Source: Frigoribacterium sp. CFBP 13712
GTDB taxonomy: Bacteria > Actinomycetota > Actinomycetes > Actinomycetales > Microbacteriaceae
NCBI RefSeq assembly: GCF_014842255.1
Contig: NZ_JACYVH010000002.1
Location: 358,519-422,518, forward strand
Direction: 5' to 3'
DNA length: 64,000 nt
The stretch's first letter is position 1. Each line of letters begins with the position of its first letter. The notes beneath the pieces are model-generated. The model had not been told where the DNA came from. It did no database searches and was given only the letters and a program-made list of their open reading frames with translations. Below are positions 1 to 64,000 of the stretch, one piece after another. A program made the position numbers and the translations under genes.

Positions 1-2
1 GG

Positions 3-545
3 CGCCCGTTCGAGTCCTCCGCGCCTCCTGCCTTCTTCTCGCAGGTGGTGAGGTTCGGAGCCGTGGGCGTGGCCTCGACGGCGGCCTACGCGCTGCTGTA
101 CCTCGTGGCGCAGCAGGTGATGCCCGCCCAGTCGGCGAACTTCCTCTCGCTGCTCGTCACAGCCGTGCTGAACACGGCGGCCAACCGGCGGTTCACGTTC
201 GGGGTCCGAGGCGCGCGGGGCGTCGCCCGCCATCAGCTGCAGGGGCTCGGCGTCTTCATGCTCGCGTGGCTGCTCACCTCGGGGTCGCTCGTGGTGCTGC
301 ATGCGGCGGCGCCGTCGGCCGACGCGCACGCCGAGCTCGTCGTCCTGACCGCGGCGAACCTCGTCGCGACCGTGCTGCGGTTCGTGCTGCTGCGGGTCTG
401 GGTGTTCCGGTCGGAGGCGACGCACGTCACCCCGGGCCCGGCCGACGACCGGATGCCCCGAGAGTCACCGGGCACGGCGCCCGACCCGACCGCGCTGTCC
501 GGCACGGTCACGGGCGACGACGACGTCACGGCGGTCGGCCGATGA
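3..545 (+). CDS. GtrA-like membrane protein (5'-truncated by window edge; possibly the tail of a GT2-GtrA fusion)
   Basis: The product has four hydrophobic segments and GtrA hallmarks: a first helix starting FGAVGVASTAAYALLYL, an N-T-x-x-N-R-x-F-T-F stretch after helix 2, and VLRFVLLRVWVF near the end. GtrA-fold proteins are thought to move polyprenyl-linked sugars across the membrane. The frame is open to the window edge. A GTG at 45 is the first possible start inside the window, but the residues before it read in frame and end FFSQVVRF, so the gene probably begins outside. In many actinobacteria the GtrA domain is the C-terminal part of a family-2 glycosyltransferase placed before a GT39-like gene, as here. 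The TGA overlaps the next ATG by 4 nt, so the two are probably translationally coupled. Confidence 0.75.
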   Translation, partial: RPFESSAPPAFFSQVVRFGAVGVASTAAYALLYLVAQQVMPAQSANFLSLLVTAVLNTAANRRFTFGVRGARGVARHQLQGLGVFMLAWLLTSGSLVVLHAAAPSADAHAELVVLTAANLVATVLRFVLLRVWVFRSEATHVTPGPADDRMPRESPGTAPDPTALSGTVTGDDDVTAVGR

Positions 546-2710
546 GCGCCGGCACGACCTCGATGCCGGTCGAGCGTCCTCTCGCCGACCGTCCTCTCGC
601 CGACCGTCCGGAGGCTGCGCGTGCTGCCGGCCCGCGCCTCCGTTCTCTCGGTCGACGCTTCGTCCGCGGCCGGGAGGGAGCGGCGGCGTGGGAGCGCCCC
701 GCCTTCATCGCCCTGCTCGTCGCGACCGCTGGGTTCTATCTGATCAACCTGTCGGCGAACGGGTGGGCGAACTCGTTCTACTCGGCCGCCGTGCAGGCGG
801 GTTCGCAGAGCTGGGAGGCGTTCTTCTACGGATCGTCCGACGCGGCGAACTCGATCACCGTCGACAAGCCGCCGGCCAGCCTGTGGTTCATGGCGCTGTC
901 CGTCCGCCTGTTCGGGTTGTCGTCGTTCAGCATCCTGCTGCCCGAGGTGCTGATGGGTGTGGCGACCGTCGGCCTCGTCTGGGCCACGGTGCGTAGGCAC
1001 TCCTCCGCGACGGCCGCCTTCGTGGCGGGCGGTGTGCTCGCGCTCACGCCGGTGGCCGTGCTGATGTTCCGCTTCAACAACCCCGACGCGCTGCTCGTGC
1101 TGCTGCTGACCCTCGCGACGTACCTGACGCTCCGCGGTGTCGAGTCGGGGCGCATCCGCTGGGTGGTGTGGGCCGGCGTCGCCATCGGCTTCGGGTTCCT
1201 GACGAAGCAGCTGCAGGCGTTCGTCATCCTCCCCGTGCTGGCCGGCGTCTATCTGATCGCGGCGCCCGTCATCCTGCGCAAGCGGGTGCTGCATCTGCTG
1301 GCGGCGCTCGCCGCGGTGGTCGTGTCGGCCGGATGGTGGGTCGCCGTCGTCGAGCTGGTGCCCGAGAGCATGCGGCCCTACGTCGGCGGTTCGCAGAACG
1401 ACTCCTTCCTGGAGCTCACCTTCGGCTACAACGGCCTCGGGCGGCTGACCGGTGACGAGACCGGCAGCGTGACGGGAGGAGGCGGTGGTGCGGCCACCGG
1501 GGCGACCGGCATGTGGGGGGAGACCGGCATCACGAGACTCTTCACCGGCGAGTTCGGCGGTCAGATCACCTGGCTGCTGCCCGCCGCGCTGATCGTCGGA
1601 CTCGTCGCGCTGGTGCTGCTCGGCTTCCGGCACCGGACCTCCGCACGGCGGGCGACCCTGCTGCTCTTCGGCGGCTGGATGGTGCTGACCGCGCTCGTCT
1701 TCAGCTTCATGTCGGGCATCTTCCACGCGTACTACACCGTCGCCCTGGCGCCGGCGATCGCCGTGACCCTCGGAGCCGGAGCCGACGTGCTGTGGCGTCG
1801 TCGACACCGCCTCGTCGTCCGGATCGTCCTCGCCGTGACGGCCCTGCTGACCGGGGCCTGGGCATGGGTGCTGCTGTCGCGATCCGAGTCGTGGCAGCCC
1901 TGGATCAAGTTCGTCGTCGTGGGCCTCGCCCTCATCGGAGCCGTGCTCGTCCTGCTGCCCCGCCGGGGGCGCACGCTCACGGTGACGACCCTCGCGGTGC
2001 TGCTCACCGGCTCGCTCCTCGCTCCGGCCGCCTACTCGGTCGAGACCGTGGCGACCGCGCACACCGGGTCGATCGTGACGGCCGGGCCGTCGGTGTCGGG
2101 AGGCATCGGCGGATTCGGCGGCGGCGGCGCCGGCGGTGGCGGTGGCGCGGGTGGTGTCGGCGGAGGCGGCACCGGTGGTGGTGCCGGCGGGCCCGGCGGC
2201 GCAGCGGGTGGCACGCCTCCGCAGATGCCCACGGGCGGTTTCGGGGCGACCTCGCCAGGGACGGCAGGAGGCGCGGGCACCGGCACCGGGACGGCACCCG
2301 CAGGCGGTGGTGCGGGCGGCGGCGGTGCGGGCGGCGGCGGTGCGGGGTCCCTGCTCGGCGCCGACACCGTCAGCGACGAACTGGCCGCCGTCGTCGGGGC
2401 GGACGCCGACGACTACACCTGGGTGGCGGCTGCCGTCGGCTCCAACGGCGCCGCGGGGTATCAGTTGGCGACGGGTGATCCCGTCATGGCGATCGGCGGG
2501 TTCAACGGCAGCGACCCGTCGCCGACGCTCGAGGAGTTCGAGCAGTACGTCGCCGACGGAGAGATCCATTACTTCGTCGGAGGGTCGATCGGCGCGTCGA
2601 ACGGCGGCAGCTCGGAGTCGAGCGACATCGCGGCCTGGGTCGAGGCGAACTTCACACCCACCGAGGTCGACGGGGTCACGCTGTACGACCTGACCGACCC
2701 CGTCGGCTGA
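542..2710 (+). CDS. ArnT/PMT-superfamily membrane glycosyltransferase with glycine-rich linker
   Basis: The product has 722 aa. A short charged N-terminus precedes about 12 membrane segments. The first periplasmic loop carries NSITVDKPPASLW, the D-K-P-P signature of PMT_2 (GT39/GT83-like) enzymes, which transfer a sugar from a polyprenyl-phosphate donor outside the membrane. The stretch MFRFNNPDALL also fits the family. Residues about 518-602 are an almost pure Gly/Ala linker. A soluble C-terminal domain of about 115 residues follows, as in YkcA/YkcB-type proteins. The start is the ATG overlapping the upstream TGA by 4 nt; reading frames extending further upstream overlap the GtrA gene and look artefactual. 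The donor is probably loaded by the upstream GT2/GtrA protein. Acceptor unknown. Confidence 0.85.
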   Translation: MSAGTTSMPVERPLADRPLADRPEAARAAGPRLRSLGRRFVRGREGAAAWERPAFIALLVATAGFYLINLSANGWANSFYSAAVQAGSQSWEAFFYGSSDAANSITVDKPPASLWFMALSVRLFGLSSFSILLPEVLMGVATVGLVWATVRRHSSATAAFVAGGVLALTPVAVLMFRFNNPDALLVLLLTLATYLTLRGVESGRIRWVVWAGVAIGFGFLTKQLQAFVILPVLAGVYLIAAPVILRKRVLHLLAALAAVVVSAGWWVAVVELVPESMRPYVGGSQNDSFLELTFGYNGLGRLTGDETGSVTGGGGGAATGATGMWGETGITRLFTGEFGGQITWLLPAALIVGLVALVLLGFRHRTSARRATLLLFGGWMVLTALVFSFMSGIFHAYYTVALAPAIAVTLGAGADVLWRRRHRLVVRIVLAVTALLTGAWAWVLLSRSESWQPWIKFVVVGLALIGAVLVLLPRRGRTLTVTTLAVLLTGSLLAPAAYSVETVATAHTGSIVTAGPSVSGGIGGFGGGGAGGGGGAGGVGGGGTGGGAGGPGGAAGGTPPQMPTGGFGATSPGTAGGAGTGTGTAPAGGGAGGGGAGGGGAGSLLGADTVSDELAAVVGADADDYTWVAAAVGSNGAAGYQLATGDPVMAIGGFNGSDPSPTLEEFEQYVADGEIHYFVGGSIGASNGGSSESSDIAAWVEANFTPTEVDGVTLYDLTDPVG

Positions 2711-2733
2711 CCCGCCGTCACACCGCACGACAC

Positions 2734-2769
2734 GAACCGGACACCGCGCGCTGGCGCGGTGTCCGGTTC
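2734..2769 (+). terminator. Hairpin terminator after the glycosyltransferase
   Basis: A perfect 16-bp stem (left arm GAACCGGACACCGCGC) with a 4-nt loop starts 24 nt after the stop codon. No U-tract follows, as is common in high-GC actinobacteria. Confidence 0.7.
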
Positions 2770-2828
2770 ACCACGCGGTGCCCGGCGGAGCCGGGACGGA
2801 CGAGGAGGCGCGGTATCGTTGATCGTCC

Positions 2829-2904
2829 GCCCCCGTAGCTCAGCGGATAGAGCAGGAGCCTTCTAATCTCTTGGTCGCAGGTTCGATTCCTGCCGGGGGC
2901 ACCA
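2829..2904 (+). tRNA. tRNA-Arg (anticodon TCT)
   Basis: The acceptor arms GCCCCCG and CGGGGGC pair over 7 bp. The D-arm is GCTC/GAGC, the T-loop is TTCGATTC, and CCA is encoded. The anticodon loop CTTCTAA gives TCT, which reads AGA/AGG. The anticodon stem is imperfect: GGAGC faces TCTCT, with a C-T mismatch next to the loop and one G-T pair. A likely -10 element TATCGT lies at 2813-2818. The 3' half is duplicated just downstream, so the 3' half now in place may have been supplied by an integrated element. Confidence 0.9.
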
Positions 2905-2974
2905 CGACGCAGATCTCGCGGTGCTTCTCATCTCTTGGTCGCAGGTTCGATTCCTGCCGGGGGCACCACGACGC
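2860..2974 (+). repeat. Tandem duplication of the tRNA-Arg 3' half (att-like scar)
   Basis: The 51-bp segment 2860-2910 runs from the anticodon loop through CCA and 6 nt beyond. It is repeated at 2924-2974 with one substitution. The copies are separated by only 13 bp (2911-2923). The second copy has no acceptor 5' strand or D-arm, so it is not a tRNA gene. A repeat spanning anticodon loop to 3' end is the usual attachment core of tyrosine-recombinase elements. No integrase or cargo remains. Confidence 0.85.
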
Positions 2975-2997
2975 GGCAATGACTCCTGCCCGACGGA

Positions 2998-3300
2998 TCA
3001 GGCGAAGCGGAAGCAGTCGGTGGCGTCCGCGCGACTCCAGAACTCGCCGATCTCGACGAACCGTCGCTGACGGGCGATGAACCGCTTGGCCCGGTACTTC
3101 TCGCCCTGCGGGTCGGCGAACCGCTCGACGTACCCGAGCACCTCCCCGCCCGGGCGGGTGACCCGTGCGAGATCGTCACGGACCTGCACGAGTCGCAGAC
3201 CCCCTCGGGTCTCGTCGAGCTGGAGTCGGGGTTCGTCGTGCGTGTGCGTGCTCGCCGAGGCGAGCGGGGTGTGCGGGGCGGGGAAGGCGGTGGTGGTCAT
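2998..3300 (-). CDS. Conserved-looking hypothetical protein, 100 aa
   Basis: I do not recognise a family. The N-terminal 30 residues are Thr/Ala/His-rich and probably disordered. The remainder (RLVQVRDDLARVTRPGGEVL, then a segment rich in Arg/Lys/Phe) looks like a small folded alpha/beta protein with a basic C-terminal half ending in CFRFA. No signal peptide or membrane segment is visible. The ATG is preceded by AGGAGC at good spacing, which supports this start. It lies between tRNA-Arg and the aldo/keto reductase and is transcribed towards the tRNA, so it could be cargo left at the tRNA-linked integration site, but its base composition is like its neighbours. Confidence 0.6.
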   Translation of the reverse strand: MTTTAFPAPHTPLASASTHTHDEPRLQLDETRGGLRLVQVRDDLARVTRPGGEVLGYVERFADPQGEKYRAKRFIARQRRFVEIGEFWSRADATDCFRFA

Positions 3301-3451
3301 GAGGTGCTCCTGAGGTCATCCGGCCGATGCTGTCGAGAACACCTCCGACGCTACGGTCGACCACCGACATTCCCGCGGCCGACCGCACCCGATGGCGCGA
3401 CCGCGACCGCGGCCCCCACCCCTCAGCCCGCCGCAGCCCCGCCCCGCCCGG

Positions 3452-4471
3452 TCAGCGCCCCGTGCCGTCGACCGCGAGCGGCTCGATCGCCGCCAGCTCG
3501 TCGTCCGTGAGCGCCGCGCCGTGCAGGGCGTCGAGGCTGTCGTCGAGCTGCGCGACGGACGACGCGCCGATGAGCGCGCTCGTGACCGCGGGCTGCCGCA
3601 GCACCCAGGTCAGGGCGAGCTGCGCGAGCGACTGGCCCCGCGCCTCCGCGATGCCGTTCAGGCCCCTGACCCGCTCGAGGTAGGTCTCGCTGAGGGCCTC
3701 TTCGGTGAACCAGCGGCCCTCGGCCATGCGGGAGCCCGCGGGCGCCTCGCCCGAGAGGTAGCGCCCGGTGAGCAGCCCGCCGGCGAGGGGCGAGAAGACG
3801 ATCGATCCGACCCCGCGCTCGAGAAGGGTGTCGAAGAGGCCGTTCTCGGGCTTGCGGTCGAACATGTTGTAGCGCGGCTGGTGGATGAGCAGCGGCACCC
3901 CCTCGGCGGCGAGCGCGTCCGCCGCGGCGACCGTCTGCTCGGGCGAGTAGTTCGAGATGCCGGCGTAGAGGGCCTTGCCCTGGCGGACGGCCGTGGCGAG
4001 GGCGCCCATCGTCTCCTCGATCGGGGTCTCGGGATCGGGCCGGTGCGAGTAGAAGACGTCGACGTAGTCGAGACCCAGGCGACCGAGGCTCGCGTCGAGC
4101 GACGACAGCAGGTACTTGCGCGATCCGCCGTCGCCGTACGGACCCGGCCACATGTCGTAGCCGGCCTTCGACGAGACGACGAGCTCGTCGCGGTACGGGC
4201 GCAGGTTCGCGGCGACGATGCGACCGAACTGCTCTTCGGCCGAGCCGTAGGGGGGCCCGTAGTTGTTCGCGAGGTCGAAATGGGTGACGCCGCGGTCGAA
4301 CGCGCGGAGGACGATGTCGCGCTGGGTCTCGAGCGCGCGATCGGTGCCGAAGTTGTTCCAGAGACCGAGCGAGATGCGCGGCAGTCGGAGGCCGCTCCGG
4401 CCGGTGCGTACGTAGTCGAGCTTCGAGTACCGTGCGTCGTCGGCGACGTAGGGGGTGAAGGGTGATCTCAT
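3452..4471 (-). CDS. mgrA: Aldo/keto reductase, L-glyceraldehyde 3-phosphate reductase type (YghZ)
   Basis: The 339-aa TIM-barrel NADPH-dependent reductase matches E. coli YghZ closely in memory. Shared features are the start GRSGLRLPRISLGLWNNFG, the catalytic Asp/Tyr region THFDLANNYGPPYGSAEE, STKAGYDMWPGPYG-like SSKAGYDMWPGPYG with the active-site Lys, YVDVFYSHRPDPETPIEET, and a C-terminal ALIGAS cofactor-binding motif. YghZ reduces L-glyceraldehyde 3-phosphate and methylglyoxal, so a carbonyl-detoxifying role is likely. The gene is monocistronic. A -10 hexamer TAGGGT lies exactly 6 nt before the ATG, suggesting a leaderless transcript and confirming the start. Confidence 0.9.
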   Translation of the reverse strand: MRSPFTPYVADDARYSKLDYVRTGRSGLRLPRISLGLWNNFGTDRALETQRDIVLRAFDRGVTHFDLANNYGPPYGSAEEQFGRIVAANLRPYRDELVVSSKAGYDMWPGPYGDGGSRKYLLSSLDASLGRLGLDYVDVFYSHRPDPETPIEETMGALATAVRQGKALYAGISNYSPEQTVAAADALAAEGVPLLIHQPRYNMFDRKPENGLFDTLLERGVGSIVFSPLAGGLLTGRYLSGEAPAGSRMAEGRWFTEEALSETYLERVRGLNGIAEARGQSLAQLALTWVLRQPAVTSALIGASSVAQLDDSLDALHGAALTDDELAAIEPLAVDGTGR

Positions 4472-4477
4472 GGCAAC

Positions 4478-4483
4478 ACCCTA
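4478..4483 (-). promoter_or_regulatory. -10 element (TAGGGT) of a leaderless promoter for the aldo/keto reductase
   Basis: The hexamer fits the actinobacterial TANNNT pattern and ends 6 nt before the ATG at 4471, so the first transcribed base should be the A of the start codon. Confidence 0.55.
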
Positions 4484-4634
4484 GGGTGCGGCGGTGCGGG
4501 CGCCCCGGTCCTCTCGGTGGGCGGGGGAGTACATTCCGGGGCGAGGGCGACCCGTCGGTCAGCGGACCGCGTGTCGTCACCGTTCTCCGTCGCCTCGCTG
4601 CCGCGGGCGACGACCTACAGAGAGGTGCTCGACG

Positions 4635-4850
4635 ATGAGCGACCAGACGACGACGAGACAGACCTGGGTGGCCGTCGGCCCCTCCGGAACGGTGGGCTCC
4701 ATCCACCGGACGCACGAGGGCTTCGCGGTCCGCATGCCTTCGCGCGACTCCGACGAGAGCGCGGTGTTCCCGACCCTGGCCGTGGCGAAGAGCGCGCTGT
4801 TCGCGGCGCTCGGACCCGGTGCGGACTACCCGGAGTTCCACGAGCACTGA
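4635..4850 (+). CDS. Small hypothetical protein, 71 aa
   Basis: No family is recognised. The product is a compact soluble protein with an alternating pattern (TWVAVGPSGTVGSIHRTHEG, then FAVRM) typical of a small beta-sheet, followed by a helix VAKSALFAALG and an acidic His-containing end. A longer frame from about 4494 is open, but the ATG at 4635 has GAGAGGTG 7-12 nt upstream and gives the only plausible start. It is followed after 130 nt by the ssb-like gene. Confidence 0.6.
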   Translation: MSDQTTTRQTWVAVGPSGTVGSIHRTHEGFAVRMPSRDSDESAVFPTLAVAKSALFAALGPGADYPEFHEH

Positions 4851-4983
4851 CACCGGCCGCCGATATCGGCCACCGACACCGGGCGCGGTCATGATCCCTC
4901 CCCGGTCGGCCCGTCGCCGTCGCCGTCCACAGGGAGGCGCGGCGCGGGTCGGTCGGCGGCCCCGCGGTCGCGAGACTCGCCCC

Positions 4984-5571
4984 ATGACCGACATCATCAC
5001 CCTCACAGGGACCATTGCCACCGATCCGCGCACCGTCACGACCGAGGCCGGCCTCGACATCGCCAGCTTCCGTCTGGCGAGCACCATCCGTCGCTACGAC
5101 CGCTCGACCGACACCTGGTCCGACGGCGAGACGAACTGGTACACCGTCACCGCCTTCAGGGCCATCGCCGGCAACGTCGCGGCCAGCGTCAAGAAGGGCG
5201 ACCGCGTGCTCGTCACGGGCCGCCTCCGAGTGCGCCCCTGGCAGAACGGCGACCGATCGGGCACCACCGTCGAGATCGACGCCGACGCGATGGGGCACGA
5301 CCTCCGGTGGGGTCGATCGACCTTCACCCGGTCGTCGGCCGCCGTCGTCGCGCCCTCGCCGACCGACGCACCCGAGCAGGTCGAGCAGCCCGAGCAGGCG
5401 GACGACACGGACGGCCAGGCGGATGAGGAGGCGCGGCGCCAGTCTCCGACGACGCCTCCCGCCGACGGATGGTCGGTCGCGCCTCTCGGCGCCGACGAGT
5501 CGGGTGCCTCGTCGCCCGGTGCCGACGGGCCGGGCGTGCGCGACCTCGAGAGCATCGACACGCCCTTCTGA
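4984..5571 (+). CDS. ssb: Single-stranded DNA-binding protein
   Basis: The product has 195 aa. The N-terminal 110 residues form an OB fold: TLTGTIATDPRTV, the ASFRLAS strand, NWYTVTAF, and GDRVLVTGRLRVRPWQNGDR. The rest is an acidic, Pro/Asp/Glu-rich tail ending in DTPF, a version of the D-D-x-P-F tip that SSBs use to recruit repair partners. The usual essential actinobacterial ssb sits with rpsF/rpsR, which are absent here, so this is probably the second SSB (SsbB-type), linked in other actinobacteria with recombination or chromosome segregation. A GAGACT hexamer 6 nt before the ATG may be a leaderless -10. The coding sequence contains one copy of the dispersed motif. Confidence 0.85.
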   Translation: MTDIITLTGTIATDPRTVTTEAGLDIASFRLASTIRRYDRSTDTWSDGETNWYTVTAFRAIAGNVAASVKKGDRVLVTGRLRVRPWQNGDRSGTTVEIDADAMGHDLRWGRSTFTRSSAAVVAPSPTDAPEQVEQPEQADDTDGQADEEARRQSPTTPPADGWSVAPLGADESGASSPGADGPGVRDLESIDTPF

Positions 5572-5638
5572 TCGACCCGTAGAATCGGCAGCGGCTCCGC
5601 CCGGGCCGCATGATCGTCCGCGAAGAGGAAGGCCCGCC

Positions 5639-6097
5639 GTGCCCCGCTCGCGTCTCGCGCCGTCCGCCGTGGTGCTGCTGGCCCTGGCCCTCGGGGCGGC
5701 GGGCTGCACCTCGAGCCCCGACCCGGTCGCGACCGACCCCGTGCCGAGCGCATCCGCGTCGGCGGCGGCCACCTCCCTCGCGGCGGACGCCCCGATCGAC
5801 GAGGCCCGCGCCTTCTTCGACCGGGTCAACAGCTCGTACCTCGACGGCGGGGGAGCGACCGACGGTCGGTCGCTCGTCGACAACCTCGTCGCGGCCGGGT
5901 TCGACAAGGCCGACATGCAGGTCACGAGCGACACGACGTCGATCGGTCGAGAGGCCGACTCGATCCAGTTCTCCGTGCTGCGCGGCGAAGACTGCCTCGT
6001 CGGTCAGGCGGGGTCGACCGGCTACTCCAGCCAGGTCGCCCCGGTGCTCGGCACGGGCGACTGCCTGATCGGCACGACGCGGACCATCGACTGGTGA
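5639..6097 (+). CDS. Secreted lipoprotein, 152 aa (possibly DUF6993)
   Basis: The GTG start is preceded by GAAGAGGAAGG. A type II signal peptide follows: Arg-containing n-region, hydrophobic core VVLLALALGA, and lipobox A-A-G-C with Cys at residue 23. A Ser/Ala/Pro linker precedes a domain of about 95 residues that begins DEARAFFDRVNSSYLDGGG. Two cysteines (EDCLVG and GDCLIG) could form a disulphide. The pattern resembles a small Microbacteriaceae lipoprotein family, but the DUF assignment is from memory and uncertain. A TAGAAT -10 at 5580-5585 fits a leader of about 50 nt. Function unknown. Confidence 0.75.
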   Translation: MPRSRLAPSAVVLLALALGAAGCTSSPDPVATDPVPSASASAAATSLAADAPIDEARAFFDRVNSSYLDGGGATDGRSLVDNLVAAGFDKADMQVTSDTTSIGREADSIQFSVLRGEDCLVGQAGSTGYSSQVAPVLGTGDCLIGTTRTIDW

Positions 6098-6159
6098 CCC
6101 GGGCGCCATCGGCGCCCTCCTCTTCGTTCTCACCCACCGGGGCGCATCGCCCTGCCCGA

Positions 6160-6165
6160 TAGACT
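6160..6165 (+). promoter_or_regulatory. -10 element (TAGACT) of a leaderless ettA promoter
   Basis: TAGACT ends 7 nt before the ettA ATG. No Shine-Dalgarno sequence is present, consistent with leaderless transcription. Confidence 0.55.
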
Positions 6166-6172
6166 GGACCCC

Positions 6173-7858
<1,686 letters not shown>

Positions 7859-7859
7859 G

Positions 7860-8333
7860 ATGACCCGCCTGCACGTTCCGACCCGGGTCCGCTGGAGCGA
7901 CCTCGACGGGTACCGGCACGTGAACAACGCGTCGATGCTGCGCCTCCTCGAAGAGGCGCGCATCGACGCGTTCTGGTCGGTCGACGGCGAGGTCGACCAG
8001 ACGTCGGGCGCGGCGGTGCTCGACGGCAGCCCCGGTGCCGACACGATGACCCTCATCGCTCGTCAGGAGCTCGAGTACCTGCTGCCCATCCCGTACCTCA
8101 GGGCGCCGCTCGACATCCAGGTCTGGGTCGGTCGGCTCGGCGGCGCCAGCCTCGAGGTCTGCTACGAGGTGTGGTCACCACTCGGCGTCGAACCGCGGCA
8201 GCTCTTCACCAAGGCGGCGACGACCATCGTGCTCGTCGACACGCCGACGAACACGCCGCGACGGATCTCGGCCCGCGAACGCGCCGCATGGGAGCCCTTC
8301 GTCGAGCCGCCGCTGACCTTCCGTCGTCGCTGA
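7860..8333 (+). CDS. YbgC/4HBT-type acyl-CoA thioesterase
   Basis: The 157-aa single hot-dog-fold protein has the 4HBT active-site pattern VRWSDLDGYRHVNNASMLRLLEEAR, where the Asp and the HVNN segment match YbgC/FadM enzymes that hydrolyse acyl-CoA thioesters. The ATG follows the ettA TGA by one nucleotide, and translation is probably coupled. It converges with the tesB gene downstream, giving two unrelated thioesterases side by side. Substrate unknown. Confidence 0.85.
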   Translation: MTRLHVPTRVRWSDLDGYRHVNNASMLRLLEEARIDAFWSVDGEVDQTSGAAVLDGSPGADTMTLIARQELEYLLPIPYLRAPLDIQVWVGRLGGASLEVCYEVWSPLGVEPRQLFTKAATTIVLVDTPTNTPRRISARERAAWEPFVEPPLTFRRR

Positions 8334-8411
8334 GTCGCACCTCACCGAACCCGCGCTCGAGCACCACGAGCGGCCTCGAGAAGTCCCGCACCGCCCGGCG
8401 CCGCACGGCCG

Positions 8412-9281
8412 TCAGGCCCGGGGGACGCGGATCATGCCCTCCTGCGCGACGCTGGCGAGCAGTCGACCCGACCCGTCGTAGATGCGACCGAGCGCGAGTC
8501 CGCGCCCACCGGTGGCGTTCGGGCTCTCCTGGACGTAGAGCATCCACTCGTCGGCGCGGCCCGGGCGGTGCCACCACATCGCGTGGTCGAGGCTGGCGGC
8601 CTTCAGCCCGGGGGTGATCATCGGCACGCCGTGCCGACGGTAGATCGTCTCGAGCAGCGTGTAGTCGCTGGCGTAGAGCAGGGCGGCGCGGTGCAGATCG
8701 AGGTCGTCGGGCAACGGCGACGTCGCCTTCATCCACACGGCCTGGTGCGCCACCCGGGCGCCGTCGATCGTGAAGTAGACGGGCGACGGCACGTGCCTCA
8801 TGTCGAACGGGCGGGCGGCCCAGGCACGGGCCACGGGGTGGTCGACGGCCGACAGCAGCTCGGAGTCGCTCGGCACGTCGTCGGGCCCGGGGAGGTCCGT
8901 CGGCATCTCGACCTGGTGGTCGAGGCCGTCGTCGAGGGTCTGGAACGAGGCGATCATCGACAGGATGGGCACGCCGTCCTGCGACGCCTGAGTCCGTCGG
9001 GTGGCGAACGACCGCCCGTCGTGGATCCGGTCGACCGTGAACGTGATGGGGATGCTGAGATCGCCGGGGCGGAGGAAGTACGCGTGCAGCGAGTGCACCG
9101 CGCGTTCCCCGCCGATCGTCCGCTGAGCGGCGACCAGCGACTGGGCCATCACCTGACCGCCGAAGACGCGCCCGAGGGGCTCCCACTGCGAGGTGCCGGT
9201 GAAGACGTCTTGGCCGCCGACGTTGCCCGCGGGGGCCAGGTCGAGGGTGGCGAGCAGGCTCTGCAGCGGATCGTCGGTCAT
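8412..9281 (-). CDS. tesB: Acyl-CoA thioesterase II
   Basis: The 289-aa double hot-dog protein resembles TesB in length and motifs: VFGGQVMAQSLVAAQRTI in the N-terminal fold, HSLHAYFLRPGD, and in the second half DYTLLETIYRRHG and LDHAMWWHRP, which holds the catalytic Asp region. TesB hydrolyses medium and long acyl-CoAs in the cytosol. The ATG lies only 21 bp from the divergent gene at 9303. A TAAACT hexamer sits 7 nt before the ATG, so the transcript is probably leaderless. Confidence 0.92.
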   Translation of the reverse strand: MTDDPLQSLLATLDLAPAGNVGGQDVFTGTSQWEPLGRVFGGQVMAQSLVAAQRTIGGERAVHSLHAYFLRPGDLSIPITFTVDRIHDGRSFATRRTQASQDGVPILSMIASFQTLDDGLDHQVEMPTDLPGPDDVPSDSELLSAVDHPVARAWAARPFDMRHVPSPVYFTIDGARVAHQAVWMKATSPLPDDLDLHRAALLYASDYTLLETIYRRHGVPMITPGLKAASLDHAMWWHRPGRADEWMLYVQESPNATGGRGLALGRIYDGSGRLLASVAQEGMIRVPRA

Positions 9282-9287
9282 CCGATG

Positions 9288-9294
9288 TAGTTTA
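9288..9294. promoter_or_regulatory. Shared -10 region of a divergent, leaderless promoter pair
   Basis: Start codons at 9281 (minus) and 9303 (plus) are 21 bp apart. The same heptamer reads TAGTTT on the plus strand (9288-9293) and TAAACT on the minus strand (9294-9289). Both fit TANNNT and end 9 and 7 nt before their ATGs. The spacer is too short for leaders with ribosome-binding sites. Confidence 0.5.
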
Positions 9295-9302
9295 GGGGGC
9301 CG

Positions 9303-9980
9303 ATGAGCACGACATTCACCCTCCCCGACTCCCTTTCCCTCAGCGACCTCGCGACCTATCTGGGGCGGGCGGGCCGGGTCGAAGACGGCTCCGTGCGTCT
9401 CATCGCCGGCTCCGGCGTGCTCGCGGTCTACACGGCCGTCTTCTACCCCCTCGGGCTGCTCGACGAGAGCCCCACGGTGCTCGGTCTCCGCACCTACCAG
9501 CTCGACGACTCGCCGGTCTTCGACGCCGTGGTGCCCGTCCGGTCGATGAAGGAGCGGCTGGTCAGGCTGCAGAACGACGTCGTCGACCCCACGGCGCCGG
9601 TCACGGTGTCGCTCCCGGTCGAGGTCAACACGGTCACCTGGGCCGCGATCTCCCCGCCGCGCGGCGGCTGGTCACCGCTGCCGGGCGCCGACGAGGGCGT
9701 CCTGCGGACGACGGCGACTTCGGGCATCGACGAGATCGCGGCGGCGCTGCCCGAGAACGCCGGCGAGCAGATCGTGCACCGCGTGCGCTCCGAGGTCTGG
9801 TCGCGCTCCGTCCCGGGTCTCGAGCATGTGCCCGCCGGGGCCGCCTTCGCCGGTCTGAGCCTCGGGTTCCTGGTCGAGGGCGACGAGGTCGCGCTCTTCG
9901 AGACCGGCCCGTGGACGCGGCTGACGACCAGTCGGGGCCACGTGCTCGTCAAGCGCCGCGCCTCCCTGCTCGGCGGCTGA
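9303..9980 (+). CDS. Conserved actinobacterial hypothetical protein, 225 aa
   Basis: No named family is recognised. The protein is soluble, without signal peptide or membrane helices. Residues 1-100 look like alternating strands and helices (SLSDLATYLGRAGRVEDGSV, then AVYTAVFYPLGLLD). The end carries two strand-rich segments (SLGFLVEGDEVALFETGPWT and HVLVKRRASLLGG). It is divergent from tesB and shares its promoter region, so the two may be co-regulated, but no functional link can be shown. Confidence 0.7.
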   Translation: MSTTFTLPDSLSLSDLATYLGRAGRVEDGSVRLIAGSGVLAVYTAVFYPLGLLDESPTVLGLRTYQLDDSPVFDAVVPVRSMKERLVRLQNDVVDPTAPVTVSLPVEVNTVTWAAISPPRGGWSPLPGADEGVLRTTATSGIDEIAAALPENAGEQIVHRVRSEVWSRSVPGLEHVPAGAAFAGLSLGFLVEGDEVALFETGPWTRLTTSRGHVLVKRRASLLGG

Positions 9981-10012
9981 CGCGAGTCGACCCGCACGCG
10001 AGTCGACCCGCA
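9981..10012. repeat. Tandem pair of identical 16-bp units
   Basis: CGCGAGTCGACCCGCA is present twice head to tail immediately after the stop codon at 9980. Each unit contains a SalI-like GTCGAC palindrome. It may be replication slippage; no function is evident. Confidence 0.75.
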
Positions 10013-10090
10013 CGCCGTCAGATCCGCACCCCGGTCGAGATCCGGACGGACCCCGAGGAGGCGCGGGTCGCCCGGGTGGGCACCCGCCGG

Positions 10091-10600
10091 TCAGGCGGAC
10101 GGCGCGTTCACCATCGCGTGGGCGGCGCGTTCGAGGTAGGCCCAGAGGGTGGCGTCGTCGAGCGGCGACAGCGACAGCTCGTCGACGGCCGTGCGCATGT
10201 GCAGCAGCCAGCGGTCGCGCGCCTCGGGTGTCACGGTGAAGGGCGCGTGGCGCATGCGCAGGCGAGGGTGCCCGCGCTCCTGGCTGTAGGTCGTCGGACC
10301 GCCCCAGTACTGCTCGAGGAACCCCGTCAGTCGCTGAATCGCCCCCTCGAGGTCGGCTTCGGGATACATCGGCCAGAGCACGTCGTCGTGCCGGACCCCT
10401 TCGTAGAAGCGCCGCACGAGTCGCTCGAAGATCGGCCGACCGCCGATCTGCTGCCAGAAGTTGCCTTGGGCGGCGTCCTGTCCGAGACCGGCGCGGAGGG
10501 TGACGGGCTGAGCCGCGCCTCCTGCGCTCGGGGGGCCGACGGGCAGGCCGGGGCCGCCGCCGAGACCGGACGACGGGGGAGTCGGGGGCAGATCGGTCAC
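10091..10600 (-). CDS. glbO: Group II truncated haemoglobin (trHbO)
   Basis: The 169-aa protein has a Gly/Pro-rich N-terminal extension of about 45 residues followed by a 2-on-2 globin domain. Visible are FWQQIGGRPIFERLVRRFYEGV, LWPMYPEADLEGAIQRL, QYWGGP with TTYSQERGHPRLRMRH (proximal His region), and a final helix ending HAMVNAPSA. The tyrosine of RRFYEGV and the GxP loop fit group II globins, which bind O2/NO and are proposed to aid respiration or NO detoxification. The GTG start overlaps the mscS stop codon by 4 nt, so it is the second gene of that operon. Confidence 0.9.
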   Translation of the reverse strand: MTDLPPTPPSSGLGGGPGLPVGPPSAGGAAQPVTLRAGLGQDAAQGNFWQQIGGRPIFERLVRRFYEGVRHDDVLWPMYPEADLEGAIQRLTGFLEQYWGGPTTYSQERGHPRLRMRHAPFTVTPEARDRWLLHMRTAVDELSLSPLDDATLWAYLERAAHAMVNAPSA

Positions 10601-11601
10601 TTGCGCTTGCCCTTCGGGATGTGCGGCGTCGGCGAGGTGCGGGGCGGACGTGCGCCCTGGACGGAGGAGGCGCTGTCGAAGCCCGTGAGGACGACGCTGG
10701 TCAGCGACGGCAGCACGATGTCGAGTGCATCGGTGGTCTTCTTCAGCCGGGCGCGCAGCTCGCGGTCGACGGTGTCGCGATCGGACGATCGCGTCTTCAC
10801 GACGATGCGGATGACGACGTGCTCTTCGGCGATCGACTGGATGCCCCAGACCTCGGGCGTCTCGAGGATCGCGCGCTTCCAGCGGGGGACGGCGGCGAGC
10901 TCGATCGCGGTCTCGAGCATGGCGTCCTGCACCTGGTCGACGTCGGCCGAGTAGGGCACGGCGAGGTCGATGACGACGCGGGTCCAGCCCTGCGACATGT
11001 TGCCGACCCGGAGGATCTCGCCGTTGCGGACGAACCAGAGGACGCCGTTGACGTCTCGGATCTGCGTCACGCGGATGCCGACGGCCTCGACGACCCCGGC
11101 GGCCGGCCCGACGTCGACCACGTCGCCGACCCCGAGCTGATCTTCGGCGACCATGAAGACGCCGTTCAGCAGGTCTTTCACGATGTTCTGGGCGCCGAAG
11201 GCGAGACCGGCGCCGACGACGCTGGCCGCCCCGACGATCGCGACGATGTCGAAGTTGAGCTCGCCGAGCACGAGCACGAGCGCTATGCCGGCGATCAGCA
11301 CGGTGACGACGTTGTTCAGCACGCTGCCGAGGGTGCGCGTGCGCTGCACGACGCGGACGGCCTGAAGCGGCGAGGCCATCAGCGCCTGCGTGTCGTCGAC
11401 GTTCTGCTTGCGCTTGATGCCGTTGACGACCTGGTCGACGATCCGACGGATGGTGAAGTGCAGCGCCACCCGGAGGAGCACCGCGACCACGATGATTCCG
11501 GCGATGCGGATGGGGATGCCCCACATCTTCCAGAAGGCGTCCCAGTCGAAGGAGACGGGGGCGGCGGGGTCGGTGCCGGCGGCGAGGAGGAGGAGAGTCA
11601 T
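10597..11601 (-). CDS. MscS-family mechanosensitive ion channel
   Basis: The product has about 334 aa. Three N-terminal membrane helices are followed by the MscS pore and beta domain. TM3 reads AIVGAASVVGAGLAFGAQNIVKDLLNG, the Gly/Ala-packed pore helix, and after it come GDVVDVG and WFVRNGEILRVGNMSQGW. The C-terminal tail is basic and Pro-rich (HIPKGKRK). Such channels release solutes on osmotic downshock. An in-frame GTG at 11619 would add six residues; I prefer the ATG at 11601, but no ribosome-binding site separates them. The stop overlaps the globin start. Confidence 0.9.
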   Translation of the reverse strand: MTLLLLAAGTDPAAPVSFDWDAFWKMWGIPIRIAGIIVVAVLLRVALHFTIRRIVDQVVNGIKRKQNVDDTQALMASPLQAVRVVQRTRTLGSVLNNVVTVLIAGIALVLVLGELNFDIVAIVGAASVVGAGLAFGAQNIVKDLLNGVFMVAEDQLGVGDVVDVGPAAGVVEAVGIRVTQIRDVNGVLWFVRNGEILRVGNMSQGWTRVVIDLAVPYSADVDQVQDAMLETAIELAAVPRWKRAILETPEVWGIQSIAEEHVVIRIVVKTRSSDRDTVDRELRARLKKTTDALDIVLPSLTSVVLTGFDSASSVQGARPPRTSPTPHIPKGKRK

Positions 11602-11655
11602 CGTCGACAAGTGAAGCACGGGTCGTCAGGTCTCTGCGGTGAGGCCGCTGAACGC

Positions 11656-11692
11656 CGAAGCGGCAGACCCTCTGAGAAGGTCTGCCGCTTCG
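11656..11692 (-). terminator. Strong hairpin terminator after pepN
   Basis: A perfect 14-bp stem (CGAAGCGGCAGACC on the plus strand) with a 9-nt loop lies 32 nt beyond the pepN stop. Confidence 0.75.
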
Positions 11693-11723
11693 GGTGCGGG
11701 GTGCCGGTCGGCCGGCGGGCCGG

Positions 11724-14264
11724 CTAGCGCTCGTCCGCCGCCTGGGCGCGCAGGGCGCGCTCGACGCCCGAGACGCTCTCGCTGACGATGCGGCGCAGGG
11801 CCGGCACGTCGGGGTTGGCCTCGAGCCACGCGTACGACGCGTCGACGAGGGCCTGGTCGGCGAGGCCGGCCGGGTACAGCCCCGAGACGAGCGTGTCGGC
11901 GATGTGGTAGCTGCGCGACTCCCAGATGCCCGTCAGCGACGAGAAGTACCGGTCGACGAGCGGCTGCAGGATCGCCGGGTCGTTCGCGTGCTGGAACCCG
12001 AGCGTCGTGGCCCGCACGATGGCGTTGGGCTGGTCGGCGCTGTCGACGATCGAGGCGAACGCGGCCTCCTTGCCCGCCGTCGTCGGGAGGGTCGCTCGCG
12101 CGCGGGCGGCGGCCTGCGCGCCGTTGGCCGTGTTGTCGGCGGCCAGGGCCTCGTCGATCTCGGCCTCGCCGGCGCCGCCGACGAGCACGAGGCCCTCCAG
12201 CAGCTGCCAGCGGAGGTCGGTGTCGACGGTGAGGCCCTCGAGGGCGACCGATCCGTCGATCAGACCGGCCAGCGCCTCCTTGTGGGCCTCGGTCGACGCG
12301 ATCGCCGCGAAGAACGTGACGAACTGGAACTGGGCGTCCGACCCGGCCTCGGCGGCCTGCGCCAGGGCCCACAGGCCGTCGCCTACCTCGGTGACCGTGG
12401 AGGCGCGGCGCGTGGGGGCGACGTAGCTGCGGGCCGTCTGCAGCAGCTGCGAGAGGGTCGTGCGGATGGTCGTCGACTCGGTCTCGGTCGCGATGTTGTC
12501 GAGCACGAGGCGGACGTAGTCGGAGGGCGAGGTCTCGGCGTCGCGGGTGGCGTCCCAGACGGAGCCCCAGACGAGGGCGCGCGCCAGCGGGTCGGCGATC
12601 TCCGAGAGGTGCTGCAGCGCCGTCTCGAGCGAGGTCTCGTCGAGACGGATCTTCGCGTAGGCCAGGTCGTCGTCGTTGATGAGCACGAGGTCGCCGCGCG
12701 TCAGGCCGACGAGCTCGGGCACCTCGGTGCGGGTGCCGTCCACGTCGATCTCGACACGGTCGGTGCGGACCAGCGAGCCGCCCTGCAGAGCGTAGAGGCC
12801 GATCGCGAGGCGGTGCGGGCGGATCGTCGGGTAGTCGGCCGCCGCCTCCTGCAGCACCGCGAACGAGGTGATGACGCCGTCGGCGTCGACCTCGAGCTCG
12901 GGGCGGAGGGTGTTGACGCCCGCCGTCTCGAGCCACAGCTTCGACCAGCTGGTCAGCTCGCGACCCGAGGTGGCCTCGAGCTCGACGAGGAGGTCGCTGA
13001 GCTCGGTGTTCGAGTGGTGGTGCTTCTGGAAGTACGCGGCGACGCCGGCGTAGAACGCGTCGATGCCGACCCAGGCGACCAGCTGCTTCAGCACCGATCC
13101 GCCCTTGGCGTACGTGATGCCGTCGAAGTTGACCTGGACGTCCTCGAGGTCGTTGATCGTGGCGACGACGGGGTGGGTCGAGGGAAGCTGATCCTGGCGG
13201 TAGGCCCAGCTCTTCTCCATCGCCTGGAACGTCGTCCAGGCCTCGGTCCACTCGGTGGCCTCGGCCGTCGAGATGGTCGACGCCCATTCGGCGAACGACT
13301 CGTTCAGCCAGAGGTCGTTCCACCACTTCATGGTGACGAGGTCGCCGAACCACATGTGGGCGAGCTCGTGCAGGATCGTGACGACGCGGCGCTCCTTGAT
13401 GGCGTCGGTCACCTTGCTGCGGAACACGTACGTCTCGACGAAGGTCACGGCGCCCGCGTTCTCCATCGCGCCGGCGTTGAACTCGGGCACGAAGAGCTGG
13501 TCGTACTTCTCGAACGGGTACGCGTACTGGAACTTCTCCTCGTAGTACGCGAAGCCCTGGCGGGTCTTCTCGAAGATGTAGTCGGCGTCGAGGTACTCGG
13601 TGAGCGAGCGACGCGTGAAGATGCCGAGGGGGATGGTGCGGCCGTCGGCGCTCGTGAGGTCGCTGCGGACGACGTCGTAGGGGCCCGCGATGATCGCGGT
13701 GATGTAGCTCGAGAGCACGGGCGTGGGCGCGAAGGTCCAGGTGCCGGTCTCGCCGTCGACGACGGGCTCGGGGGTCGTCTGGTTGCTGACGACCTGCCAG
13801 CGGGCGGGCGCCGTGACGGTGAACTGGAACGTCGCCTTGAGGTCGGGCTGCTCGAACACGGCGAAGACCCGGCGGCTGTCGGGCACCTCGAACTGCGAGT
13901 AGAGGTAGACCTCGCCGTCGACGGGGTCGACGAAGCGGTGCAGACCCTCGCCGGTGTTGGTGTACTCGGCGTCGGCGACGACCTCGAGCACGTTCTCGGC
14001 CGCGAGACCGTCGAGCTGGATGCGCACGCCGTCCGAGACGGCCGCGGCGTCGAGCGCCGTGCCGTTCAGCACCACGGAGTGCACGGTGCGGGTGAGGGCG
14101 TCGATGAAGGTCGAGGCGCCCGGGGTCGCGGTGAAGCGCACGGTGGTCGTGCTGCCGAACACCTCGTCGCCGCGGGTCAGGTCGAGGTCGATCTCGTACG
14201 ACTGCACGTCGACGATGCTCTTGCGCTCCTGCGCTTCGACGCGGGTGAGGTTCTCTCCGGGCAC
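11724..14264 (-). CDS. pepN: Aminopeptidase N (M1 family)
   Basis: The 846-aa protein has the full M1 layout: an N-terminal beta domain, a thermolysin-like catalytic domain with GAMEN (exopeptidase site) and the zinc motif HELAHMW near residue 299 followed 18 residues later by NESFAEW (third ligand Glu), and an ERAP1-like C-terminal helical domain. It removes N-terminal residues from peptides in the cytosol, completing protein turnover begun by Clp and Dcp, both encoded in this window. No signal peptide is seen. The GTG start has GGATGGAG just upstream. The gene is monocistronic and has its own hairpin terminator. Confidence 0.95.
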   Translation of the reverse strand: MPGENLTRVEAQERKSIVDVQSYEIDLDLTRGDEVFGSTTTVRFTATPGASTFIDALTRTVHSVVLNGTALDAAAVSDGVRIQLDGLAAENVLEVVADAEYTNTGEGLHRFVDPVDGEVYLYSQFEVPDSRRVFAVFEQPDLKATFQFTVTAPARWQVVSNQTTPEPVVDGETGTWTFAPTPVLSSYITAIIAGPYDVVRSDLTSADGRTIPLGIFTRRSLTEYLDADYIFEKTRQGFAYYEEKFQYAYPFEKYDQLFVPEFNAGAMENAGAVTFVETYVFRSKVTDAIKERRVVTILHELAHMWFGDLVTMKWWNDLWLNESFAEWASTISTAEATEWTEAWTTFQAMEKSWAYRQDQLPSTHPVVATINDLEDVQVNFDGITYAKGGSVLKQLVAWVGIDAFYAGVAAYFQKHHHSNTELSDLLVELEATSGRELTSWSKLWLETAGVNTLRPELEVDADGVITSFAVLQEAAADYPTIRPHRLAIGLYALQGGSLVRTDRVEIDVDGTRTEVPELVGLTRGDLVLINDDDLAYAKIRLDETSLETALQHLSEIADPLARALVWGSVWDATRDAETSPSDYVRLVLDNIATETESTTIRTTLSQLLQTARSYVAPTRRASTVTEVGDGLWALAQAAEAGSDAQFQFVTFFAAIASTEAHKEALAGLIDGSVALEGLTVDTDLRWQLLEGLVLVGGAGEAEIDEALAADNTANGAQAAARARATLPTTAGKEAAFASIVDSADQPNAIVRATTLGFQHANDPAILQPLVDRYFSSLTGIWESRSYHIADTLVSGLYPAGLADQALVDASYAWLEANPDVPALRRIVSESVSGVERALRAQAADER

Positions 14265-14353
14265 GGTGGCTCCATCCGTATAGGTAGTGAGGGGACTCGT
14301 GGTCCGCTGAAAGCCTAGACCGGCCGTCGTGACGCGGGGTGTTGACTGGGGCG

Positions 14354-14980
14354 ATGACCGACACCGTCGCCCCCGCTCCCCGAACCGCCGTCGACTTCTG
14401 GTTCGACCCCTCGTGCCCCTGGGCCTGGATGACCAGCCGCTGGATCGACGAGGTCGCCGTGCACCGCGATCTCGACGTGACCTTCCACATCATGAGCCTC
14501 GCCGTGCTCAACGAGGACAACGACGTCAGCGACGAGTACAAGGCGAACTTCGCCCGCATGCTCCGCTACACGCGTCTCGTCACGGCCGTCGGCGAGCTGC
14601 ACGGGCAGTCCGCCGTCAAGCCCCTCTACGACGCCCTCGGCACGCGCATCCACCCCGGCGGCGAGACCGACGCCGACGTGGTCATCCCCGCGGCGCTCGC
14701 CGAGGTCGGCCTGCCCGCCGACCTCGCGCGCTACGCCGACACCGACGAGTACGACGCGCAGATGCGCGCCAGCCACTTCGACGGCATCGAGCGCGTCGGA
14801 CAGGACGTCGGCACGCCGGTGATCGCCGTGAACGGCACCGCCTTCTTCGGGCCGGTCATCTCGCCCGCGCCGAAGGGCGACGAGGCCGCCCGCCTCTGGG
14901 ACGGCGTCGTGGCCGTCGCCTCGTACCCGGGGTTCTTCGAGATCAAGCGCACCCGCACGGTCGGGCCGATCTTCGACTGA
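14354..14980 (+). CDS. Rv2466c-like mycothiol-dependent reductase (DsbA fold)
   Basis: The 208-aa protein matches the M. tuberculosis Rv2466c family over its whole length: VDFWFDPSCPWAWMTSRWI, FHIMSLAVLNE, the helical insertion with DALGTRIHPGG, VGQDVGTPVIAVNGTAFFGPV (cis-Pro loop), and SYPGFFEIKRTRTVGP. Rv2466c uses mycothiol to reduce disulphides or nitro compounds under oxidative stress. In Rv2466c the active site is C-P-W-C; here it is C-P-W-A (Cys21), so the resolving Cys is missing and a monothiol mechanism is implied. A 17-bp hairpin terminator follows the stop. Confidence 0.88.
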   Translation: MTDTVAPAPRTAVDFWFDPSCPWAWMTSRWIDEVAVHRDLDVTFHIMSLAVLNEDNDVSDEYKANFARMLRYTRLVTAVGELHGQSAVKPLYDALGTRIHPGGETDADVVIPAALAEVGLPADLARYADTDEYDAQMRASHFDGIERVGQDVGTPVIAVNGTAFFGPVISPAPKGDEAARLWDGVVAVASYPGFFEIKRTRTVGPIFD

Positions 14981-14982
14981 CG

Positions 14983-15030
14983 ACCCGCGCCTCCTCGGCT
15001 GGGCAGCCCCGCCGCCGAGGAGGCGCGCGT
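14983..15030 (+). terminator. Terminator built from two inverted copies of the dispersed motif
   Basis: The arms ACCCGCGCCTCCTCGGC and GCCGAGGAGGCGCGCGT pair over 17 bp with one mismatch around a 14-nt loop. It starts 3 nt after the stop codon of the reductase gene. Confidence 0.75.
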
Positions 15031-15055
15031 CGCGATCCGTCCGCCGGCCCGGTTC

Positions 15056-15061
15056 TAAGAT
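15056..15061 (+). promoter_or_regulatory. -10 element (TAAGAT) of a leaderless rpiB promoter
   Basis: TAAGAT ends 7 nt before the ATG at 15069. It overlaps an upstream ATG at 15060, which argues that 15069 is the real start. Confidence 0.5.
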
Positions 15062-15068
15062 GATCACC

Positions 15069-15554
15069 ATGCGCATCCACGTGGCGACCGATCACGCCGG
15101 CCTCGAGTTCAGCCAGACGGTCATCCAGCACCTCTCCGACGCGGGCCACGACGTGACCGACCACGGGCCGACCTCGTACGAGCCCCTCGACGACTACCCG
15201 TCGTTCTGCATCGCGGCGGCGAGGGCGGTCGTCCGCGACCAGCGCGAGGGCCACGACGCGCTCGGCGTGGTCTTCGGCGGCTCGGGCAACGGCGAGCAGA
15301 TCGCCGCGAACAAGGTCGAGGGCGTGCGGGCCGCACTGGTCTGGAACGACTCGACCGCCCGTCTGGCCCGTCAGCACAACGACGCGAACGTGATCGCCAT
15401 CGGCGCGCGTCAGCACACCGAGTCCGAGGCGCTCGCCTTCATCGACGCCTTCGTCGCCGAGCCCTTCAGTCACGACGAGCGTCATGTGCGACGCATCGCG
15501 CAGGTCGGCGAATACGAGACCACCGGGGCCATCGCCGGGCACCCGGTCGACTGA
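15069..15554 (+). CDS. rpiB: Ribose-5-phosphate isomerase B
   Basis: The 161-aa RpiB/LacAB-fold protein interconverts ribose 5-phosphate and ribulose 5-phosphate in the pentose phosphate pathway. Diagnostic segments are HVATDHAGLEF (phosphate/substrate site), DYPSFCIAAARAV, VVFGGSGNGEQIAANKVEG (anion hole loop) and ALVWNDSTARLARQHNDANV. The usual catalytic Cys of E. coli RpiB is replaced by Ser in the G-G-S-G-N-G loop, as in mycobacterial RpiB, where Glu acts as base. The ATG at 15060 would add three residues; the promoter position favours 15069. Confidence 0.92.
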   Translation: MRIHVATDHAGLEFSQTVIQHLSDAGHDVTDHGPTSYEPLDDYPSFCIAAARAVVRDQREGHDALGVVFGGSGNGEQIAANKVEGVRAALVWNDSTARLARQHNDANVIAIGARQHTESEALAFIDAFVAEPFSHDERHVRRIAQVGEYETTGAIAGHPVD

Positions 15555-15570
15555 CGACGTAACGTCGAGT

Positions 15571-15602
15571 GCGGCGGGCGCCCCGGTCGGGGTACCCGCC
15601 GC
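15571..15602 (+). terminator. Hairpin terminator after rpiB
   Basis: Arms GCGGCGGGCGCCCC and GGGGTACCCGCCGC pair over 14 positions with two internal mismatches and a 4-nt loop, 17 nt after the rpiB stop. Confidence 0.6.
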
Positions 15603-15653
15603 TTCGTCGTCCCGGCCCCACCGCCGGGACCTCACCCCGAGAGAGGGAGCACC

Positions 15654-16640
15654 GTGCCCGAGGGTCATTCCGTCCACCGCATCGCCAACCAGTTCGAGCA
15701 GAGCTTCGTCGGGCACCGAGCCGCGGTCAGCTCACCGCAGGGGCGCTTCGCGGCCGGGGCCGAGAGGCTCGACGGGGCGACCATGGTGACCGCCAAGGCG
15801 GTCGGCAAGCAGATGTTCCTCGAGTTCGACAACGGACTCTGGCTGCACGTGCACCTGGGGCTCTACGGCGCCTGGGACTTCGCGGGCGAGATCGCGACGG
15901 GGCACTCGATGGCCGAGTCGCGGCGTCGCCGGGCCGCCACCCGCAAGTCCGAGAACGCGCCCGAGAACGCGCCCGACGACGACGGCGAGCACTCGATGGC
16001 GAGCATCGGAGCGCCGCGCACGAGTCGGGTGCGCATGGCCGAGCAGGAGAAGGCCGAAGACGACATCGAGTCGTTCCCGCCCGAGCCGGTCGGCCAGGTG
16101 CGGGTGCGGCTGCTCACCGACACGGCGGTCGGCGACCTGCGCGGCCCGACGAAGTGCGAGGTGCTCGATGCGGCGGGAGTCGACATGGCGATCGCCAAGC
16201 TCGGCCCCGACCCGCTGGTCGACTCGCCCAAGAAGGGCGCCGACCGGTTCGTGTCCGTCGCGGGCAAGAAGCGCACCCCGATCGGTCTGCTGCTGATGGA
16301 TCAGAGCGTCGTCAGCGGCATCGGCAACATCTACCGGGCCGAGCTGCTCTTCCGGGCGCGCCTCGACCCGCACACCCCCGGCAACCAGGTGCCCGAAGAG
16401 GTGCTGCGCGCCCTCTACAAGGACTGGACGAAGCTGCTGAAGAGCGGCGTCGAGCTGGGCCAGATGATGACCATGGACGGTCTGACGAAGGCGCAGCACG
16501 CCAAGGCCCTCCGCAGCCGCGCCGACCGGCACTGGGTCTATCACCGCGAAGGACTGCCCTGCCGGGTCTGCGGCACGAACATCGTCATGGAGATGGCCGC
16601 GGGTCGGAAGCTCTACTGGTGCCCGACCGACCAGACTTGA
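15654..16640 (+). CDS. Fpg/Nei-family DNA glycosylase
   Basis: The 328-aa protein starts (after Met removal) with PEGHSVHR, the Pro/Glu catalytic N-terminus of Fpg/Nei enzymes that excise oxidised bases and nick the strand. A conserved Lys lies in AVGKQMFLEF. The H2TH region with KKGADRF, PIGLLLMDQSVVSGIGNIYRAELLF follows. The C-terminal zinc finger has CRVCG (Cys303, Cys306) but ends CPTD (Cys323), so the fourth ligand is Asp. An extra charged insertion of about 70 residues (roughly 85-155) splits the N-terminal domain. The GTG start follows GAGAGGGAGC at good spacing. It is followed closely by the PaiB-like gene. Confidence 0.9.
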   Translation: MPEGHSVHRIANQFEQSFVGHRAAVSSPQGRFAAGAERLDGATMVTAKAVGKQMFLEFDNGLWLHVHLGLYGAWDFAGEIATGHSMAESRRRRAATRKSENAPENAPDDDGEHSMASIGAPRTSRVRMAEQEKAEDDIESFPPEPVGQVRVRLLTDTAVGDLRGPTKCEVLDAAGVDMAIAKLGPDPLVDSPKKGADRFVSVAGKKRTPIGLLLMDQSVVSGIGNIYRAELLFRARLDPHTPGNQVPEEVLRALYKDWTKLLKSGVELGQMMTMDGLTKAQHAKALRSRADRHWVYHREGLPCRVCGTNIVMEMAAGRKLYWCPTDQT

Positions 16641-16644
16641 GCCC

Positions 16645-17271
16645 ATGCGGCACACCCCCACGTTCGTCCTGACCGATGTCGACGAGGTCAGGCGCCTGAT
16701 CCGCGAGAACCCGTGGGCGACCATCGTGTCGCACACGGCCGCGGGCATCGTCGCGTCGCACTACCCCGTGGTGCTCGAGCCCGCCGACCCGGCCGACCCC
16801 GACGCGATCTCCATCGTCAGTCACGTCGGCCGCCCCGACGAGCGCTCGCACGAGCTCGGCGAGCACGAGGCCATGGTGATCATCCAGGGCCCGCACGGCT
16901 ACATCTCGCCCGGCTGGTACCCCGCCGAGCAGATCGTCCCGACCTGGAACCACGTCACCGCGCATCTCTGGGGCGTCCCCGAGATCCTGTCCGACGACGA
17001 GAACTTCCGAGTGCTCGGCGAGCTCGTCGACCACTTCGAGAACGTGATGCCCGAGCCCGTGTCGCTCGCTCTCGACGAGGAGGGCTCCCGCCGCGTCGCG
17101 AAGGGCACCGTCGGCATCCGCCTGCGGGTGACGCGGTTCGACGCCCGCCTCAAGCTCAGTCAGAACAAGCCGCCGGAGGTCGTCGACCGCATCGTCGACG
17201 AGCTCGAGCACGGCCGGCACTACGCGCAGCCTGCGCTGGCCGCCGAGATGCGACGGGTGCGCGACCGATGA
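16645..17271 (+). CDS. PaiB-like FMN-binding protein
   Basis: The 208-aa protein is close to the PaiB family: PTFVLTDVDEVRRLIRENPWAT, ISIVSHVGRPD, VIIQGPHGYISPGWY, VPTWNHVTAHLWG and LKLSQNKPPEVV near the end. The fold is the FMN-binding split barrel. B. subtilis PaiB was described as a negative regulator of degradative enzymes and sporulation, but many homologues are annotated only as FMN-binding and a direct DNA role is unproven. It starts 5 nt after the glycosylase gene, and its TGA overlaps the amidohydrolase ATG by 4 nt, so the three form one operon. Confidence 0.85.
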   Translation: MRHTPTFVLTDVDEVRRLIRENPWATIVSHTAAGIVASHYPVVLEPADPADPDAISIVSHVGRPDERSHELGEHEAMVIIQGPHGYISPGWYPAEQIVPTWNHVTAHLWGVPEILSDDENFRVLGELVDHFENVMPEPVSLALDEEGSRRVAKGTVGIRLRVTRFDARLKLSQNKPPEVVDRIVDELEHGRHYAQPALAAEMRRVRDR

Positions 17272-18788
17272 GCCTCGTCGACGCCCCGACCGGGGGAGCC
17301 GAGGAGGCGCGGGGCCTGATCCTGACAGACGCCCGCCTCGTCGGCAGCGACGGCTCCCCGGTCGACGTGCTGATCGAGTCGGGCGAGGTCTCGGCGATCG
17401 CCCCCGGCATCACCCCGGCTCCCGGCGTCGACGTGGTCGACCTCGGCGGGCGCTGGCTCGCACCCGGTCTCTGGGACTCGCACGTGCACATGGACCAGTG
17501 GGCGCTCGCCCGGCGTCGACTCGACCTCTCGACCGCCCGCTCCGCCGCCCACGCGGCGTCGCTCGTCGGCGAGAAGCTGCGCGACGACCCGCCGCCGAGC
17601 GGGCAGCCGCTCGTCGGCTACGGCTTCTTCGACGCCCTGTGGGCCGACGAGCCGACCCGCGGGGTGCTCGACTCCGTCAGCGGCGACGTGCCCGTCGTGC
17701 TGGTCAGCAACGACCTGCACGCGGCGTGGCTCGATTCCGCGGCCCTGGCACGATACGGCTACGGAGGCCACCCCACGGGTCTGCTGCGCGAGCAGGACGC
17801 CTTCGACGTCAGCACGCGGGTGAGCGCGGTCCCCGACGAGCTGCTCGACCGGTGGGTGGCCGAGGCGTCCGCCGCCGCGGCCGCGCGTGGCGTCGTCGGC
17901 ATCGTCGACCTCGAGATGTCGTTCTCGATCGACCGGTGGGCCCGACGGGTCGCCGGCGGCGACCGCAGCCTCAGGGTGTCGGCCGGCGTCTACCCCGCCG
18001 ACCTCGACCGGGTGATCGAGCGGGGCCTCCGCACCGGCGACGTCATCGACGGCACCGGGGGGCTCGTGACCATGGGCCCGTTCAAGATCATCACCGACGG
18101 GTCGTTGAACACCCGCACAGCCTTCTGCCACGACCCGTATGCGGGTCTCGAGGGCACCCCCGCGGCTCGGGGCCTGTCCGCCTACGACGCCGACGAGCTC
18201 GTCGACTGGCTGCGCCGCGCCTCCTCGGCCGGGCTGGTGCCCGCGGTGCACGCCATCGGCGACGCCGCGAACGCCCTCGCGCTGGACGCCCTCGAGGCGG
18301 TCGGCTGCGGCGGGAGCATCCAGCACGCGCAGCTCGTCGACGCCCGCGACGTCGCACGGTTCGCCCGGCTCGGCATCGTCGCGAGCGTGCAGCCCGAGCA
18401 CGCGATGGACGACCGCGACGTGGCCGACCGTCTGTGGGCGGGGCGCACCGATCGCGCCTTCGCCTTCGAGTCGCTCGCCGCCGCCGGCGTGACGCTGCGA
18501 CTCGGGTCCGATGCGCCCGTGGCGCCGCTCGACCCGTGGGTGTCGATGGCCGCCGCCGTGTCGCGGTCCCGCGATGGACGCGAGGCCTGGCACCCCGAGC
18601 AGCGTCTGGTCTCGTCGGTCGCGCTCGCGGCGTCGACTCGCGGGCGATCGTCGGTGGAGGCGGGATCGGTGGCGGACCTCGTCGTGACGGAGTCCGACCC
18701 TCTGTCGGCGGCGGACGCCGACCTCCGGGCGTTCGACGTCGCGGCGACGCTGCTGGGCGGCCGCTTCACCCACGTCGCGCTCGGCTGA
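17268..18788 (+). CDS. Amidohydrolase of the YtcJ-like family
   Basis: The product has 506 aa. An N-terminal beta strand region typical of the composite domain (VLIESGEVSAIAPG) leads to APGLWDSHVHMDQWALA, the metal-binding H-x-H of amidohydrolases. Later come the MGPFKIITDGSLNTRTA segment, AVHAIGDAANALALDA (His ligand), QHAQLVD and LRLGSDAPVAPLDPW (catalytic Asp). These features fit the YtcJ/NfdA group, which cleaves formamides or amides, often of amino-acid derivatives. Substrate unknown. Third gene of the glycosylase-PaiB-amidohydrolase operon; two copies of the dispersed motif lie within it (17302 and 18217). Confidence 0.85.
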   Translation: MSLVDAPTGGAEEARGLILTDARLVGSDGSPVDVLIESGEVSAIAPGITPAPGVDVVDLGGRWLAPGLWDSHVHMDQWALARRRLDLSTARSAAHAASLVGEKLRDDPPPSGQPLVGYGFFDALWADEPTRGVLDSVSGDVPVVLVSNDLHAAWLDSAALARYGYGGHPTGLLREQDAFDVSTRVSAVPDELLDRWVAEASAAAAARGVVGIVDLEMSFSIDRWARRVAGGDRSLRVSAGVYPADLDRVIERGLRTGDVIDGTGGLVTMGPFKIITDGSLNTRTAFCHDPYAGLEGTPAARGLSAYDADELVDWLRRASSAGLVPAVHAIGDAANALALDALEAVGCGGSIQHAQLVDARDVARFARLGIVASVQPEHAMDDRDVADRLWAGRTDRAFAFESLAAAGVTLRLGSDAPVAPLDPWVSMAAAVSRSRDGREAWHPEQRLVSSVALAASTRGRSSVEAGSVADLVVTESDPLSAADADLRAFDVAATLLGGRFTHVALG

Positions 18789-18829
18789 CCCGGGCGTCTG
18801 CGGTCCGCTTCCGCGCAGGCGGGGCACGA

Positions 18830-18863
18830 CGGAGGCCGCCGCCCCGAGGGGCGACGGCCTCCG
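18830..18863. terminator. Bidirectional terminator between the amidohydrolase gene and dps
   Basis: The outer stem CGGAGGCCG/CGGCCTCCG is 9 bp and perfect, with further GC pairing inside. It sits between converging genes. Confidence 0.65.
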
Positions 18864-18882
18864 ATCGTCTGGAGCGGGAGTC

Positions 18883-19371
18883 TCAGCCGGCGACGTGAGC
18901 GGCGAGGAACCAGCGGTCCTTCTCGAGGCCGCGCGAGATCTCGATGGCGACGTCCTGGCTCGAGGCGTCGAGCTCGCCGAGCTCGTCGATCGCGGTGCGG
19001 ACCGCGACGAGCGAGGCGTCGATCTGGGCCACGAGCTCGGCGATCGTGGTGTCGATCTGGTTGAAGCCGGGCGAGGTGGGCGGGATGACCGTGTTGGCGG
19101 CGACGGTGGCGATGCGCCCGTCGACGGGCAGCCCGAGGGCGACGACGCGCTCCGCGGCGAGGTCGGCCCACTCACGTGCGTGGTCGACGACCACGTCGAT
19201 CAGCTCGTGGACGGCGATGAACGCGATGCCGCGGACGTGCCAGTGAGCCTGCTTGCCGTTGACCGACAGCGCGGTCATGTCGGTGACGATCTGGCTGAGG
19301 AACTGGGCGACGCCGGCAGCGACGTCGGGGTCGACGGATCCCTGGGGGACGGTGCGGGTGAGGTCGGTCAT
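18883..19371 (-). CDS. dps: DNA protection during starvation protein (Dps family miniferritin)
   Basis: The 162-aa four-helix protein carries the Dps ferroxidase signature: TALSVNGKQAHWHVRG (His ligand), HELIDVVVDHAREWADLAAERV (His, Asp and Glu ligands of the inter-subunit iron site) and a C-terminal helix with EKDRWFLAAH. Dps dodecamers oxidise and store Fe(II) with H2O2 and shield DNA. The ATG is preceded by AAGGAAAGG. Upstream are a plausible promoter (TTGCGG-16 nt-TAGCGT) and two overlapping iron-box-like sites, suggesting control by a DtxR/IdeR regulator. Confidence 0.93.
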   Translation of the reverse strand: MTDLTRTVPQGSVDPDVAAGVAQFLSQIVTDMTALSVNGKQAHWHVRGIAFIAVHELIDVVVDHAREWADLAAERVVALGLPVDGRIATVAANTVIPPTSPGFNQIDTTIAELVAQIDASLVAVRTAIDELGELDASSQDVAIEISRGLEKDRWFLAAHVAG

Positions 19372-19401
19372 GACGTGGTCCTTTCCTTGACGATGTGGTC
19401 A

Positions 19402-19429
19402 ACGCTAGAGGTCTGAGAAGATTCCGCAA
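19402..19429 (-). promoter_or_regulatory. Putative dps promoter
   Basis: On the minus strand -35 TTGCGG (19429-19424) and -10 TAGCGT (19407-19402) are separated by 16 nt. Transcription would start about 24 nt before the ATG, leaving room for the AAGGA ribosome-binding site. Confidence 0.5.
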
Positions 19430-19435
19430 GCAAGC

Positions 19436-19469
19436 TGAGGCTCGGCTCACGTAGGCCAGCCTCGCCTCA
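19436..19469. promoter_or_regulatory. Two overlapping DtxR/IdeR-like iron boxes upstream of dps
   Basis: The 19-mers at 19436-19454 (plus strand) and 19469-19451 (minus strand) each match TTAGGTTAGGCTAACCTAA at 13 of 19 positions by hand alignment. They end 7 nt upstream of the dps -35 element. IdeR activates ferritin genes in mycobacteria from upstream boxes. Confidence 0.4.
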
Positions 19470-19560
19470 CCGAGAGCGTCGGAGGCGGGGGATAACCCCA
19501 CCCGGGTTCCGGTCGCTGGCACCATGGGTCGGACGCCGGCCGTCGACCAGGCTCGACAGC

Positions 19561-20970
19561 ATGAACCAGGAGACCCCCATCACGACCCCGAACCCCTACC
19601 TCTCGCCGCCGCGGCAGGCCGGCGGCTACGCCCGACGCTGGCGCGGCCTGCCCCGCGAGCTCGGCTACATCGCGCTGTCGGCGGTGCTCGTGGTGGTGGT
19701 GCTCATCGCGGCCAACATCGCCCTCCGCGGGTGGGAGACCTCCGGCGGCTACATCGCGAGCCTCCTGTCGCTCGCCGTCGTGGTGTTCGTCTCCCTCTGG
19801 GCGGCGCGCTGGTTCGGCACCTTCGAGGTGACGCGGCTGCGGTGGGCCTCCGACCGCCCGATCCGCCCCGTCGACTGGACGCCGAACACGACGTGGGGTC
19901 GCTCCGACAAGCGCATCGTCCGCGCCGTGTCCGTCGTCGCGAACCCGCACTACTGGCTCTACCTCCTCTACGCGGTCGTCGTCTTCCCCGCGGTCGCGGG
20001 GTTCACCTCGTTCGTCACATTCGCGGCGCTCGCCGTCCCGCTGGGGCTCGTGCTCCTGGGCGTGCTGATCCTCACCGCCGTCGTGCCGTGGAACATCTAC
20101 TCCCTGGGTGACGCGCTCAGCGGGTCGACCGTCGGGTTCATGGCCCTCGCCGTGGGCGTGGTCGTCCTCGCCGCGGTCGTCCTGCTGCTGCCGTACGTGC
20201 TGCACGGGTTCGTCGTGATGCACCAGGCGATCGCCGCGGCCATGCTCGGCGGGTTCCGCTCCGACGAGCTCGAGGTGGAGCTCGCCGACCGCGAGATCTC
20301 CCGCACGGCGGCCCTCTCCGCCGAGGGCACGGCGCTCCGCCGCCTGGAACGCGACATCCACGACGGCCCGCAGCAGCGACTCGTCCGGCTCCAGATGGAT
20401 CTCGCCGCCGCCTCCCGCGCCGTCGACACCGACCCCGACAAGAGCCGGAGCCTCATCGAGGAGGCGCGGGTGCAGTCCCAGGAGGCCCTCGAGGAGCTGC
20501 GGGCGCTGTCCCGCGGCTTCGCGCCTCCTCTGCTCCTCGACCGCGGTCTGCTCGCCGCCCTCGAGTCGCTGGTCGACCGGGCGACGATCCCGACCACGCT
20601 GCTCGACCGGGTGCCCGCCCACGTGGTCCTCCCGGTCGACATCGAGCGCAACGCGTACTTCATCGCCTCCGAGCTGGTCACGAACATCGGCAAGCACGCC
20701 GAGGCGTCGTCGGCCGACATCGTGGTGCGCACACGGCAGGCGCCCGACGGCATGGGGCTGCTCCTCGAGCTCGTGGCCACCGACGACGGCCGCGGCGGGG
20801 CGGGGCTCCGCGACGGGCACGGCCTGGCCGGGGTGCAGGAGCGCCTGGTGGGACTCGGCGGGTTCCTCGACATCTCGAGCCCGGCGGGCGGGCCGACCAT
20901 CGTGACGGTGAGCATCCCGCTGACCGCGAGCCCGACGATGCCGACGGAGACCGTGGTCTCCCTAGACTGA
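19561..20970 (+). CDS. Membrane sensor histidine kinase (NarL-partner, HisKA_3)
   Basis: The 469-aa protein has an N-terminal region with two membrane helices, a second pair at about residues 125-180 and a further helix at about 195-215, forming a membrane sensor. The dimerisation/phosphoacceptor domain is HisKA_3: LERDIHDGPQQRLVRLQ, with phosphoacceptor His267. The ATPase domain follows (ASELVTNIGKHAEAS N-box, DDGRGGAG, DGHGLAGVQERLVGLGG). Signal unknown. The response regulator gene starts 4 nt after its stop and is surely its partner. Two copies of the dispersed motif lie in the kinase core (20459 and 20521). Confidence 0.9.
   Translation: MNQETPITTPNPYLSPPRQAGGYARRWRGLPRELGYIALSAVLVVVVLIAANIALRGWETSGGYIASLLSLAVVVFVSLWAARWFGTFEVTRLRWASDRPIRPVDWTPNTTWGRSDKRIVRAVSVVANPHYWLYLLYAVVVFPAVAGFTSFVTFAALAVPLGLVLLGVLILTAVVPWNIYSLGDALSGSTVGFMALAVGVVVLAAVVLLLPYVLHGFVVMHQAIAAAMLGGFRSDELEVELADREISRTAALSAEGTALRRLERDIHDGPQQRLVRLQMDLAAASRAVDTDPDKSRSLIEEARVQSQEALEELRALSRGFAPPLLLDRGLLAALESLVDRATIPTTLLDRVPAHVVLPVDIERNAYFIASELVTNIGKHAEASSADIVVRTRQAPDGMGLLLELVATDDGRGGAGLRDGHGLAGVQERLVGLGGFLDISSPAGGPTIVTVSIPLTASPTMPTETVVSLD
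20963..20968 (+). promoter_or_regulatory. -10 element (TAGACT) for a leaderless response-regulator transcript
   Basis: TAGACT lies at the very end of the kinase gene, 6 nt before the regulator's ATG. The regulator could be expressed without the kinase as well as by read-through. Confidence 0.45.
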
Positions 20971-20974
20971 CCGG

Positions 20975-21640
20975 ATGGCCGACAGCACCCTCGATCCCGC
21001 CCTCCGTGTGGTGGTCGCCGACGACTCCGTGCTGCTGCGCGAAGGACTCGTCCGACTGCTCGACGAGATCGGGGTCGTGGTCGTCGGGGCCTACGGTGAC
21101 GCCGACGAGCTGCTCGCCGCGCTCGACGCGGACCTCCCCGACGTGGCCGTCCTCGACGTGCGCATGCCCCCCTCGCACACCGACGAGGGGGTGCGCGCGG
21201 CCATCGAGATCCGCTCGCGCCGACCCGGCACGTCGATCCTGCTGCTCTCGCAGTACGTCGAGGTGGCCTACGCCCGAGACCTCCTCGAGGCGGGCTCCGG
21301 AGGAGTCGGCTACCTCCTGAAAGACCGCATCGCGTCGCTCGACGAGTTCCGCGACGCCCTCGAGCGGGTGGCGAACGGAGGCACGGTGCTCGACCCGCAG
21401 GTCGTGTCGCAGCTGCTCGGTCGGCGCAGCGACCCCCTCGCGGCGCTGACGCCGCGTGAACGAGAGGTCCTGACCCTGATGGCCGAGGGGCGGACGAACG
21501 CCGCGATCGCGTCGGCGCTCGTGATCGGCACCGGCGCCGTCGAGAAGAACGTCACCTCGATCTTCCAGAAGCTGCTGCTCGAAGACAGCGGCACCGACCA
21601 TCGCCGCGTGCTCGCGGTGCTGGCCTACCTGCAGCACTGA
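20975..21640 (+). CDS. NarL/FixJ-family response regulator
   Basis: The 221-aa protein has a receiver domain (acidic pocket VVADDSVLLREGLVRLLDE, phosphoacceptor Asp61 in AVLDVRMPP, switch Ser in SILLLSQY, Lys in GYLLKDR) and a C-terminal LuxR helix-turn-helix (LTPREREVLTLMAEGRTNAA, then IFQKLLL). It pairs with the kinase encoded just upstream. Targets unknown. Confidence 0.92.
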   Translation: MADSTLDPALRVVVADDSVLLREGLVRLLDEIGVVVVGAYGDADELLAALDADLPDVAVLDVRMPPSHTDEGVRAAIEIRSRRPGTSILLLSQYVEVAYARDLLEAGSGGVGYLLKDRIASLDEFRDALERVANGGTVLDPQVVSQLLGRRSDPLAALTPREREVLTLMAEGRTNAAIASALVIGTGAVEKNVTSIFQKLLLEDSGTDHRRVLAVLAYLQH

Positions 21641-21664
21641 CACCGGCACCGGCACCGGCACCGG
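21641..21664. repeat. (CACCGG)4 microsatellite
   Basis: Four perfect hexamer units follow the response-regulator stop codon directly, then degenerate into CACCGGGGGCGGCACCG. Such a tract could vary in copy number by slippage. Confidence 0.8.
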
Positions 21665-21738
21665 GGGCGGCACCGACCACCCGCCGGCCGCATCGCGCGG
21701 GGCGACGCAGGGGAGGGGCGCCGGCCAGGACCCTCGGG

Positions 21739-21744
21739 TAGCCT
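21739..21744 (+). promoter_or_regulatory. -10 element (TAGCCT) of a leaderless acyltransferase promoter
   Basis: TAGCCT ends 6 nt before the ATG at 21751. This spacing decides for the ATG over the GTG at 21745. Confidence 0.5.
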
Positions 21745-21750
21745 GTGGCG

Positions 21751-23076
21751 ATGTCCGCGCCAGCCCCGACCCCGACCCCTCCGGGCGCGTCGGCGGCGCC
21801 GTACTGGGGCGATCGCATCGTGGGTCTCGAAGGCCTCCGCGGGCTGGCGGCGATGGCCGTGCTCTCGTACCACGTGGCGCACGTCCTGACGCGCGACGTC
21901 GAGGACGAGACGATGCCCCTGCTCGTCTTCTTCATGCACCAGGGCCTGAGCCTGTTCTTCGTGCTCTCGGGGTTCCTGCTGTTCTGGCCGTTCGCCACCC
22001 GCATCATCGAGGGTCGTGAGCTGCCGTCGCTGAGGCGCTACGCCACGAACCGGTTCCTGCGCATCTGGCCGGCCTACGTCGTCGTCCTCCTGATCGTCAA
22101 CTTCGTCCTGCAGATGTCGTTCCTGTCGCAGAACGAGTTCGGTCGGCTGCCGTGGTGGAAGACCCTGGTCGACCTGAACCTGCTGCACTCCTACCTGCCC
22201 GGCACGCTGCGGACGGGTCTCGAGGTCTCGTGGACGCTGACCGTCGAGCTGACCTTCTACCTCGTGCTCCCGTTCCTGGCGATGCTCGGTCGGCACGTCG
22301 CGCTCCGCACCTCCGGCTGGATCGGTTCCCTCGTGCCGGTCGGGGCGATGTTCGTCGCCGGTGTCGCCGGCAAGATCTGGCAGCACACGGTGGGCGAGAC
22401 GTCGGGCCTGAGCGGTGGGGACCTCGCGTGGTCCGACAACTGGTTCTCCGTCGTGAGCCGCAGTCTGCTGCTGCACGCCGACCTCTTCGCCTTCGGCATG
22501 GCCGCCTCGCTGCTCTACATCGCCGTCCGGCGGGGGGCCGCACCTCGAGTGGCCGTCTCCGCTCTCCGCGGCACGCTGCTCGTGATCATCGGGGCCGCCT
22601 TCGTGGTGGCCTGGATCGGCTCGACCCCCGAGTTCCAAGACACCTTCGCGTCCATCGGCTTCACGGGCGTGCTGCTGCTCATGGTGCTGCCGGCCCACGG
22701 CGACCGTCTGGGTCTCATCGCCCGGTTCTGCGACTGGGCGCCCGTCCGTGGCCTCGGGGTCATCTCGTTCAGCGTCTACCTGTGGCACATGCCGGTCATC
22801 CGCATCATGCAGGACCTCCTCGATCCCGGTCAGGGCGGACGCGCGCTGTACGTCCTCTATCTCGTCGTGACCGTCGCGATCACACTGACCCTCGCGACGA
22901 TCACCTACTGGGCGGTCGAGAAGCAGGCGCTGCGCCTCAAGCCGACGGGCAGGCCCGCCCGCGGCGGCGGCGCCTCGGGCCTCGGCGCGACGGCACCGGG
23001 AGACGACGCGCTGGCCGAGCGGTCGTCAAGCCCGGGTGCCGAGCGGTCGTCAACCCCGGGTCGAGTCGGCGGGTGA
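21751..23076 (+). CDS. Acyltransferase family 3 membrane protein
   Basis: The 441-aa integral membrane protein has about 10 helices. The first periplasmic/cytoplasmic boundary carries LEGLRGLAAMAVLSYHVAHV (R-x-x-A and catalytic His), then LFFVLSGFLLFWPFA and YATNRFLRIWPAY. Acyltransferase-3 proteins move acetyl or other acyl groups across the membrane onto sugars, peptidoglycan or lipids. A Gly/Ala/Ser-rich cytosolic tail ends the protein. The last 27 nt overlap the converging SGNH lipoprotein gene. With that gene and the acyltransferase-SGNH gene at 23894 it makes a three-gene envelope-modification cluster. Confidence 0.88.
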   Translation: MSAPAPTPTPPGASAAPYWGDRIVGLEGLRGLAAMAVLSYHVAHVLTRDVEDETMPLLVFFMHQGLSLFFVLSGFLLFWPFATRIIEGRELPSLRRYATNRFLRIWPAYVVVLLIVNFVLQMSFLSQNEFGRLPWWKTLVDLNLLHSYLPGTLRTGLEVSWTLTVELTFYLVLPFLAMLGRHVALRTSGWIGSLVPVGAMFVAGVAGKIWQHTVGETSGLSGGDLAWSDNWFSVVSRSLLLHADLFAFGMAASLLYIAVRRGAAPRVAVSALRGTLLVIIGAAFVVAWIGSTPEFQDTFASIGFTGVLLLMVLPAHGDRLGLIARFCDWAPVRGLGVISFSVYLWHMPVIRIMQDLLDPGQGGRALYVLYLVVTVAITLTLATITYWAVEKQALRLKPTGRPARGGGASGLGATAPGDDALAERSSSPGAERSSTPGRVGG

Positions 23077-23781
23077 CGCCGCCTCGTCGAGGATGAGCTC
23101 GTGCAGCTCGCGGCCGAGTCTCTCGTAGCCGGCTGCCGTGGGGTGGATGCCGTCTGCGCTCGTGGCCGGGGCCCACTGTCCGTCGGCTCCTCTCGCGAAG
23201 AGCCAGGGATCGATGAGCGGATAGCCCTCGCCATAGGCCCATGAGGCCAGGTCGGCCTCGTAGTCCATGGCCGCCTCCGGGGCGGGCTGGTAGGGCGGGA
23301 TCGCCGCGATCAGCACGCGGTCGGCGCCCACCGTGCCGATGATCGACTCGTACGACGCCTCGGCCTCGGCGAACCTCGTGCCGTGACGCACGTCGTTCGT
23401 CCCTCCCATCAGCACCAGGACGTCGGCGTCGACGGGCGAGACGGCGGCGGCCATCTGCTCGACGGTCGCGCCGGCACGGGCCCAGCCGCCGGCGAACACG
23501 ACTCCGTCGCCCTGCGCGTAGGTCATCCACGACTCGTCGTCGAGTCCGTTGCCGAGGAACCCGCTGCGGCCTGCGCTCAGCGAGTCGCCGACCACCGCCA
23601 CCCGGAGATCGTCGGCGGACGCCGCCGGTGCCACACCGCCTTCGGCACGCGGGGCCGTGGTGCTCGGTGCGGAGCAGGCGGACAGCGCCACGGCCAGTGC
23701 GACGGCCGTGACGGTGGCGGCGGTGCCGAGCAGGCGCGCCCGTCGGCGGACGGAGCGGCGGGGCGACGATCCCGGGGTCAT
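23050..23781 (-). CDS. SGNH/GDSL-type lipoprotein hydrolase
   Basis: The 243-aa product has a basic n-region, a hydrophobic core and lipobox L-S-A-C with Cys36, so it should be anchored outside the membrane. SGNH blocks are VAVVGDSLSAG (catalytic Ser), AGATVEQM (Gly), MGGTNDVR (Asn) and SADGIHPTAAGY (Asp/His). It is likely an esterase acting on acylated envelope sugars or lipids, perhaps counteracting the adjacent acyltransferases. A GTG at 23799 is possible, but CAGAAT sits 6 nt before the ATG at 23781, which favours the shorter form. Confidence 0.85.
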   Translation of the reverse strand: MTPGSSPRRSVRRRARLLGTAATVTAVALAVALSACSAPSTTAPRAEGGVAPAASADDLRVAVVGDSLSAGRSGFLGNGLDDESWMTYAQGDGVVFAGGWARAGATVEQMAAAVSPVDADVLVLMGGTNDVRHGTRFAEAEASYESIIGTVGADRVLIAAIPPYQPAPEAAMDYEADLASWAYGEGYPLIDPWLFARGADGQWAPATSADGIHPTAAGYERLGRELHELILDEAASPADSTRG

Positions 23782-23787
23782 GGCGCC

Positions 23788-23893
23788 ATTCTGCGGCACC
23801 CGCGGTCGCTGCGCGAATCGCTCAAGGCGATCCGGTATTGATATGCTAAAGTTGATATCTGTTCATGGTTATCGAGCAGGGGAGTCCCGACAC
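23788..23893. promoter_or_regulatory. Divergent promoter region with an AT-rich patch
   Basis: Towards the lipoprotein gene the minus-strand -10 CAGAAT is at 23793-23788, 6 nt before the ATG. Positions 23836-23872 are about two-thirds A+T, in strong contrast to the surroundings, and contain TTGATA twice and TATGCT (23842-23847). TATGCT would give a leader of about 40 nt for the acyltransferase at 23894, including GGGGAG. The exact +1 cannot be fixed by eye. Confidence 0.5.
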
Positions 23894-25705
23894 GTGATCT
23901 ACAGACCCGAGATCGACGGCCTCCGGGCCGTGGCGGTCGTCAGCGTCATCCTGTTCCACGCGGGGGTGGCCGGCTTCGCAGGCGGTCTCGTCGGCGTCGA
24001 CGTGTTCTTCGTGATCAGCGGCTATCTGATCACGGGCATCATCGTGGGCCAGCGGTCACGGGGCACCTTCACCCTCCGGTCGTTCTGGGCTCGCCGCATC
24101 CGGCGCATCGCGCCGGCGCTGCTCGTGGTCATGGCGGCGTGCACGCCGTTCGCGGTCCTCTGGATGATGCCGGACGAACTCGAGAACTTCGGCCAGTCGC
24201 TCGTCACGACCCTGCTCTCCGGCAACAACGTCCTGCTGTACCTGTCGAGCGGCTACTTCGACACCGCCTCCGAGTTCAAGCCGCTCATGCACACCTGGAG
24301 CCTCGGCGTCGAAGAGCAGTTCTATCTGCTCTTCCCCCTGCTGCTGCTCGCCCTGCTGGCCCTCGGGCGTCGGGCGGCGGCATCGGGCGTCGTCGTCGTC
24401 GGGCTCGTCAGCTTCGGGGTCGCCGTCTGGTGGTCGTCCACCGACCCCGATGCGGCCTTCTACCTGCTGCCCGCCCGATCGTGGGAGCTCCTCGTCGGGG
24501 CCGGGCTCGCCCTGTGGCACGCGCGGCCCGGCGCCGAGGCCGCACCGCGCCTCCTCGGCCCTCGTGCCGCCTCCGCGGCTGCGACCGCGGGGCTCCTCGC
24601 CATCGTCGCCACCGTCGTGGCCGTCGACGGCGGCTCGGCCGTCTCCCCGTTCGTCCTGGTCGTCCCGGTCGTCGGCGCCGCCCTCGTCATCGCCTTCGCG
24701 CGAGAGGGCACCCCGGCCGCCCGGGTGCTCTCTCGGCCGCCCGTGGTGCTGGTCGGCCTGATCAGCTTCAGCGCCTACCTCTGGCACCAGCCCCTCTTCG
24801 CCTTCGCCCGCATCTGGTCGCCCGAAGAGCCCCCCGTCGGGGTCTTCCTCGCGCTCTCGGTCGTCTCCCTCGCGCTCGCCTGGCTCACCTGGCGCTTCGT
24901 CGAGACGCCGTTCCGATCGCCCGACACGGTCCGCCGCCGGGTCTTCGCCCCCGCGGTCGGGTCGGCCGTCGTGCTCGTCGCCGCCGCGGGCCTCGTGCTC
25001 CATTCGACCAACGGTCTGCCTGGTCGCATCTACGCGCCGGAGGTGCTGGCCGACGGCGCCACGGACGTCACGTACGTCCAGCGCCTGATCGAGAACGACG
25101 CCGAGCGCTTCGTCGACGACGACCGGCTCAACGTCTTCGTCGTCGGCAACAGCTTCTCGCGCGACCTGGCCAACGCCGTCCTCGAGACCTATCCGGAGGC
25201 GCGGCTCGAGATCATCCATCAGCCCGGCGTCCTCGGATGCCTCCGCGACCAGCCGAGGCCCGCCCACTTCGACGAGCGCTACGAGGCGGCCGAGCTCATC
25301 CTCTACGCCACCGATCGGGAGTACCCGACGTGCGTGCGAGACGATCTCGCGCAGGCCGTGGCGGACGGCAAGGAGATCTTCTACGGCGGCGCCAAGAACT
25401 TCGGCGACAACGCGAACTGGATCGCGCGCCAGGCGCCCGACGAGCGTGCCCTGCTGACCAACTCCGTCCCCGACGAGATCGTCGAGATGGACCACGTCGC
25501 CCGCGATCTGATCCCGGCCGAGCACCTCGTGCCCTGGCTCGACCTCGCGGTGGACGGCCGCGTGCCCATCACCGACGACGAGGGGCGCATCCTCTCGCCG
25601 GACCGCATCCACTTCACGAAGTACGGCGCCGCCTACTTCGGGGAGCGGGTGCTTCCGCAGACGGGCCTCGACGAGATCATGAGATCGGTGACCCCGGAGG
25701 ACTGA
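23894..25705 (+). CDS. OafA/OatA-like acyltransferase with fused SGNH domain
   Basis: The product has 603 aa. The N-terminal half is an acyltransferase-3 domain: YRPEIDGLRAVAVVSVILFHAG (catalytic His), DVFFVISGYLITG, FWARRIRRIAPAL and MHTWSLGVEEQFYL, with about 10-11 membrane helices. The C-terminal 190 residues form an extracytoplasmic SGNH-like domain with VVGNSFSRDL (residues about 415-424) and SPDRIHFTKYGAAYFG carrying the Asp/His pair. Block I is G-N-S instead of the usual G-D-S. Such two-domain proteins O-acetylate LPS, peptidoglycan or wall polysaccharides. I chose the GTG with GGGGAG 8-10 nt upstream; an ATG at 23844 lies in the promoter-like AT-rich patch. Confidence 0.85.
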   Translation: MIYRPEIDGLRAVAVVSVILFHAGVAGFAGGLVGVDVFFVISGYLITGIIVGQRSRGTFTLRSFWARRIRRIAPALLVVMAACTPFAVLWMMPDELENFGQSLVTTLLSGNNVLLYLSSGYFDTASEFKPLMHTWSLGVEEQFYLLFPLLLLALLALGRRAAASGVVVVGLVSFGVAVWWSSTDPDAAFYLLPARSWELLVGAGLALWHARPGAEAAPRLLGPRAASAAATAGLLAIVATVVAVDGGSAVSPFVLVVPVVGAALVIAFAREGTPAARVLSRPPVVLVGLISFSAYLWHQPLFAFARIWSPEEPPVGVFLALSVVSLALAWLTWRFVETPFRSPDTVRRRVFAPAVGSAVVLVAAAGLVLHSTNGLPGRIYAPEVLADGATDVTYVQRLIENDAERFVDDDRLNVFVVGNSFSRDLANAVLETYPEARLEIIHQPGVLGCLRDQPRPAHFDERYEAAELILYATDREYPTCVRDDLAQAVADGKEIFYGGAKNFGDNANWIARQAPDERALLTNSVPDEIVEMDHVARDLIPAEHLVPWLDLAVDGRVPITDDEGRILSPDRIHFTKYGAAYFGERVLPQTGLDEIMRSVTPED

Positions 25706-25710
25706 ATCGG

Positions 25711-25781
25711 AGGGGATGACGGGAATCGAACCCGCGCCATCAGTTTGGAAGACTGAGGCTCTACCATTGAGCTACATCCCC
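25711..25781 (-). tRNA. tRNA-Gly (anticodon TCC)
   Basis: On the minus strand the acceptor GGGGATG pairs with CATCCCC. The D-arm is GCTC/GAGC, the anticodon loop CTTCCAA reads TCC, and the T-arm is CGGG-TTCGATT-CCCG. CCA is not encoded. It lies 5 nt after the converging acyltransferase gene. Confidence 0.93.
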
Positions 25782-25934
25782 GGAAGCGGCCTCGGCCGCA
25801 TGGGTAGAACCACTATAAACCATCTGCCGGTTCGTTCAGTCACCGGTCGCTCGCGTCGGCTAGACTGACCGCGGCCTTTTCCCCGACCCGACCTCAACGG
25901 GACAACACGGGGTGAGACCGTTCCAGGTGATACA

Positions 25935-26007
25935 CGGGGCGTAGCGTAGTGGCTAGCGCGTCCGTTTTGGGGGCGGAAGATCGCAGGTTCGAGTCCTGTC
26001 GCCCCGA
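25935..26007 (+). tRNA. tRNA-Pro (anticodon TGG)
   Basis: The acceptor CGGGGCG pairs with CGCCCCG, the anticodon loop TTTTGGG reads TGG, and the T-loop is TTCGAGT. CCA is not encoded. A TAGACT -10 element lies at 25861-25866. tRNA-Pro just before tig is the standard arrangement in related actinobacteria. Confidence 0.93.
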
Positions 26008-26069
26008 CGATCGTCTACCTGCTGTCTCGGATGTGAGTTCAGCGTCGCCAACACAGGAGAAGCCCCACA

Positions 26070-27395
26070 TTGGTCCAGACCACGGTTGAAAAGCTCAGCC
26101 CCACGCGCGTCAAGCTCAACATCGTCGTGACTCCCGACGAGCTGAAGCCCAGCGTCACGCACGCCTACGGGCACATCGCCGAGACCATCAACATCCCCGG
26201 CTTCCGCAAGGGCAAGGTCCCGCCGCCCATCATCGACCAGCGCGTCGGTCGCGAAGAGGTGCTGAATCACGCCGTGAGCGAGAGCCTCGACAAGTTCTAC
26301 CGCGAGGCCGTCACCGAGACCGAGATCCGCGTGCTCGGTCGCCCCGAGGCCGACGTCGTCGGCTGGCCCGACGTCAAGGACTTCTCGGGCGACCTCACCA
26401 TCGCCGTCGAGGTCGACGTGCGTCCCGACTTCGACCTGCCCGACTACGAGGGCATCGAGCTCACGGTCGACACGGTCGAGATCTCCGACGACGAGGTCGA
26501 CGAAGAGCTCGCGAACCTCCGCACCCGCTTCGGCACGCTCGTCACCGTCGACCGTCCCGCCACCACGGGCGACTTCGCCCAGATCGATCTCACGGCCACG
26601 ATCGGCGACGACGAGGTCGACACCGCCAAGGGCATCTCGTACGAGCTCGGTTCGGGCGAACTGATCGAGGGCATCGACGAGGCTCTCGAGTCGCTCACCG
26701 CCGGTGAGAGCACCACCTTCGAGTCGAAGCTGCTCGGCGGCGACCGCGAGGGCGAGACCGCGCTCATCGCCGTCACCGTGACCGCCGTGAAAGAGCGCGA
26801 GCTCCCCGAGGCCGACGACGACTTCGCTCAGATCGCCAGCCAGTTCGACACGATCGACGAGCTCAAGGCCGACCTGCGCGAGCAGCTCGCCAAGTCGAAG
26901 TCGTTCGGCCAGGGCGGCCAGGCTCGCGACCAGGTCGTCGAGAAGCTCCTCGAGTCGGTCGAGATCCCCGTCCCCGAGAAGCTCGTCGAGGACGAGGTGC
27001 ACCGTCACCTCGAGCAGGAGAACCGCCTGGAGGACGACGAGCACCGCGCCGAGGTGAAGGAGAGCAGCGAGAAGGCCTTCCGCAACCAGATCCTCCTCGA
27101 CGCCATCGCCGAGAAGGAAGAGGTCAAGGTCGAGCAGGACGAGCTCACCCAGTACCTGATCCAGGGTGCCGCCCAGTACGGCATGGAGCCGGGCGAGTTC
27201 ATCAAGGTCCTCGACCAGAACGGTCAGATCCCCGCCATGGTCGGCGAGGTCGCCCGCAGCAAGGCCCTCGCGGTCGTGCTGTCGAAGGCCAAGGTCGTCG
27301 ACGGCGAGGGCGCGGCCGTCGACCTGTCCGCCTTCACCGCCACGGCGGGTGTCGGTTCGGACGACGACGACCACGAGGGTCACGACCACGCGTAG
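26070..27395 (+). CDS. tig: Trigger factor (ribosome-bound chaperone and peptidyl-prolyl isomerase)
   Basis: The 441-aa protein has the three expected parts: a ribosome-binding N-domain with [13 protein letters not shown] (the G-F-R-x-G-x-x-P signature), a central FKBP-type PPIase domain (residues about 160-240), and a charged helical C-domain. An Asp/His-rich tail ([11 protein letters not shown]) ends it. It chaperones nascent chains at the ribosome exit. The start is TTG, with ACAGGAGA 9-12 nt upstream; no ATG or GTG fits. It heads the tig-clpP1-clpP2-clpX block but has its own terminator. Confidence 0.95.
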
Positions 27396-27430
27396 TCGAC
27401 ACGTCTGAGGTCGACCGCCGGTCGACACGA

Positions 27431-27461
27431 GAGGGCCGGGTGCAGAACGCACCCGGCCCTC
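27431..27461 (+). terminator. Terminator after tig
   Basis: A perfect 13-bp stem (GAGGGCCGGGTGC) with loop AGAAC lies 36 nt after the stop. It separates tig from clpP1P2. Confidence 0.75.
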
Positions 27462-27571
27462 CGTCGTCCCCGGCACCGCGCCTCCTCGGTCGGCCCGACG
27501 CCGGAGCCGGACACCCGTCGCCACCCGCTATCTGCCGTGGGCGAACAGTCCGGAACCCGTGCGTTGGACCC

Positions 27572-27577
27572 TATAGA
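27572..27577 (+). promoter_or_regulatory. Putative -10 (TATAGA) of the clpP1P2 promoter
   Basis: The hexamer is 36 nt before the clpP1 ATG in the only AT-richer part of the intergenic region, and GGGAG precedes the ATG. I see no convincing -35 and no clear ClgR site. Confidence 0.4.
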
Positions 27578-27612
27578 TTCGACAGCAAGCGACAACGAAT
27601 GGGAGCTCCACC

Positions 27613-28200
27613 ATGGCCGATGTGACACTGCCCAACAGTGTTTTTGACCGACTGCTCAAAGACCGCATCATCTGGCTCGGCTCCGAGGTGCGCGACGAGA
27701 ACGCCAACGAGATCGCAGCGAAACTCCTGCTCCTCGCCGCGGAGGACAGCGAGAAGGACATCTACCTGTACATCAACTCGCCCGGCGGGTCGATCACCGC
27801 GGGCATGGCGATCTACGACGCCATGGAGTTCGTGCCGAACGACATCGTCACGGTCGGCATCGGCATGGCGGCCTCGATGGGTCAGCTGCTGCTGACCGCC
27901 GGCACCAAGGGCAAGCGCTACATCACGCCGAACGCGCGTGTTCTGCTGCACCAGCCGCACGGCGGCTTCGGCGGCACCTCGTCCGACATCCAGACGCAGG
28001 CGCAGCTCATCCTCTCGATGAAGCGACGTCTCGCCGAGATCACGGCGGCTCAGACGGGCAAGACCGTCGAGCAGATCAACGAGGACGGCGACCGCGACCG
28101 CTGGTTCACGGCCGAAGAGGCCCTCGAATACGGCTTCGTCGACCACATCCGCGGTTCGGCCACCGACGTCGTCGGCGGCGCCGGCACCGACCAGTCGTAG
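27613..28200 (+). CDS. clpP1: ATP-dependent Clp protease proteolytic subunit ClpP1
   Basis: The 195-aa serine protease subunit has the complete triad: Ser88 in GMAASMGQ, His113 in LLHQPHGG and Asp162 in DRDRWF. The [19 protein letters not shown] strand-helix is typical. In actinobacteria ClpP1 and ClpP2 form a mixed tetradecamer that is active only as a heterocomplex and is loaded by ClpX or ClpC1. The gene lies 37 nt before clpP2, and the pair is surely co-transcribed. Confidence 0.95.
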
Positions 28201-28237
28201 CCCCCACCCGATCGTCAGCACAGAAAGAGAAGAACAC

Positions 28238-28900
28238 ATGGAACTCCCGATGATGGGTGGTGCGGGCCGCGTCCAGACCCCCGATTCCCGGTACATCCTC
28301 CCCAGCTTCGAAGAGCGCACGGCTTACGGCTACAAGCGCCAGGACCCCTACGCCAAGCTGTTCGAAGACCGCATCGTCTTCCTGGGCGTGCAGGTCGACG
28401 ACGCATCGGCCGACGACATCATGGCGCAGCTGCTCGTGCTCGAGAGCATGGACCCCGACCGCGACATCACGCTCTACATCAACTCGCCCGGCGGCTCGTT
28501 CACGGCCATGACGGCGATCTACGACACGATGCAGTACATCCGCCCCGAGATCCAGACGGTGTGCCTCGGTCAGGCCGCGTCGGCCGCCGCGGTGCTGCTC
28601 GCCGCCGGTCAGCCCGGCAAGCGACTCGCCCTCCCCAACGCCCGCGTGCTGATCCACCAGCCGTCGACCGGCGGCAACAGCGGGGGCCAGGCGTCCGACA
28701 TCGAGATCCAGGCCGCCGAGGTGCTCCGCATGCGCACCTGGCTCGAAGAGACGCTGTCGTTCCACTCGAACAAGACCCCCGAAGAGGTGAACCGCGACAT
28801 CGAGCGCGACAACATCCTCGGCGCACAGGAGGCCCTGGCCTACGGTCTCGTCGACCAGGTGCTGACCTCGCGCAAGAACCAGCCGGCGCTCACGCGCTGA
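28238..28900 (+). CDS. clpP2: ATP-dependent Clp protease proteolytic subunit ClpP2
   Basis: The 220-aa subunit has Ser115 (GQAASAAA), His140 ([10 protein letters not shown]) and Asp191 (ERDN). It is longer at the N-terminus than ClpP1, with the [14 protein letters not shown] segment typical of actinobacterial ClpP2, which supplies the docking face for ClpX/ClpC1. AGAAAGAGAAG lies before the ATG. A 14-bp hairpin follows the stop. Confidence 0.95.
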
Positions 28901-28922
28901 CCGATTCCGACCACGGTCGCCT

Positions 28923-28954
28923 CGAAGCCCCGGACCACGCGGTCCGGGGCTTCG
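28923..28954 (+). terminator. Terminator after clpP2
   Basis: A perfect 14-bp stem (CGAAGCCCCGGACC) with a 4-nt loop lies 22 nt after the clpP2 stop, so clpX probably has its own promoter. TAGGCT at about 29014 is a candidate -10. Confidence 0.75.
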
Positions 28955-29075
28955 TCGTGTGGGCGGATCCGGCGCCCGGCCCGCGTGGGTCCGTCGGCGT
29001 CGGAGGATCGCGTTAGGCTCGATGCACGACGACCGTCAAGGGTCGCCGATCTTCACGCCACGAAGGAGGCCGGGC

Positions 29076-30356
<1,281 letters not shown>

Positions 30357-30381
30357 CCCCGAGCGGGTCCGGCGGGTTCCC

Positions 30382-30421
30382 GTCATCGGGGGCGGGTCAG
30401 CGCTGACCCGCCACCGACGAC
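30382..30421. repeat. Dyad repeat family B, copy 1 (between clpX and dcp)
   Basis: The left arm GTCATCGGGGGCGGGTCAGC and its right partner pair at 18 of 20 positions with no loop. The same left arm recurs exactly at 38529. It sits between converging genes and probably also ends transcription from both sides. Confidence 0.75.
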
Positions 30422-30446
30422 ACGAACCCGCCCCAGTGCGCGCCGA

Positions 30447-32474
30447 CTACGCGAGACCGCGACGGGCCAGCAACGGCTCGACCCGCGCCTCCCTGCCTCG
30501 GAAGTCGCGGAACGCCTCGAGGGGATCCTTCGAGCCACCGACACCCAGCAGGCGTGAACGGAACCGGTCGCCGTTCGCGCGGGTCAGGCCGCCGTTCTCC
30601 TCGAACCATTCCACGGTGTCGGCATCGAGCACCTCGCTCCAGATGTACGAGTAGTAGCCCGCGTCGTATCCGCCTGCGAACGTGTGGGCGAAGTACGTGC
30701 TCGAGTAGCGGGGCGGGACGGACGCGAGATCGAGACCGACCGCGGCCAGCGCCTCCTTCTCGAACGCCTCGACGTCGACGACCGCCTCGGCCTCGGCCGA
30801 CGACAGCGAGTGCCACGCCTGGTCGAGCAGGGCGGCGGCGAGGTACTCGCTCGTCTCGAACCCCTGGCCGAACCCCTGCGACGCGACGAGGGCGTCGACC
30901 AGTCGGGTCGGCAGGGGCTCGCCGGTCTCGTGGTGCACGGCGTAGTTCGCCAGCACGTCGGGCCAGAGCATCCACATCTCGTTGACCTGGCTCGGGAACT
31001 CGACGAAGTCGCGGAACACGTTCGTGCCCGAGAAGGTCGGATACCCGACGCGGGCGACGAGACCGTGCAGCGCGTGACCGAACTCGTGGAAGAACGTCGT
31101 CACCTCGTCGAGCGTCAGCAGCGTCGGCTGGCCGGCGGGCGGCTTCGGGACGTTCAGGTTGTTGACCACGACGGTGGGCAGGCCGGTGAGGGCCGACTGC
31201 GACACGAGGGGGTTCATCCAGGCGCCGCCGCGCTTGCTGTCGCGGGTGTGCAGGTCGAGCACGTAGAGGCCGACCGGTGCGCCGTCGTCGTCGGTCACCT
31301 CGAAGACCCGTGCCTCGGGGTGGTAGGCCACGAGATCGGGTCGTTCGGCGAAGTGCAGACCGTACAAGCGGCCCGCTGCGAAGAAGATCCCGTCGTGCAG
31401 CACCCGCTCGGCCTCGAACCAGGGTCGCATGGCCGCGGTGTCGACATCGTGCTCTTCTGCGCGGACGAGCTCGGCGACGAACGCCCAGTCGGAGGCGGCG
31501 ATCGGCCGCCCGGCCCGACGCTCGAGCTCGGTCTGCTCGGCGCGGGCGTTGCGAGCCGCAGGAGGCGCGAGTCGCGCGAGCAGATCGGCCACCGCCTCGG
31601 GGGTGCCCGCCGTCTCACCGGCTGTGACGTACGCGGCGTGACTGGCGAAGCCGAGCAGCTCGGCACGCCGGGCCCGCAGACGCACGATCTCGAGCACGAG
31701 GTCGCGATTGTCGAACGGCCCGCCGCGGCGCCCGCGCGACAGCGACGCGTCCATGATGCGCTCGCGCAGAGCCTCGTCGGTCAGGGCCGCGAGATAGGGG
31801 TGGCCGCTGAAGAGCACGAGCGTGATGACGTACCGGCCGTCGAGTCCCCGGTCGCGGGCGGCCTCGGCGGCGGCCGCGACGGCACCCGCGTCGAGCCCGT
31901 CGAGCTCGGCGACGTCGTCGACGACCACGGCGAGGTCGTTCGTGTCGGCCAGCAGGTTCTTCTCGAAGCGGGTCGTCAGCGTCGACAGCCGCCCGTTCAG
32001 GTCGCGCAGCCGGGTCTTGTCGTCGTCGCCGAGGGCTGCACCCGACCGGACGGCGTCGTCGACCAGCCGCTCGATGAGATAGCGCTGCTCGGGCGTCAGG
32101 TCGAGGTCGTCGCGCCGTTCGTGGAGGCTCCGCAGGCGGGCGAACAGCCGCCGGTCCAGGCGGATCGCATCGGTGTGCGCGGCGAGTCGAGGCGCCAGGT
32201 CGAGCTCGATGGCGTCGGTGGCCGCGTTCGAGTCCGACGACGTCTTGTTGAAGAAGACGTGGCCGACCCGGGCGAGGGTGGCGCCGCTCCGTTCGAGCGC
32301 GTCGAGGGTGTTCTCGACGGTCGGCTCGGCGGGGTCGGTGGCGATCGCCTCGACCTCCGCCAGCTGCTCGGCGAAGCCGGCCTCGAACGCGGGCAGGTAG
32401 TCGTCGTCGGTGATGCTCGCGAACGGCGGCAGCGAATACGGCAGCGTGCTGGGGGCGAGGAGCGGGTTCGTCAT
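30447..32474 (-). CDS. dcp: M3-family peptidyl-dipeptidase
   Basis: The 675-aa helical metallopeptidase carries the zinc site HEFGHALH (near residue 463) with the third ligand in FVEFPSQVNEMW. Other M3 marks are GLYVLDLHTRDSKRGGAWM and a C-terminal YIWSEVLDADTVEWFEENGG, as in Dcp and oligopeptidase A. Dcp-type enzymes remove C-terminal dipeptides from short peptides and would act after Clp in protein turnover. No signal peptide, so cytosolic. TAGGCT lies exactly 6 nt before the ATG, suggesting a leaderless mRNA. Confidence 0.92.
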   Translation of the reverse strand: MTNPLLAPSTLPYSLPPFASITDDDYLPAFEAGFAEQLAEVEAIATDPAEPTVENTLDALERSGATLARVGHVFFNKTSSDSNAATDAIELDLAPRLAAHTDAIRLDRRLFARLRSLHERRDDLDLTPEQRYLIERLVDDAVRSGAALGDDDKTRLRDLNGRLSTLTTRFEKNLLADTNDLAVVVDDVAELDGLDAGAVAAAAEAARDRGLDGRYVITLVLFSGHPYLAALTDEALRERIMDASLSRGRRGGPFDNRDLVLEIVRLRARRAELLGFASHAAYVTAGETAGTPEAVADLLARLAPPAARNARAEQTELERRAGRPIAASDWAFVAELVRAEEHDVDTAAMRPWFEAERVLHDGIFFAAGRLYGLHFAERPDLVAYHPEARVFEVTDDDGAPVGLYVLDLHTRDSKRGGAWMNPLVSQSALTGLPTVVVNNLNVPKPPAGQPTLLTLDEVTTFFHEFGHALHGLVARVGYPTFSGTNVFRDFVEFPSQVNEMWMLWPDVLANYAVHHETGEPLPTRLVDALVASQGFGQGFETSEYLAAALLDQAWHSLSSAEAEAVVDVEAFEKEALAAVGLDLASVPPRYSSTYFAHTFAGGYDAGYYSYIWSEVLDADTVEWFEENGGLTRANGDRFRSRLLGVGGSKDPLEAFRDFRGREARVEPLLARRGLA

Positions 32475-32480
32475 GGCCCG

Positions 32481-32486
32481 AGCCTA
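32481..32486 (-). promoter_or_regulatory. -10 element (TAGGCT) of a leaderless dcp promoter
   Basis: The minus-strand hexamer ends 6 nt before the dcp ATG at 32474; no ribosome-binding site is present. Confidence 0.5.
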
Positions 32487-32510
32487 GGCCGGTCCGCGGG
32501 CCCGCCCGGG

Positions 32511-32559
32511 GAGTCACGACACGCCGCGAGGCCGCCGGGGCTGCGGCGAGTCGTGACCC
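32511..32559. repeat. Dyad repeat family A, copy 1 (degenerate)
   Basis: The left arm GAGTCACGACACGCCGC is identical to that of the copies at 33452 and 33729. The right arm (32543-32559) pairs at 15 of 17 positions. It lies in the divergent dcp/methyltransferase region. Confidence 0.7.
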
Positions 32560-32610
32560 GTCGATGCCGGAGGTGAGGGCGAGGGCGGGGGCGGAGCCGA
32601 GGAGGCGCGC

Positions 32611-32616
32611 TAGGGT
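32611..32616 (+). promoter_or_regulatory. -10 element (TAGGGT) of a leaderless methyltransferase promoter
   Basis: The hexamer ends 6 nt before the ATG at 32623. A copy of the dispersed motif (32600-32608) occupies the spacer between -35 and -10. Confidence 0.5.
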
Positions 32617-32622
32617 CGCCGC

Positions 32623-33441
32623 ATGAGCGGACGACCTCGCGACACGGCCCGGTACACCCACGGGCACCACGAGAGCGTGCTGCGGAGTCACACGTGGCGC
32701 ACCGTCGAGAACTCGGCGGCCTACCTCGTGCCGCATCTGACGCCCGGCGCGAGCGTGCTCGATGTGGGGTCGGGCCCCGGCACGATCACGGTCGACATGG
32801 CCGAGCGGGTCGCCCCCGGTCTCGTGGTGGGCGTCGACTCGTCGACCCGGATCGTCGCGCAGGCGACGTCGCTCGCGGCCGAGCGGGGGCTGGCGGCCGT
32901 CCGTTTCGAGACGGCCGACCTGTTCGCGCTGCCCTTCGACGACGACTCCTTCGACGTCGTGCACGCCCATCAGGTGCTGCAGCACGTCGGCGACCCGGTC
33001 GCGGCGCTCCGCGAGATGCGTCGGGTGGCGCGCCCCGGGGGAGTCGTGGCAGCCCGCGATGTCGACTACCACGGCTGCGTCTGGGCGCCCGAGAACCCCG
33101 GGTTGCAGCGGTGGATGGACGTCTACCAGGCGGTGCACCGCGGCAACGGCGGGGAACCGGACGCAGGGAGGCGCCTCAAGGGCTGGATGCTCGAGGCGGG
33201 GTTCGACGAGGTCGCGAGCAGCGCGTCCGTCTGGTGCTTCGCCTCCGACGAGGAGCGCACCTGGTGGGGCGACAGCTGGGCCACCCGCGCCACCGAGTCG
33301 GCGTTCTACGCCGACGCCGTCGAGAAGGGCGCCGCCACCCACGACGAGCTGCACGCGATCGCCGACGCCTGGCGCCGCTGGCGCGACGCCCCCGACGGCT
33401 GGCTGATCATGCCGCACGGCGAGGTGCTCGGTCGCGCCTGA
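32623..33441 (+). CDS. SAM-dependent class I methyltransferase
   Basis: The 272-aa Rossmann-fold methyltransferase has motif I SVLDVGSGPGTITVDMAERV, the acidic end of strand 2 (VVGVDSSTRIV), motif II FETADLFALPFDDDSFDVVHAHQVLQH (the Methyltransf_11 pattern) and post-motif RVARPGGVVAARDVDY. The family methylates small molecules such as quinones or sterols; the N-terminal HHESVLRSHTWRTVENSAAYL resembles UbiE/Coq5-like actinobacterial proteins. Substrate unknown. The start is fixed by the leaderless-type -10. Confidence 0.85.
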   Translation: MSGRPRDTARYTHGHHESVLRSHTWRTVENSAAYLVPHLTPGASVLDVGSGPGTITVDMAERVAPGLVVGVDSSTRIVAQATSLAAERGLAAVRFETADLFALPFDDDSFDVVHAHQVLQHVGDPVAALREMRRVARPGGVVAARDVDYHGCVWAPENPGLQRWMDVYQAVHRGNGGEPDAGRRLKGWMLEAGFDEVASSASVWCFASDEERTWWGDSWATRATESAFYADAVEKGAATHDELHAIADAWRRWRDAPDGWLIMPHGEVLGRA

Positions 33442-33451
33442 CCTCGTCGAA

Positions 33452-33501
33452 GAGTCACGACACGCCGCAGACCTCCAGAGGTGAGCGGCGTGTAATGACT
33501 C
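33452..33501. repeat. Dyad repeat family A, copy 2
   Basis: The arms 33452-33474 and 33479-33501 pair at 19 of 23 positions; the right arm core AGGTGAGCGGCGTGT equals that of copy 3. It lies 11 nt after the methyltransferase stop and 53 nt before the small membrane protein gene. Confidence 0.8.
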
Positions 33502-33553
33502 CTCGACCCTGCGATCGATGGCCTGATCGCTTACTCATCGCTATCGTTATGCC

Positions 33554-33727
33554 ATGAGTCGAGAGTGGTTGGTCGTTCTGCTGGTCACCGTGTGCGTGGT
33601 GTCGATCGTCGACGCGACGATAGCCGCGCTGGTGGGGGCGCAGAGTGTTCTGTGGTCTTCGATCAGGGTCGCAGCCATGATCGGGCTGATCGTGGCTGCG
33701 TGCCGTCGGCCGTCTGCAGAGCAATGA
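33554..33727 (+). CDS. Small two-helix membrane protein, 57 aa
   Basis: The frame encodes MSREWLVVLLVTVCVVSIV followed by a short turn and a second hydrophobic stretch (VAAMIGLIVAAC), ending RRPSAEQ. Hydrophobic first helix, central loop and basic C-terminus fit a two-pass inner-membrane peptide. GC at third positions is about 77%, supporting coding but clearly below the neighbours, which suggests separate origin. There is no strong ribosome-binding site. The gene is enclosed by two copies of dyad repeat family A (33452 and 33729), like a small cassette. No homologue is recognised; a membrane-acting regulator or toxin-like peptide is possible but unproven. Confidence 0.5.
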   Translation: MSREWLVVLLVTVCVVSIVDATIAALVGAQSVLWSSIRVAAMIGLIVAACRRPSAEQ

Positions 33728-33728
33728 A

Positions 33729-33778
33729 GAGTCACGACACGCCGCTCACCTCGAGAGGTGAGCGGCGTGTCGTGTCTC
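33729..33778. repeat. Dyad repeat family A, copy 3 (best conserved)
   Basis: The arms 33729-33751 and 33756-33778 pair at 22 of 23 positions with loop CGAG. It begins 1 nt after the small gene's stop and faces the 3' end of the gene on the other strand, so it should also act as a bidirectional terminator. Confidence 0.85.
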
Positions 33779-33799
33779 CTCGACTGGAGGAGGGGCGGG

Positions 33800-34048
33800 C
33801 TAGTCCTCGTCGTCGGCGGGCTCGTGCACGTGGGCCTCGCCGGTCACGGCGTCGACGCGGATGACCGTGCCGTCGTCGAGCTCGACCACGGGGCGACGCT
33901 CGAGCCAGGTGAGCGTCCAGCGCCAGGTCGACGCATCGACGCCCTGTTCGGCGAGCTCGCGTTCGACGGAGGCGATCGCCCCGAGGACGGGAGCGTCGAG
34001 GTCGGCCGGCGCCGCGCCTCCTACGCTCCACCGCGTACCGAGCTGCAT
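33800..34048 (-). CDS. Conserved small protein downstream of valS, 82 aa
   Basis: The ATG overlaps the valS stop codon by 4 nt, so it is the second gene of the valS operon. The protein is acidic and soluble: an N-terminal segment (MQLGTRWSVGG), a helix ASVERELAEQG, a WRWTLTWLERRPVVELDDG strand pair and an acidic HVHEPADDED tail. No named domain is recognised. Linkage to valS suggests a housekeeping role. Confidence 0.75.
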   Translation of the reverse strand: MQLGTRWSVGGAAPADLDAPVLGAIASVERELAEQGVDASTWRWTLTWLERRPVVELDDGTVIRVDAVTGEAHVHEPADDED

Positions 34049-36669
34049 CAGGCGCCCGCCGCCGGTGCCGCAGCGGACGTGTCGGCCGGCTGCTCGGCGA
34101 ACACGATGTCACCCACGGCGAGCTCGTCGCCCTCGGCGAACGTCAGATCGGCGATCTTGCCGACCGCCGCGAGATCCCCCGCGGCGAGGCGGACCAGCGC
34201 CAGCTGAGCGGCCGGCGCCGTGATCACGGCCGTCGACACGGGGGTCTTCTGCGAGGCCTTCGCATCGGACTTCGCCCGGCGCACGAAGATCAGCGCCTGC
34301 CCGACGAGCCCGACCAGCCCGGTCGCGGACTCGCCCTCGGACAGGCCGAGCTCGGCGACGGTCGGCCACGCCGCCTGGTGGATGGACTCGTCGTGCGTCC
34401 ACGACCAGACCTCTTCGGTCGCGAACGGCAGGTACGGCGCCAGCAGTCTCAGCAGCCCCTCGAGCACCGTGCGGAGCGCGAGCACTGCCGAGGCCTGCTC
34501 GGCCGGTGTCGTCGCACCGTAGGCGCGCTCTTTGACCAGCTCGAGGTAGTCGTCGCAGAAGGTCCAGAAGAACTTCTCGGTCGTCTCGAGCGCTCGGGCG
34601 TGGTCGTAGCCCTCGAGCGCCTCGGTGGCGGTCTCGATGACCGACGCGAAGGTGGCGAGCAGGTCGCGGTCGAGCGGCTCGGTGACCGAGTGCTCGCCCG
34701 AGGGCAGCTCGAACGAGTAGACGAACTTGGCGGCGTTCAGCACCTTGATCGCCAGTCGGCGGCCGATCTTGATCTGCTTCGGGTTCTGCGGGTCGAACGC
34801 CGCGTCGGTGCCCAGACGGCTCGAGGCCGCCCAGTAGCGCACCGAGTCCGAGCCGTGGTCGTCGAGCATCGCGGCCGGGGTGACGACGTTGCCCTTCGAC
34901 TTCGACATCTTCTTGCGGTCGGGGTCGACGATGAAGCCCGAGATCGAGGCGTTCCGCCACGGGACGGTGCCCCCCTCGAGCTGCGCACGCAGCATCGTCG
35001 AGAACAGCCAGGTGCGGATGATGTCCTGCCCCTGGGGGCGCACGTCGTACGGGAACACGAGGTCGAACAGCTCGGGGTCGGCCTCCCACTTGCCGGCCAG
35101 CTGCGGGGTGAGCGACGAGGTCGCCCAGGTGTCCATCACGTCGAGCTCGCCCTGGAACCCGCCGGGGACCCCGCGCTGCGACTCGTCGTAGCCGGGCGCG
35201 GTGTCGGACGACGGGTCGACGGGCAGCTGCGCCTCGCTCGGCACGATCACCTCGTCGAAGACGGGGTTGCCGTCGCCGTCGAGCGGGTACCAGACCGGGA
35301 TCGGCACGCCGAAGAAGCGCTGGCGCGAGATCAGCCAGTCGCCGTTCAGGCCGTTGACCCAGTTCTCGTAGCGCACGCGCATGAACTCGGGGTGGAACGC
35401 GACCTCGCCGCCGCGCTCGAGCAGCGTCGACTTGAGCTGCTCGTCGCGAGCGCCGTTGACGACGTACCACTGGCGCGTCGAGACGATCTCGAGGGGCTTG
35501 TCGCCCTTCTCGAAGAACTTGACGGGGTGCGTGATCTTGCGGATCTCGCCGACCAGCTCGCCCGAGGCGGTCAGCTGCTCGACCACGGACTGCTTGGCGC
35601 TGAACACGGTCTTGCCGGCCAGCTGCGCGTAGGAGGCGCGACCCGCCTCGGACTCGATCGCCGCCGGCGCCTCGCTGACGAACCGACCGTCGAAGCCGAT
35701 CACGGCGCGGTTCGGCAGCTGCAGCTCACGCCACCACACGACGTCGTTGGTGTCGCCGAAGGTGCAGACCATCGCGATGCCCGAGCCCTTGTCGGGCTGC
35801 GCCAGGTGGTGCGCCACCACGGGCACCTCGACGTCGAACAGGGGGGAGCGGACGGTCGTGCCGAACAGCGCCTGGTAGCGCTCGTCGTCGGGGTGGGCGA
35901 CGAGTGCGACGCAGGCGGGCAGCAGCTCGGGGCGCGTCGTGTCGATCAGCACGTCGCCCTGCCCGTCGGTGCGGTGGAATGCGAGCTTGTGGTACGCGCC
36001 CGGCATGTCCTTGTCTTCGAGCTCGGCCTGCGCCACCGCGGTGCGGAAGGTGACGTCCCACAGGGTCGGGGCGTCGGCCTGGTAGGCCTCGCCGCGCGAC
36101 AGGTTGCGGAGGAACGCCTTCTGCGCGATGGCCTGCGAGTCGTCGCCGATCGTGCGGTAGCTCTGAGTCCAGTCGACCGAGAGGCCGAGCTTGCGCCAGA
36201 CGTCCTCGAACTGCTTCTCGTCTTCGACGGTCAGGCGCTCGCACAGCTCGACGAAGTTGCGACGCGAGATGGGCACCTGGTCGGCGGCCTTCGAGGACTT
36301 GTTGTCGCCGCCCTCGAAGGGCGGGGTGAAGTCGGCGTCGTAGGGCAGCGAGGGGTCGCAGCGCACGCCGTAGAAGTTCTGCACGCGACGCTCGGTGGGT
36401 AGGCCGTTGTCGTCCCAGCCCATCGGGTAGAAGACGCGCTTGCCGCGCATCCGCTCGAACCGCGCCTTGACGTCGGTGTGCGTGTAGCTGAACACGTGAC
36501 CGATGTGCAGGCTGCCCGAGGCGGTCGGCGGGGGAGTGTCGACCGAGAAGACGGAGGCGCGGGTCGCGCCGTCGCGGTCGAACCGGTAGGTGCCGGAGTC
36601 CTCCCAGACCTGGCCCCAGCGGGCCTCGAGTCCTTCGAGGGCGGGCTTCTCGGGCATCGCTGACGGCAT
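34048..36669 (-). CDS. valS: Valyl-tRNA synthetase (archaeal-like type)
   Basis: The 873-aa class I synthetase has GSLHIGHVFSYTHTD (HIGH motif), KKMSKSKGN (KMSKS), a connective editing domain with DTTRPELLPACVA, and a C-terminal anticodon-binding helical domain. The segment MGWDDNGLPTER after the HIGH motif is the version found in archaeal and some bacterial ValRS, rather than the G-T-D-H-A type of E. coli. The start at 36669 is chosen because CCGGAGAG lies 5 nt upstream; an upstream GTG at 36696 and an ATG at 36657 lack such a site. A TAGACT -10 at 36741-36736 gives a leader of about 60 nt. No T-box is seen. Confidence 0.95.
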   Translation of the reverse strand: MPSAMPEKPALEGLEARWGQVWEDSGTYRFDRDGATRASVFSVDTPPPTASGSLHIGHVFSYTHTDVKARFERMRGKRVFYPMGWDDNGLPTERRVQNFYGVRCDPSLPYDADFTPPFEGGDNKSSKAADQVPISRRNFVELCERLTVEDEKQFEDVWRKLGLSVDWTQSYRTIGDDSQAIAQKAFLRNLSRGEAYQADAPTLWDVTFRTAVAQAELEDKDMPGAYHKLAFHRTDGQGDVLIDTTRPELLPACVALVAHPDDERYQALFGTTVRSPLFDVEVPVVAHHLAQPDKGSGIAMVCTFGDTNDVVWWRELQLPNRAVIGFDGRFVSEAPAAIESEAGRASYAQLAGKTVFSAKQSVVEQLTASGELVGEIRKITHPVKFFEKGDKPLEIVSTRQWYVVNGARDEQLKSTLLERGGEVAFHPEFMRVRYENWVNGLNGDWLISRQRFFGVPIPVWYPLDGDGNPVFDEVIVPSEAQLPVDPSSDTAPGYDESQRGVPGGFQGELDVMDTWATSSLTPQLAGKWEADPELFDLVFPYDVRPQGQDIIRTWLFSTMLRAQLEGGTVPWRNASISGFIVDPDRKKMSKSKGNVVTPAAMLDDHGSDSVRYWAASSRLGTDAAFDPQNPKQIKIGRRLAIKVLNAAKFVYSFELPSGEHSVTEPLDRDLLATFASVIETATEALEGYDHARALETTEKFFWTFCDDYLELVKERAYGATTPAEQASAVLALRTVLEGLLRLLAPYLPFATEEVWSWTHDESIHQAAWPTVAELGLSEGESATGLVGLVGQALIFVRRAKSDAKASQKTPVSTAVITAPAAQLALVRLAAGDLAAVGKIADLTFAEGDELAVGDIVFAEQPADTSAAAPAAGA

Positions 36670-36735
36670 CTGGCTCTCCGGTTCTGTGGGCGGCACCGTG
36701 TCGGTGGGGAGGTGCCTGGTTGTGGGACGCCGATC

Positions 36736-36741
36736 AGTCTA
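36736..36741 (-). promoter_or_regulatory. Putative -10 (TAGACT) for valS
   Basis: On the minus strand TAGACT lies about 67 nt before the valS ATG, within a divergent region that also serves the transporter gene. A copy of the dispersed motif (36755) lies in the expected -35 area. Confidence 0.4.
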
Positions 36742-36888
36742 CGCGTGGCGATCCGCGCCTCCTCGGGGGTGCGCTCTCTGCACCTGTGCGCACGCTGCAC
36801 TGGTACTGACATGACAGGACTGGTAGTGTCGGTGCGTTTTTGCCGACGCTGGGGTCGACGCCATCACCCGACGAACTGGAGGCACCCG

Positions 36889-38421
36889 ATGTCCGCCAAG
36901 AAGCAGCACAGCACGAGACCCGCCCGGCGATCGCTCACCACCGACGACGTCACCGTCGTCGAGGAGGGCCTGCTCAAGCGCGCGGTCAGCGCCGCAGCGC
37001 TCGGCAACGCCATGGAGTGGTTCGACTTCGGCGTCTACGCCTACATCACGACGACGATCGCGCAGGTGTTCTTCCCGCCCGGGAACGACGCGCTCAACAT
37101 CCTCTTCACCTTCGGCACGTTCACCGCCGCGTTCATCGTGCGCCCGATCGGCGGCGCGTTCTTCGGCCCGCTCGGTGACCGGATCGGCCGCCAGAAGGTG
37201 CTCGCGGTCACGATGATCCTCATGGCGGCCGGCACGCTCGCCATCGGGCTGATCCCGTCGTACGCGACCATCGGGATCTGGGCGCCCGTCCTGCTGCTGC
37301 TGGCGCGCCTCCTGCAGGGCTTCTCGACCGGTGGCGAGTACGGAGGAGCGGCCACGTTCATCGCGGAGTACTCGCCCGACAAGCGCCGCGGCTTCATGGG
37401 CTCGTGGCTCGAGTTCGGCACGCTCGGCGGTTACGTGCTGGGCGCCTCGCTCGTCACGGCCCTGCAGGTGGCGATGAGCGAGGAGGCGCTGCTGGCCTGG
37501 GGCTGGCGGATCCCGTTCCTGATCGCCGGGCCGCTGGGCCTGATCGGGCTCTACCTGCGCCTCAAGCTCGAGGAGACGCCGGCCTTCCAGAAGCAGCAGG
37601 AGGAGGCCGCCGGTCGCGAGCACGTCAAGGTGCCGCTCGTGAAGCTCTTCGCGGAGAACTGGCGGGCGCTGATCGTCTGCATCGGCCTGGTGCTGGTGTT
37701 CAACGTGACCGACTACATGCTGCTGTCGTACATGCCGACCTACCTCACCAACACGCTCGGCCGCAGCGCGACCTCGGGGCTGCTGCTCGTGATCGTCGTG
37801 ATGGTGCTGATGATGATCGTCATCACGTTCAGCGGGCGCCTGAGCGACCGGTTCGGCCGTCGACCCGTGCTGTTCGCCGGCTGCATCGGGTTCCTGGTGC
37901 TGTCGTGGCCGGCCCTCAAGCTCGTGCAGTCGGAGAGCACGCCGCTCGTCTTCGTCGGCCTGCTCGTGCTCGGCCTGGTGCTCGTCACGTTCACGTCGAC
38001 CATGCCGTCGACGCTGCCCGCGCTGTTCCCGACGATCATCCGCTACGGCGCCCTGGCCATCGCGTTCAACGTGTCGGTCTCGCTGTTCGGCGGCACGACG
38101 CCGCTCGCCACCGAGGCGCTGGTCGTCTGGGCCGAGGGGAAGGGCTTCTCGTGGGCCCACGACATCCCCGCCTTCTACCTGATGGCCGCGGCCGTGATCG
38201 GCCTCGTCGCCGTGTGGTTCACGAAGGAGACGGCCAACGAGCCGCTGCTCGGCTCGGGGCCATCGGTCGCGACCGATGTCGAGGCGCGCGAGCTGGTCGA
38301 GGCCTACGCCGACGAGTCGAGCGAGGTCGCGAAGTCGGACTGGGCGCTCGAGTGGGCGCAGTCCGGCCCGATCGACGTGGTGCGCGTGGACGGCGATGGG
38401 GAAGCCGCCCCGCGAGGCTGA
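36889..38421 (+). CDS. MFS transporter, ProP-like metabolite:H+ symporter
   Basis: The 510-aa protein has 12 membrane helices with the MHS subfamily signatures: AALGNAMEWFDFGVYAYI in TM1, RPIGGAFFGPLGDRIGRQKVL (motif A), LQGFSTGGEYGGAATFIAEY in TM4-5 and EETPAF after TM6. This group contains the osmoprotectant (proline/glycine betaine) transporter ProP. A hydrophilic tail of about 60 residues ends the protein; a coiled coil as in E. coli ProP is not obvious. CTGGAGG precedes the ATG. TAGTGT at 36824-36829 may be the -10. Exact substrate unproven. Confidence 0.88.
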   Translation: MSAKKQHSTRPARRSLTTDDVTVVEEGLLKRAVSAAALGNAMEWFDFGVYAYITTTIAQVFFPPGNDALNILFTFGTFTAAFIVRPIGGAFFGPLGDRIGRQKVLAVTMILMAAGTLAIGLIPSYATIGIWAPVLLLLARLLQGFSTGGEYGGAATFIAEYSPDKRRGFMGSWLEFGTLGGYVLGASLVTALQVAMSEEALLAWGWRIPFLIAGPLGLIGLYLRLKLEETPAFQKQQEEAAGREHVKVPLVKLFAENWRALIVCIGLVLVFNVTDYMLLSYMPTYLTNTLGRSATSGLLLVIVVMVLMMIVITFSGRLSDRFGRRPVLFAGCIGFLVLSWPALKLVQSESTPLVFVGLLVLGLVLVTFTSTMPSTLPALFPTIIRYGALAIAFNVSVSLFGGTTPLATEALVVWAEGKGFSWAHDIPAFYLMAAAVIGLVAVWFTKETANEPLLGSGPSVATDVEARELVEAYADESSEVAKSDWALEWAQSGPIDVVRVDGDGEAAPRG

Positions 38422-38526
38422 CCGGCGCACGTGTGCCCGGGCGCACGGGTGCCCGGTTGCCCGGTTGCCCGGGCGCACGGGTGCAGGGGTGCCCGGGTGC
38501 CCGGGGCGCACGGGTGCGGCGGGTGC
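38422..38526. repeat. GC-rich imperfect minisatellite
   Basis: After the transporter stop the sequence is built of variants of GCCCGGGTGC and GCGCACGGGTGC (for example GGTTGCCCGGTTGCCCGGGCGCACGG split over several units). It runs into the family B dyad repeat. No coding potential. Confidence 0.75.
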
Positions 38527-38570
38527 GTGTCATCGGGGGCGGGTCAGCGCCGACCCGCCGCCGATGACAC
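38527..38570. repeat. Dyad repeat family B, copy 2
   Basis: The arms GTGTCATCGG... and ...CCGATGACAC pair at 20 of 22 positions with no loop. The left arm is identical to copy 1 at 30382 for 20 nt. It lies between converging genes and can serve as a terminator for both. Confidence 0.8.
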
Positions 38571-38598
38571 CGACCCGCCGCACCCCTCTGGGCGAGCG

Positions 38599-40281
38599 CT
38601 AGGGGCGGGCGGCGAGCAGCACCCGCGTGTGGGGGTGCTGCGGCGAGGCGAAGACGTCGGCCGTCGGCCCCTGCTCGACGATGCGCCCCTCGTGCATCAC
38701 GGCGACGCGGTCGGCCATGTGCCCGATCACGTCGAGGTCGTGCGAGATGAAGAGGTACGACAGGCCGTCGTCGCGCTGCAGGTCGTCGAGCAGATCGAGC
38801 ACCTGGGCCTGCACCGACACGTCGAGGGCCGAGACGGGCTCGTCGCAGACGACGACGCGGGGCCGCGGGGCGAGCGCGCGGGCGATGGCGACGCGCTGCC
38901 GCTGCCCGCCCGAGAGCGACGCGGGGCGACGGGGCGCGAGCCCTGGGGGCAGCCCCACCCGTTCGAGCAGCGCCTCGATCTCGGCCCGTACGGGCGCCGT
39001 CCGCAGGCTCCGACCCGCGGTGATCGCGTCGGCGAGCAGCTGCTCGACGGTCAGGCGGGGGTCGAAGGAGCTCGCCGCGTCCTGGTAGATCGCGCCGAGC
39101 GAGGCGCGGCGGGCGCGGCGATCGCGTTCTCGCAGGGGCGACCAGGGCTCCCCGAGGAGGCGCACCGCACCTCCGTCGGGATCGTCGAGCCCTAGGAGGA
39201 GGCGCGCGGTCGTGGTCTTGCCGCTTCCGGAGGCGCCCACCAGGCCGAGCGTCTCGCCCGCGCGCAGCTCGAGGGACACGTCGTCGACCGCGAGCCGGGC
39301 CGCCCGCCCGCGGGTCGCCGGGAAGACGCGTCGGAGGCCCTCCGCGGAGAGCACGACGTCGTCGACCGGAGCCGCCGCCTCCTGCGCCGCCGCCTCCCGC
39401 GCCTCCTGCATCGCCGCCTCCCGCGCCTCCTGAGCCTGCGCCTCCTGCTCCTCGCCGACGTCGCCCCGCGACAGGCGTCGCCCTCGGGGCACGCCGCCCG
39501 GCAGTGCCGCGACGAGCCGCCGCGTGTAGTCGGCCTGCGGGGAGTCGAGCACGTCGGCGGTGGGCCCCTGCTCGACGACGACGCCGTGTCGCATCACGAG
39601 CACCCGGTCGGCCAGGCGCCGCACGACGCCCAGATCGTGACTGATGGCGAGGACGGCGGTGCCGCCGTCGCGGAGGGCGGCCAGACGGTCGACGACGAGG
39701 CGCTGCACCTCGGCGTCGAGGGCCGTCGTCGGCTCGTCGGCGACGACGACGTCGGGTCGCAGGACGAGCGCGGCGGCGAGGAGAGCCCGCTGCCGCAGTC
39801 CGCCCGACAGCTCGCCGGATCGCTGACCGAGACGGGTCTCGGGGTCGGGCATGCCGACCTCGGCGAGGACGTCGAGGGCGCGCTCTCGACGCTGCCGGGG
39901 TCCTAGGCCGGTGTGCAGCCGGAGGGCGTCGTCGATCTCGCGTCCGATCGGGCGCAGCGGGTCCAGCGAGACGAGGGCGTCCTGCAGCACGAGACCGATG
40001 CGCGCACCGCGGACCCGACGCCAGGCGCGGTCGTCGAGGGTCGAGAGGTCGCGGTCGCCGAGGGTCAGCCGATCGACGTCGACCCGGCCGCCGCTCAGCC
40101 CGAGCAGCGAGCGCGCGGTGACGCTCTTGCCCGAACCCGACTCGCCGACGAGGGCCACGCACTCGCCGGGCGCCACCGAGAACGAGACGCCGTCGACCAC
40201 GGTCGCCGACCCGAACGAGACGCGCAGACCGTCGACCACCAGCCCGTCCGCCGCCGTGCCGTCTCGCGCTGCGGTGGTCAT
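38599..40281 (-). CDS. Oligopeptide/nickel-type ABC transporter, fused double ATPase
   Basis: The 560-aa protein joins two ATPases, equivalent to DppD plus DppF. The first cassette has GESGSGKS, SGGLRQRALLA and VVADEPTTALD. The second has GASGSGKTT, SGGQRQRVAIA and VVCDEPVSALDVSVQAQVLDLL, the oligopeptide-importer signature. They are joined by an Ala/Glu/Gln-rich linker (about residues 278-307) with repeats of QEAREAA, encoded by a DNA stretch holding three copies of the dispersed motif. The ATG overlaps the permease stop by 4 nt. Last gene of the five-gene transporter operon. Confidence 0.92.
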   Translation of the reverse strand: MTTAARDGTAADGLVVDGLRVSFGSATVVDGVSFSVAPGECVALVGESGSGKSVTARSLLGLSGGRVDVDRLTLGDRDLSTLDDRAWRRVRGARIGLVLQDALVSLDPLRPIGREIDDALRLHTGLGPRQRRERALDVLAEVGMPDPETRLGQRSGELSGGLRQRALLAAALVLRPDVVVADEPTTALDAEVQRLVVDRLAALRDGGTAVLAISHDLGVVRRLADRVLVMRHGVVVEQGPTADVLDSPQADYTRRLVAALPGGVPRGRRLSRGDVGEEQEAQAQEAREAAMQEAREAAAQEAAAPVDDVVLSAEGLRRVFPATRGRAARLAVDDVSLELRAGETLGLVGASGSGKTTTARLLLGLDDPDGGAVRLLGEPWSPLRERDRRARRASLGAIYQDAASSFDPRLTVEQLLADAITAGRSLRTAPVRAEIEALLERVGLPPGLAPRRPASLSGGQRQRVAIARALAPRPRVVVCDEPVSALDVSVQAQVLDLLDDLQRDDGLSYLFISHDLDVIGHMADRVAVMHEGRIVEQGPTADVFASPQHPHTRVLLAARP

Positions 40282-41153
40282 GAGGAGTCCCTCCCTCGTC
40301 GGGCGAGCCCGCGGCCGAGCACCGTCGCGGCCGCGGCCGTCACGACGACGGCCAGCCCGGGGAACACGGTCATCCACCAGGCGGTCGTCGAGTAGGTGCG
40401 ACCGGCCGAGAGCATGGCGCCCCACTCCGGGGCGGGCGGGGGAGCACCGAGCCCCAGGTAGCTGAGCGACGACGCCCAGACGACGGCCTGCCCGAGACCC
40501 AGCGTCGCGAGCACGACGACGGGCGCCAGCGCGTTCGGCAGCACGTGCCGCAGCAGGACGGTGCCCGGTCGCCTCCCGAGCACCACGGCCGCCTCGACCA
40601 TCGCCGAGCGGCGCACCCGCACGACCTGACTGCGCACGATGCGCGCGTAGCCGGGTGCGGTGGCGAGCCCGACGGCGATCGTCGCGGGCACGGCGCCCGG
40701 CCCCGTGAAGGCGATGACGACGAGCGCGAGCAGCAGACCGGGCAGGGCGAACAGGACCTCCAGGAGGCGGCTGACCCCGGCGTCGGCGAGACGCCCCGGC
40801 AGTCGACCGCCGCCGAAGCCGGCCGCGACCCCGAGGGCCACGCCGAGTCCGGTGCCGATCAGGGTGGCGACGGCCCCGATGGACAAGGAGGCGCCGGTGC
40901 CGTGGATCACGCGCGTCCAGATCCCTCGCCCCGACTCGTCCGTGCCGAACGGGTGGGTGAGCGACGGCGGAGCGAAGGCGTCGGCGGGGGAGATCGCCAG
41001 GGGATCGCCCGGTGCGAGCAGCTGCGGGGCGACCGCTGCCAGGACGACGAGGGTCAGCACGATCGCGGCCACCGCCTCCGGTGGTCTCACGCGGGAGCCG
41101 CCGCCCGCCCGCTCACGGCCTCGGCGTCGGGGGAGCTCGGCGAGCACGGTCAT
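40278..41153 (-). CDS. ABC transporter permease (DppC-like)
   Basis: The 291-aa integral membrane protein has about six helices. It carries the DppC-type loop HPFGTDESGRGIWTRVIHGTGASL, a binding-protein-dependent transport domain with SQVVRVRRSAMVEAAVVLGR (EAA loop) and HVLPNALAPVVV, then LSYLGLGAPPPAPEWGAML, typical of DppC/OppC. Both ends overlap neighbours by 4 nt (ATGA). Second permease of the operon. Confidence 0.92.
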   Translation of the reverse strand: MTVLAELPRRRGRERAGGGSRVRPPEAVAAIVLTLVVLAAVAPQLLAPGDPLAISPADAFAPPSLTHPFGTDESGRGIWTRVIHGTGASLSIGAVATLIGTGLGVALGVAAGFGGGRLPGRLADAGVSRLLEVLFALPGLLLALVVIAFTGPGAVPATIAVGLATAPGYARIVRSQVVRVRRSAMVEAAVVLGRRPGTVLLRHVLPNALAPVVVLATLGLGQAVVWASSLSYLGLGAPPPAPEWGAMLSAGRTYSTTAWWMTVFPGLAVVVTAAAATVLGRGLARRGRDSS

Positions 41154-42163
41154 GCGGCACGCTCCCGGGGGTCGACGGCGCGCTCCGCCAGGTCGCCGAG
41201 GGCGACCACCACGACGTACGCGAGGGCCGAGGCGAGCGCCACCCCCGTCACCAGGGGGATGTCCCTCAGCGTGACGGCCTGCAGCAGCGTGCGACCGAGC
41301 CCGGGCCGGGCGAAGATCGACTCGACCACGACGGCGCCGCTCAGCAGCGAGCCGAACGCCCAGCCCGAGAGCGCGAGCCCCGGCAGAGCCGCATGACGCA
41401 GCAGATGACGGCGGAACAGTCCCGACCGCGACTCGCCGCGAGCCCGTGCCGTCAGGGCGAACGGCGCGGTCGACGCGTCGAGGAGCGAGTCGCGGGTCAC
41501 CTGCCCGAGGAACCCGGCGACCGGGATGGCCAGGGTGACGACCGGCAGCACGAGGCCGAGGGGCGTGCCGGTGCTGACCGGCGGCAGCCAGCCCAGCTGC
41601 GTGCTGAAGACCAGCACGAGCACACCCGCCAGCCAGAAGTGCGGCACCGCCGAGGCGACGATCTCGAGCGACGACGAGACCGCCCCGGCGACGCGCCCGC
41701 CGAGGGTCGCCCACCAGGCCGTGCCCAGGGCGAGCAGCCACGCGACCACGAGCGACAGCACGGCGAGCAGCAGCGTGCCGGGCAGCTGGTCGAGCAGCAG
41801 ACCCGCCACGTCGGTGCGCAGGGAGTACGAGGTGCCCAGGTCTCCGACGGCCAGCCGGCCCAGCTGCGCGAGGTACTGCAGGAGGAGCGGGTCGTCCAGT
41901 CCGTACTGCTCGCGGACCAGGGCGATCGCCTCCGCCGAGGCCTGCGACCCCGGGCCGCCGAGGATCGCCTCGGCAGGGTCGCCGGGCACGAGCCGGATCG
42001 CGAAGAAGATCAGCGTGGCCACTGCCCAGAGCACGACGAGCGCCCCGACCAGGCGACCGACCAGCCACCGGACGGGTGCGGGCACGACCCCGCGCCTCCT
42101 CGGCTCCTGCCCGGTCGACGACCGGATGACGGCCCGACCCTCAGCCGACGGTGTACGCGTCAT
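41150..42163 (-). CDS. ABC transporter permease (DppB-like)
   Basis: The 337-aa protein has a DppB/OppB layout: a first helix ALVVLWAVATLIFFAIRLVPGDPAEAIL, the REQYGLDDPLLLQYLAQLG loop, the EAA region DSLLDASTAPFALTARARGES and FRRHLLRHAALPGLAL, and the final helices. Its start overlaps the substrate-binding protein gene by 23 nt; no better internal start is seen. First permease of the operon. Confidence 0.9.
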   Translation of the reverse strand: MTRTPSAEGRAVIRSSTGQEPRRRGVVPAPVRWLVGRLVGALVVLWAVATLIFFAIRLVPGDPAEAILGGPGSQASAEAIALVREQYGLDDPLLLQYLAQLGRLAVGDLGTSYSLRTDVAGLLLDQLPGTLLLAVLSLVVAWLLALGTAWWATLGGRVAGAVSSSLEIVASAVPHFWLAGVLVLVFSTQLGWLPPVSTGTPLGLVLPVVTLAIPVAGFLGQVTRDSLLDASTAPFALTARARGESRSGLFRRHLLRHAALPGLALSGWAFGSLLSGAVVVESIFARPGLGRTLLQAVTLRDIPLVTGVALASALAYVVVVALGDLAERAVDPRERAA

Positions 42164-43778
42164 ACAGCGTGACCGCCGAGACCGGCGGCAGCGCCCGCAC
42201 GCCGGCGACCGCCGAACGGGCCAGGTAGTGGTTCTGCTGGTCGTAGAGGGGCAGCACGGTGTAGCTCTCGAGCACGATCTTCTGCGCCTGCTCGTAGAGG
42301 TCGGCGCGCTCGTCGGCGTCGGAGGTCTCGGACGCCCGCGTCAGCAGGTCGTCGAGGGCGGGGTCGCTCAGCTGGGCGAGGTTGGCGAAGTAGCCGCTCG
42401 GAGCCGGGGTGATGCCGTCGGTGTCGTAGAGGATCCGCAGCACGTCGGGGCCGACCTTCGTGTAAGGCGCGCTCACGAGGTCGTAGTCGTTCGCGGCCAG
42501 GGCGCCGTACCAGCTCGACAGGTCGAGGGGGGAGAGCGTCACCTCGAAGCCGAGGTCGCGGGCGCCGGCCTGCACCTGCTCGAAGAGCGACTGCTCGGCG
42601 GGGATCGACTGGTTCGTGCTCACCGGGAACTCGAGCGAGAGGCGCTCGCCGTCTTTCGTGCGGTAGCCGTCGGAGTCGCGCTCCGTCCAGCCGGCGTCGT
42701 CGAGGAGGGCTCCGGCCGCGTCGACGTCGACCTCGAACAGCGACGGGTCGGAGTAGGCGAGCGGCTCGACGCTCGACAGGGGCGAGTACGAGCGCTCGGC
42801 GGTGCCGAAGAACAGCGAGTCGATGCCGTCGGTGACGTCGACGCCCGTGACGAAGGCCTCGCGCACGCGCTCGTCGTCGAAGGGCGCCTTGCCTGAGTTC
42901 AGCTCGATGCGGTTCACGGCGCCGGGGCGGGGCGCGTCGATCTCGGCCAGGGCGTCGTCCTTCTCGGCGGCGACGAGGGTGTCGGGCTGGACGTTGTCGA
43001 TGACGTCGACCTGCCCGGCCTGCAGCGCCGAGTAGCGCGCCGCCGAGTCGGGGATGAAGCGCCAGACGACCTCGTCGAGGTACGCGGGGCCGTCGTGGTC
43101 GGCGTCGGCGGGCGGCGACGAGTAGTCGTCGTTGCGGGTGAGCACGATGCGGTCCTGCTTCGTCCACGACTCGACCACGAACGGACCGGTGCCGACGGGG
43201 GACTCGCAGTTGACCTCCTGGCTGCGCTCGAGCGCCGCGGGCGACTCCATCGCGACCCAGGGCTGCGTCAGCGATTCGAGCAGCGCGCTGTCGGGGGCGC
43301 TCAGGTCGAAGCGCGCCGTCTGCGCGTCGACGACCTCGACGCCGGTGACCTTGCCGAGGGCGAGGTAGCCCGTCGACGACAGGGTCTCCGGGTCTTGCAG
43401 GTGGGCGACGTTGGCGGCGACCGCGGCGGCGTCGAACGGGGTGCCGTCGCTGAAGACGACATCGTCGCGGAGGTCGAACGTCCAGCTGAGGCCGTCGGCG
43501 GACTCCTCCCATGAGGTCGCGAGCCAGGGGACGATCTCGCCCGACCCGTTCTTGGAGACGAGCGACTCGAGGTACTGGGTGGAGACCAGGGCCTGGGGGT
43601 AGTTGCCGCCGACGTGCGGGTCGAGGCAGGTCGGCTCGGCGTCGCCCGTCGCGTAGGTGAGGGTGCCGCCCGAGCGCGGGGTGGCGGACCCCGTGGCCTC
43701 GCCGCCGGTCGTGCACCCGGCGAGCAGGAGGGCGCCGACGGTGGTCAGGGCGAGGAGGGCGGGCAGACGGGTGCGCAT
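42141..43778 (-). CDS. ABC transporter substrate-binding lipoprotein (family 5, DppA-like)
   Basis: The 545-aa lipoprotein has a signal peptide with lipobox L-A-G-C (Cys22) and an SBP_bac_5 fold: GGTLTYATGDAEPTCLDPH, PWLATSWEESADGLSWTFDLRDDVVFSDGTPFDA, GTGPFVVESW and a C-terminal YDQQNHYLA. Such proteins bind oligopeptides or other small peptides/nickel complexes outside the membrane. A start 69 nt further upstream is open, but the ATG at 43778 has CCGGAG 5 nt before it and begins a proper signal peptide. It heads the transporter operon and is divergent from the tetR gene. Confidence 0.92.
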   Translation of the reverse strand: MRTRLPALLALTTVGALLLAGCTTGGEATGSATPRSGGTLTYATGDAEPTCLDPHVGGNYPQALVSTQYLESLVSKNGSGEIVPWLATSWEESADGLSWTFDLRDDVVFSDGTPFDAAAVAANVAHLQDPETLSSTGYLALGKVTGVEVVDAQTARFDLSAPDSALLESLTQPWVAMESPAALERSQEVNCESPVGTGPFVVESWTKQDRIVLTRNDDYSSPPADADHDGPAYLDEVVWRFIPDSAARYSALQAGQVDVIDNVQPDTLVAAEKDDALAEIDAPRPGAVNRIELNSGKAPFDDERVREAFVTGVDVTDGIDSLFFGTAERSYSPLSSVEPLAYSDPSLFEVDVDAAGALLDDAGWTERDSDGYRTKDGERLSLEFPVSTNQSIPAEQSLFEQVQAGARDLGFEVTLSPLDLSSWYGALAANDYDLVSAPYTKVGPDVLRILYDTDGITPAPSGYFANLAQLSDPALDDLLTRASETSDADERADLYEQAQKIVLESYTVLPLYDQQNHYLARSAVAGVRALPPVSAVTLYDAYTVG

Positions 43779-43868
43779 GGGACTCCGGGTGATCGGGAGG
43801 GGCGGGCCGGGTGAGGATGACGCCGTCACGGTCGTCGACGCTGACACCGGGACGGCGGAACACGTTTA

Positions 43869-43881
43869 TGGACGGAGTCCA
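43869..43881. promoter_or_regulatory. Candidate TetR operator (TGGAC-GGA-GTCCA)
   Basis: The perfect 5-bp arms with a 3-bp centre lie in the AT-richer middle of the 142-bp region between the binding-protein gene and tetR. This is where a divergently encoded repressor normally binds. Confidence 0.4.
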
Positions 43882-43920
43882 ACAAGTGCACCGATCGAGT
43901 GTACCGCCATGATGGAGGGC

Positions 43921-44544
43921 ATGTCAGACCCGTCACGGCGCCCGATCGGCCGCCCTCGCCGCTCGTCGGCCGAGATGCTCGCCGACGCCGCCGCCGAGCT
44001 GTTCCTCGAGAACGGCTGGTCGGGGACGACCGTCGACCAGATCGCCCAGCGGGCCGGGGTCAGCCGGGGCACCTTCTTCAACTACTTCGACTCGAAGGCC
44101 GACCTCTTCTGGCTCGACCTCGACGTGAGTCTGGCGGGTCTCGGGGAGCTGCTCCGCGCCTCCTCGGGATCACCGCCCGTGCGCAGCGTCGAGGCGGCGC
44201 TGGTCGCCGTCGGCCGCGCCCACGACCCGGCCCGGGTGCCCTGGGCGTTGACGCAGTCCGAGGCGATGGGTCTCGGCGACGAGCTCGTCGCGTCGGCGGC
44301 CGTCCGCGTCGTGCGACTGCAGTCGGTCGTCGCCGCCCATCTCGCCGAGGCCTCCGGCGGGCGACGGGGCGAGCTCGGTCACGAGGCCGCGGCGGCAGCT
44401 CTGGTGGCCGCCGCGGTGGCCGCGATCACCCACTGGGCGAGATCGGGAGTCGGTCGTCGCCCGCTCGGCGACGTGATGGCCGACGCCATGGGGCCGGTCG
44501 CCGACGGTCTCGACGCCGTCGCACGCCCGTCGACCGCCTCCTGA
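43921..44544 (+). CDS. TetR/AcrR-family transcriptional regulator
   Basis: The 207-aa protein has an N-terminal helix-turn-helix: MLADAAAELFLENGWSGTTVDQIAQRAGVSRGTFFNYFDSKADLFW. The remaining 140 residues form the ligand and dimer domain, rich in Ala. The start could be ATG 43909, 43912 or 43921; the last lies 3 nt after GGAG. It is divergent from the oligopeptide transporter operon and probably represses it and itself. Inducer unknown. One copy of the dispersed motif lies at 44156. Confidence 0.85.
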   Translation: MSDPSRRPIGRPRRSSAEMLADAAAELFLENGWSGTTVDQIAQRAGVSRGTFFNYFDSKADLFWLDLDVSLAGLGELLRASSGSPPVRSVEAALVAVGRAHDPARVPWALTQSEAMGLGDELVASAAVRVVRLQSVVAAHLAEASGGRRGELGHEAAAAALVAAAVAAITHWARSGVGRRPLGDVMADAMGPVADGLDAVARPSTAS

Positions 44545-44566
44545 CGACCCGGGAGGCGCATCCTCG

Positions 44567-45082
44567 TCAGTGCGTCGGCGTCGACCCGGTCGACGGTGAC
44601 GTCGGCGAGAGGACGTCGACGATGTCGGCCCTCTTCGGGAACACCCACTTGTTCATGGCCCAGTAGCGGAACACCATGGCGATGAGCGTGCCGATGATCG
44701 GGCCGCTGATGAAGTCCGCCACCTCCTGCGTGGCGAACGACACGTTCGGCACGCCGAGGCCGAAGCCGTAGCGCGAGAGGTAGAGGGGGGCCGAGTTCAG
44801 ACCGATGCCCACGATGCTGACCGCCGTGAACAGGAGCATCTCGTGCGCCGTGTGGCGGTCACCGCGATCGTCGAACGACCACTTCTTGTTCATCCAGTAC
44901 GACACGACGGTCGCGACGATCGTGCCGACGGCGAGGGCCGTGACCGGGTGCTGCGGGATGACGAAGAGCTTCAGGCCGTAGTTGATCACCATGGTGATGA
45001 CGAACCCGATGCCGCCGACCACGAGGAACCGGATGGCTGAGGGGTTGGCCCTGGCCAACCGGATCACTGAACGCACGAGCAT
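44567..45082 (-). CDS. GtrA-family membrane protein
   Basis: The 171-aa protein has four membrane helices and GtrA marks: AIRFLVVGGIGFVITMVINYGL, SYWMNKKWSFDDRG between helices 2 and 3, and a final VFRYWAMNKWVFP. GtrA proteins are thought to help translocate undecaprenyl-linked sugars for envelope glycosylation. No glycosyltransferase is adjacent, unlike the GtrA at the start of the window. The ATG lies 1 nt after a TACCGT hexamer; if that is the -10, a GTG at 45076 would be the leaderless start. Confidence 0.88.
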   Translation of the reverse strand: MLVRSVIRLARANPSAIRFLVVGGIGFVITMVINYGLKLFVIPQHPVTALAVGTIVATVVSYWMNKKWSFDDRGDRHTAHEMLLFTAVSIVGIGLNSAPLYLSRYGFGLGVPNVSFATQEVADFISGPIIGTLIAMVFRYWAMNKWVFPKRADIVDVLSPTSPSTGSTPTH

Positions 45083-45146
45083 CACGGTAGACGCCGGCGC
45101 CTCCGTCCACCTGACAGACCCGCCAACGGACAGACGACTCGTGCGA

Positions 45147-45174
45147 TCCGATGGACGCTCGCCACACCATCGGA
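45147..45174. promoter_or_regulatory. Inverted repeat upstream of the LAxTG protein gene
   Basis: TCCGATGG-12 nt-CCATCGGA has perfect 8-bp arms in the 288-bp divergent region between the GtrA and surface protein genes. It may be an operator or hairpin. Otherwise this region shows no clear promoter to me. Confidence 0.4.
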
Positions 45175-45370
45175 GGCCCGGTGTCGTCCGTCGAGATGAC
45201 GGAACCTCAATCGTTCGGATGACATCGGGTGACGAAACGATCACGGCCGCACGACCGGCCGCCTCGACTCCGTACGGTGAGGTCACACGGTCGACTTGAG
45301 GCCGTCTCGCGGGGCCCGGGGGTGGGTCGAGAGCACCGCGTCGAGCTCGGCCCACGCGAGAGAGATCACC

Positions 45371-46972
45371 ATGAAGAACACCCTGTCGGCCGCCGTCGCG
45401 CTGCCGACCGCCGTCGTCATCGCCCTGGGGGGACTCCTGATCGGCGTGCCCGCGGCCTCCGCTGCTCCGGCCCCGACGGAGCAGAGCGTCGGGCTCGCGC
45501 GACCCGCCGACGGGACGGTCGTCGACGGGACGGTCGTCGACGGGACCGCTGCCGACGAGGCCGCGTCTCCGGCGCCGACCGTCGGAGCCGACCCCGTCGA
45601 CGGCGCGCCGGTACCCGGCGAGGCACCGGTCGAGGATGTCCCCGCCGATCAGCCCGGCTCCGGCGCTCCCGTGGAGACTCCCGTCGCGGTCGAGCCCACG
45701 GCGCCCGGCTCGGACGTCGTCGCGAACCCGTCCGCATCCCCCTCGCCGGCCGCTCCGCCGGCCGTCGAAGCCGCCGCGGCCCCCGGCTTCACCGTGACCA
45801 GCCCCCTGGTCGGACAGCGGCTGACCTCCGCCGGCGTCCGCCTCGAGGCGTCGGTGCCGACGGGGAGCACGGTCCGCTGGAGCGTCTCCGACGGACAGAG
45901 CGGCCTGTCGCAGGTCGCCGACGGAGCGTTCTCCGAAGCGATCTCCCTCGACGGATCCACGGCGGCGGTCACGTACACCGTCGTGCTGCAGGTCTCGGGT
46001 GCGGACGGGGTCGACCTCGGCACCATCGATCGCGAGTTCGTCGTCGCCGGGCTCCCCACGAGCTCCGCACCGACGATCTCCACGCCCGGCGAGGGCGGCC
46101 GCGTCGAGGGACGACCTTACGAGTCGGGGGACTACGAGACGGGTGCGATCGACGTGACCGGAACGGGCACGCCCGGCTCAGTCATCGACATCGACCTGCT
46201 CGCGATCGTCCCGGCGACTCCCTGGGGATACGACGACGAGCCGCCGGTGGTGGCCGCCGACGGGACGTGGAGCGACGAGGTCTTCATGCCCTACGGCCAG
46301 TGGAGCATCTCCGCACGTCAGGGCGCGTTCGATGCGGACGGCTTCGCGACCACGCTCCCGTCCCGTGAGGCCTCGGTCGTCGTGAGCGTGCTCCGTCGCG
46401 TCGATCTCCTGCCCGCGGCTCCGGTCGTCACCTCGCCCGCGCAGGGCGGCACGGTGGTCGGTCGGCCCGATCGCAGCCAGGGGCACGACGGCTCGCAGGT
46501 CTTCACCATCGCGGGCACGGGCACCCCGGGCACGGTCATCGCCCTCTACGGGTTCTTCCCCGAGGGGCGCGCCGCGATCGACCGCTACGCGGCGGCGGCC
46601 CGGGGCGAAGGGGAAGGCGGCGGCGAAGGGGAGTTCGAGCCGCTCATCGCGGGCATCGACCCGACGATCGTCGGGGCCGACGGTACCTGGTCCATGACGG
46701 AGAGCCTGAAGCCGGGCACCTACTCGTTCGCCGTCTTCACGCTGTTCGACAACCCCGACCAATCGTTCATGTCGGGTCCGAGCAACGTCGTGACCTTCAC
46801 CCTGGTCGCCCCGACGGCCGTCGTGGGCACCTCCTCGACCTCCGGCACGTCGGCACTGGCCTACACGGGCGCCGAGGGATCGGGCCCGCTGTCGGTCGCT
46901 GCGCTGGTCGTGATCGGTCTCGGTCTCGTCGCCGTCGGATACGCCCGTCGCCGAACGCGTCGCCTCAGCTGA
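45371..46972 (+). CDS. Sortase-anchored (LAxTG) surface protein with Ig-like repeats
   Basis: The 533-aa protein starts with a Sec signal (hydrophobic core ending PAASAAPA). An acidic Pro/Ala/Val-rich stalk of about 110 residues contains the duplicated DGTVVDGTVVDGT. Three beta-rich modules follow; two share a repeat (PTISTPGEGGRVEGRPY and PVVTSPAQGGTVVGRPD, each followed by an I-x-G-T-G-T-P-G segment). The C-terminus has LAYTG, a hydrophobic helix and RRRTRRLS, a cell-wall sorting signal of the LAxTG type used by class E sortases of high-GC actinobacteria. No sortase is in the window. GAGAGAG lies before the ATG. The last 8 nt overlap the converging CDF gene. Binding partner unknown. Confidence 0.85.
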   Translation: MKNTLSAAVALPTAVVIALGGLLIGVPAASAAPAPTEQSVGLARPADGTVVDGTVVDGTAADEAASPAPTVGADPVDGAPVPGEAPVEDVPADQPGSGAPVETPVAVEPTAPGSDVVANPSASPSPAAPPAVEAAAAPGFTVTSPLVGQRLTSAGVRLEASVPTGSTVRWSVSDGQSGLSQVADGAFSEAISLDGSTAAVTYTVVLQVSGADGVDLGTIDREFVVAGLPTSSAPTISTPGEGGRVEGRPYESGDYETGAIDVTGTGTPGSVIDIDLLAIVPATPWGYDDEPPVVAADGTWSDEVFMPYGQWSISARQGAFDADGFATTLPSREASVVVSVLRRVDLLPAAPVVTSPAQGGTVVGRPDRSQGHDGSQVFTIAGTGTPGTVIALYGFFPEGRAAIDRYAAAARGEGEGGGEGEFEPLIAGIDPTIVGADGTWSMTESLKPGTYSFAVFTLFDNPDQSFMSGPSNVVTFTLVAPTAVVGTSSTSGTSALAYTGAEGSGPLSVAALVVIGLGLVAVGYARRRTRRLS

Positions 46973-47951
46973 TCGGCAGGAGGCTCGGCTCGTCGGGCGT
47001 CGACAGGGTGAGCACCGCCTCCTCGACCGCGTCGTGCTCCTCGAGCTCCCGCTCGACGCGACGGAGGGCCACGGCGACGTGCCCCTCCGTCTCGTCGCCC
47101 GACATGTCGACCGCCGCGACCAGGTAGAGACGCCCCGGACCGACGAACTCGGTGTGCAGGTAGGTCACCCGGGCGATCTCGGGGCGGTCGAGCAGACGCG
47201 CGAGCACGATCGACTCGAGCTCGTCGCTCGGGCTCTCGCCGACCAGGAACCTCCTGTTGCGGTCGACCAGCACGAGGGCGACGACCCCGAGCAGCACGCC
47301 CACCGCGATCGAGCCGACGGCGTCGAACACTGCTGAACCGGTGATCTGGTGCAGGAGGATGCCGAGGAACGCGATCACCAGGCCGACGAGCGCAGCGGCG
47401 TCCTCGGCGAAGACGGCGCGCAACGTCGGGTTCGAGCTGCGCAGCACGAACCGGAGGGTCGGCTGGCTGCGGTCGCGAGCGCTGCCTCGGGCCTGACGGA
47501 GGGCCTGCAAGAAGGAGGTGCCCTCGAGCACGAAGGCCACTCCGAGCACGATGTAGTTGACCAGGTAGTTCTCGGCCGCCTCGGCGGCGCCCAGCTGCGA
47601 GATGCCGTGCTGGATCGAGACGACGGCGCCGACCGTGAAGAGCCCGAAGGCCGCGAACATCGACCAGACGTAGGTCTCCTTGCCGTAGCCGAGAGGGTGC
47701 GAGGCGTCGCGTCGCCTCACCCCGCGCTTGTCGGCGATGAAGAGGAACACCTCGTTGCCAGTGTCGGCCCACGAGTGCGCCGACTCGGCCACCATCGAGG
47801 CCGACCCCGTGAGAAGAGCCGCCACCGTCTTCGCGACGGCGATCAGCAGGTTCGCCACGAACGCGACCAGCACGGTGGTGAAGCTCTCCGGCTTCGCCGT
47901 CCCCTCGGGCTGCGCGGTGCTCTGGGGGTCGGCGGTGCTCTCGGCGGTCAT
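46965..47951 (-). CDS. Cation diffusion facilitator (metal efflux) protein
   Basis: The 328-aa membrane protein has a CDF domain with about six helices: [38 protein letters not shown], where the His and Asp of HSWAD are metal ligands, and [19 protein letters not shown] with the second site. A C-terminal cytosolic ferredoxin-like domain follows ([21 protein letters not shown]). The group exports Zn, Mn or Fe by proton exchange. The plus-strand ATTCTG (CAGAAT on the minus strand) lies 7 nt before the ATG, so the mRNA may be leaderless. Confidence 0.9.
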
Positions 47952-47958
47952 GATCTCG

Positions 47959-47964
47959 ATTCTG
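47959..47964 (-). promoter_or_regulatory. Putative leaderless -10 (CAGAAT) for the CDF gene
   Basis: The minus-strand hexamer CAGAAT ends 7 nt before the ATG at 47951, the same hexamer and geometry as at the SGNH lipoprotein gene. Confidence 0.4.
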
Positions 47965-48017
47965 CACTCTCTGCAGATGATCGCGCCGCGCCTCCTCGCC
48001 TTGTACGATGGACCCGC

Positions 48018-48168
48018 TGTGATCCGGCCATCACCGGGGAGCTCTCGGCAGAACGCGTCGACCGGCCCGTCAGGGCACGAGGCGTCAGTAGACCCGAGCG
48101 GGGCAGGCCCGTCACAGCCGCAGCAGAGCGGTCGCCCGCAGGGGCGGCAAGCGGGGTGGTACCGCGCC
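48018..48168 (+). ncRNA. ileS T-box riboswitch (ultrashort stem I, actinobacterial type)
   Basis: The leader has all landmarks of the translational ileS T-box of actinobacteria. Stem I is a short CCGG-CCATCA-CCGG hairpin with the isoleucine specifier ATC in its loop (48030-48032). The GGGGAGC and GGCAGAACG block and AGTAGACCCGAGCGGGG follow. The T-box core GGGGTGGTACCGCG is at 48153-48166. Uncharged tRNA-Ile binding should free the ileS ribosome-binding site (CTGGAG, 48217-48222). A -10 TACGAT lies at 48004-48009. Confidence 0.9.
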
Positions 48169-48227
48169 GACCGAGAACCCTCGGCAGGCGTCCTCGTGAA
48201 CGGACATCCGCACCACCTGGAGTTCCC

Positions 48228-51200
48228 ATGGCCTACCAGCCGGTACCCGCATCGCCCCGATTCCCCGACGTCGAACAGGGGATCCTCGCGTTCTGGAAGG
48301 GCGACGACACCTTCCGCGAGTCGATCCGCGCCCGCGAGGGCTGCGACGAGTGGGTCTTCTACGACGGCCCGCCCTTCGCCAACGGGCTGCCGCACTACGG
48401 CCACCTCCTGACGGGCTACGCCAAAGACGTGTTCCCGAGGTACCAGACGATGCGCGGCAAGCAGGTGCACCGTCGCTTCGGCTGGGACACCCACGGTCTG
48501 CCCGCCGAGCTCGAGGCGATGCGGCAGCTCGGCATCACCGAGAAGCACGAGATCGACGACATGGGCATCGGCGCCTTCAACGCGGCCGCCCGCAGCTCGG
48601 TGCTGAAGTACACCGACGAGTGGCAGGGCTACGTGACCCGCCAGGCGCGCTGGGTCGACTTCGACGACGACTACAAGACCCTCGACTCCACCTTCATGGA
48701 GAGCGTGATCTGGGCCTTCAAGCAGCTGCACGAGAAGTCGCTGGCCTACGAGGGCTTCCGGGTGCTGCCCTATTGCTGGCACGACCAGACGCCGCTGTCG
48801 AACCACGAGCTGCGGATGGACGACGACGTCTACAAGATGCGTCAAGACCAGACGGTCACGGTCTCGTTCCCCCTCGTCGGGGCGAAGGCCGAGGCTCTCG
48901 GGCTGACCGGCGTCGAGGCGCTCGCCTGGACGACGACCCCCTGGACCCTCCCGACGAACATGGCCCTCGCGGTCGGCCCGTCGATCGACTACGTGACCGT
49001 GCCCCACGCCCTTCTGCCCGGCGAGCGCACCGGCGACCAGCAGCTGCTGACCGGCAGCGTGTTCCTGCTCGCGGCCGACACCCTCGCCGCCTACTCGCGC
49101 GACCTCGGCTACGACTCGCCCGAGGCCGCCCAGGCCGCCGTCAGCGCGACCTTCGCCGGGGCCGAGCTCGAGGGCGTCGAGTACGACCGCATCTGGGACG
49201 TCTACGCCGACACCGAGACCTACGGCACCGAGAACGCCTGGCGCGTGCTCGTCGCCGACTACGTCGCGACCGGCGAGGGCACGGGCATCGTGCATCAGGC
49301 GCCCGCCTACGGCGAGGACGACCAGCAGGTCTGCGCCGCCGCCGGCATCCCCGTGCTGGTCTCCGTCGACGACGCGGGCCGGTTCCTGCCGCTGTTCGAC
49401 GAGCTCGGCGTCGCGGGTCAGCAGGTGTTCGACGCCAACAAGACCCTCGTGCAGCGTCTCCGTGCCGACGGCCGCCTCGTCCGTCTCGCGAGCTACGAGC
49501 ACAGCTACCCGCACTGCTGGCGCTGCCGCAACCCGCTCATCTACAAGGCCGTGTCGAGCTGGTTCGTCCGCGTGACCGAGTTCCGCGACCGCATGAGCGA
49601 GCTCAACCAGCAGATCACCTGGGTGCCCGAGAACGTCAAGGACGGTCAGTTCGGCAAGTGGGTGGGCGGCGCCCGCGACTGGTCGATCTCGCGCAACCGC
49701 TACTGGGGCTCGCCCATCCCGGTCTGGAAGAGCGACGACCCGGCCCACCCCCGGGTGGACGTCTACGGCTCGTTCGCCGAGCTCGAGGCCGACTTCGGTC
49801 GTCTGCCGCTCAACGAGCAGGGCGAGCCCGATCTGCACCGCCCCTACATCGACGACCTCACCCGTCCGAACCCCGACGACCCCACCGGTCAGAGCACGAT
49901 GCGTCGCATCGACGACGTCTTCGACGTCTGGTTCGACTCGGGCTCGATGCCCTTCGCGCAGGTGCACTACCCGTTCGAGAATCAGAGCTGGTTCGAGACG
50001 CACGCCCCGGCCGACTTCGTGGTCGAGTACATCGGCCAGACGCGCGGCTGGTTCTACGTGATGCACGCGCTGTCGACGGCGCTCTTCGATCGGCCCGCCT
50101 TCTCGAAGGTCATCAGCCACGGCATCGTGCTCGGCTCCGACGGTCAGAAGATGTCGAAGAGCCTCCGCAACTACCCCGACGTCAACGAGGTCTTCGATCG
50201 CGACGGCGCCGACGCCATGCGGTGGTTCCTGATGTCGAGCTCGGTGATCCGCGGCGGCAATCTCGTCGTGACCGAAGAGGGCATCCGCGAGGGCGTCCGG
50301 CAGTTCCTCCTCCCGCTCTGGAGCACCTACTACTTCTTCACCCTCTACGCGAACGCGGCCGACGCCGACGGTTCAGGAGGCGCGGGTCGCCACGTCGCCG
50401 ACGGCTACGTCGCGAAGTGGCGCACCGACTCGCGCGACGTGCTCGACCGCTACCTGCTCGCGAAGACGCGCCTCCTCGTCACCGACGTCGAGCGGCACCT
50501 GGACGCGCTCGACTCGCCTCTCGCGGCGGCGGCGCTCCGCGACTTCGCCGACGTGCTGACCAACTGGTACGTGCGCCGCTCGCGCGACCGCTTCTGGTCG
50601 GGCGACGACCACGACGCGTTCGACACGCTGTACACGGTGCTCGAGACGGTCACCCGGGTGGCCGCGCCCCTGGCCCCGCTGGTCGCGGAGGAGATCTGGA
50701 AGGGTCTCACCGGGGGTCGCAGCGTGCACCTGACCGACTGGCCCGACGCGTCGGCGTTCCCGGCCGACGACGCCCTGGTCGAGGCCATGGACTCGGTGCG
50801 CGAGATCGCCTCGTCGGGTCTCGCTCTCCGCAAGTCGACCGGTCTGCGGGTGCGTCTGCCTCTCGCGCGTCTCACGGTGGTGGCACCCGACCCGGCCGCC
50901 CTCGAGCCGTTCGCGTCGATCCTCCGGGACGAGCTGAACGTCAAGTCGGTCGTGCTCACCCCCCTGACCGAAGAGAGCCTCGGCGACTACGGCGTGACCC
51001 GCAAGCTGACGGTCAACGCCCGCGCCGCGGGCCCCCGCATCGGCAAGCAGGTGCAGCAGGTCATCCCGGCCGCCAAGAAGGGCGACTGGCAGCCCGTCGG
51101 CGAGAACGTCGTCGTGGGCGGCATCGAACTGCTGCCGGGCGAGTTCACGCTCGAGCTGGCGGTCGCCGACGCGGCCGCGGCCATCGGCTTCGTCGGCGAC

Positions 51201-51509
51201 GGCGGCTTCGTGCTGCTCGACACCGCGACGACGCCCGAGCTCGAGGCGGAGGGGCTCGCCCGCGACGTCGTCCGCGCCGTGCAGCAGGCCCGGAAGAACA
51301 CCGGGCTCGACGTGAGCGACCGCGTGGTGACGACCCTGGGCGTCGACGACGCCGGGGCCGACGCCGTCGAGACCCATCGCGACCTGATCCAGGCCGAGAC
51401 CCTGACCACCGAGCTCGTGATCGACCGACGGAGCGACCTCGCCGACCGCGTCGACGCCGTCGCCGTCGGCGCGGGCTCGGCCGTGACCGTGGAGGTGCGA
51501 CGCGCATGA
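48228..51509 (+). CDS. ileS: Isoleucyl-tRNA synthetase (eukaryote-like type 2)
   Basis: The 1093-aa class I synthetase has [17 protein letters not shown] (HYGH version of HIGH), [11 protein letters not shown] (KMSKS), an editing domain with [18 protein letters not shown] and a long C-terminal anticodon-binding region. The length and the [13 protein letters not shown] segment place it with type 2 IleRS (eukaryotic-like), the class that tolerates mupirocin better than type 1. ATG at 48228 follows the T-box leader. Its TGA overlaps the folC ATG by 4 nt, starting the ileS-folC-DUF4233 operon. Confidence 0.97.
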
Positions 51510-52906
51510 CCCCGAAGAAGAGCAAGAACCCCGAGCCCGCCGACGACGGCGGCGAGTTCGCCGCCGAGGCCGCGCGCGTCCACGACGAGCTGCTCGCGCG
51601 GGTCGGCGAGCAGGCGCCCGAGCCCCGGCTCGGTGCGACCCGCCGGGCCGCCGAGCTGCTCGGCGACCCGCAGCGCGCCTACCCGGTGATCCACATCACG
51701 GGCACGAACGGCAAGACGTCGACCTCGCGGATGATCGAGAGCATCCTCCGCTCGTACGGTCTGCGCACCGGACTGCTGACCAGCCCGCACCTCGTCCGGC
51801 TGAACGAGCGCATCATGATCGACGGCGAGCCGATCAGCGACGAGCGTCTCGTCGCCAACTGGGACGACATCCAGCCCTATCTCGCCATGGTCGACGCCGA
51901 GCTCGGCGCCGCCGGCGACCAGGCGCTGACGTTCTTCGAGGCGCTCACGGTGCTCGCGTTCGCCTGCTTCGCCGACGCGCCGGCGGACGTCGTCGTGCTC
52001 GAGGTGGGCATGGGCGGCGAGTGGGACAGCACGAACGTGGCGGACGGTCAGGTGGCCGTCTTCACGCCCATCGCGCTCGACCACCAGAACCGGCTCGGCT
52101 CGACGGTCGAGGCCATCGCCCGCACCAAGTCGGGCATCGTCAAGCCCTCCGCGTCGGTGGTCAGCGCCTCGCAGGTGCCCGAGGTCCTGGCCGAGCTCGA
52201 GCGCGCGGTCGAACTGACCGAGTCGACGCTGGCCGTCGAGGGCGTCGGTTTCGGCGTCGAGTCGACGACCGTGGCCGTCGGCGGACAGGTCGTGTCGATC
52301 CGCGGTCTCGCGGGGCGGTACCCCGACCTCGTGCTGCCGCTCTTCGGCGACCACCAGGCTCAGAACGCCGCCGTCGCCGTCGCGGCGGTCGAGTCGTTCC
52401 TCGGCAGCGGCAGCCAGGCGCTCGACCTCGACGTGCTCTCCGACGGGCTCGCCCAGGTGACCTCGCCGGGTCGACTGCAGATCGTCGCCAACGATCCGAC
52501 CATCCTGGTCGACGCGGCTCACAACCCCCACGGCGCCCGAGCCCTCGCCAAGGCGATCGAGGCGTACTTCCCGTTCGGTCGCGTCGTCGCCGTCCTCGCC
52601 GTGCTGACCGACAAGGACGCGACCGGCATCATCCGGGCGCTGGCGGGCACGGTGCAGCAGTTCGTGGTCACCCAGTCCGACTCCGACCGGTCCGTCCCCG
52701 CCGACGAGCTCGCGGCCGTCGCCGTCAAGGTCGTCGGCGCCGACCGGGTCGTCGTCGAGACCGACCTCGCGGCCGCGCTCCGCACCGCCCGCGACCTCGC
52801 CGACGAGACCGAGGGCGACCGCCCCGGCGGCGTCGTCGTGACGGGGTCGATCACCCTGGTCGGAGACGTCCTAGCGCTCGCACAGGGCCCGGAGGGGCTC
52901 TCATGA
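51506..52906 (+). CDS. folC: Folylpolyglutamate synthase / dihydrofolate synthase
   Basis: The 466-aa Mur-ligase-fold enzyme has the ATP loop [46 protein letters not shown], a KSGIVKP carbamylated-Lys segment and [12 protein letters not shown] in the C-domain. It adds glutamate to (dihydro)folates. About 35 charged residues precede the core. Both ends overlap neighbours by 4 nt. Confidence 0.95.
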
Positions 52907-53316
52907 CCACGGTGCCGCCTCCCGACGAGGGCGCCCCCGCCCCGGGTCGTGCCCGCCGCCGACGCGGTGCGGCCGAGAGCCTGCTCTCGATCGTGCTGGT
53001 GCTCGAGGCCATGTCGATGTTCTTCGTCATGCTCGTGGTCAACGGCCGCGATCTGCTGCCCACGGGCGTCGCCTTCGGCGGCGGTCTGGCCGCCATCGTC
53101 GTCATGCTGCTCGTCTCGCGCGTGCTGCGCCACCGCTGGGGCATCGTGCTCGGCTGGATCGTGCAGGCGGGTCTCATCGCCTGCGGGCTGCTCGACCCGG
53201 TCATGTACGTCGTAGCGGGCGTGTTCGTCGCCCTGTGGACGTACTGCCTGGTGAAGGGCACGCAGCTCGACCGGCTGAACGCGGCGCGCTACGGCGACCC
53301 CGCCGGGCCGGCCTGA
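52903..53316 (+). CDS. DUF4233 membrane protein
   Basis: The 137-aa protein has a basic N-terminal tail (GRARRRRGA) and four membrane helices, starting with ESLLSIVLVLEAMSMFFVMLVV. The position between folC and ndk is the conserved place of DUF4233 in actinobacteria. The ATG overlaps the folC TGA by 4 nt. Function unknown; the context suggests a housekeeping membrane role. Confidence 0.88.
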   Translation: MTTVPPPDEGAPAPGRARRRRGAAESLLSIVLVLEAMSMFFVMLVVNGRDLLPTGVAFGGGLAAIVVMLLVSRVLRHRWGIVLGWIVQAGLIACGLLDPVMYVVAGVFVALWTYCLVKGTQLDRLNAARYGDPAGPA

Positions 53317-53404
53317 CCCGCGCCTCCTCGGCCCTCGCCCCTCGGCCGCGACCCAGCGGCCCGACCCCCTCGACTTCCCCCGTCCCCGACATGAAGGAGC
53401 ACCT

Positions 53405-53821
53405 GTGACCGCCCTCGAAGAAACCCTCGTCCTCGTCAAGCCCGACGGCGTGGCCCGCGGCCTGACCGGCGAGATCCTCCGCCGCATCGAGGCGAAGGGC
53501 TACGCCCTCGTCGACATCCGACTCGTGCAGGCCGACCGCGACCTGCTCGCCGCCCACTACGAGGAGCACGTCGGCAAGCCGTTCTACGAGCCCCTCGTCG
53601 AGTTCATGCAGAGCGGACCCACCGTCGCGATCCGCGTCGCCGGCAACTCGGTCATCGCCGGCTTCCGCTCGCTGGCGGGCACCACCGACCCGACCACCGC
53701 AGCACCCGGCACCATCCGCGGCGACCTCGGCCGCGACTGGGGCCTCAAGGTGCAGCAGAACCTCGTGCACGGCGGCGACTCGGCCGAGTCGGCCGCGCGC
53801 GAGCTGGCGCTCTGGTTCTGA
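53405..53821 (+). CDS. ndk: Nucleoside diphosphate kinase
   Basis: The 138-aa enzyme has the full NDK fold: TLVLVKPDGVARGL, Kpn loop near SLAGTTDPTTAAPGTIRGD and the phosphohistidine His122 in NLVHGGDS. It balances NTP and dNTP pools. The usual N-x-x-H-G-S-D has Gly in place of Ser (H-G-G-D-S). The GTG start follows AAGGAGCACC. A perfect 17-bp terminator lies 30 nt after the stop. Confidence 0.95.
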   Translation: MTALEETLVLVKPDGVARGLTGEILRRIEAKGYALVDIRLVQADRDLLAAHYEEHVGKPFYEPLVEFMQSGPTVAIRVAGNSVIAGFRSLAGTTDPTTAAPGTIRGDLGRDWGLKVQQNLVHGGDSAESAARELALWF

Positions 53822-53851
53822 CGACCCCGAGAACGCACCGAGCGTGAACGG

Positions 53852-53890
53852 ACGGGCCCGCGCCTCCTGATCGAGGAGGCGCGGGCCCGT
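53852..53890. terminator. Bidirectional terminator formed by inverted copies of the dispersed motif
   Basis: The arms ACGGGCCCGCGCCTCCT and its exact complement form a perfect 17-bp stem with loop GATCG. It lies between converging ndk and the DsbA-like gene. Confidence 0.85.
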
Positions 53891-53911
53891 CGTCCGTGCC
53901 GGGTGCGGTGG

Positions 53912-54832
53912 TCAGGGGGTCGGCGTGGCCGTCGACTCCGTGCCGCCGGTCGAGGTGTCCGCCGTGGAGGCGCCGCTCGCGACCTCGGCGACGAACTGCG
54001 CGAAGACGGTCGGGTCGGTCAGCGACCCGCCGTACTTCTGCCCGTTGACGAGGATGGTCGGGGTGCCCGTCACCTTCGGCTCGTCGGAGTTCGGCAGCGG
54101 GTCGTTCAGCGCCCGCTCGGTGGCCGAGGCGACCCAGTCGTCGAACTCGCCGCCGGTGATGCAGCCGGCGATGCCCGGGTCGTCGGCGCCGGCCCCCTCG
54201 ACCAGCGACACCAGCTCGGCGTCGGTCAGCCCGCTGGTGTTCTCGGCGGGCTGCTGCGCGAAGAGGGCCGTGTTGACGTCGAGCGCGGCGTCGGGGTCGT
54301 AGTTCGCGACGCAGGCGAACGCGTTGGCCGACCGGGTCGAGTACTTGGTGCCGAGCGAGGCGTTGTCGAGGAACCCCAGGGGGTGGATCTCGAGGTCGAC
54401 GTCGCCCTGCGAGACCCAGGTCGTCAGTTGCTCGGCGTTGGCGGTGTCGAACTGACCGCAGTAGGGGCACAGGTAGTCGAGGTAGACGACGATGCTCGGC
54501 TTCTCGGCCGTGCCCGCCGTCGAGGCGACGGGCTCGGCGTCGGCCGCGAGCGCGTCGGTCGTGGCGGCCGAGACGCTCGTGCCGTCGCCCGAGAGGACGA
54601 GGCCGTCGCTCGCCATGTTGAGCGGACCGGGGCCGGCGGGCGCGAGCGACCGGGTGATCACCAGGGCGATGACCCCGATGACGGCGAGGACCCCGACGAC
54701 CAGACCGCCCTGGGCGAACCACTTGTTGCGGCGGCGGCGTCTCGCCTCGGTCTCGCGGGTGATCCGCGCCTTCTCGCGCGCGGCGTCACGACGCTCGCGC
54801 TTGGTGTCTCCGGTGCCGGGTGACGGCGTCAT
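53912..54832 (-). CDS. Membrane-anchored DsbA-family thioredoxin-like protein
   Basis: The 306-aa protein has a charged cytosolic N-terminus (about 37 residues), one membrane helix (about 42-61) and an extracytoplasmic DsbA-like domain with VVYLDYLCPYCGQFD (Cys122-Pro-Tyr-Cys125), a helical insertion and the cis-Pro loop VTGTPTILVNG. A Ser/Thr/Gly-rich tail follows. Actinobacterial DsbA-like proteins oxidise thiols of secreted proteins and are reoxidised by VKOR, which is encoded 73 nt upstream in the same direction. Confidence 0.92.
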   Translation of the reverse strand: MTPSPGTGDTKRERRDAAREKARITRETEARRRRRNKWFAQGGLVVGVLAVIGVIALVITRSLAPAGPGPLNMASDGLVLSGDGTSVSAATTDALAADAEPVASTAGTAEKPSIVVYLDYLCPYCGQFDTANAEQLTTWVSQGDVDLEIHPLGFLDNASLGTKYSTRSANAFACVANYDPDAALDVNTALFAQQPAENTSGLTDAELVSLVEGAGADDPGIAGCITGGEFDDWVASATERALNDPLPNSDEPKVTGTPTILVNGQKYGGSLTDPTVFAQFVAEVASGASTADTSTGGTESTATPTP

Positions 54833-54905
54833 CGCTCCTCGATTCTCGTTCGGGTACCGGCGAGTCTCGCTCGCGCGTCGAAGAGGAGGCTGAGAGCGGA
54901 GCGCG

Positions 54906-55547
54906 TCAGAAGAGCGTCGACAGCAGCAGGGGGAACTGCACCACGATCACCGTCGCGACGACGATGTAGTTCAGGGCGGGCAGCACCCACGAGTACGGCA
55001 GGAGGCGCGCTGCGGCCCTCTGCACGCCGCTGCCCGTCGGAGCGGTGACGCCACGGGCCAGACCCCACACCGTCGTGATCCAGAAGAGCGGGATGGTCAC
55101 CGACCAGACGAGCATGCACCAGGGGCAGAGCGCGCCGATGACGAAGACCGTCTGGGTGAAGAGCCAGGTGATGAAGACCCACGCCAGGAACGTGCCGGCC
55201 GTGAAGGCGATCCAGAACCAGCGGGCGAACCGCGCACCGGCGAGCAGGGCGACGCCGACCGCGATCGGGGCGACGAAGCCGATCAGGCCGATGATCGGGT
55301 TGGGGAACCCGAACAGCGACGCCTGGGCGCTCTCGATGACGGGGGAGCAGCCGACGAAGGGGTTGACGTCGCAGCCGAGCGCCTCGGTCGGGTTCTCGAG
55401 CAGGCGGAACTTGTCGAGCGTCAGGGCGAAGGCGCCCATCAGTCCGACGACGCCTGCGACGATCAGCAGGACGGCCGTCACGACGGGCGTCCGGTCGGTG
55501 GGGAGGGTGCGCGGTGGGGTCTGCGAGGTCGTCACATCGGGAATCAT
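54906..55547 (-). CDS. Vitamin K epoxide reductase (VKOR) family protein
   Basis: The 213-aa protein has about five membrane helices. The loop cysteines Cys59 and Cys67 (ALGCDVNPFVGC) and the quinone-site pair C-P-W-C (141-144) form the VKOR relay. Bacterial VKOR replaces DsbB, reoxidising DsbA with menaquinone as acceptor. Its neighbour is a DsbA-like protein, so the two make the oxidative folding pathway of this cell envelope. A GTG about 12 nt downstream of the ATG is an alternative start. Confidence 0.92.
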   Translation of the reverse strand: MIPDVTTSQTPPRTLPTDRTPVVTAVLLIVAGVVGLMGAFALTLDKFRLLENPTEALGCDVNPFVGCSPVIESAQASLFGFPNPIIGLIGFVAPIAVGVALLAGARFARWFWIAFTAGTFLAWVFITWLFTQTVFVIGALCPWCMLVWSVTIPLFWITTVWGLARGVTAPTGSGVQRAAARLLPYSWVLPALNYIVVATVIVVQFPLLLSTLF

Positions 55548-55934
55548 TCCACGCTCCGATGGGTGGTCACGGGCTGAGCATGCGATAATCGCTTCAGTCG
55601 CAGGGTGACAGCCTCGCGATCGAGACTTGCCGGGCCGTGTCGACCCCGCGATCCCCTCCGGGGCGATCGTGCGGGTGCGACGGAAACCGGGCCGGGGCGC
55701 AGTCGCCCCTCGTCGGATGGCCAGTTCCGAACAGCAACGAAGAACCGCACGACGACGAACGACACGACGGCCGCGATCGCAGAGACGATCGGCCCCGTGA
55801 CCGAACGCCGCGTGACCGACACCGCGCGTCGTGAGAGGACGCGGTGACCGGGGCAGGCGCAGGGCGCCGCTCGATCACGACATGAGACCACCCGCCGACG
55901 GCTCGACCTCGGCGGGGCGAGGAGCGCACCACCC
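55548..55934 (+). promoter_or_regulatory. Long leader region of rne
   Basis: There are 387 nt between the VKOR start and the rne GTG. GATAAT at 55584-55589 is a likely -10, giving a leader of about 340 nt. The frames in it (for example 55605-55847 plus) are Arg-rich and look non-coding. Long rne leaders in other bacteria allow RNase E to control its own mRNA. No known riboswitch pattern is seen. Confidence 0.5.
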
Positions 55935-58856
55935 GTGGTGAACAACAGAGACGACACCAGCAACGAGACCGGTCCGAAGAAGCGACGCGGCCTGTTCAGC
56001 GGGCTCCGCGCCCGCCAGGCCGCCGCACCGGTGGAGCGACGCGCCCTGGCGGCCTCGCCGCCCGCCGACGACAGCACCCTCCGGACCACCCGACGAGACG
56101 ACGCCCAGGAGGCATCAGCCGTGACCAACGAGAACGAGGTCCCGGTGCAGCCGGCGACCACTCAGCCCGAGACCACGACCGACACCCCGATCGAGTCGCT
56201 GGTCGACCCGACCGCGGTCGACGACCCCACCGAGACCACCCCGGTCGAGCGGGCCGACGCGGCCGTCGCCGCGGCGGAGGCGGTGCGCCAGAGCGAAGAG
56301 GCCCCGTCGTCGCCCATCCCGGCGCAGCTGACGACCACCAGCCTGATCTTCCACGCCCCCGAGATCGTGCCGCTGCCGGCCCGACCCGGTCGACGTCGGT
56401 CCGATCGCGACGACGAGGGCTACGACGGCTACGACGACGCGGACGAGTCCGACGACGACGGCTACGACGGCGACGACGAGCCGCAGCAGCCGAGTTCGCG
56501 CCGCCGGTCGCGTGGCCGCTCGCACGACCGCGAGGAGCGCGACTCCGAGCAGCGTCAGCAGTCCGACCGCGCCCCGCGCGAGCGCCCGCAGCGCCAGGCC
56601 GAGCTCATCACCGAGCCGCAGCGCATCAAGGGCTCGACCCGTCTCGAGGCCAAGAAGCAGCGTCGCCGCGATGGTCGCGACGCCGGTCGCCGCCGCACGG
56701 TCATCACCGAGGCCGAGTTCCTCGCCCGTCGCGAGTCCGTCGACCGCAAGATGATCGTCCGCTCGTCGGGCGACCGCATCGAGATCGGCGTGATGGAGGA
56801 CGGCACGCTCGCCGAGCACTACGTCGCCAAGGCGCAGAACGTGTCGCTGATCGGCAACGTCTACCTCGGACGCGTGCAGAACGTGCTCCCCTCGATGGAG
56901 GCCGCGTTCGTCGACATCGGACGCGGGCGCAACGCCGTGCTCTACTCCGGCGAGGTCGACTGGGACAGCCTCTCGAACGGCAACCAGCCCCGCCGCATCG
57001 AGCTCGCCCTCAAGCCCGGCGACCGCGTGCTCGTCCAGGTCACCAAAGACCCGGTCGGCCACAAGGGCGCCCGCCTCACCAGCCAGATCTCGCTGCCCGG
57101 CCGTTACCTCGTCTACGTGCCCAACGGCTCGATGAACGGCATCAGCCGCAAGCTGCCCGACACCGAGCGCGCCCGCCTGAAGAAGATCCTCAAAGAGGCC
57201 CTGCCGGAGAACACCGGCGTCATCGTGCGCACCGCCGCCGAGGGCGCCACCGAAGAGCAGCTGACCCTCGACGTCAAGCGCCTGCTGAACCAGTGGGCCG
57301 ACATCGAGAAGAAGGTCGAGGTCGGCAACGCGCCGAACCAGCTGCACTCCGAGCCCGACCTGCTGATCAAGATCGTCCGCGACGTCTTCAACGAGGACTT
57401 CCACGAGATGGTCATCGACGGCGACGAGGCGTTCGACACCCTGCAGTCGTACCTCGCGGCGGTCGCGCCCGACCTGATGGACCGCGTCAAGCGCTACGAG
57501 GGCGAGAAGGACGCCTTCGACGAGTACCGCCTCAACGAGCAGATCGAGAAGGCGCTCGACCGCAAGGTCTGGCTGCCCTCCGGCGGCTCGCTCGTCATCG
57601 ACCGCACCGAGGCCATGACCGTCGTCGACGTCAACACCGGCAAGTTCGTGGGCTCGGGCGGCAACCTCGAAGAGACGGTCACGAAGAACAACCTCGAGGC
57701 GGCCGAAGAGATCGTCCGCCAGCTGCGTCTGCGCGACATCGGCGGGATCATCGTCGTCGACTTCATCGACATGGTGCTCGAATCGAACCGCGACCTCGTG
57801 CTGCGTCGACTGGTCGAGTGCCTGAGCCGCGACCGCACGAAGCACCAGGTGGCCGAGGTCACCTCGCTGGGTCTCGTCCAGATGACGCGCAAGAAGCTGG
57901 GCCTCGGTCTGGCCGAGTCGTTCTCCGAGGCCGGCAGCGCCGCTCGCGTCCAGGAGCAGCAGCCGCAGGGCCGGGGCAAGAACGACCAGCAGCGTCGCCG
58001 AGGAGGCGCGGCGCAGCCCGCCAAGTCGGGTGGCGGCGGCCAGAACCAGGGCAACGGCGGCGCCGCGGGTCGTGGCGGCTCGGCTGCGCCGGCGGCGTCC
58101 GGGCCCTCGACGGGCACGCACGCCATCACCGAGGACGTCAAGAACGCCCTTTCGCGCATCGCGGCGTCGACCATCGCCCACGCCGAGGACGGCGACCGCA
58201 GCACCGACTCCGCGACGGAGGCGGCTGCGGCCGTCGAGGCCGCGATCGACGCAGCGGCCTCCGCGGCGGTCACGCCGCCGGCCGACGACGAGTCGTCCAC
58301 CGACGACTCGTCGACCTCGGGCGACGAGCCGAAGCGCGGTCGAGGCGCCCGCAAGGGTCGACGCGGCGGACGCGCGTCGTCCCGCGACGAGGCGACGACC
58401 TCCGAGTCGACCGCCGCAGCCTCGCCCGACGAGGCCTCGACCGACGCCGGCTCGTCGCCGATCGTCGAGGTCGACAGCACCGTCCGCGCCACGGTCGTCG
58501 TGCCGCCCACCACGGCGCCCGAGCCCCAGGCCCCCGCCGCCGACAAGGTCGAGCGCAGCACCGAGCCCCGCCGGTCGCGGGCCACGGTGTCGACGCCCGA
58601 CGCGACCGTCGCGATCCTCGACATCCCGGTCGCGACGACCCGACGCGAGCCGCGTCGGATCAGCAAGGACGACGCCGAGCAGCTGCTCGACTCCGTCCTC
58701 GGCGCGCTGCCCGAGCCGAAGCAGCCCGGCCAGGGGCGCGGTCGTTCGCGCCGCGCCTCCAGCTCGGGCACGGCACCGGCGTCGGCGCCGACCGCCGCGC
58801 CGACCGAGTCGGGCCCGTTCATCCTCGGAGTGGGTGTCAGCTCCGACGACCTCTGA
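55935..58856 (+). CDS. rne: Ribonuclease E/G
   Basis: The 973-aa endoribonuclease has a disordered N-terminal extension of about 250 residues (acidic DDADESDDDGYDGDDE, then Arg-rich), as in actinobacterial RNase E. The S1 domain (VSLIGNVYLGRVQNVLPSMEAAFVDIG), 5'-sensor and DNase-I-like catalytic core follow, with Asp about 565 (TVVDVNTGKFVG) and Asp about 608 (IIVVDFIDM). After KKLGLGLAESFSE the usual C-x-x-C Zn-link is missing; the sequence goes directly into a Gly/Arg/Gln-rich linker. A disordered tail of about 300 residues ends ILGVGVSSDDL. GTG 55935 is used; an internal GTG at 56119 is possible. Its role is mRNA decay and rRNA processing. Confidence 0.93.
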   Translation: MVNNRDDTSNETGPKKRRGLFSGLRARQAAAPVERRALAASPPADDSTLRTTRRDDAQEASAVTNENEVPVQPATTQPETTTDTPIESLVDPTAVDDPTETTPVERADAAVAAAEAVRQSEEAPSSPIPAQLTTTSLIFHAPEIVPLPARPGRRRSDRDDEGYDGYDDADESDDDGYDGDDEPQQPSSRRRSRGRSHDREERDSEQRQQSDRAPRERPQRQAELITEPQRIKGSTRLEAKKQRRRDGRDAGRRRTVITEAEFLARRESVDRKMIVRSSGDRIEIGVMEDGTLAEHYVAKAQNVSLIGNVYLGRVQNVLPSMEAAFVDIGRGRNAVLYSGEVDWDSLSNGNQPRRIELALKPGDRVLVQVTKDPVGHKGARLTSQISLPGRYLVYVPNGSMNGISRKLPDTERARLKKILKEALPENTGVIVRTAAEGATEEQLTLDVKRLLNQWADIEKKVEVGNAPNQLHSEPDLLIKIVRDVFNEDFHEMVIDGDEAFDTLQSYLAAVAPDLMDRVKRYEGEKDAFDEYRLNEQIEKALDRKVWLPSGGSLVIDRTEAMTVVDVNTGKFVGSGGNLEETVTKNNLEAAEEIVRQLRLRDIGGIIVVDFIDMVLESNRDLVLRRLVECLSRDRTKHQVAEVTSLGLVQMTRKKLGLGLAESFSEAGSAARVQEQQPQGRGKNDQQRRRGGAAQPAKSGGGGQNQGNGGAAGRGGSAAPAASGPSTGTHAITEDVKNALSRIAASTIAHAEDGDRSTDSATEAAAAVEAAIDAAASAAVTPPADDESSTDDSSTSGDEPKRGRGARKGRRGGRASSRDEATTSESTAAASPDEASTDAGSSPIVEVDSTVRATVVVPPTTAPEPQAPAADKVERSTEPRRSRATVSTPDATVAILDIPVATTRREPRRISKDDAEQLLDSVLGALPEPKQPGQGRGRSRRASSSGTAPASAPTAAPTESGPFILGVGVSSDDL

Positions 58857-58862
58857 GTCGTC

Positions 58863-58868
58863 TAGGGT
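58863..58868 (+). promoter_or_regulatory. -10 element (TAGGGT) of a leaderless promoter
   Basis: TAGGGT ends 6 nt before the GTG at 58875, 7 nt after the rne stop. It would drive the membrane protein-permease operon separately from rne. Confidence 0.45.
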
Positions 58869-58874
58869 GTCTGC

Positions 58875-59639
58875 GTGACTCCGACCCAGCCCGGAACCCC
58901 GACCGTCAGGTCGAGGTTCCGGGCTGTCGTCGTCTCGACCCGCAGCGCCGAGGGCCGCGAGTCGTTCCTCATCGCCGCGGCCGCTCTCGGCGTGCTGCTC
59001 GTCGTCCGTTTCGCACTCGGTCTGCTCGCCCTCGTCGGGTCGGCCATCGGCTTCTCGGCGACGGCCTTCCCGAGCGGTTTCGCGGCGACCCCCGTGGGGC
59101 AGTTCCTCGGCGGCTTCGTCCTCTACCCGTTCCCGTTCTACCTGGCCGCCTTCGCCGTCCTCGTGCTCGTGCGGCCGATCAGGGCGCGCGACGGCCTCGA
59201 CGTCGTGCTGCGCAGCACGCTCGTCGCCGGTCTCGCCGGCACGGCCGCGCTCATCCTGGTGGGCGTCGCGCCGGGCGTGGCGCTGTCGCGGGAGGGCGGC
59301 ACCTGGGTCAATCTGGCCCTGTACCTGACGACCATCCCGCTGTCGGCGGGCGTGGTCGACACGGCCGTTCTCGTGCTCGGCGGAGTGCTGGCCCGGTCGT
59401 GGCTGCGTGGGGGAGACCCCGCATCCCCGTCGCGCGACGGCGAGGGCGACGCCCTCGCGACCGACCACGAGACGGACGTCGACGTCGATCGATCGGCGGC
59501 CGCTCGTGCCGAGCCGGCCCTGCCCGTCGACGGGTCCGCACCGGGGCGGGTCGTCCCGGCCGCGCCCACCGCGCCTCCTTCGTCCGACGACTGGACGCGC
59601 TACGCGCCTCCGCCCGCCCGTGACGAGTCCGGCCGGTGA
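58875..59639 (+). CDS. Hypothetical membrane protein, 254 aa
   Basis: No family is recognised. Residues 1-30 are basic; four membrane helices follow (LIAAAALGVLLVVRFALGLL first), then a disordered Asp/Ala/Pro-rich tail of about 75 residues ending PPPARDESGR. The GTG start lies 6 nt after TAGGGT. The TGA overlaps the permease GTG by 4 nt, so it is the first gene of an operon with the permease pair. Confidence 0.75.
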   Translation: MTPTQPGTPTVRSRFRAVVVSTRSAEGRESFLIAAAALGVLLVVRFALGLLALVGSAIGFSATAFPSGFAATPVGQFLGGFVLYPFPFYLAAFAVLVLVRPIRARDGLDVVLRSTLVAGLAGTAALILVGVAPGVALSREGGTWVNLALYLTTIPLSAGVVDTAVLVLGGVLARSWLRGGDPASPSRDGEGDALATDHETDVDVDRSAAARAEPALPVDGSAPGRVVPAAPTAPPSSDDWTRYAPPPARDESGR

Positions 59640-60688
59640 CGGCGCCTCTCCGCGAACGCCATCTCGTCGACCACACGGTCGACGGTCCGGTCCGTCGTCG
59701 CCGCTCTCCACGCAGCCGTCTGCTCGCCGTCGGCGCGGCCGTCGCGCTCGTCCTCGTCGCCATCCGCCTGGTCACACCGGCCCTCGGCCCCGGCCTCCTG
59801 CCGAACACCCTGCAGGACTTCGTCACGCTCACGATCTCGGTCATCGTCGAGTCCATGCCGTTCGTGCTGCTCGGCATCGTCCTGTCGATCGTCGTGCAGG
59901 TCTGGCTGCCTCAGGCGTTCTTCACGTCGTGGCTGCCGAAGCGTCCGCTGCCGCGTCGGGCGGTCATCTCGTTCCTCGGGATGTTCCTGCCCGTCTGCGA
60001 ATGCGGCAACGTGCCCCTGGCCCGTGGTCTCGTGCTCAAGGGCTTCACGGTGTCCGAGTCGATGACCTTCCTCCTCGCGGCGCCGATCCTCAACCCGATC
60101 ACGATCATCACCACCCACCAGGCGTTCGGCTGGGACGGCGGGATCCTCGTCGCACGTCTCGTCGGCGGTTTCGTGATCGCGAACCTGATCGGCTGGCTGT
60201 TCAGCAAGCACCCCGATCCCGAGAGCCTCCTGACCTCGTCGTTCGCGGCCGAGTGCGCCGTCGCCGACGACCACGGTCACGGGGTGAGCCGCCTGTCGCA
60301 GAGCGTCGACCTGTTCCGTCGCGAGATGTCGACCATGATGCCGGCGCTCTTCATCGGGGCGGCGATCGCGGGGGCCATCCAGACGGCGGTGCCGCGCTCG
60401 GTGCTCGTCACCCTCGGCAGCAACCCCGTCTGGTCGGTGCTGGCCATGATGCTGCTGGCCTTCGTGATCTCGATCTGCTCCAACGTCGACGCCTTCTTCG
60501 TCCTGCCCTTCGCCTCGACCTTCATGCCGGGCGGCATCGCCGCGTTCCTCGTCTTCGGGCCGATCATCGACGTCAAGATGCTCGCGCTGCTGCGGACGAC
60601 GTACCGGCCCCGCGTCCTGGCCCAATTGACCCTCGTGGTGGCGCTCACCAGCGCCGCCATCGGACTGGTGGTGAACTTCCTTGCGTGA
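59636..60688 (+). CDS. YraQ/UPF0718-family permease
   Basis: The 350-aa membrane protein has about eight helices. The signature FLGMFLPVCECGNVPLARGL, where the C-E-C-G-N-V-P motif could bind metal or a thiol, and FLLAAPILNPITIITTHQAFG are typical of the DUF318/YraQ permeases. A His-containing loop (DDHGHG) separates the halves, and SICSNVDAFFVLPFA repeats the pattern in the second half. Substrate unproven; the family is associated with metal homeostasis by context. Its end overlaps the next gene by 8 nt. Confidence 0.88.
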   Translation: MTAPLRERHLVDHTVDGPVRRRRSPRSRLLAVGAAVALVLVAIRLVTPALGPGLLPNTLQDFVTLTISVIVESMPFVLLGIVLSIVVQVWLPQAFFTSWLPKRPLPRRAVISFLGMFLPVCECGNVPLARGLVLKGFTVSESMTFLLAAPILNPITIITTHQAFGWDGGILVARLVGGFVIANLIGWLFSKHPDPESLLTSSFAAECAVADDHGHGVSRLSQSVDLFRREMSTMMPALFIGAAIAGAIQTAVPRSVLVTLGSNPVWSVLAMMLLAFVISICSNVDAFFVLPFASTFMPGGIAAFLVFGPIIDVKMLALLRTTYRPRVLAQLTLVVALTSAAIGLVVNFLA

Positions 60689-61535
60689 TCGACTCCCGTC
60701 CCTGCGACGCTCTCCGGCTCGTCTGGCCGACCGATGGCAGGGCGTGCTCCTGACCCTCGTCGTGGGCGTGGCGACCCTGTGGCTCGCGGCCACGGGGCAG
60801 CTCATCCTGTACATCCACCCGCGGTACGTCGTCTTCACGGTCATCATGATCGCCATCGGCATGGTGCTGTCGATCGGCGTGCTCGCGCTCGCCCCCGCCC
60901 GGGGTGACGACGACCACGATCACGACCACCCGGGTGGGCACGACCACGACGCCGACCCCGCGGCCGCCCTGCGCCCCCGCCGGCCACGGCGTGGTCGCGC
61001 TGCGGCCCGCGGCATCGCCGTCGGCGCGGGCGCGCTCGTGACGATCGTCATGGCCGTCGCCCTCGTCGCCCTGCCCCCGGCGACCCTCACCAGCGCCACG
61101 GCCGGGCAGCGCGACGTGAACTCGTCGACCGCCGCGCTCGACGGCACCAGCGTCGACGACGCGACGGGCGCCTCCGACGAGACCTACGCGTCGTTCTCGA
61201 TCCTCGACTGGGCCGGTCTGCTGCGGCAGACCACCGATCTCTCGTTCTACCAGGGCAAGACCGCCGACCTGGTCGGCTTCGTCGTGCCGTCGGGCGACGA
61301 CCCCGACGTGTTCTACGTGTCGCGGTTCATCATCACCTGCTGCGCCGTCGACGCGCAGCCCGTGGGCGTGCCCGTGTACCTCCCCGACTGGCGCGAGCAG
61401 GTCGACGCCGACGACTGGATCGACGTCTCCGGCGGATTCCAGGCGAACCAGAGCGGTGCGACCGACGACCCGATCGCCCTCGTGCCCGACGAACTCGAGA
61501 AGGTCGGCCAACCGCGTGACCCCTACCTCTACTGA
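60681..61535 (+). CDS. TIGR03943-type putative permease subunit (YcgQ-like)
   Basis: The 284-aa protein has two N-terminal membrane helices, then a His/Asp-rich cytosolic loop (DDDHDHDHPGGHDHDAD), a third helix and a C-terminal extracytoplasmic domain with FYVSRFIITCCAVDAQPVGVPV. The conserved Cys-Cys pair and the domain are those of the TIGR03943/DUF1980 partner of YraQ-like permeases. The His cluster suggests binding of Zn, Cu or Ni. The start is TTG 8 nt inside the permease gene; no alternative upstream exists. Confidence 0.85.
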   Translation: MRDRLPSLRRSPARLADRWQGVLLTLVVGVATLWLAATGQLILYIHPRYVVFTVIMIAIGMVLSIGVLALAPARGDDDHDHDHPGGHDHDADPAAALRPRRPRRGRAAARGIAVGAGALVTIVMAVALVALPPATLTSATAGQRDVNSSTAALDGTSVDDATGASDETYASFSILDWAGLLRQTTDLSFYQGKTADLVGFVVPSGDDPDVFYVSRFIITCCAVDAQPVGVPVYLPDWREQVDADDWIDVSGGFQANQSGATDDPIALVPDELEKVGQPRDPYLY

Positions 61536-62946
61536 CCGCTGGTCGGCGGAGCGCGAGCGGGCCCACGACGAGGGCGCCGGTCTCGACCAGGCCGACCTCT
61601 CGCGACGGCAGGGGCGTCGATTCGTCGCCGTCGTGATCGTGCTCGCGGTCGTCTGCACGATCTTCGGCGTCCTGACCCACCTGCAGGGTCCGAAGCTGAC
61701 CGAGACGCAGATCGACGAGACCGCCGTGGTGGCGCAGTCGGGTCAGCAGCTGCGCCTGTTCGCCAACCAGGTGCTGGCCCACGTCGACGCCGACCAGGTC
61801 GAGGTGTCTCCGGCCGCGCCGCACACCGTCTCGACCTCGGGCGACGTCATCGCGGTGCAGTTCACCGACCGGCTGAGATACGGCACCGAGTACACCGTGA
61901 CGGTCGACGGCGTCTCGAGCGTCTACCAGGCCCAGCCGTCGACCCTGACGACGACCTTCAGCACCGCGGCGGCCCAGACCTATCGCATCGTCCACGGGGC
62001 GGACGGCGCCGACGACCGCATCGAGCGGGCCCCGCTGACCGGCGGCGCCGATCGCACCGTCGTCTATCAGGCCGCGCGCATCCAGGCCTTCGAGGTCTTC
62101 GACACGGCGGTCGCGGTCGTGACCGACGACGGCACCACCTCGACGCTCAGCCTGGTCTCTCCCGACGGGGTGGCGGTGGAGACCCTTCCGCTGCCCGACG
62201 GCCCGGGGCTGATCACCCGCTTCGGCGCGGACGCCGCCTCGACGACGATCGCCTTCTCGTGGCGGCCGCAGGGCTCCGAGACCGACACCCTGTACACGCT
62301 GCCCCTCCAGGGCCAGCGCGCCGTGACCCCGGTGCAGTCCATCGCCGGCGAGCCCATCACCGTGCTCGACTGGTTCTTCGTGCCGGGCCGGGCCACGGTC
62401 GTGGTCCAGTCGGCGGACGAGACCGTCGCGGCGTTCGATCTGACCGGCGCCGCGCCTCCTCGGCCCTACGGCACCTTCGTCTCGCTGCAGGGCGTCGCGC
62501 TCGACGGCGGCACCTTCGTGGCGGCGACGGCGCTGCAGTCGTCGCGGGTCGACCTCGACACGGGTGAGCAGACGCCGATCCCGTTCTCGGCGGTCGAGGG
62601 CGGCACGCCGTTCCGCGGCGAGCTGGTCGCCGTGGGCGAGACGACCTACGTGCAGCAGGTCGCGGTCCCGGCCGCCGACGGGAGCTCGTATCGCAACCTC
62701 GTGGTCGTCGACGACCTGAAGGAGGCGCGGGCCCTGTACGAGCCGTCGGCCGTCGGGACGACCATCGAGGGCTTCTCCGTCTCGCCCAACGGGCAGTACC
62801 TCGCGGTCGAGACGGCCGAGGCGACGGCGGAGACCGACTTCAGCTACACCATCGATCCCGTGCCGACCACCGTGACGACGACCATCGTCGACATCTCGAC
62901 GGGCGGCGTGGTGGCGAGCTTCGCGGGGCACTCCACCGCCTGGTGA
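61516..62946 (+). CDS. Hypothetical membrane-anchored protein with beta-propeller-like domain, 476 aa
   Basis: No named family is recognised. A charged N-terminus (about 35 residues) is followed by one membrane helix (FVAVVIVLAVVCTIFGVLTHL) and a long extracytoplasmic beta-rich part: an Ig-like segment (DVIAVQFTDRLRYGTEYTVTVDG) and repeated strands in the style of TolB/WD propellers, ending FSVSPNGQYLAVETAE. GTG 61516 overlaps the previous gene by 20 nt, so it belongs to the permease operon. It could be a sensor or periplasmic accessory of the permease; this is inference from position only. Confidence 0.7.
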   Translation: MTPTSTDRWSAERERAHDEGAGLDQADLSRRQGRRFVAVVIVLAVVCTIFGVLTHLQGPKLTETQIDETAVVAQSGQQLRLFANQVLAHVDADQVEVSPAAPHTVSTSGDVIAVQFTDRLRYGTEYTVTVDGVSSVYQAQPSTLTTTFSTAAAQTYRIVHGADGADDRIERAPLTGGADRTVVYQAARIQAFEVFDTAVAVVTDDGTTSTLSLVSPDGVAVETLPLPDGPGLITRFGADAASTTIAFSWRPQGSETDTLYTLPLQGQRAVTPVQSIAGEPITVLDWFFVPGRATVVVQSADETVAAFDLTGAAPPRPYGTFVSLQGVALDGGTFVAATALQSSRVDLDTGEQTPIPFSAVEGGTPFRGELVAVGETTYVQQVAVPAADGSSYRNLVVVDDLKEARALYEPSAVGTTIEGFSVSPNGQYLAVETAEATAETDFSYTIDPVPTTVTTTIVDISTGGVVASFAGHSTAW

Positions 62947-62971
62947 CCGGGTCGGTCGGGCCGTCGGTCCC

Positions 62972-63250
62972 TCAGGCGGTCAGGCCCCGCTTGACGCGCT
63001 GGGACACACGCAGCCCGCTGCTCTCGAGGCGCCGGGCGAGCTCGAGACCGCTGATCGGACGGGCGCCCGCCTCGATCAGGTCGGCGCAGCGCGAGAGGGG
63101 GACGTCGTAGTGATCGTGGTCGAAGCCGCGCCGGGGGATGCCGTTCGCGGCGGCGAAGCGGTGCAGCTCGTCGTACGACTCGTCGCTGACGAGGTGGGCC
63201 CAGACGGTGTCGTGGGCCGGCCACACGGGGTCGTCGATCAAGATGGTCAC
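62972..63250 (-). CDS. DUF4031 protein, 92 aa
   Basis: The small soluble protein has the DUF4031 pattern: TILIDDPVWPAHDTVWAHLVSDESYDELH, GIPRRGFDHDHYDVP and a basic end (RVSQRVKRGLTA). Conserved Asp/His residues suggest metal or phosphate binding, but no activity is known. TACCGT lies exactly 6 nt before the GTG at 63250, which favours this start over the GTG at 63256. Confidence 0.85.
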   Translation of the reverse strand: MTILIDDPVWPAHDTVWAHLVSDESYDELHRFAAANGIPRRGFDHDHYDVPLSRCADLIEAGARPISGLELARRLESSGLRVSQRVKRGLTA

Positions 63251-63256
63251 AGGCAC

Positions 63257-63262
63257 ACGGTA
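63257..63262 (-). promoter_or_regulatory. -10 element (TACCGT) of a leaderless DUF4031 promoter
   Basis: The minus-strand TACCGT ends 6 nt before the GTG at 63250. Confidence 0.45.
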
Positions 63263-63273
63263 GTCCGAGTGCG

Positions 63274-63303
63274 TTGACGGCGGCCGAAACCGCCGTGTAA
63301 TCT
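63274..63303 (+). promoter_or_regulatory. rplU-rpmA promoter (TTGACG-18 nt-TAATCT)
   Basis: This is the best sigma-70-type promoter in the window. The spacer holds an inverted repeat (ACGGCGG/CCGCCGT). A leader of about 140 nt precedes the rplU ATG, and it could host L21-linked feedback control. Confidence 0.7.
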
Positions 63304-63449
63304 AAGCGGTTGGTACGCATCGGCCCACGACCACGTCGTCGGCCCTCCGCGACGAACGGCCGCCGGGCTCAGGCTCCGCCGTCCGCCACCGCACGAACCG
63401 TGCGACGAGGCGGTCCCTCGTACATCCCCTGAGACATTAAGGAACACAC

Positions 63450-63758
63450 ATGGTCTACGCAGTCGTGCGCGCCGGTGGTCGGCAAGAGAAGGTCGAGGTC
63501 GGCACGATCGTCACCCTCGATCGACTGAAGGCCGACACCGGCGACAGCATCACCCTCGCCCCGGTCCTCCACGTCGACGGCGACACGATCCTCTCGACCG
63601 CCGACGCCCTGTCGAAGATCACGGTGACCGCCGAGGTCCTCGGCGATCTGCGCGGCCCGAAGATCGTCATCCAGAACTACAAGAACAAGACCGGGTACAA
63701 GCGTCGCATGGGCTTCCGTGCCGACCTCACCCGCGTCAAGATCACCTCGATCAAGTAA
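63450..63758 (+). CDS. rplU: 50S ribosomal protein L21
   Basis: The 102-aa protein matches bL21: [20 protein letters not shown], the loop with [21 protein letters not shown] and the C-terminal rRNA-binding [34 protein letters not shown] precedes the ATG. It is followed 12 nt later by rpmA, the standard pair. Confidence 0.97.
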
Positions 63759-63770
63759 GGGGCCCCGCAG

Positions 63771-64000
63771 ATGGCACACAAGAAGGGCGCATCGTCCACC
63801 CGTAACGGACGCGACTCGAACGCTCAGCGCCTCGGCGTGAAGCGCTTCGGCGGCCAGGTCGTCCTCGCCGGCGAGATCATCGTCCGCCAGCGCGGCACCC
63901 ACTTCCACCCCGGCGCCAACGTCGGCCGCGGCGGCGACGGCACCCTCTTCGCCCTCGCACCCGGCTCCGTCGAGTTCGGCAACAAGGGCGGCCGCAAGGT
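63771..64000 (+). CDS. rpmA: 50S ribosomal protein L27 (3'-truncated by window edge)
   Basis: The first 76 codons match bL27: [57 protein letters not shown] and [12 protein letters not shown]. The N-terminus reaches the peptidyl transferase centre. The gene continues past the window end, where obg would be expected. Confidence 0.97.

Follow-up and report, generated by a model that had tools for sequence, protein, structure and literature searches.

Tandem copies of the tRNA-Arg(TCT) 3′ half behind the tRNA gene in Frigoribacterium and other Microbacteriaceae

We analysed a stretch of 64,000 nt (the window) from Frigoribacterium sp. CFBP 13712 (genome G000), in which an intact tRNA-Arg(TCT) gene (2829–2904, plus strand; ARAGORN, and Rfam tRNA at 66.8 bits) precedes a copy of its own 3′ half. 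The first copy of the repeat (2860–2910, plus strand) comprises tRNA positions 32–76 and 6 nt of trailer; the second (2924–2974, plus strand) is a partial tRNA-Arg devoid of a 5′ half, and between them lies the spacer AGATCTCGCGGTG (2911–2923, plus strand), which includes the conserved leader CTCGCGGTG (2915–2923). A preliminary description had reported a 51-nt repeat of the tRNA 3′ half with copies 13 bp apart, and this is confirmed: 50 of the 51 nt are identical (98%), with a start-to-start distance of 64 bp. Because such a match recurs only 64 bp away, and the same arrangement is found in relatives, the repeat is not due to chance. The mismatch that had been noted in the anticodon stem, right where the repeat begins, is also real, since C31 (2859), the base immediately 5′ of the repeat, stands unpaired opposite U39 (2867) and the repeat starts at C32. 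Beyond what had been described, the two copies differ solely at tRNA position 37, which is A in the tRNA (2865) and C in the downstream copy (2929), this copy is preceded by CTCGCGGTG, and relatives carry multi-copy arrays, of which the window holds one unit.

The neighbours of the tRNA are of housekeeping type: the upstream one encodes a mannosyltransferase-like protein, whereas downstream lie genes for an aldo/keto reductase and then for SSB and an ABC-F-like ATPase. Between the mannosyltransferase-like gene and the tRNA lies a perfect 16-bp inverted repeat (2734–2769), perhaps the terminator of the upstream gene. The string GCGGTATCGT (2810–2819, plus strand) is the probable −10 region of the tRNA promoter, a similar string being seen by eye at the same place in many relatives; a consensus scan gave no sigma-70-type site. 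Directly behind the array, the minus strand has a frame of 100 aa (2998–3300) with no Pfam match, and a frame resembling it occurs in G004 (L032:3135–3431), beyond another frame. The other tRNAs of the window (25.7–26.0 kb) showed no similar repeat.

In the Microbacteriaceae, a family living in soil and on plants, copies were found behind the tRNA-Arg in 35 of 398 genomes, belonging to 10 of 85 genera, using a leader-plus-core pattern with three mismatches allowed. Each array unit consists of a short variable spacer, the leader CTCGCGG with 3–4 variable bases, and the tRNA 3′ half, which starts at the anticodon loop and has C in place of A37. The number of units per array ranges from 0 to 7, and they follow each other in steps of 57–103 bp across the family loci. 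Within Frigoribacterium, all 16 genomes contain the tRNA, which in 12 of them is followed by a whole or partial unit, a count that includes G004, whose unit is cut by an insert; G003, G014 and G015 have no unit, and G008, read only up to the leader, has this leader behind the tRNA. G013 contains three further copies at 64-bp steps. An exact match to leader plus core was present in 13 contigs from a collection of 84,980 species, with titles naming Frigoribacterium, Salinibacterium, Microterricola, Microcella, Leifsonia and Mycetocola. Outside the Microbacteriaceae, a pattern fitting only tRNAs that resemble this one yielded no C37 copy in 248 genomes of the order. The duplication had been explained as the footprint left after loss of an integrated element, which was not borne out, because arrays recur in 35 of the 398 genomes with a shared leader and C37; the array is lineage-wide and not the footprint of one recent loss. 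We found no account of such arrays in the literature searched, most subscription journals being outside its scope, and one report names tRNA operons among periodic repeats (PMC6344855).

The C37 core pattern without the leader retrieved 31 of the 398 family genomes, all inside the set of 35, and there was no further C37 core in the family genomes. C37 was present in all 57 copies outside the tRNA (29 loci; 27 matched genomes outside the genus), as counted with a pattern that accepted A or C and three mismatches, while the leader survey took C37 copies only; the one additional stretch found alongside them, with A37, was a prophage junction in G281. The 3′ half of the copies tracks the local tRNA (for example, CACAGG/CCTGT in G150), and units are identical or nearly so in G013, G150 and G312, with an alternating pattern in G241. 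Some units of G002, G005, G006, G009 and G011 (L004, L009, L010, L011 and L012) have the T-loop swapped for a longer piece, indicating from these five Frigoribacterium species that an intact T-arm is dispensable. A coding role for the repeats was rejected, as the length of a unit is in many cases not divisible by three.

We compared the leader among arrays using one genome for each of the 10 genera. Identity over CTCGCGG(TGC), positions −11 to −1, was 0.701, against 0.281 (sd 0.024, maximum 0.370) for 2000 random 11-mers, the likeness of the five bases before TTCTC being partly ascertained because they, but not CTCGCG, were part of the search pattern behind the 35 genomes. Over positions −11 to −5 it was 0.663, with a 7-mer null of 0.282 (sd 0.031, maximum 0.429), and both values dropped, to 0.55 and 0.50, when the frame-shifted unit of G294 was included. 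In the same test, the spacer before the leader reached only 0.369, and tails and far-upstream pieces remained near the null (0.27–0.31). Departures from the leader occur in G342, G077, G194 and several Frigoribacterium species. A tract shorter than 200 bp that spread horizontally could mimic this conservation, although selection is the simpler inference because tails and far-upstream pieces differ between genera; judging from these alignments, the leader is probably under selection.

The arrays could also have originated from a chance tandem duplication reaching from the anticodon loop to the trailer, which then spread and shrank by recombination without having any function. The homogeneous and alternating units described above would fit such a history, as would array-free sister species, a decayed unit in G100 and the lack of a structure signal in the unit, whose predicted fold is not unusual compared with shuffled sequences (z −1.29). 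We nevertheless consider it unlikely, because the leader is alike between genera whereas tails and far-upstream sequences are not, and because none of the 57 copies has returned to A37.

For the gain and loss of units, we aligned the flank past the last unit with the flank right past the bare tRNA of an array-free relative. A clear match appeared in five of 15 pairs (G013/G015, G012/G003, G010/G003, G006/G014 and G373/G088), involving four array-free genomes, with a score of 84 for G013/G015 against a null maximum of 21.5. The other ten pairs gave no clear match: G190/G138 was barely above its null and nine were below it, including the window's own pair, G000/G014. Where the match holds, it fits the loss or gain of whole units, and decay also occurs, as evidenced by the unit in G100. 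In an EttA tree of 59 genomes, chosen and not random (30 with and 30 without array, one of the latter dropped for its wrong length), array presence required 18 changes, at least 14 of them forced by well-supported branches, with G100 scored as array-free despite its decayed unit and G008 unscored. Since 106 of 500 shuffles gave values as low, array presence is not clearly clustered on this tree.

The anticodon-stem mismatch had been taken as a sign that an element donated the 3′ half, with a paired GGAGC/GCTCC stem predicted for the ancestral tRNA. Positions 31 and 39 are unpaired in 82 of 84 distinct tRNA-Arg(TCT) genes with flank in the family DNA fetched, the other two having A31-U39. With a stricter removal of doubles, they are unpaired in 76 of 77 genes, a count that includes one prophage-borne gene among the 76 and leaves out one phage gene fetched later. 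Likewise, C·U stands at 31:39 in each of the 17 tRNA-Arg genes that have a complete anticodon arm on the IMG/VR contigs fetched. The mismatch was therefore not donated, and the prediction of a paired ancestral stem fails; judged by its distribution, C31·U39 is ancestral.

The tRNA-Arg(TCT) gene is a live integrase target. In G139 it is followed by an island of 14.8 kb that encodes a tyrosine integrase (PF00589) and is delimited by a second copy of CTTCTAATCTCTTGG..., and G191 retains a piece of a related integrase near the tRNA (L246, 58 aligned residues). Two IMG/VR loci, L160 and L173, have an alike junction starting at the same anticodon-loop base, that of L173 being beside a PF00589 frame, and the repeats of G139, L160 and L173 all start at C32, as does the repeat of the window. 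In G281, a prophage of about 17 kb lies between the tRNA and the array (L148, G281:C1:1006500–1026400); the host tRNA-Arg(TCT), which it split at a 15-bp core, was not rebuilt, and the prophage brings along a tRNA-Arg(TCT) of its own (L148, 1343–1418). Four of its frames were scanned, yielding a CI-type repressor domain, a weak portal match and two frames without a Pfam match; no integrase was recognised by eye among its listed frames. This organization fits the tRNA-dependent lysogeny described for mycobacteriophages (PMC10865867).

These integrations bear on whether the arrays themselves could be attachment-site scars, that is, whether one integrase family, with CTCGCGG(TGC)TTCTC as the left arm of its attP, entered the anticodon loop and was later lost, every loss leaving behind a 3′ half marked by C37 and the arm of the element. 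The repeat has the same boundary as the real integrations in G139, L160 and L173, leader and C37 would both be to the left of a crossover, and the host-like 3′ half is what an attR would show. Moreover, the arrays broken by contig ends (G187, G285 and G294), or the two others read only in part, could hide such an element. Conversely, the elements in G139, L160, L173 and G281 all retain A37, and none has the array leader or C37.

No element with leader or C37 was found in the array loci with readable sequence throughout, and three exact leader and C37 patterns had no match in IMG/VR; a 15-mer retrieved 110 IMG/VR stretches, and neither leader nor right arm was present in any of the 80 loci fetched. 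A blastn search with the unit gave 601 phage and 168 plasmid records; many of the best 20 phage matches, and none of the best 20 plasmid matches, were labelled as tRNA-Arg. Two candidates opened from these best matches were rejected for lacking the leader with C37: Rhodococcus phage Mbo4, with an attP at a tRNA-Arg, and phage Min1, with a tRNA-Arg stretch. On this reading, every loss must also have left merely some 12–58 bp, the copies in the window are only 13 bp apart, and none of the nine neighbouring genes scanned encodes an integrase; a search of the window with the G139 integrase gave a best E of 0.11. The use of this tRNA by tyrosine integrases elsewhere, with the same boundary, gives the preliminary explanation partial support, but with the mismatch not donated and no leader-bearing element found, we regard it as rather doubtful for the arrays.

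It is very improbable that the units act as decoy attachment sites, diverting integrating elements from the tRNA gene. A unit in G004 is indeed interrupted by a 2-kb insert (L032:200–2200) with two genes, one for a ParA-like ATPase (AAA_31) and the other for a protein of 200 aa that matches HEPN weakly, at a score below the Pfam cut-off; the two are possibly a defence pair. However, no second core copy for this insert was detected within the 70 kb searched. In addition, the G281 prophage entered the tRNA despite the two units behind it, if the array is older, and by the usual rule C37 in the presumed overlap should hinder phages with the core TTCTAATC.

We examined whether the unit has features of an RNA. 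Together with the tRNA, it folds somewhat better than shuffled sequences (z −2.09; 4 of 200 shuffles as good), and in the predicted minimum fold the 5′ strand of the tRNA pairs with the 3′ strand of the unit. Pairing of the leader with the acceptor end was rejected, as the five bases before TTCTC showed no covariation (3.74 of 5 pairs, against 3.73 after shuffling). Hairpins with stems of at least 9 bp lie behind seven of 34 arrays, five of them from Frigoribacterium, as compared with none in 34 control windows and none in 34 spacers, which are much shorter; the remaining 27 arrays, including that of the window, have no strong hairpin behind them. The strong hairpins are a hint that arrays can lie inside a transcript. 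No antisense target stood out in eight genomes, in which only array units and scattered, unannotated sites with three mismatches were found.

The anatomy of the arrays is firm and their dynamics are likely; their origin and function we infer. We give about half of our belief to the window copy being a one-unit example of an old, dispensable tandem array in the trailer of this tRNA in the Microbacteriaceae. The first duplication may date back to an integrase junction formed long ago in the anticodon loop; such an att-site origin is conceivable because integrases do use this tRNA elsewhere and the repeats there begin at the same base. Unit number would then shift by recombination or slippage between the repeats of about 45 bp, while gene conversion with the tRNA would keep the 3′ halves alike, and the array would be transcribed as part of the tRNA trailer. 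Leader and C37 appear to be kept by selection, because other flanks no longer align between these genera, and the array would most likely serve as an RNA or processing element in the trailer, useful but dispensable. More specifically, and only as a tentative possibility, the C37/CUCGCGG-marked tandem halves in the tRNA-Arg(UCU) trailer may constitute a family-specific, selectively kept repeat RNA acting as tRNA-half mimics. Such mimics might vie with the 3′ half of the tRNA itself for pairing with the 5′ half while the tRNA folds, as in the predicted minimum fold of tRNA and unit, or, alternatively, might titrate an enzyme that processes or cleaves tRNAs, the number of units serving as a dial.

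Tandem repeats containing a tRNA 3′ end, and situated behind the tRNA, occur in Escherichia coli as the tyrT repeats, with rtT RNA; these are longer than the units described here, include a shorter piece of a different tRNA and belong to another phylum. No match to the Rfam RtT family was found in the window, in which only tRNAs reached gathering scores. The attL and attR repeats of islands and prophages at tRNA genes likewise repeat a 3′ tRNA fragment, from the anticodon loop, past an intact tRNA; unlike them, the arrays have no element seen between copies, reach up to seven copies and share leader and C37 across genera. In the actinobacterial case Fean6303, three direct repeats lie past a tRNA-Arg and the element is still present (PMC3218068).

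Partial copies of a tRNA next to tRNA genes usually receive the label of island junctions. For the arrays described here, this label fails most of the tests made, and similarity in a short leader and one base extends over ten genera. If the arrays are functional, they would represent a novel type of tRNA trailer RNA, next to a tRNA for rare arginine codons; if they are not, they would offer a clean setting in which to follow how tandem arrays expand, contract and keep step with a tRNA gene.
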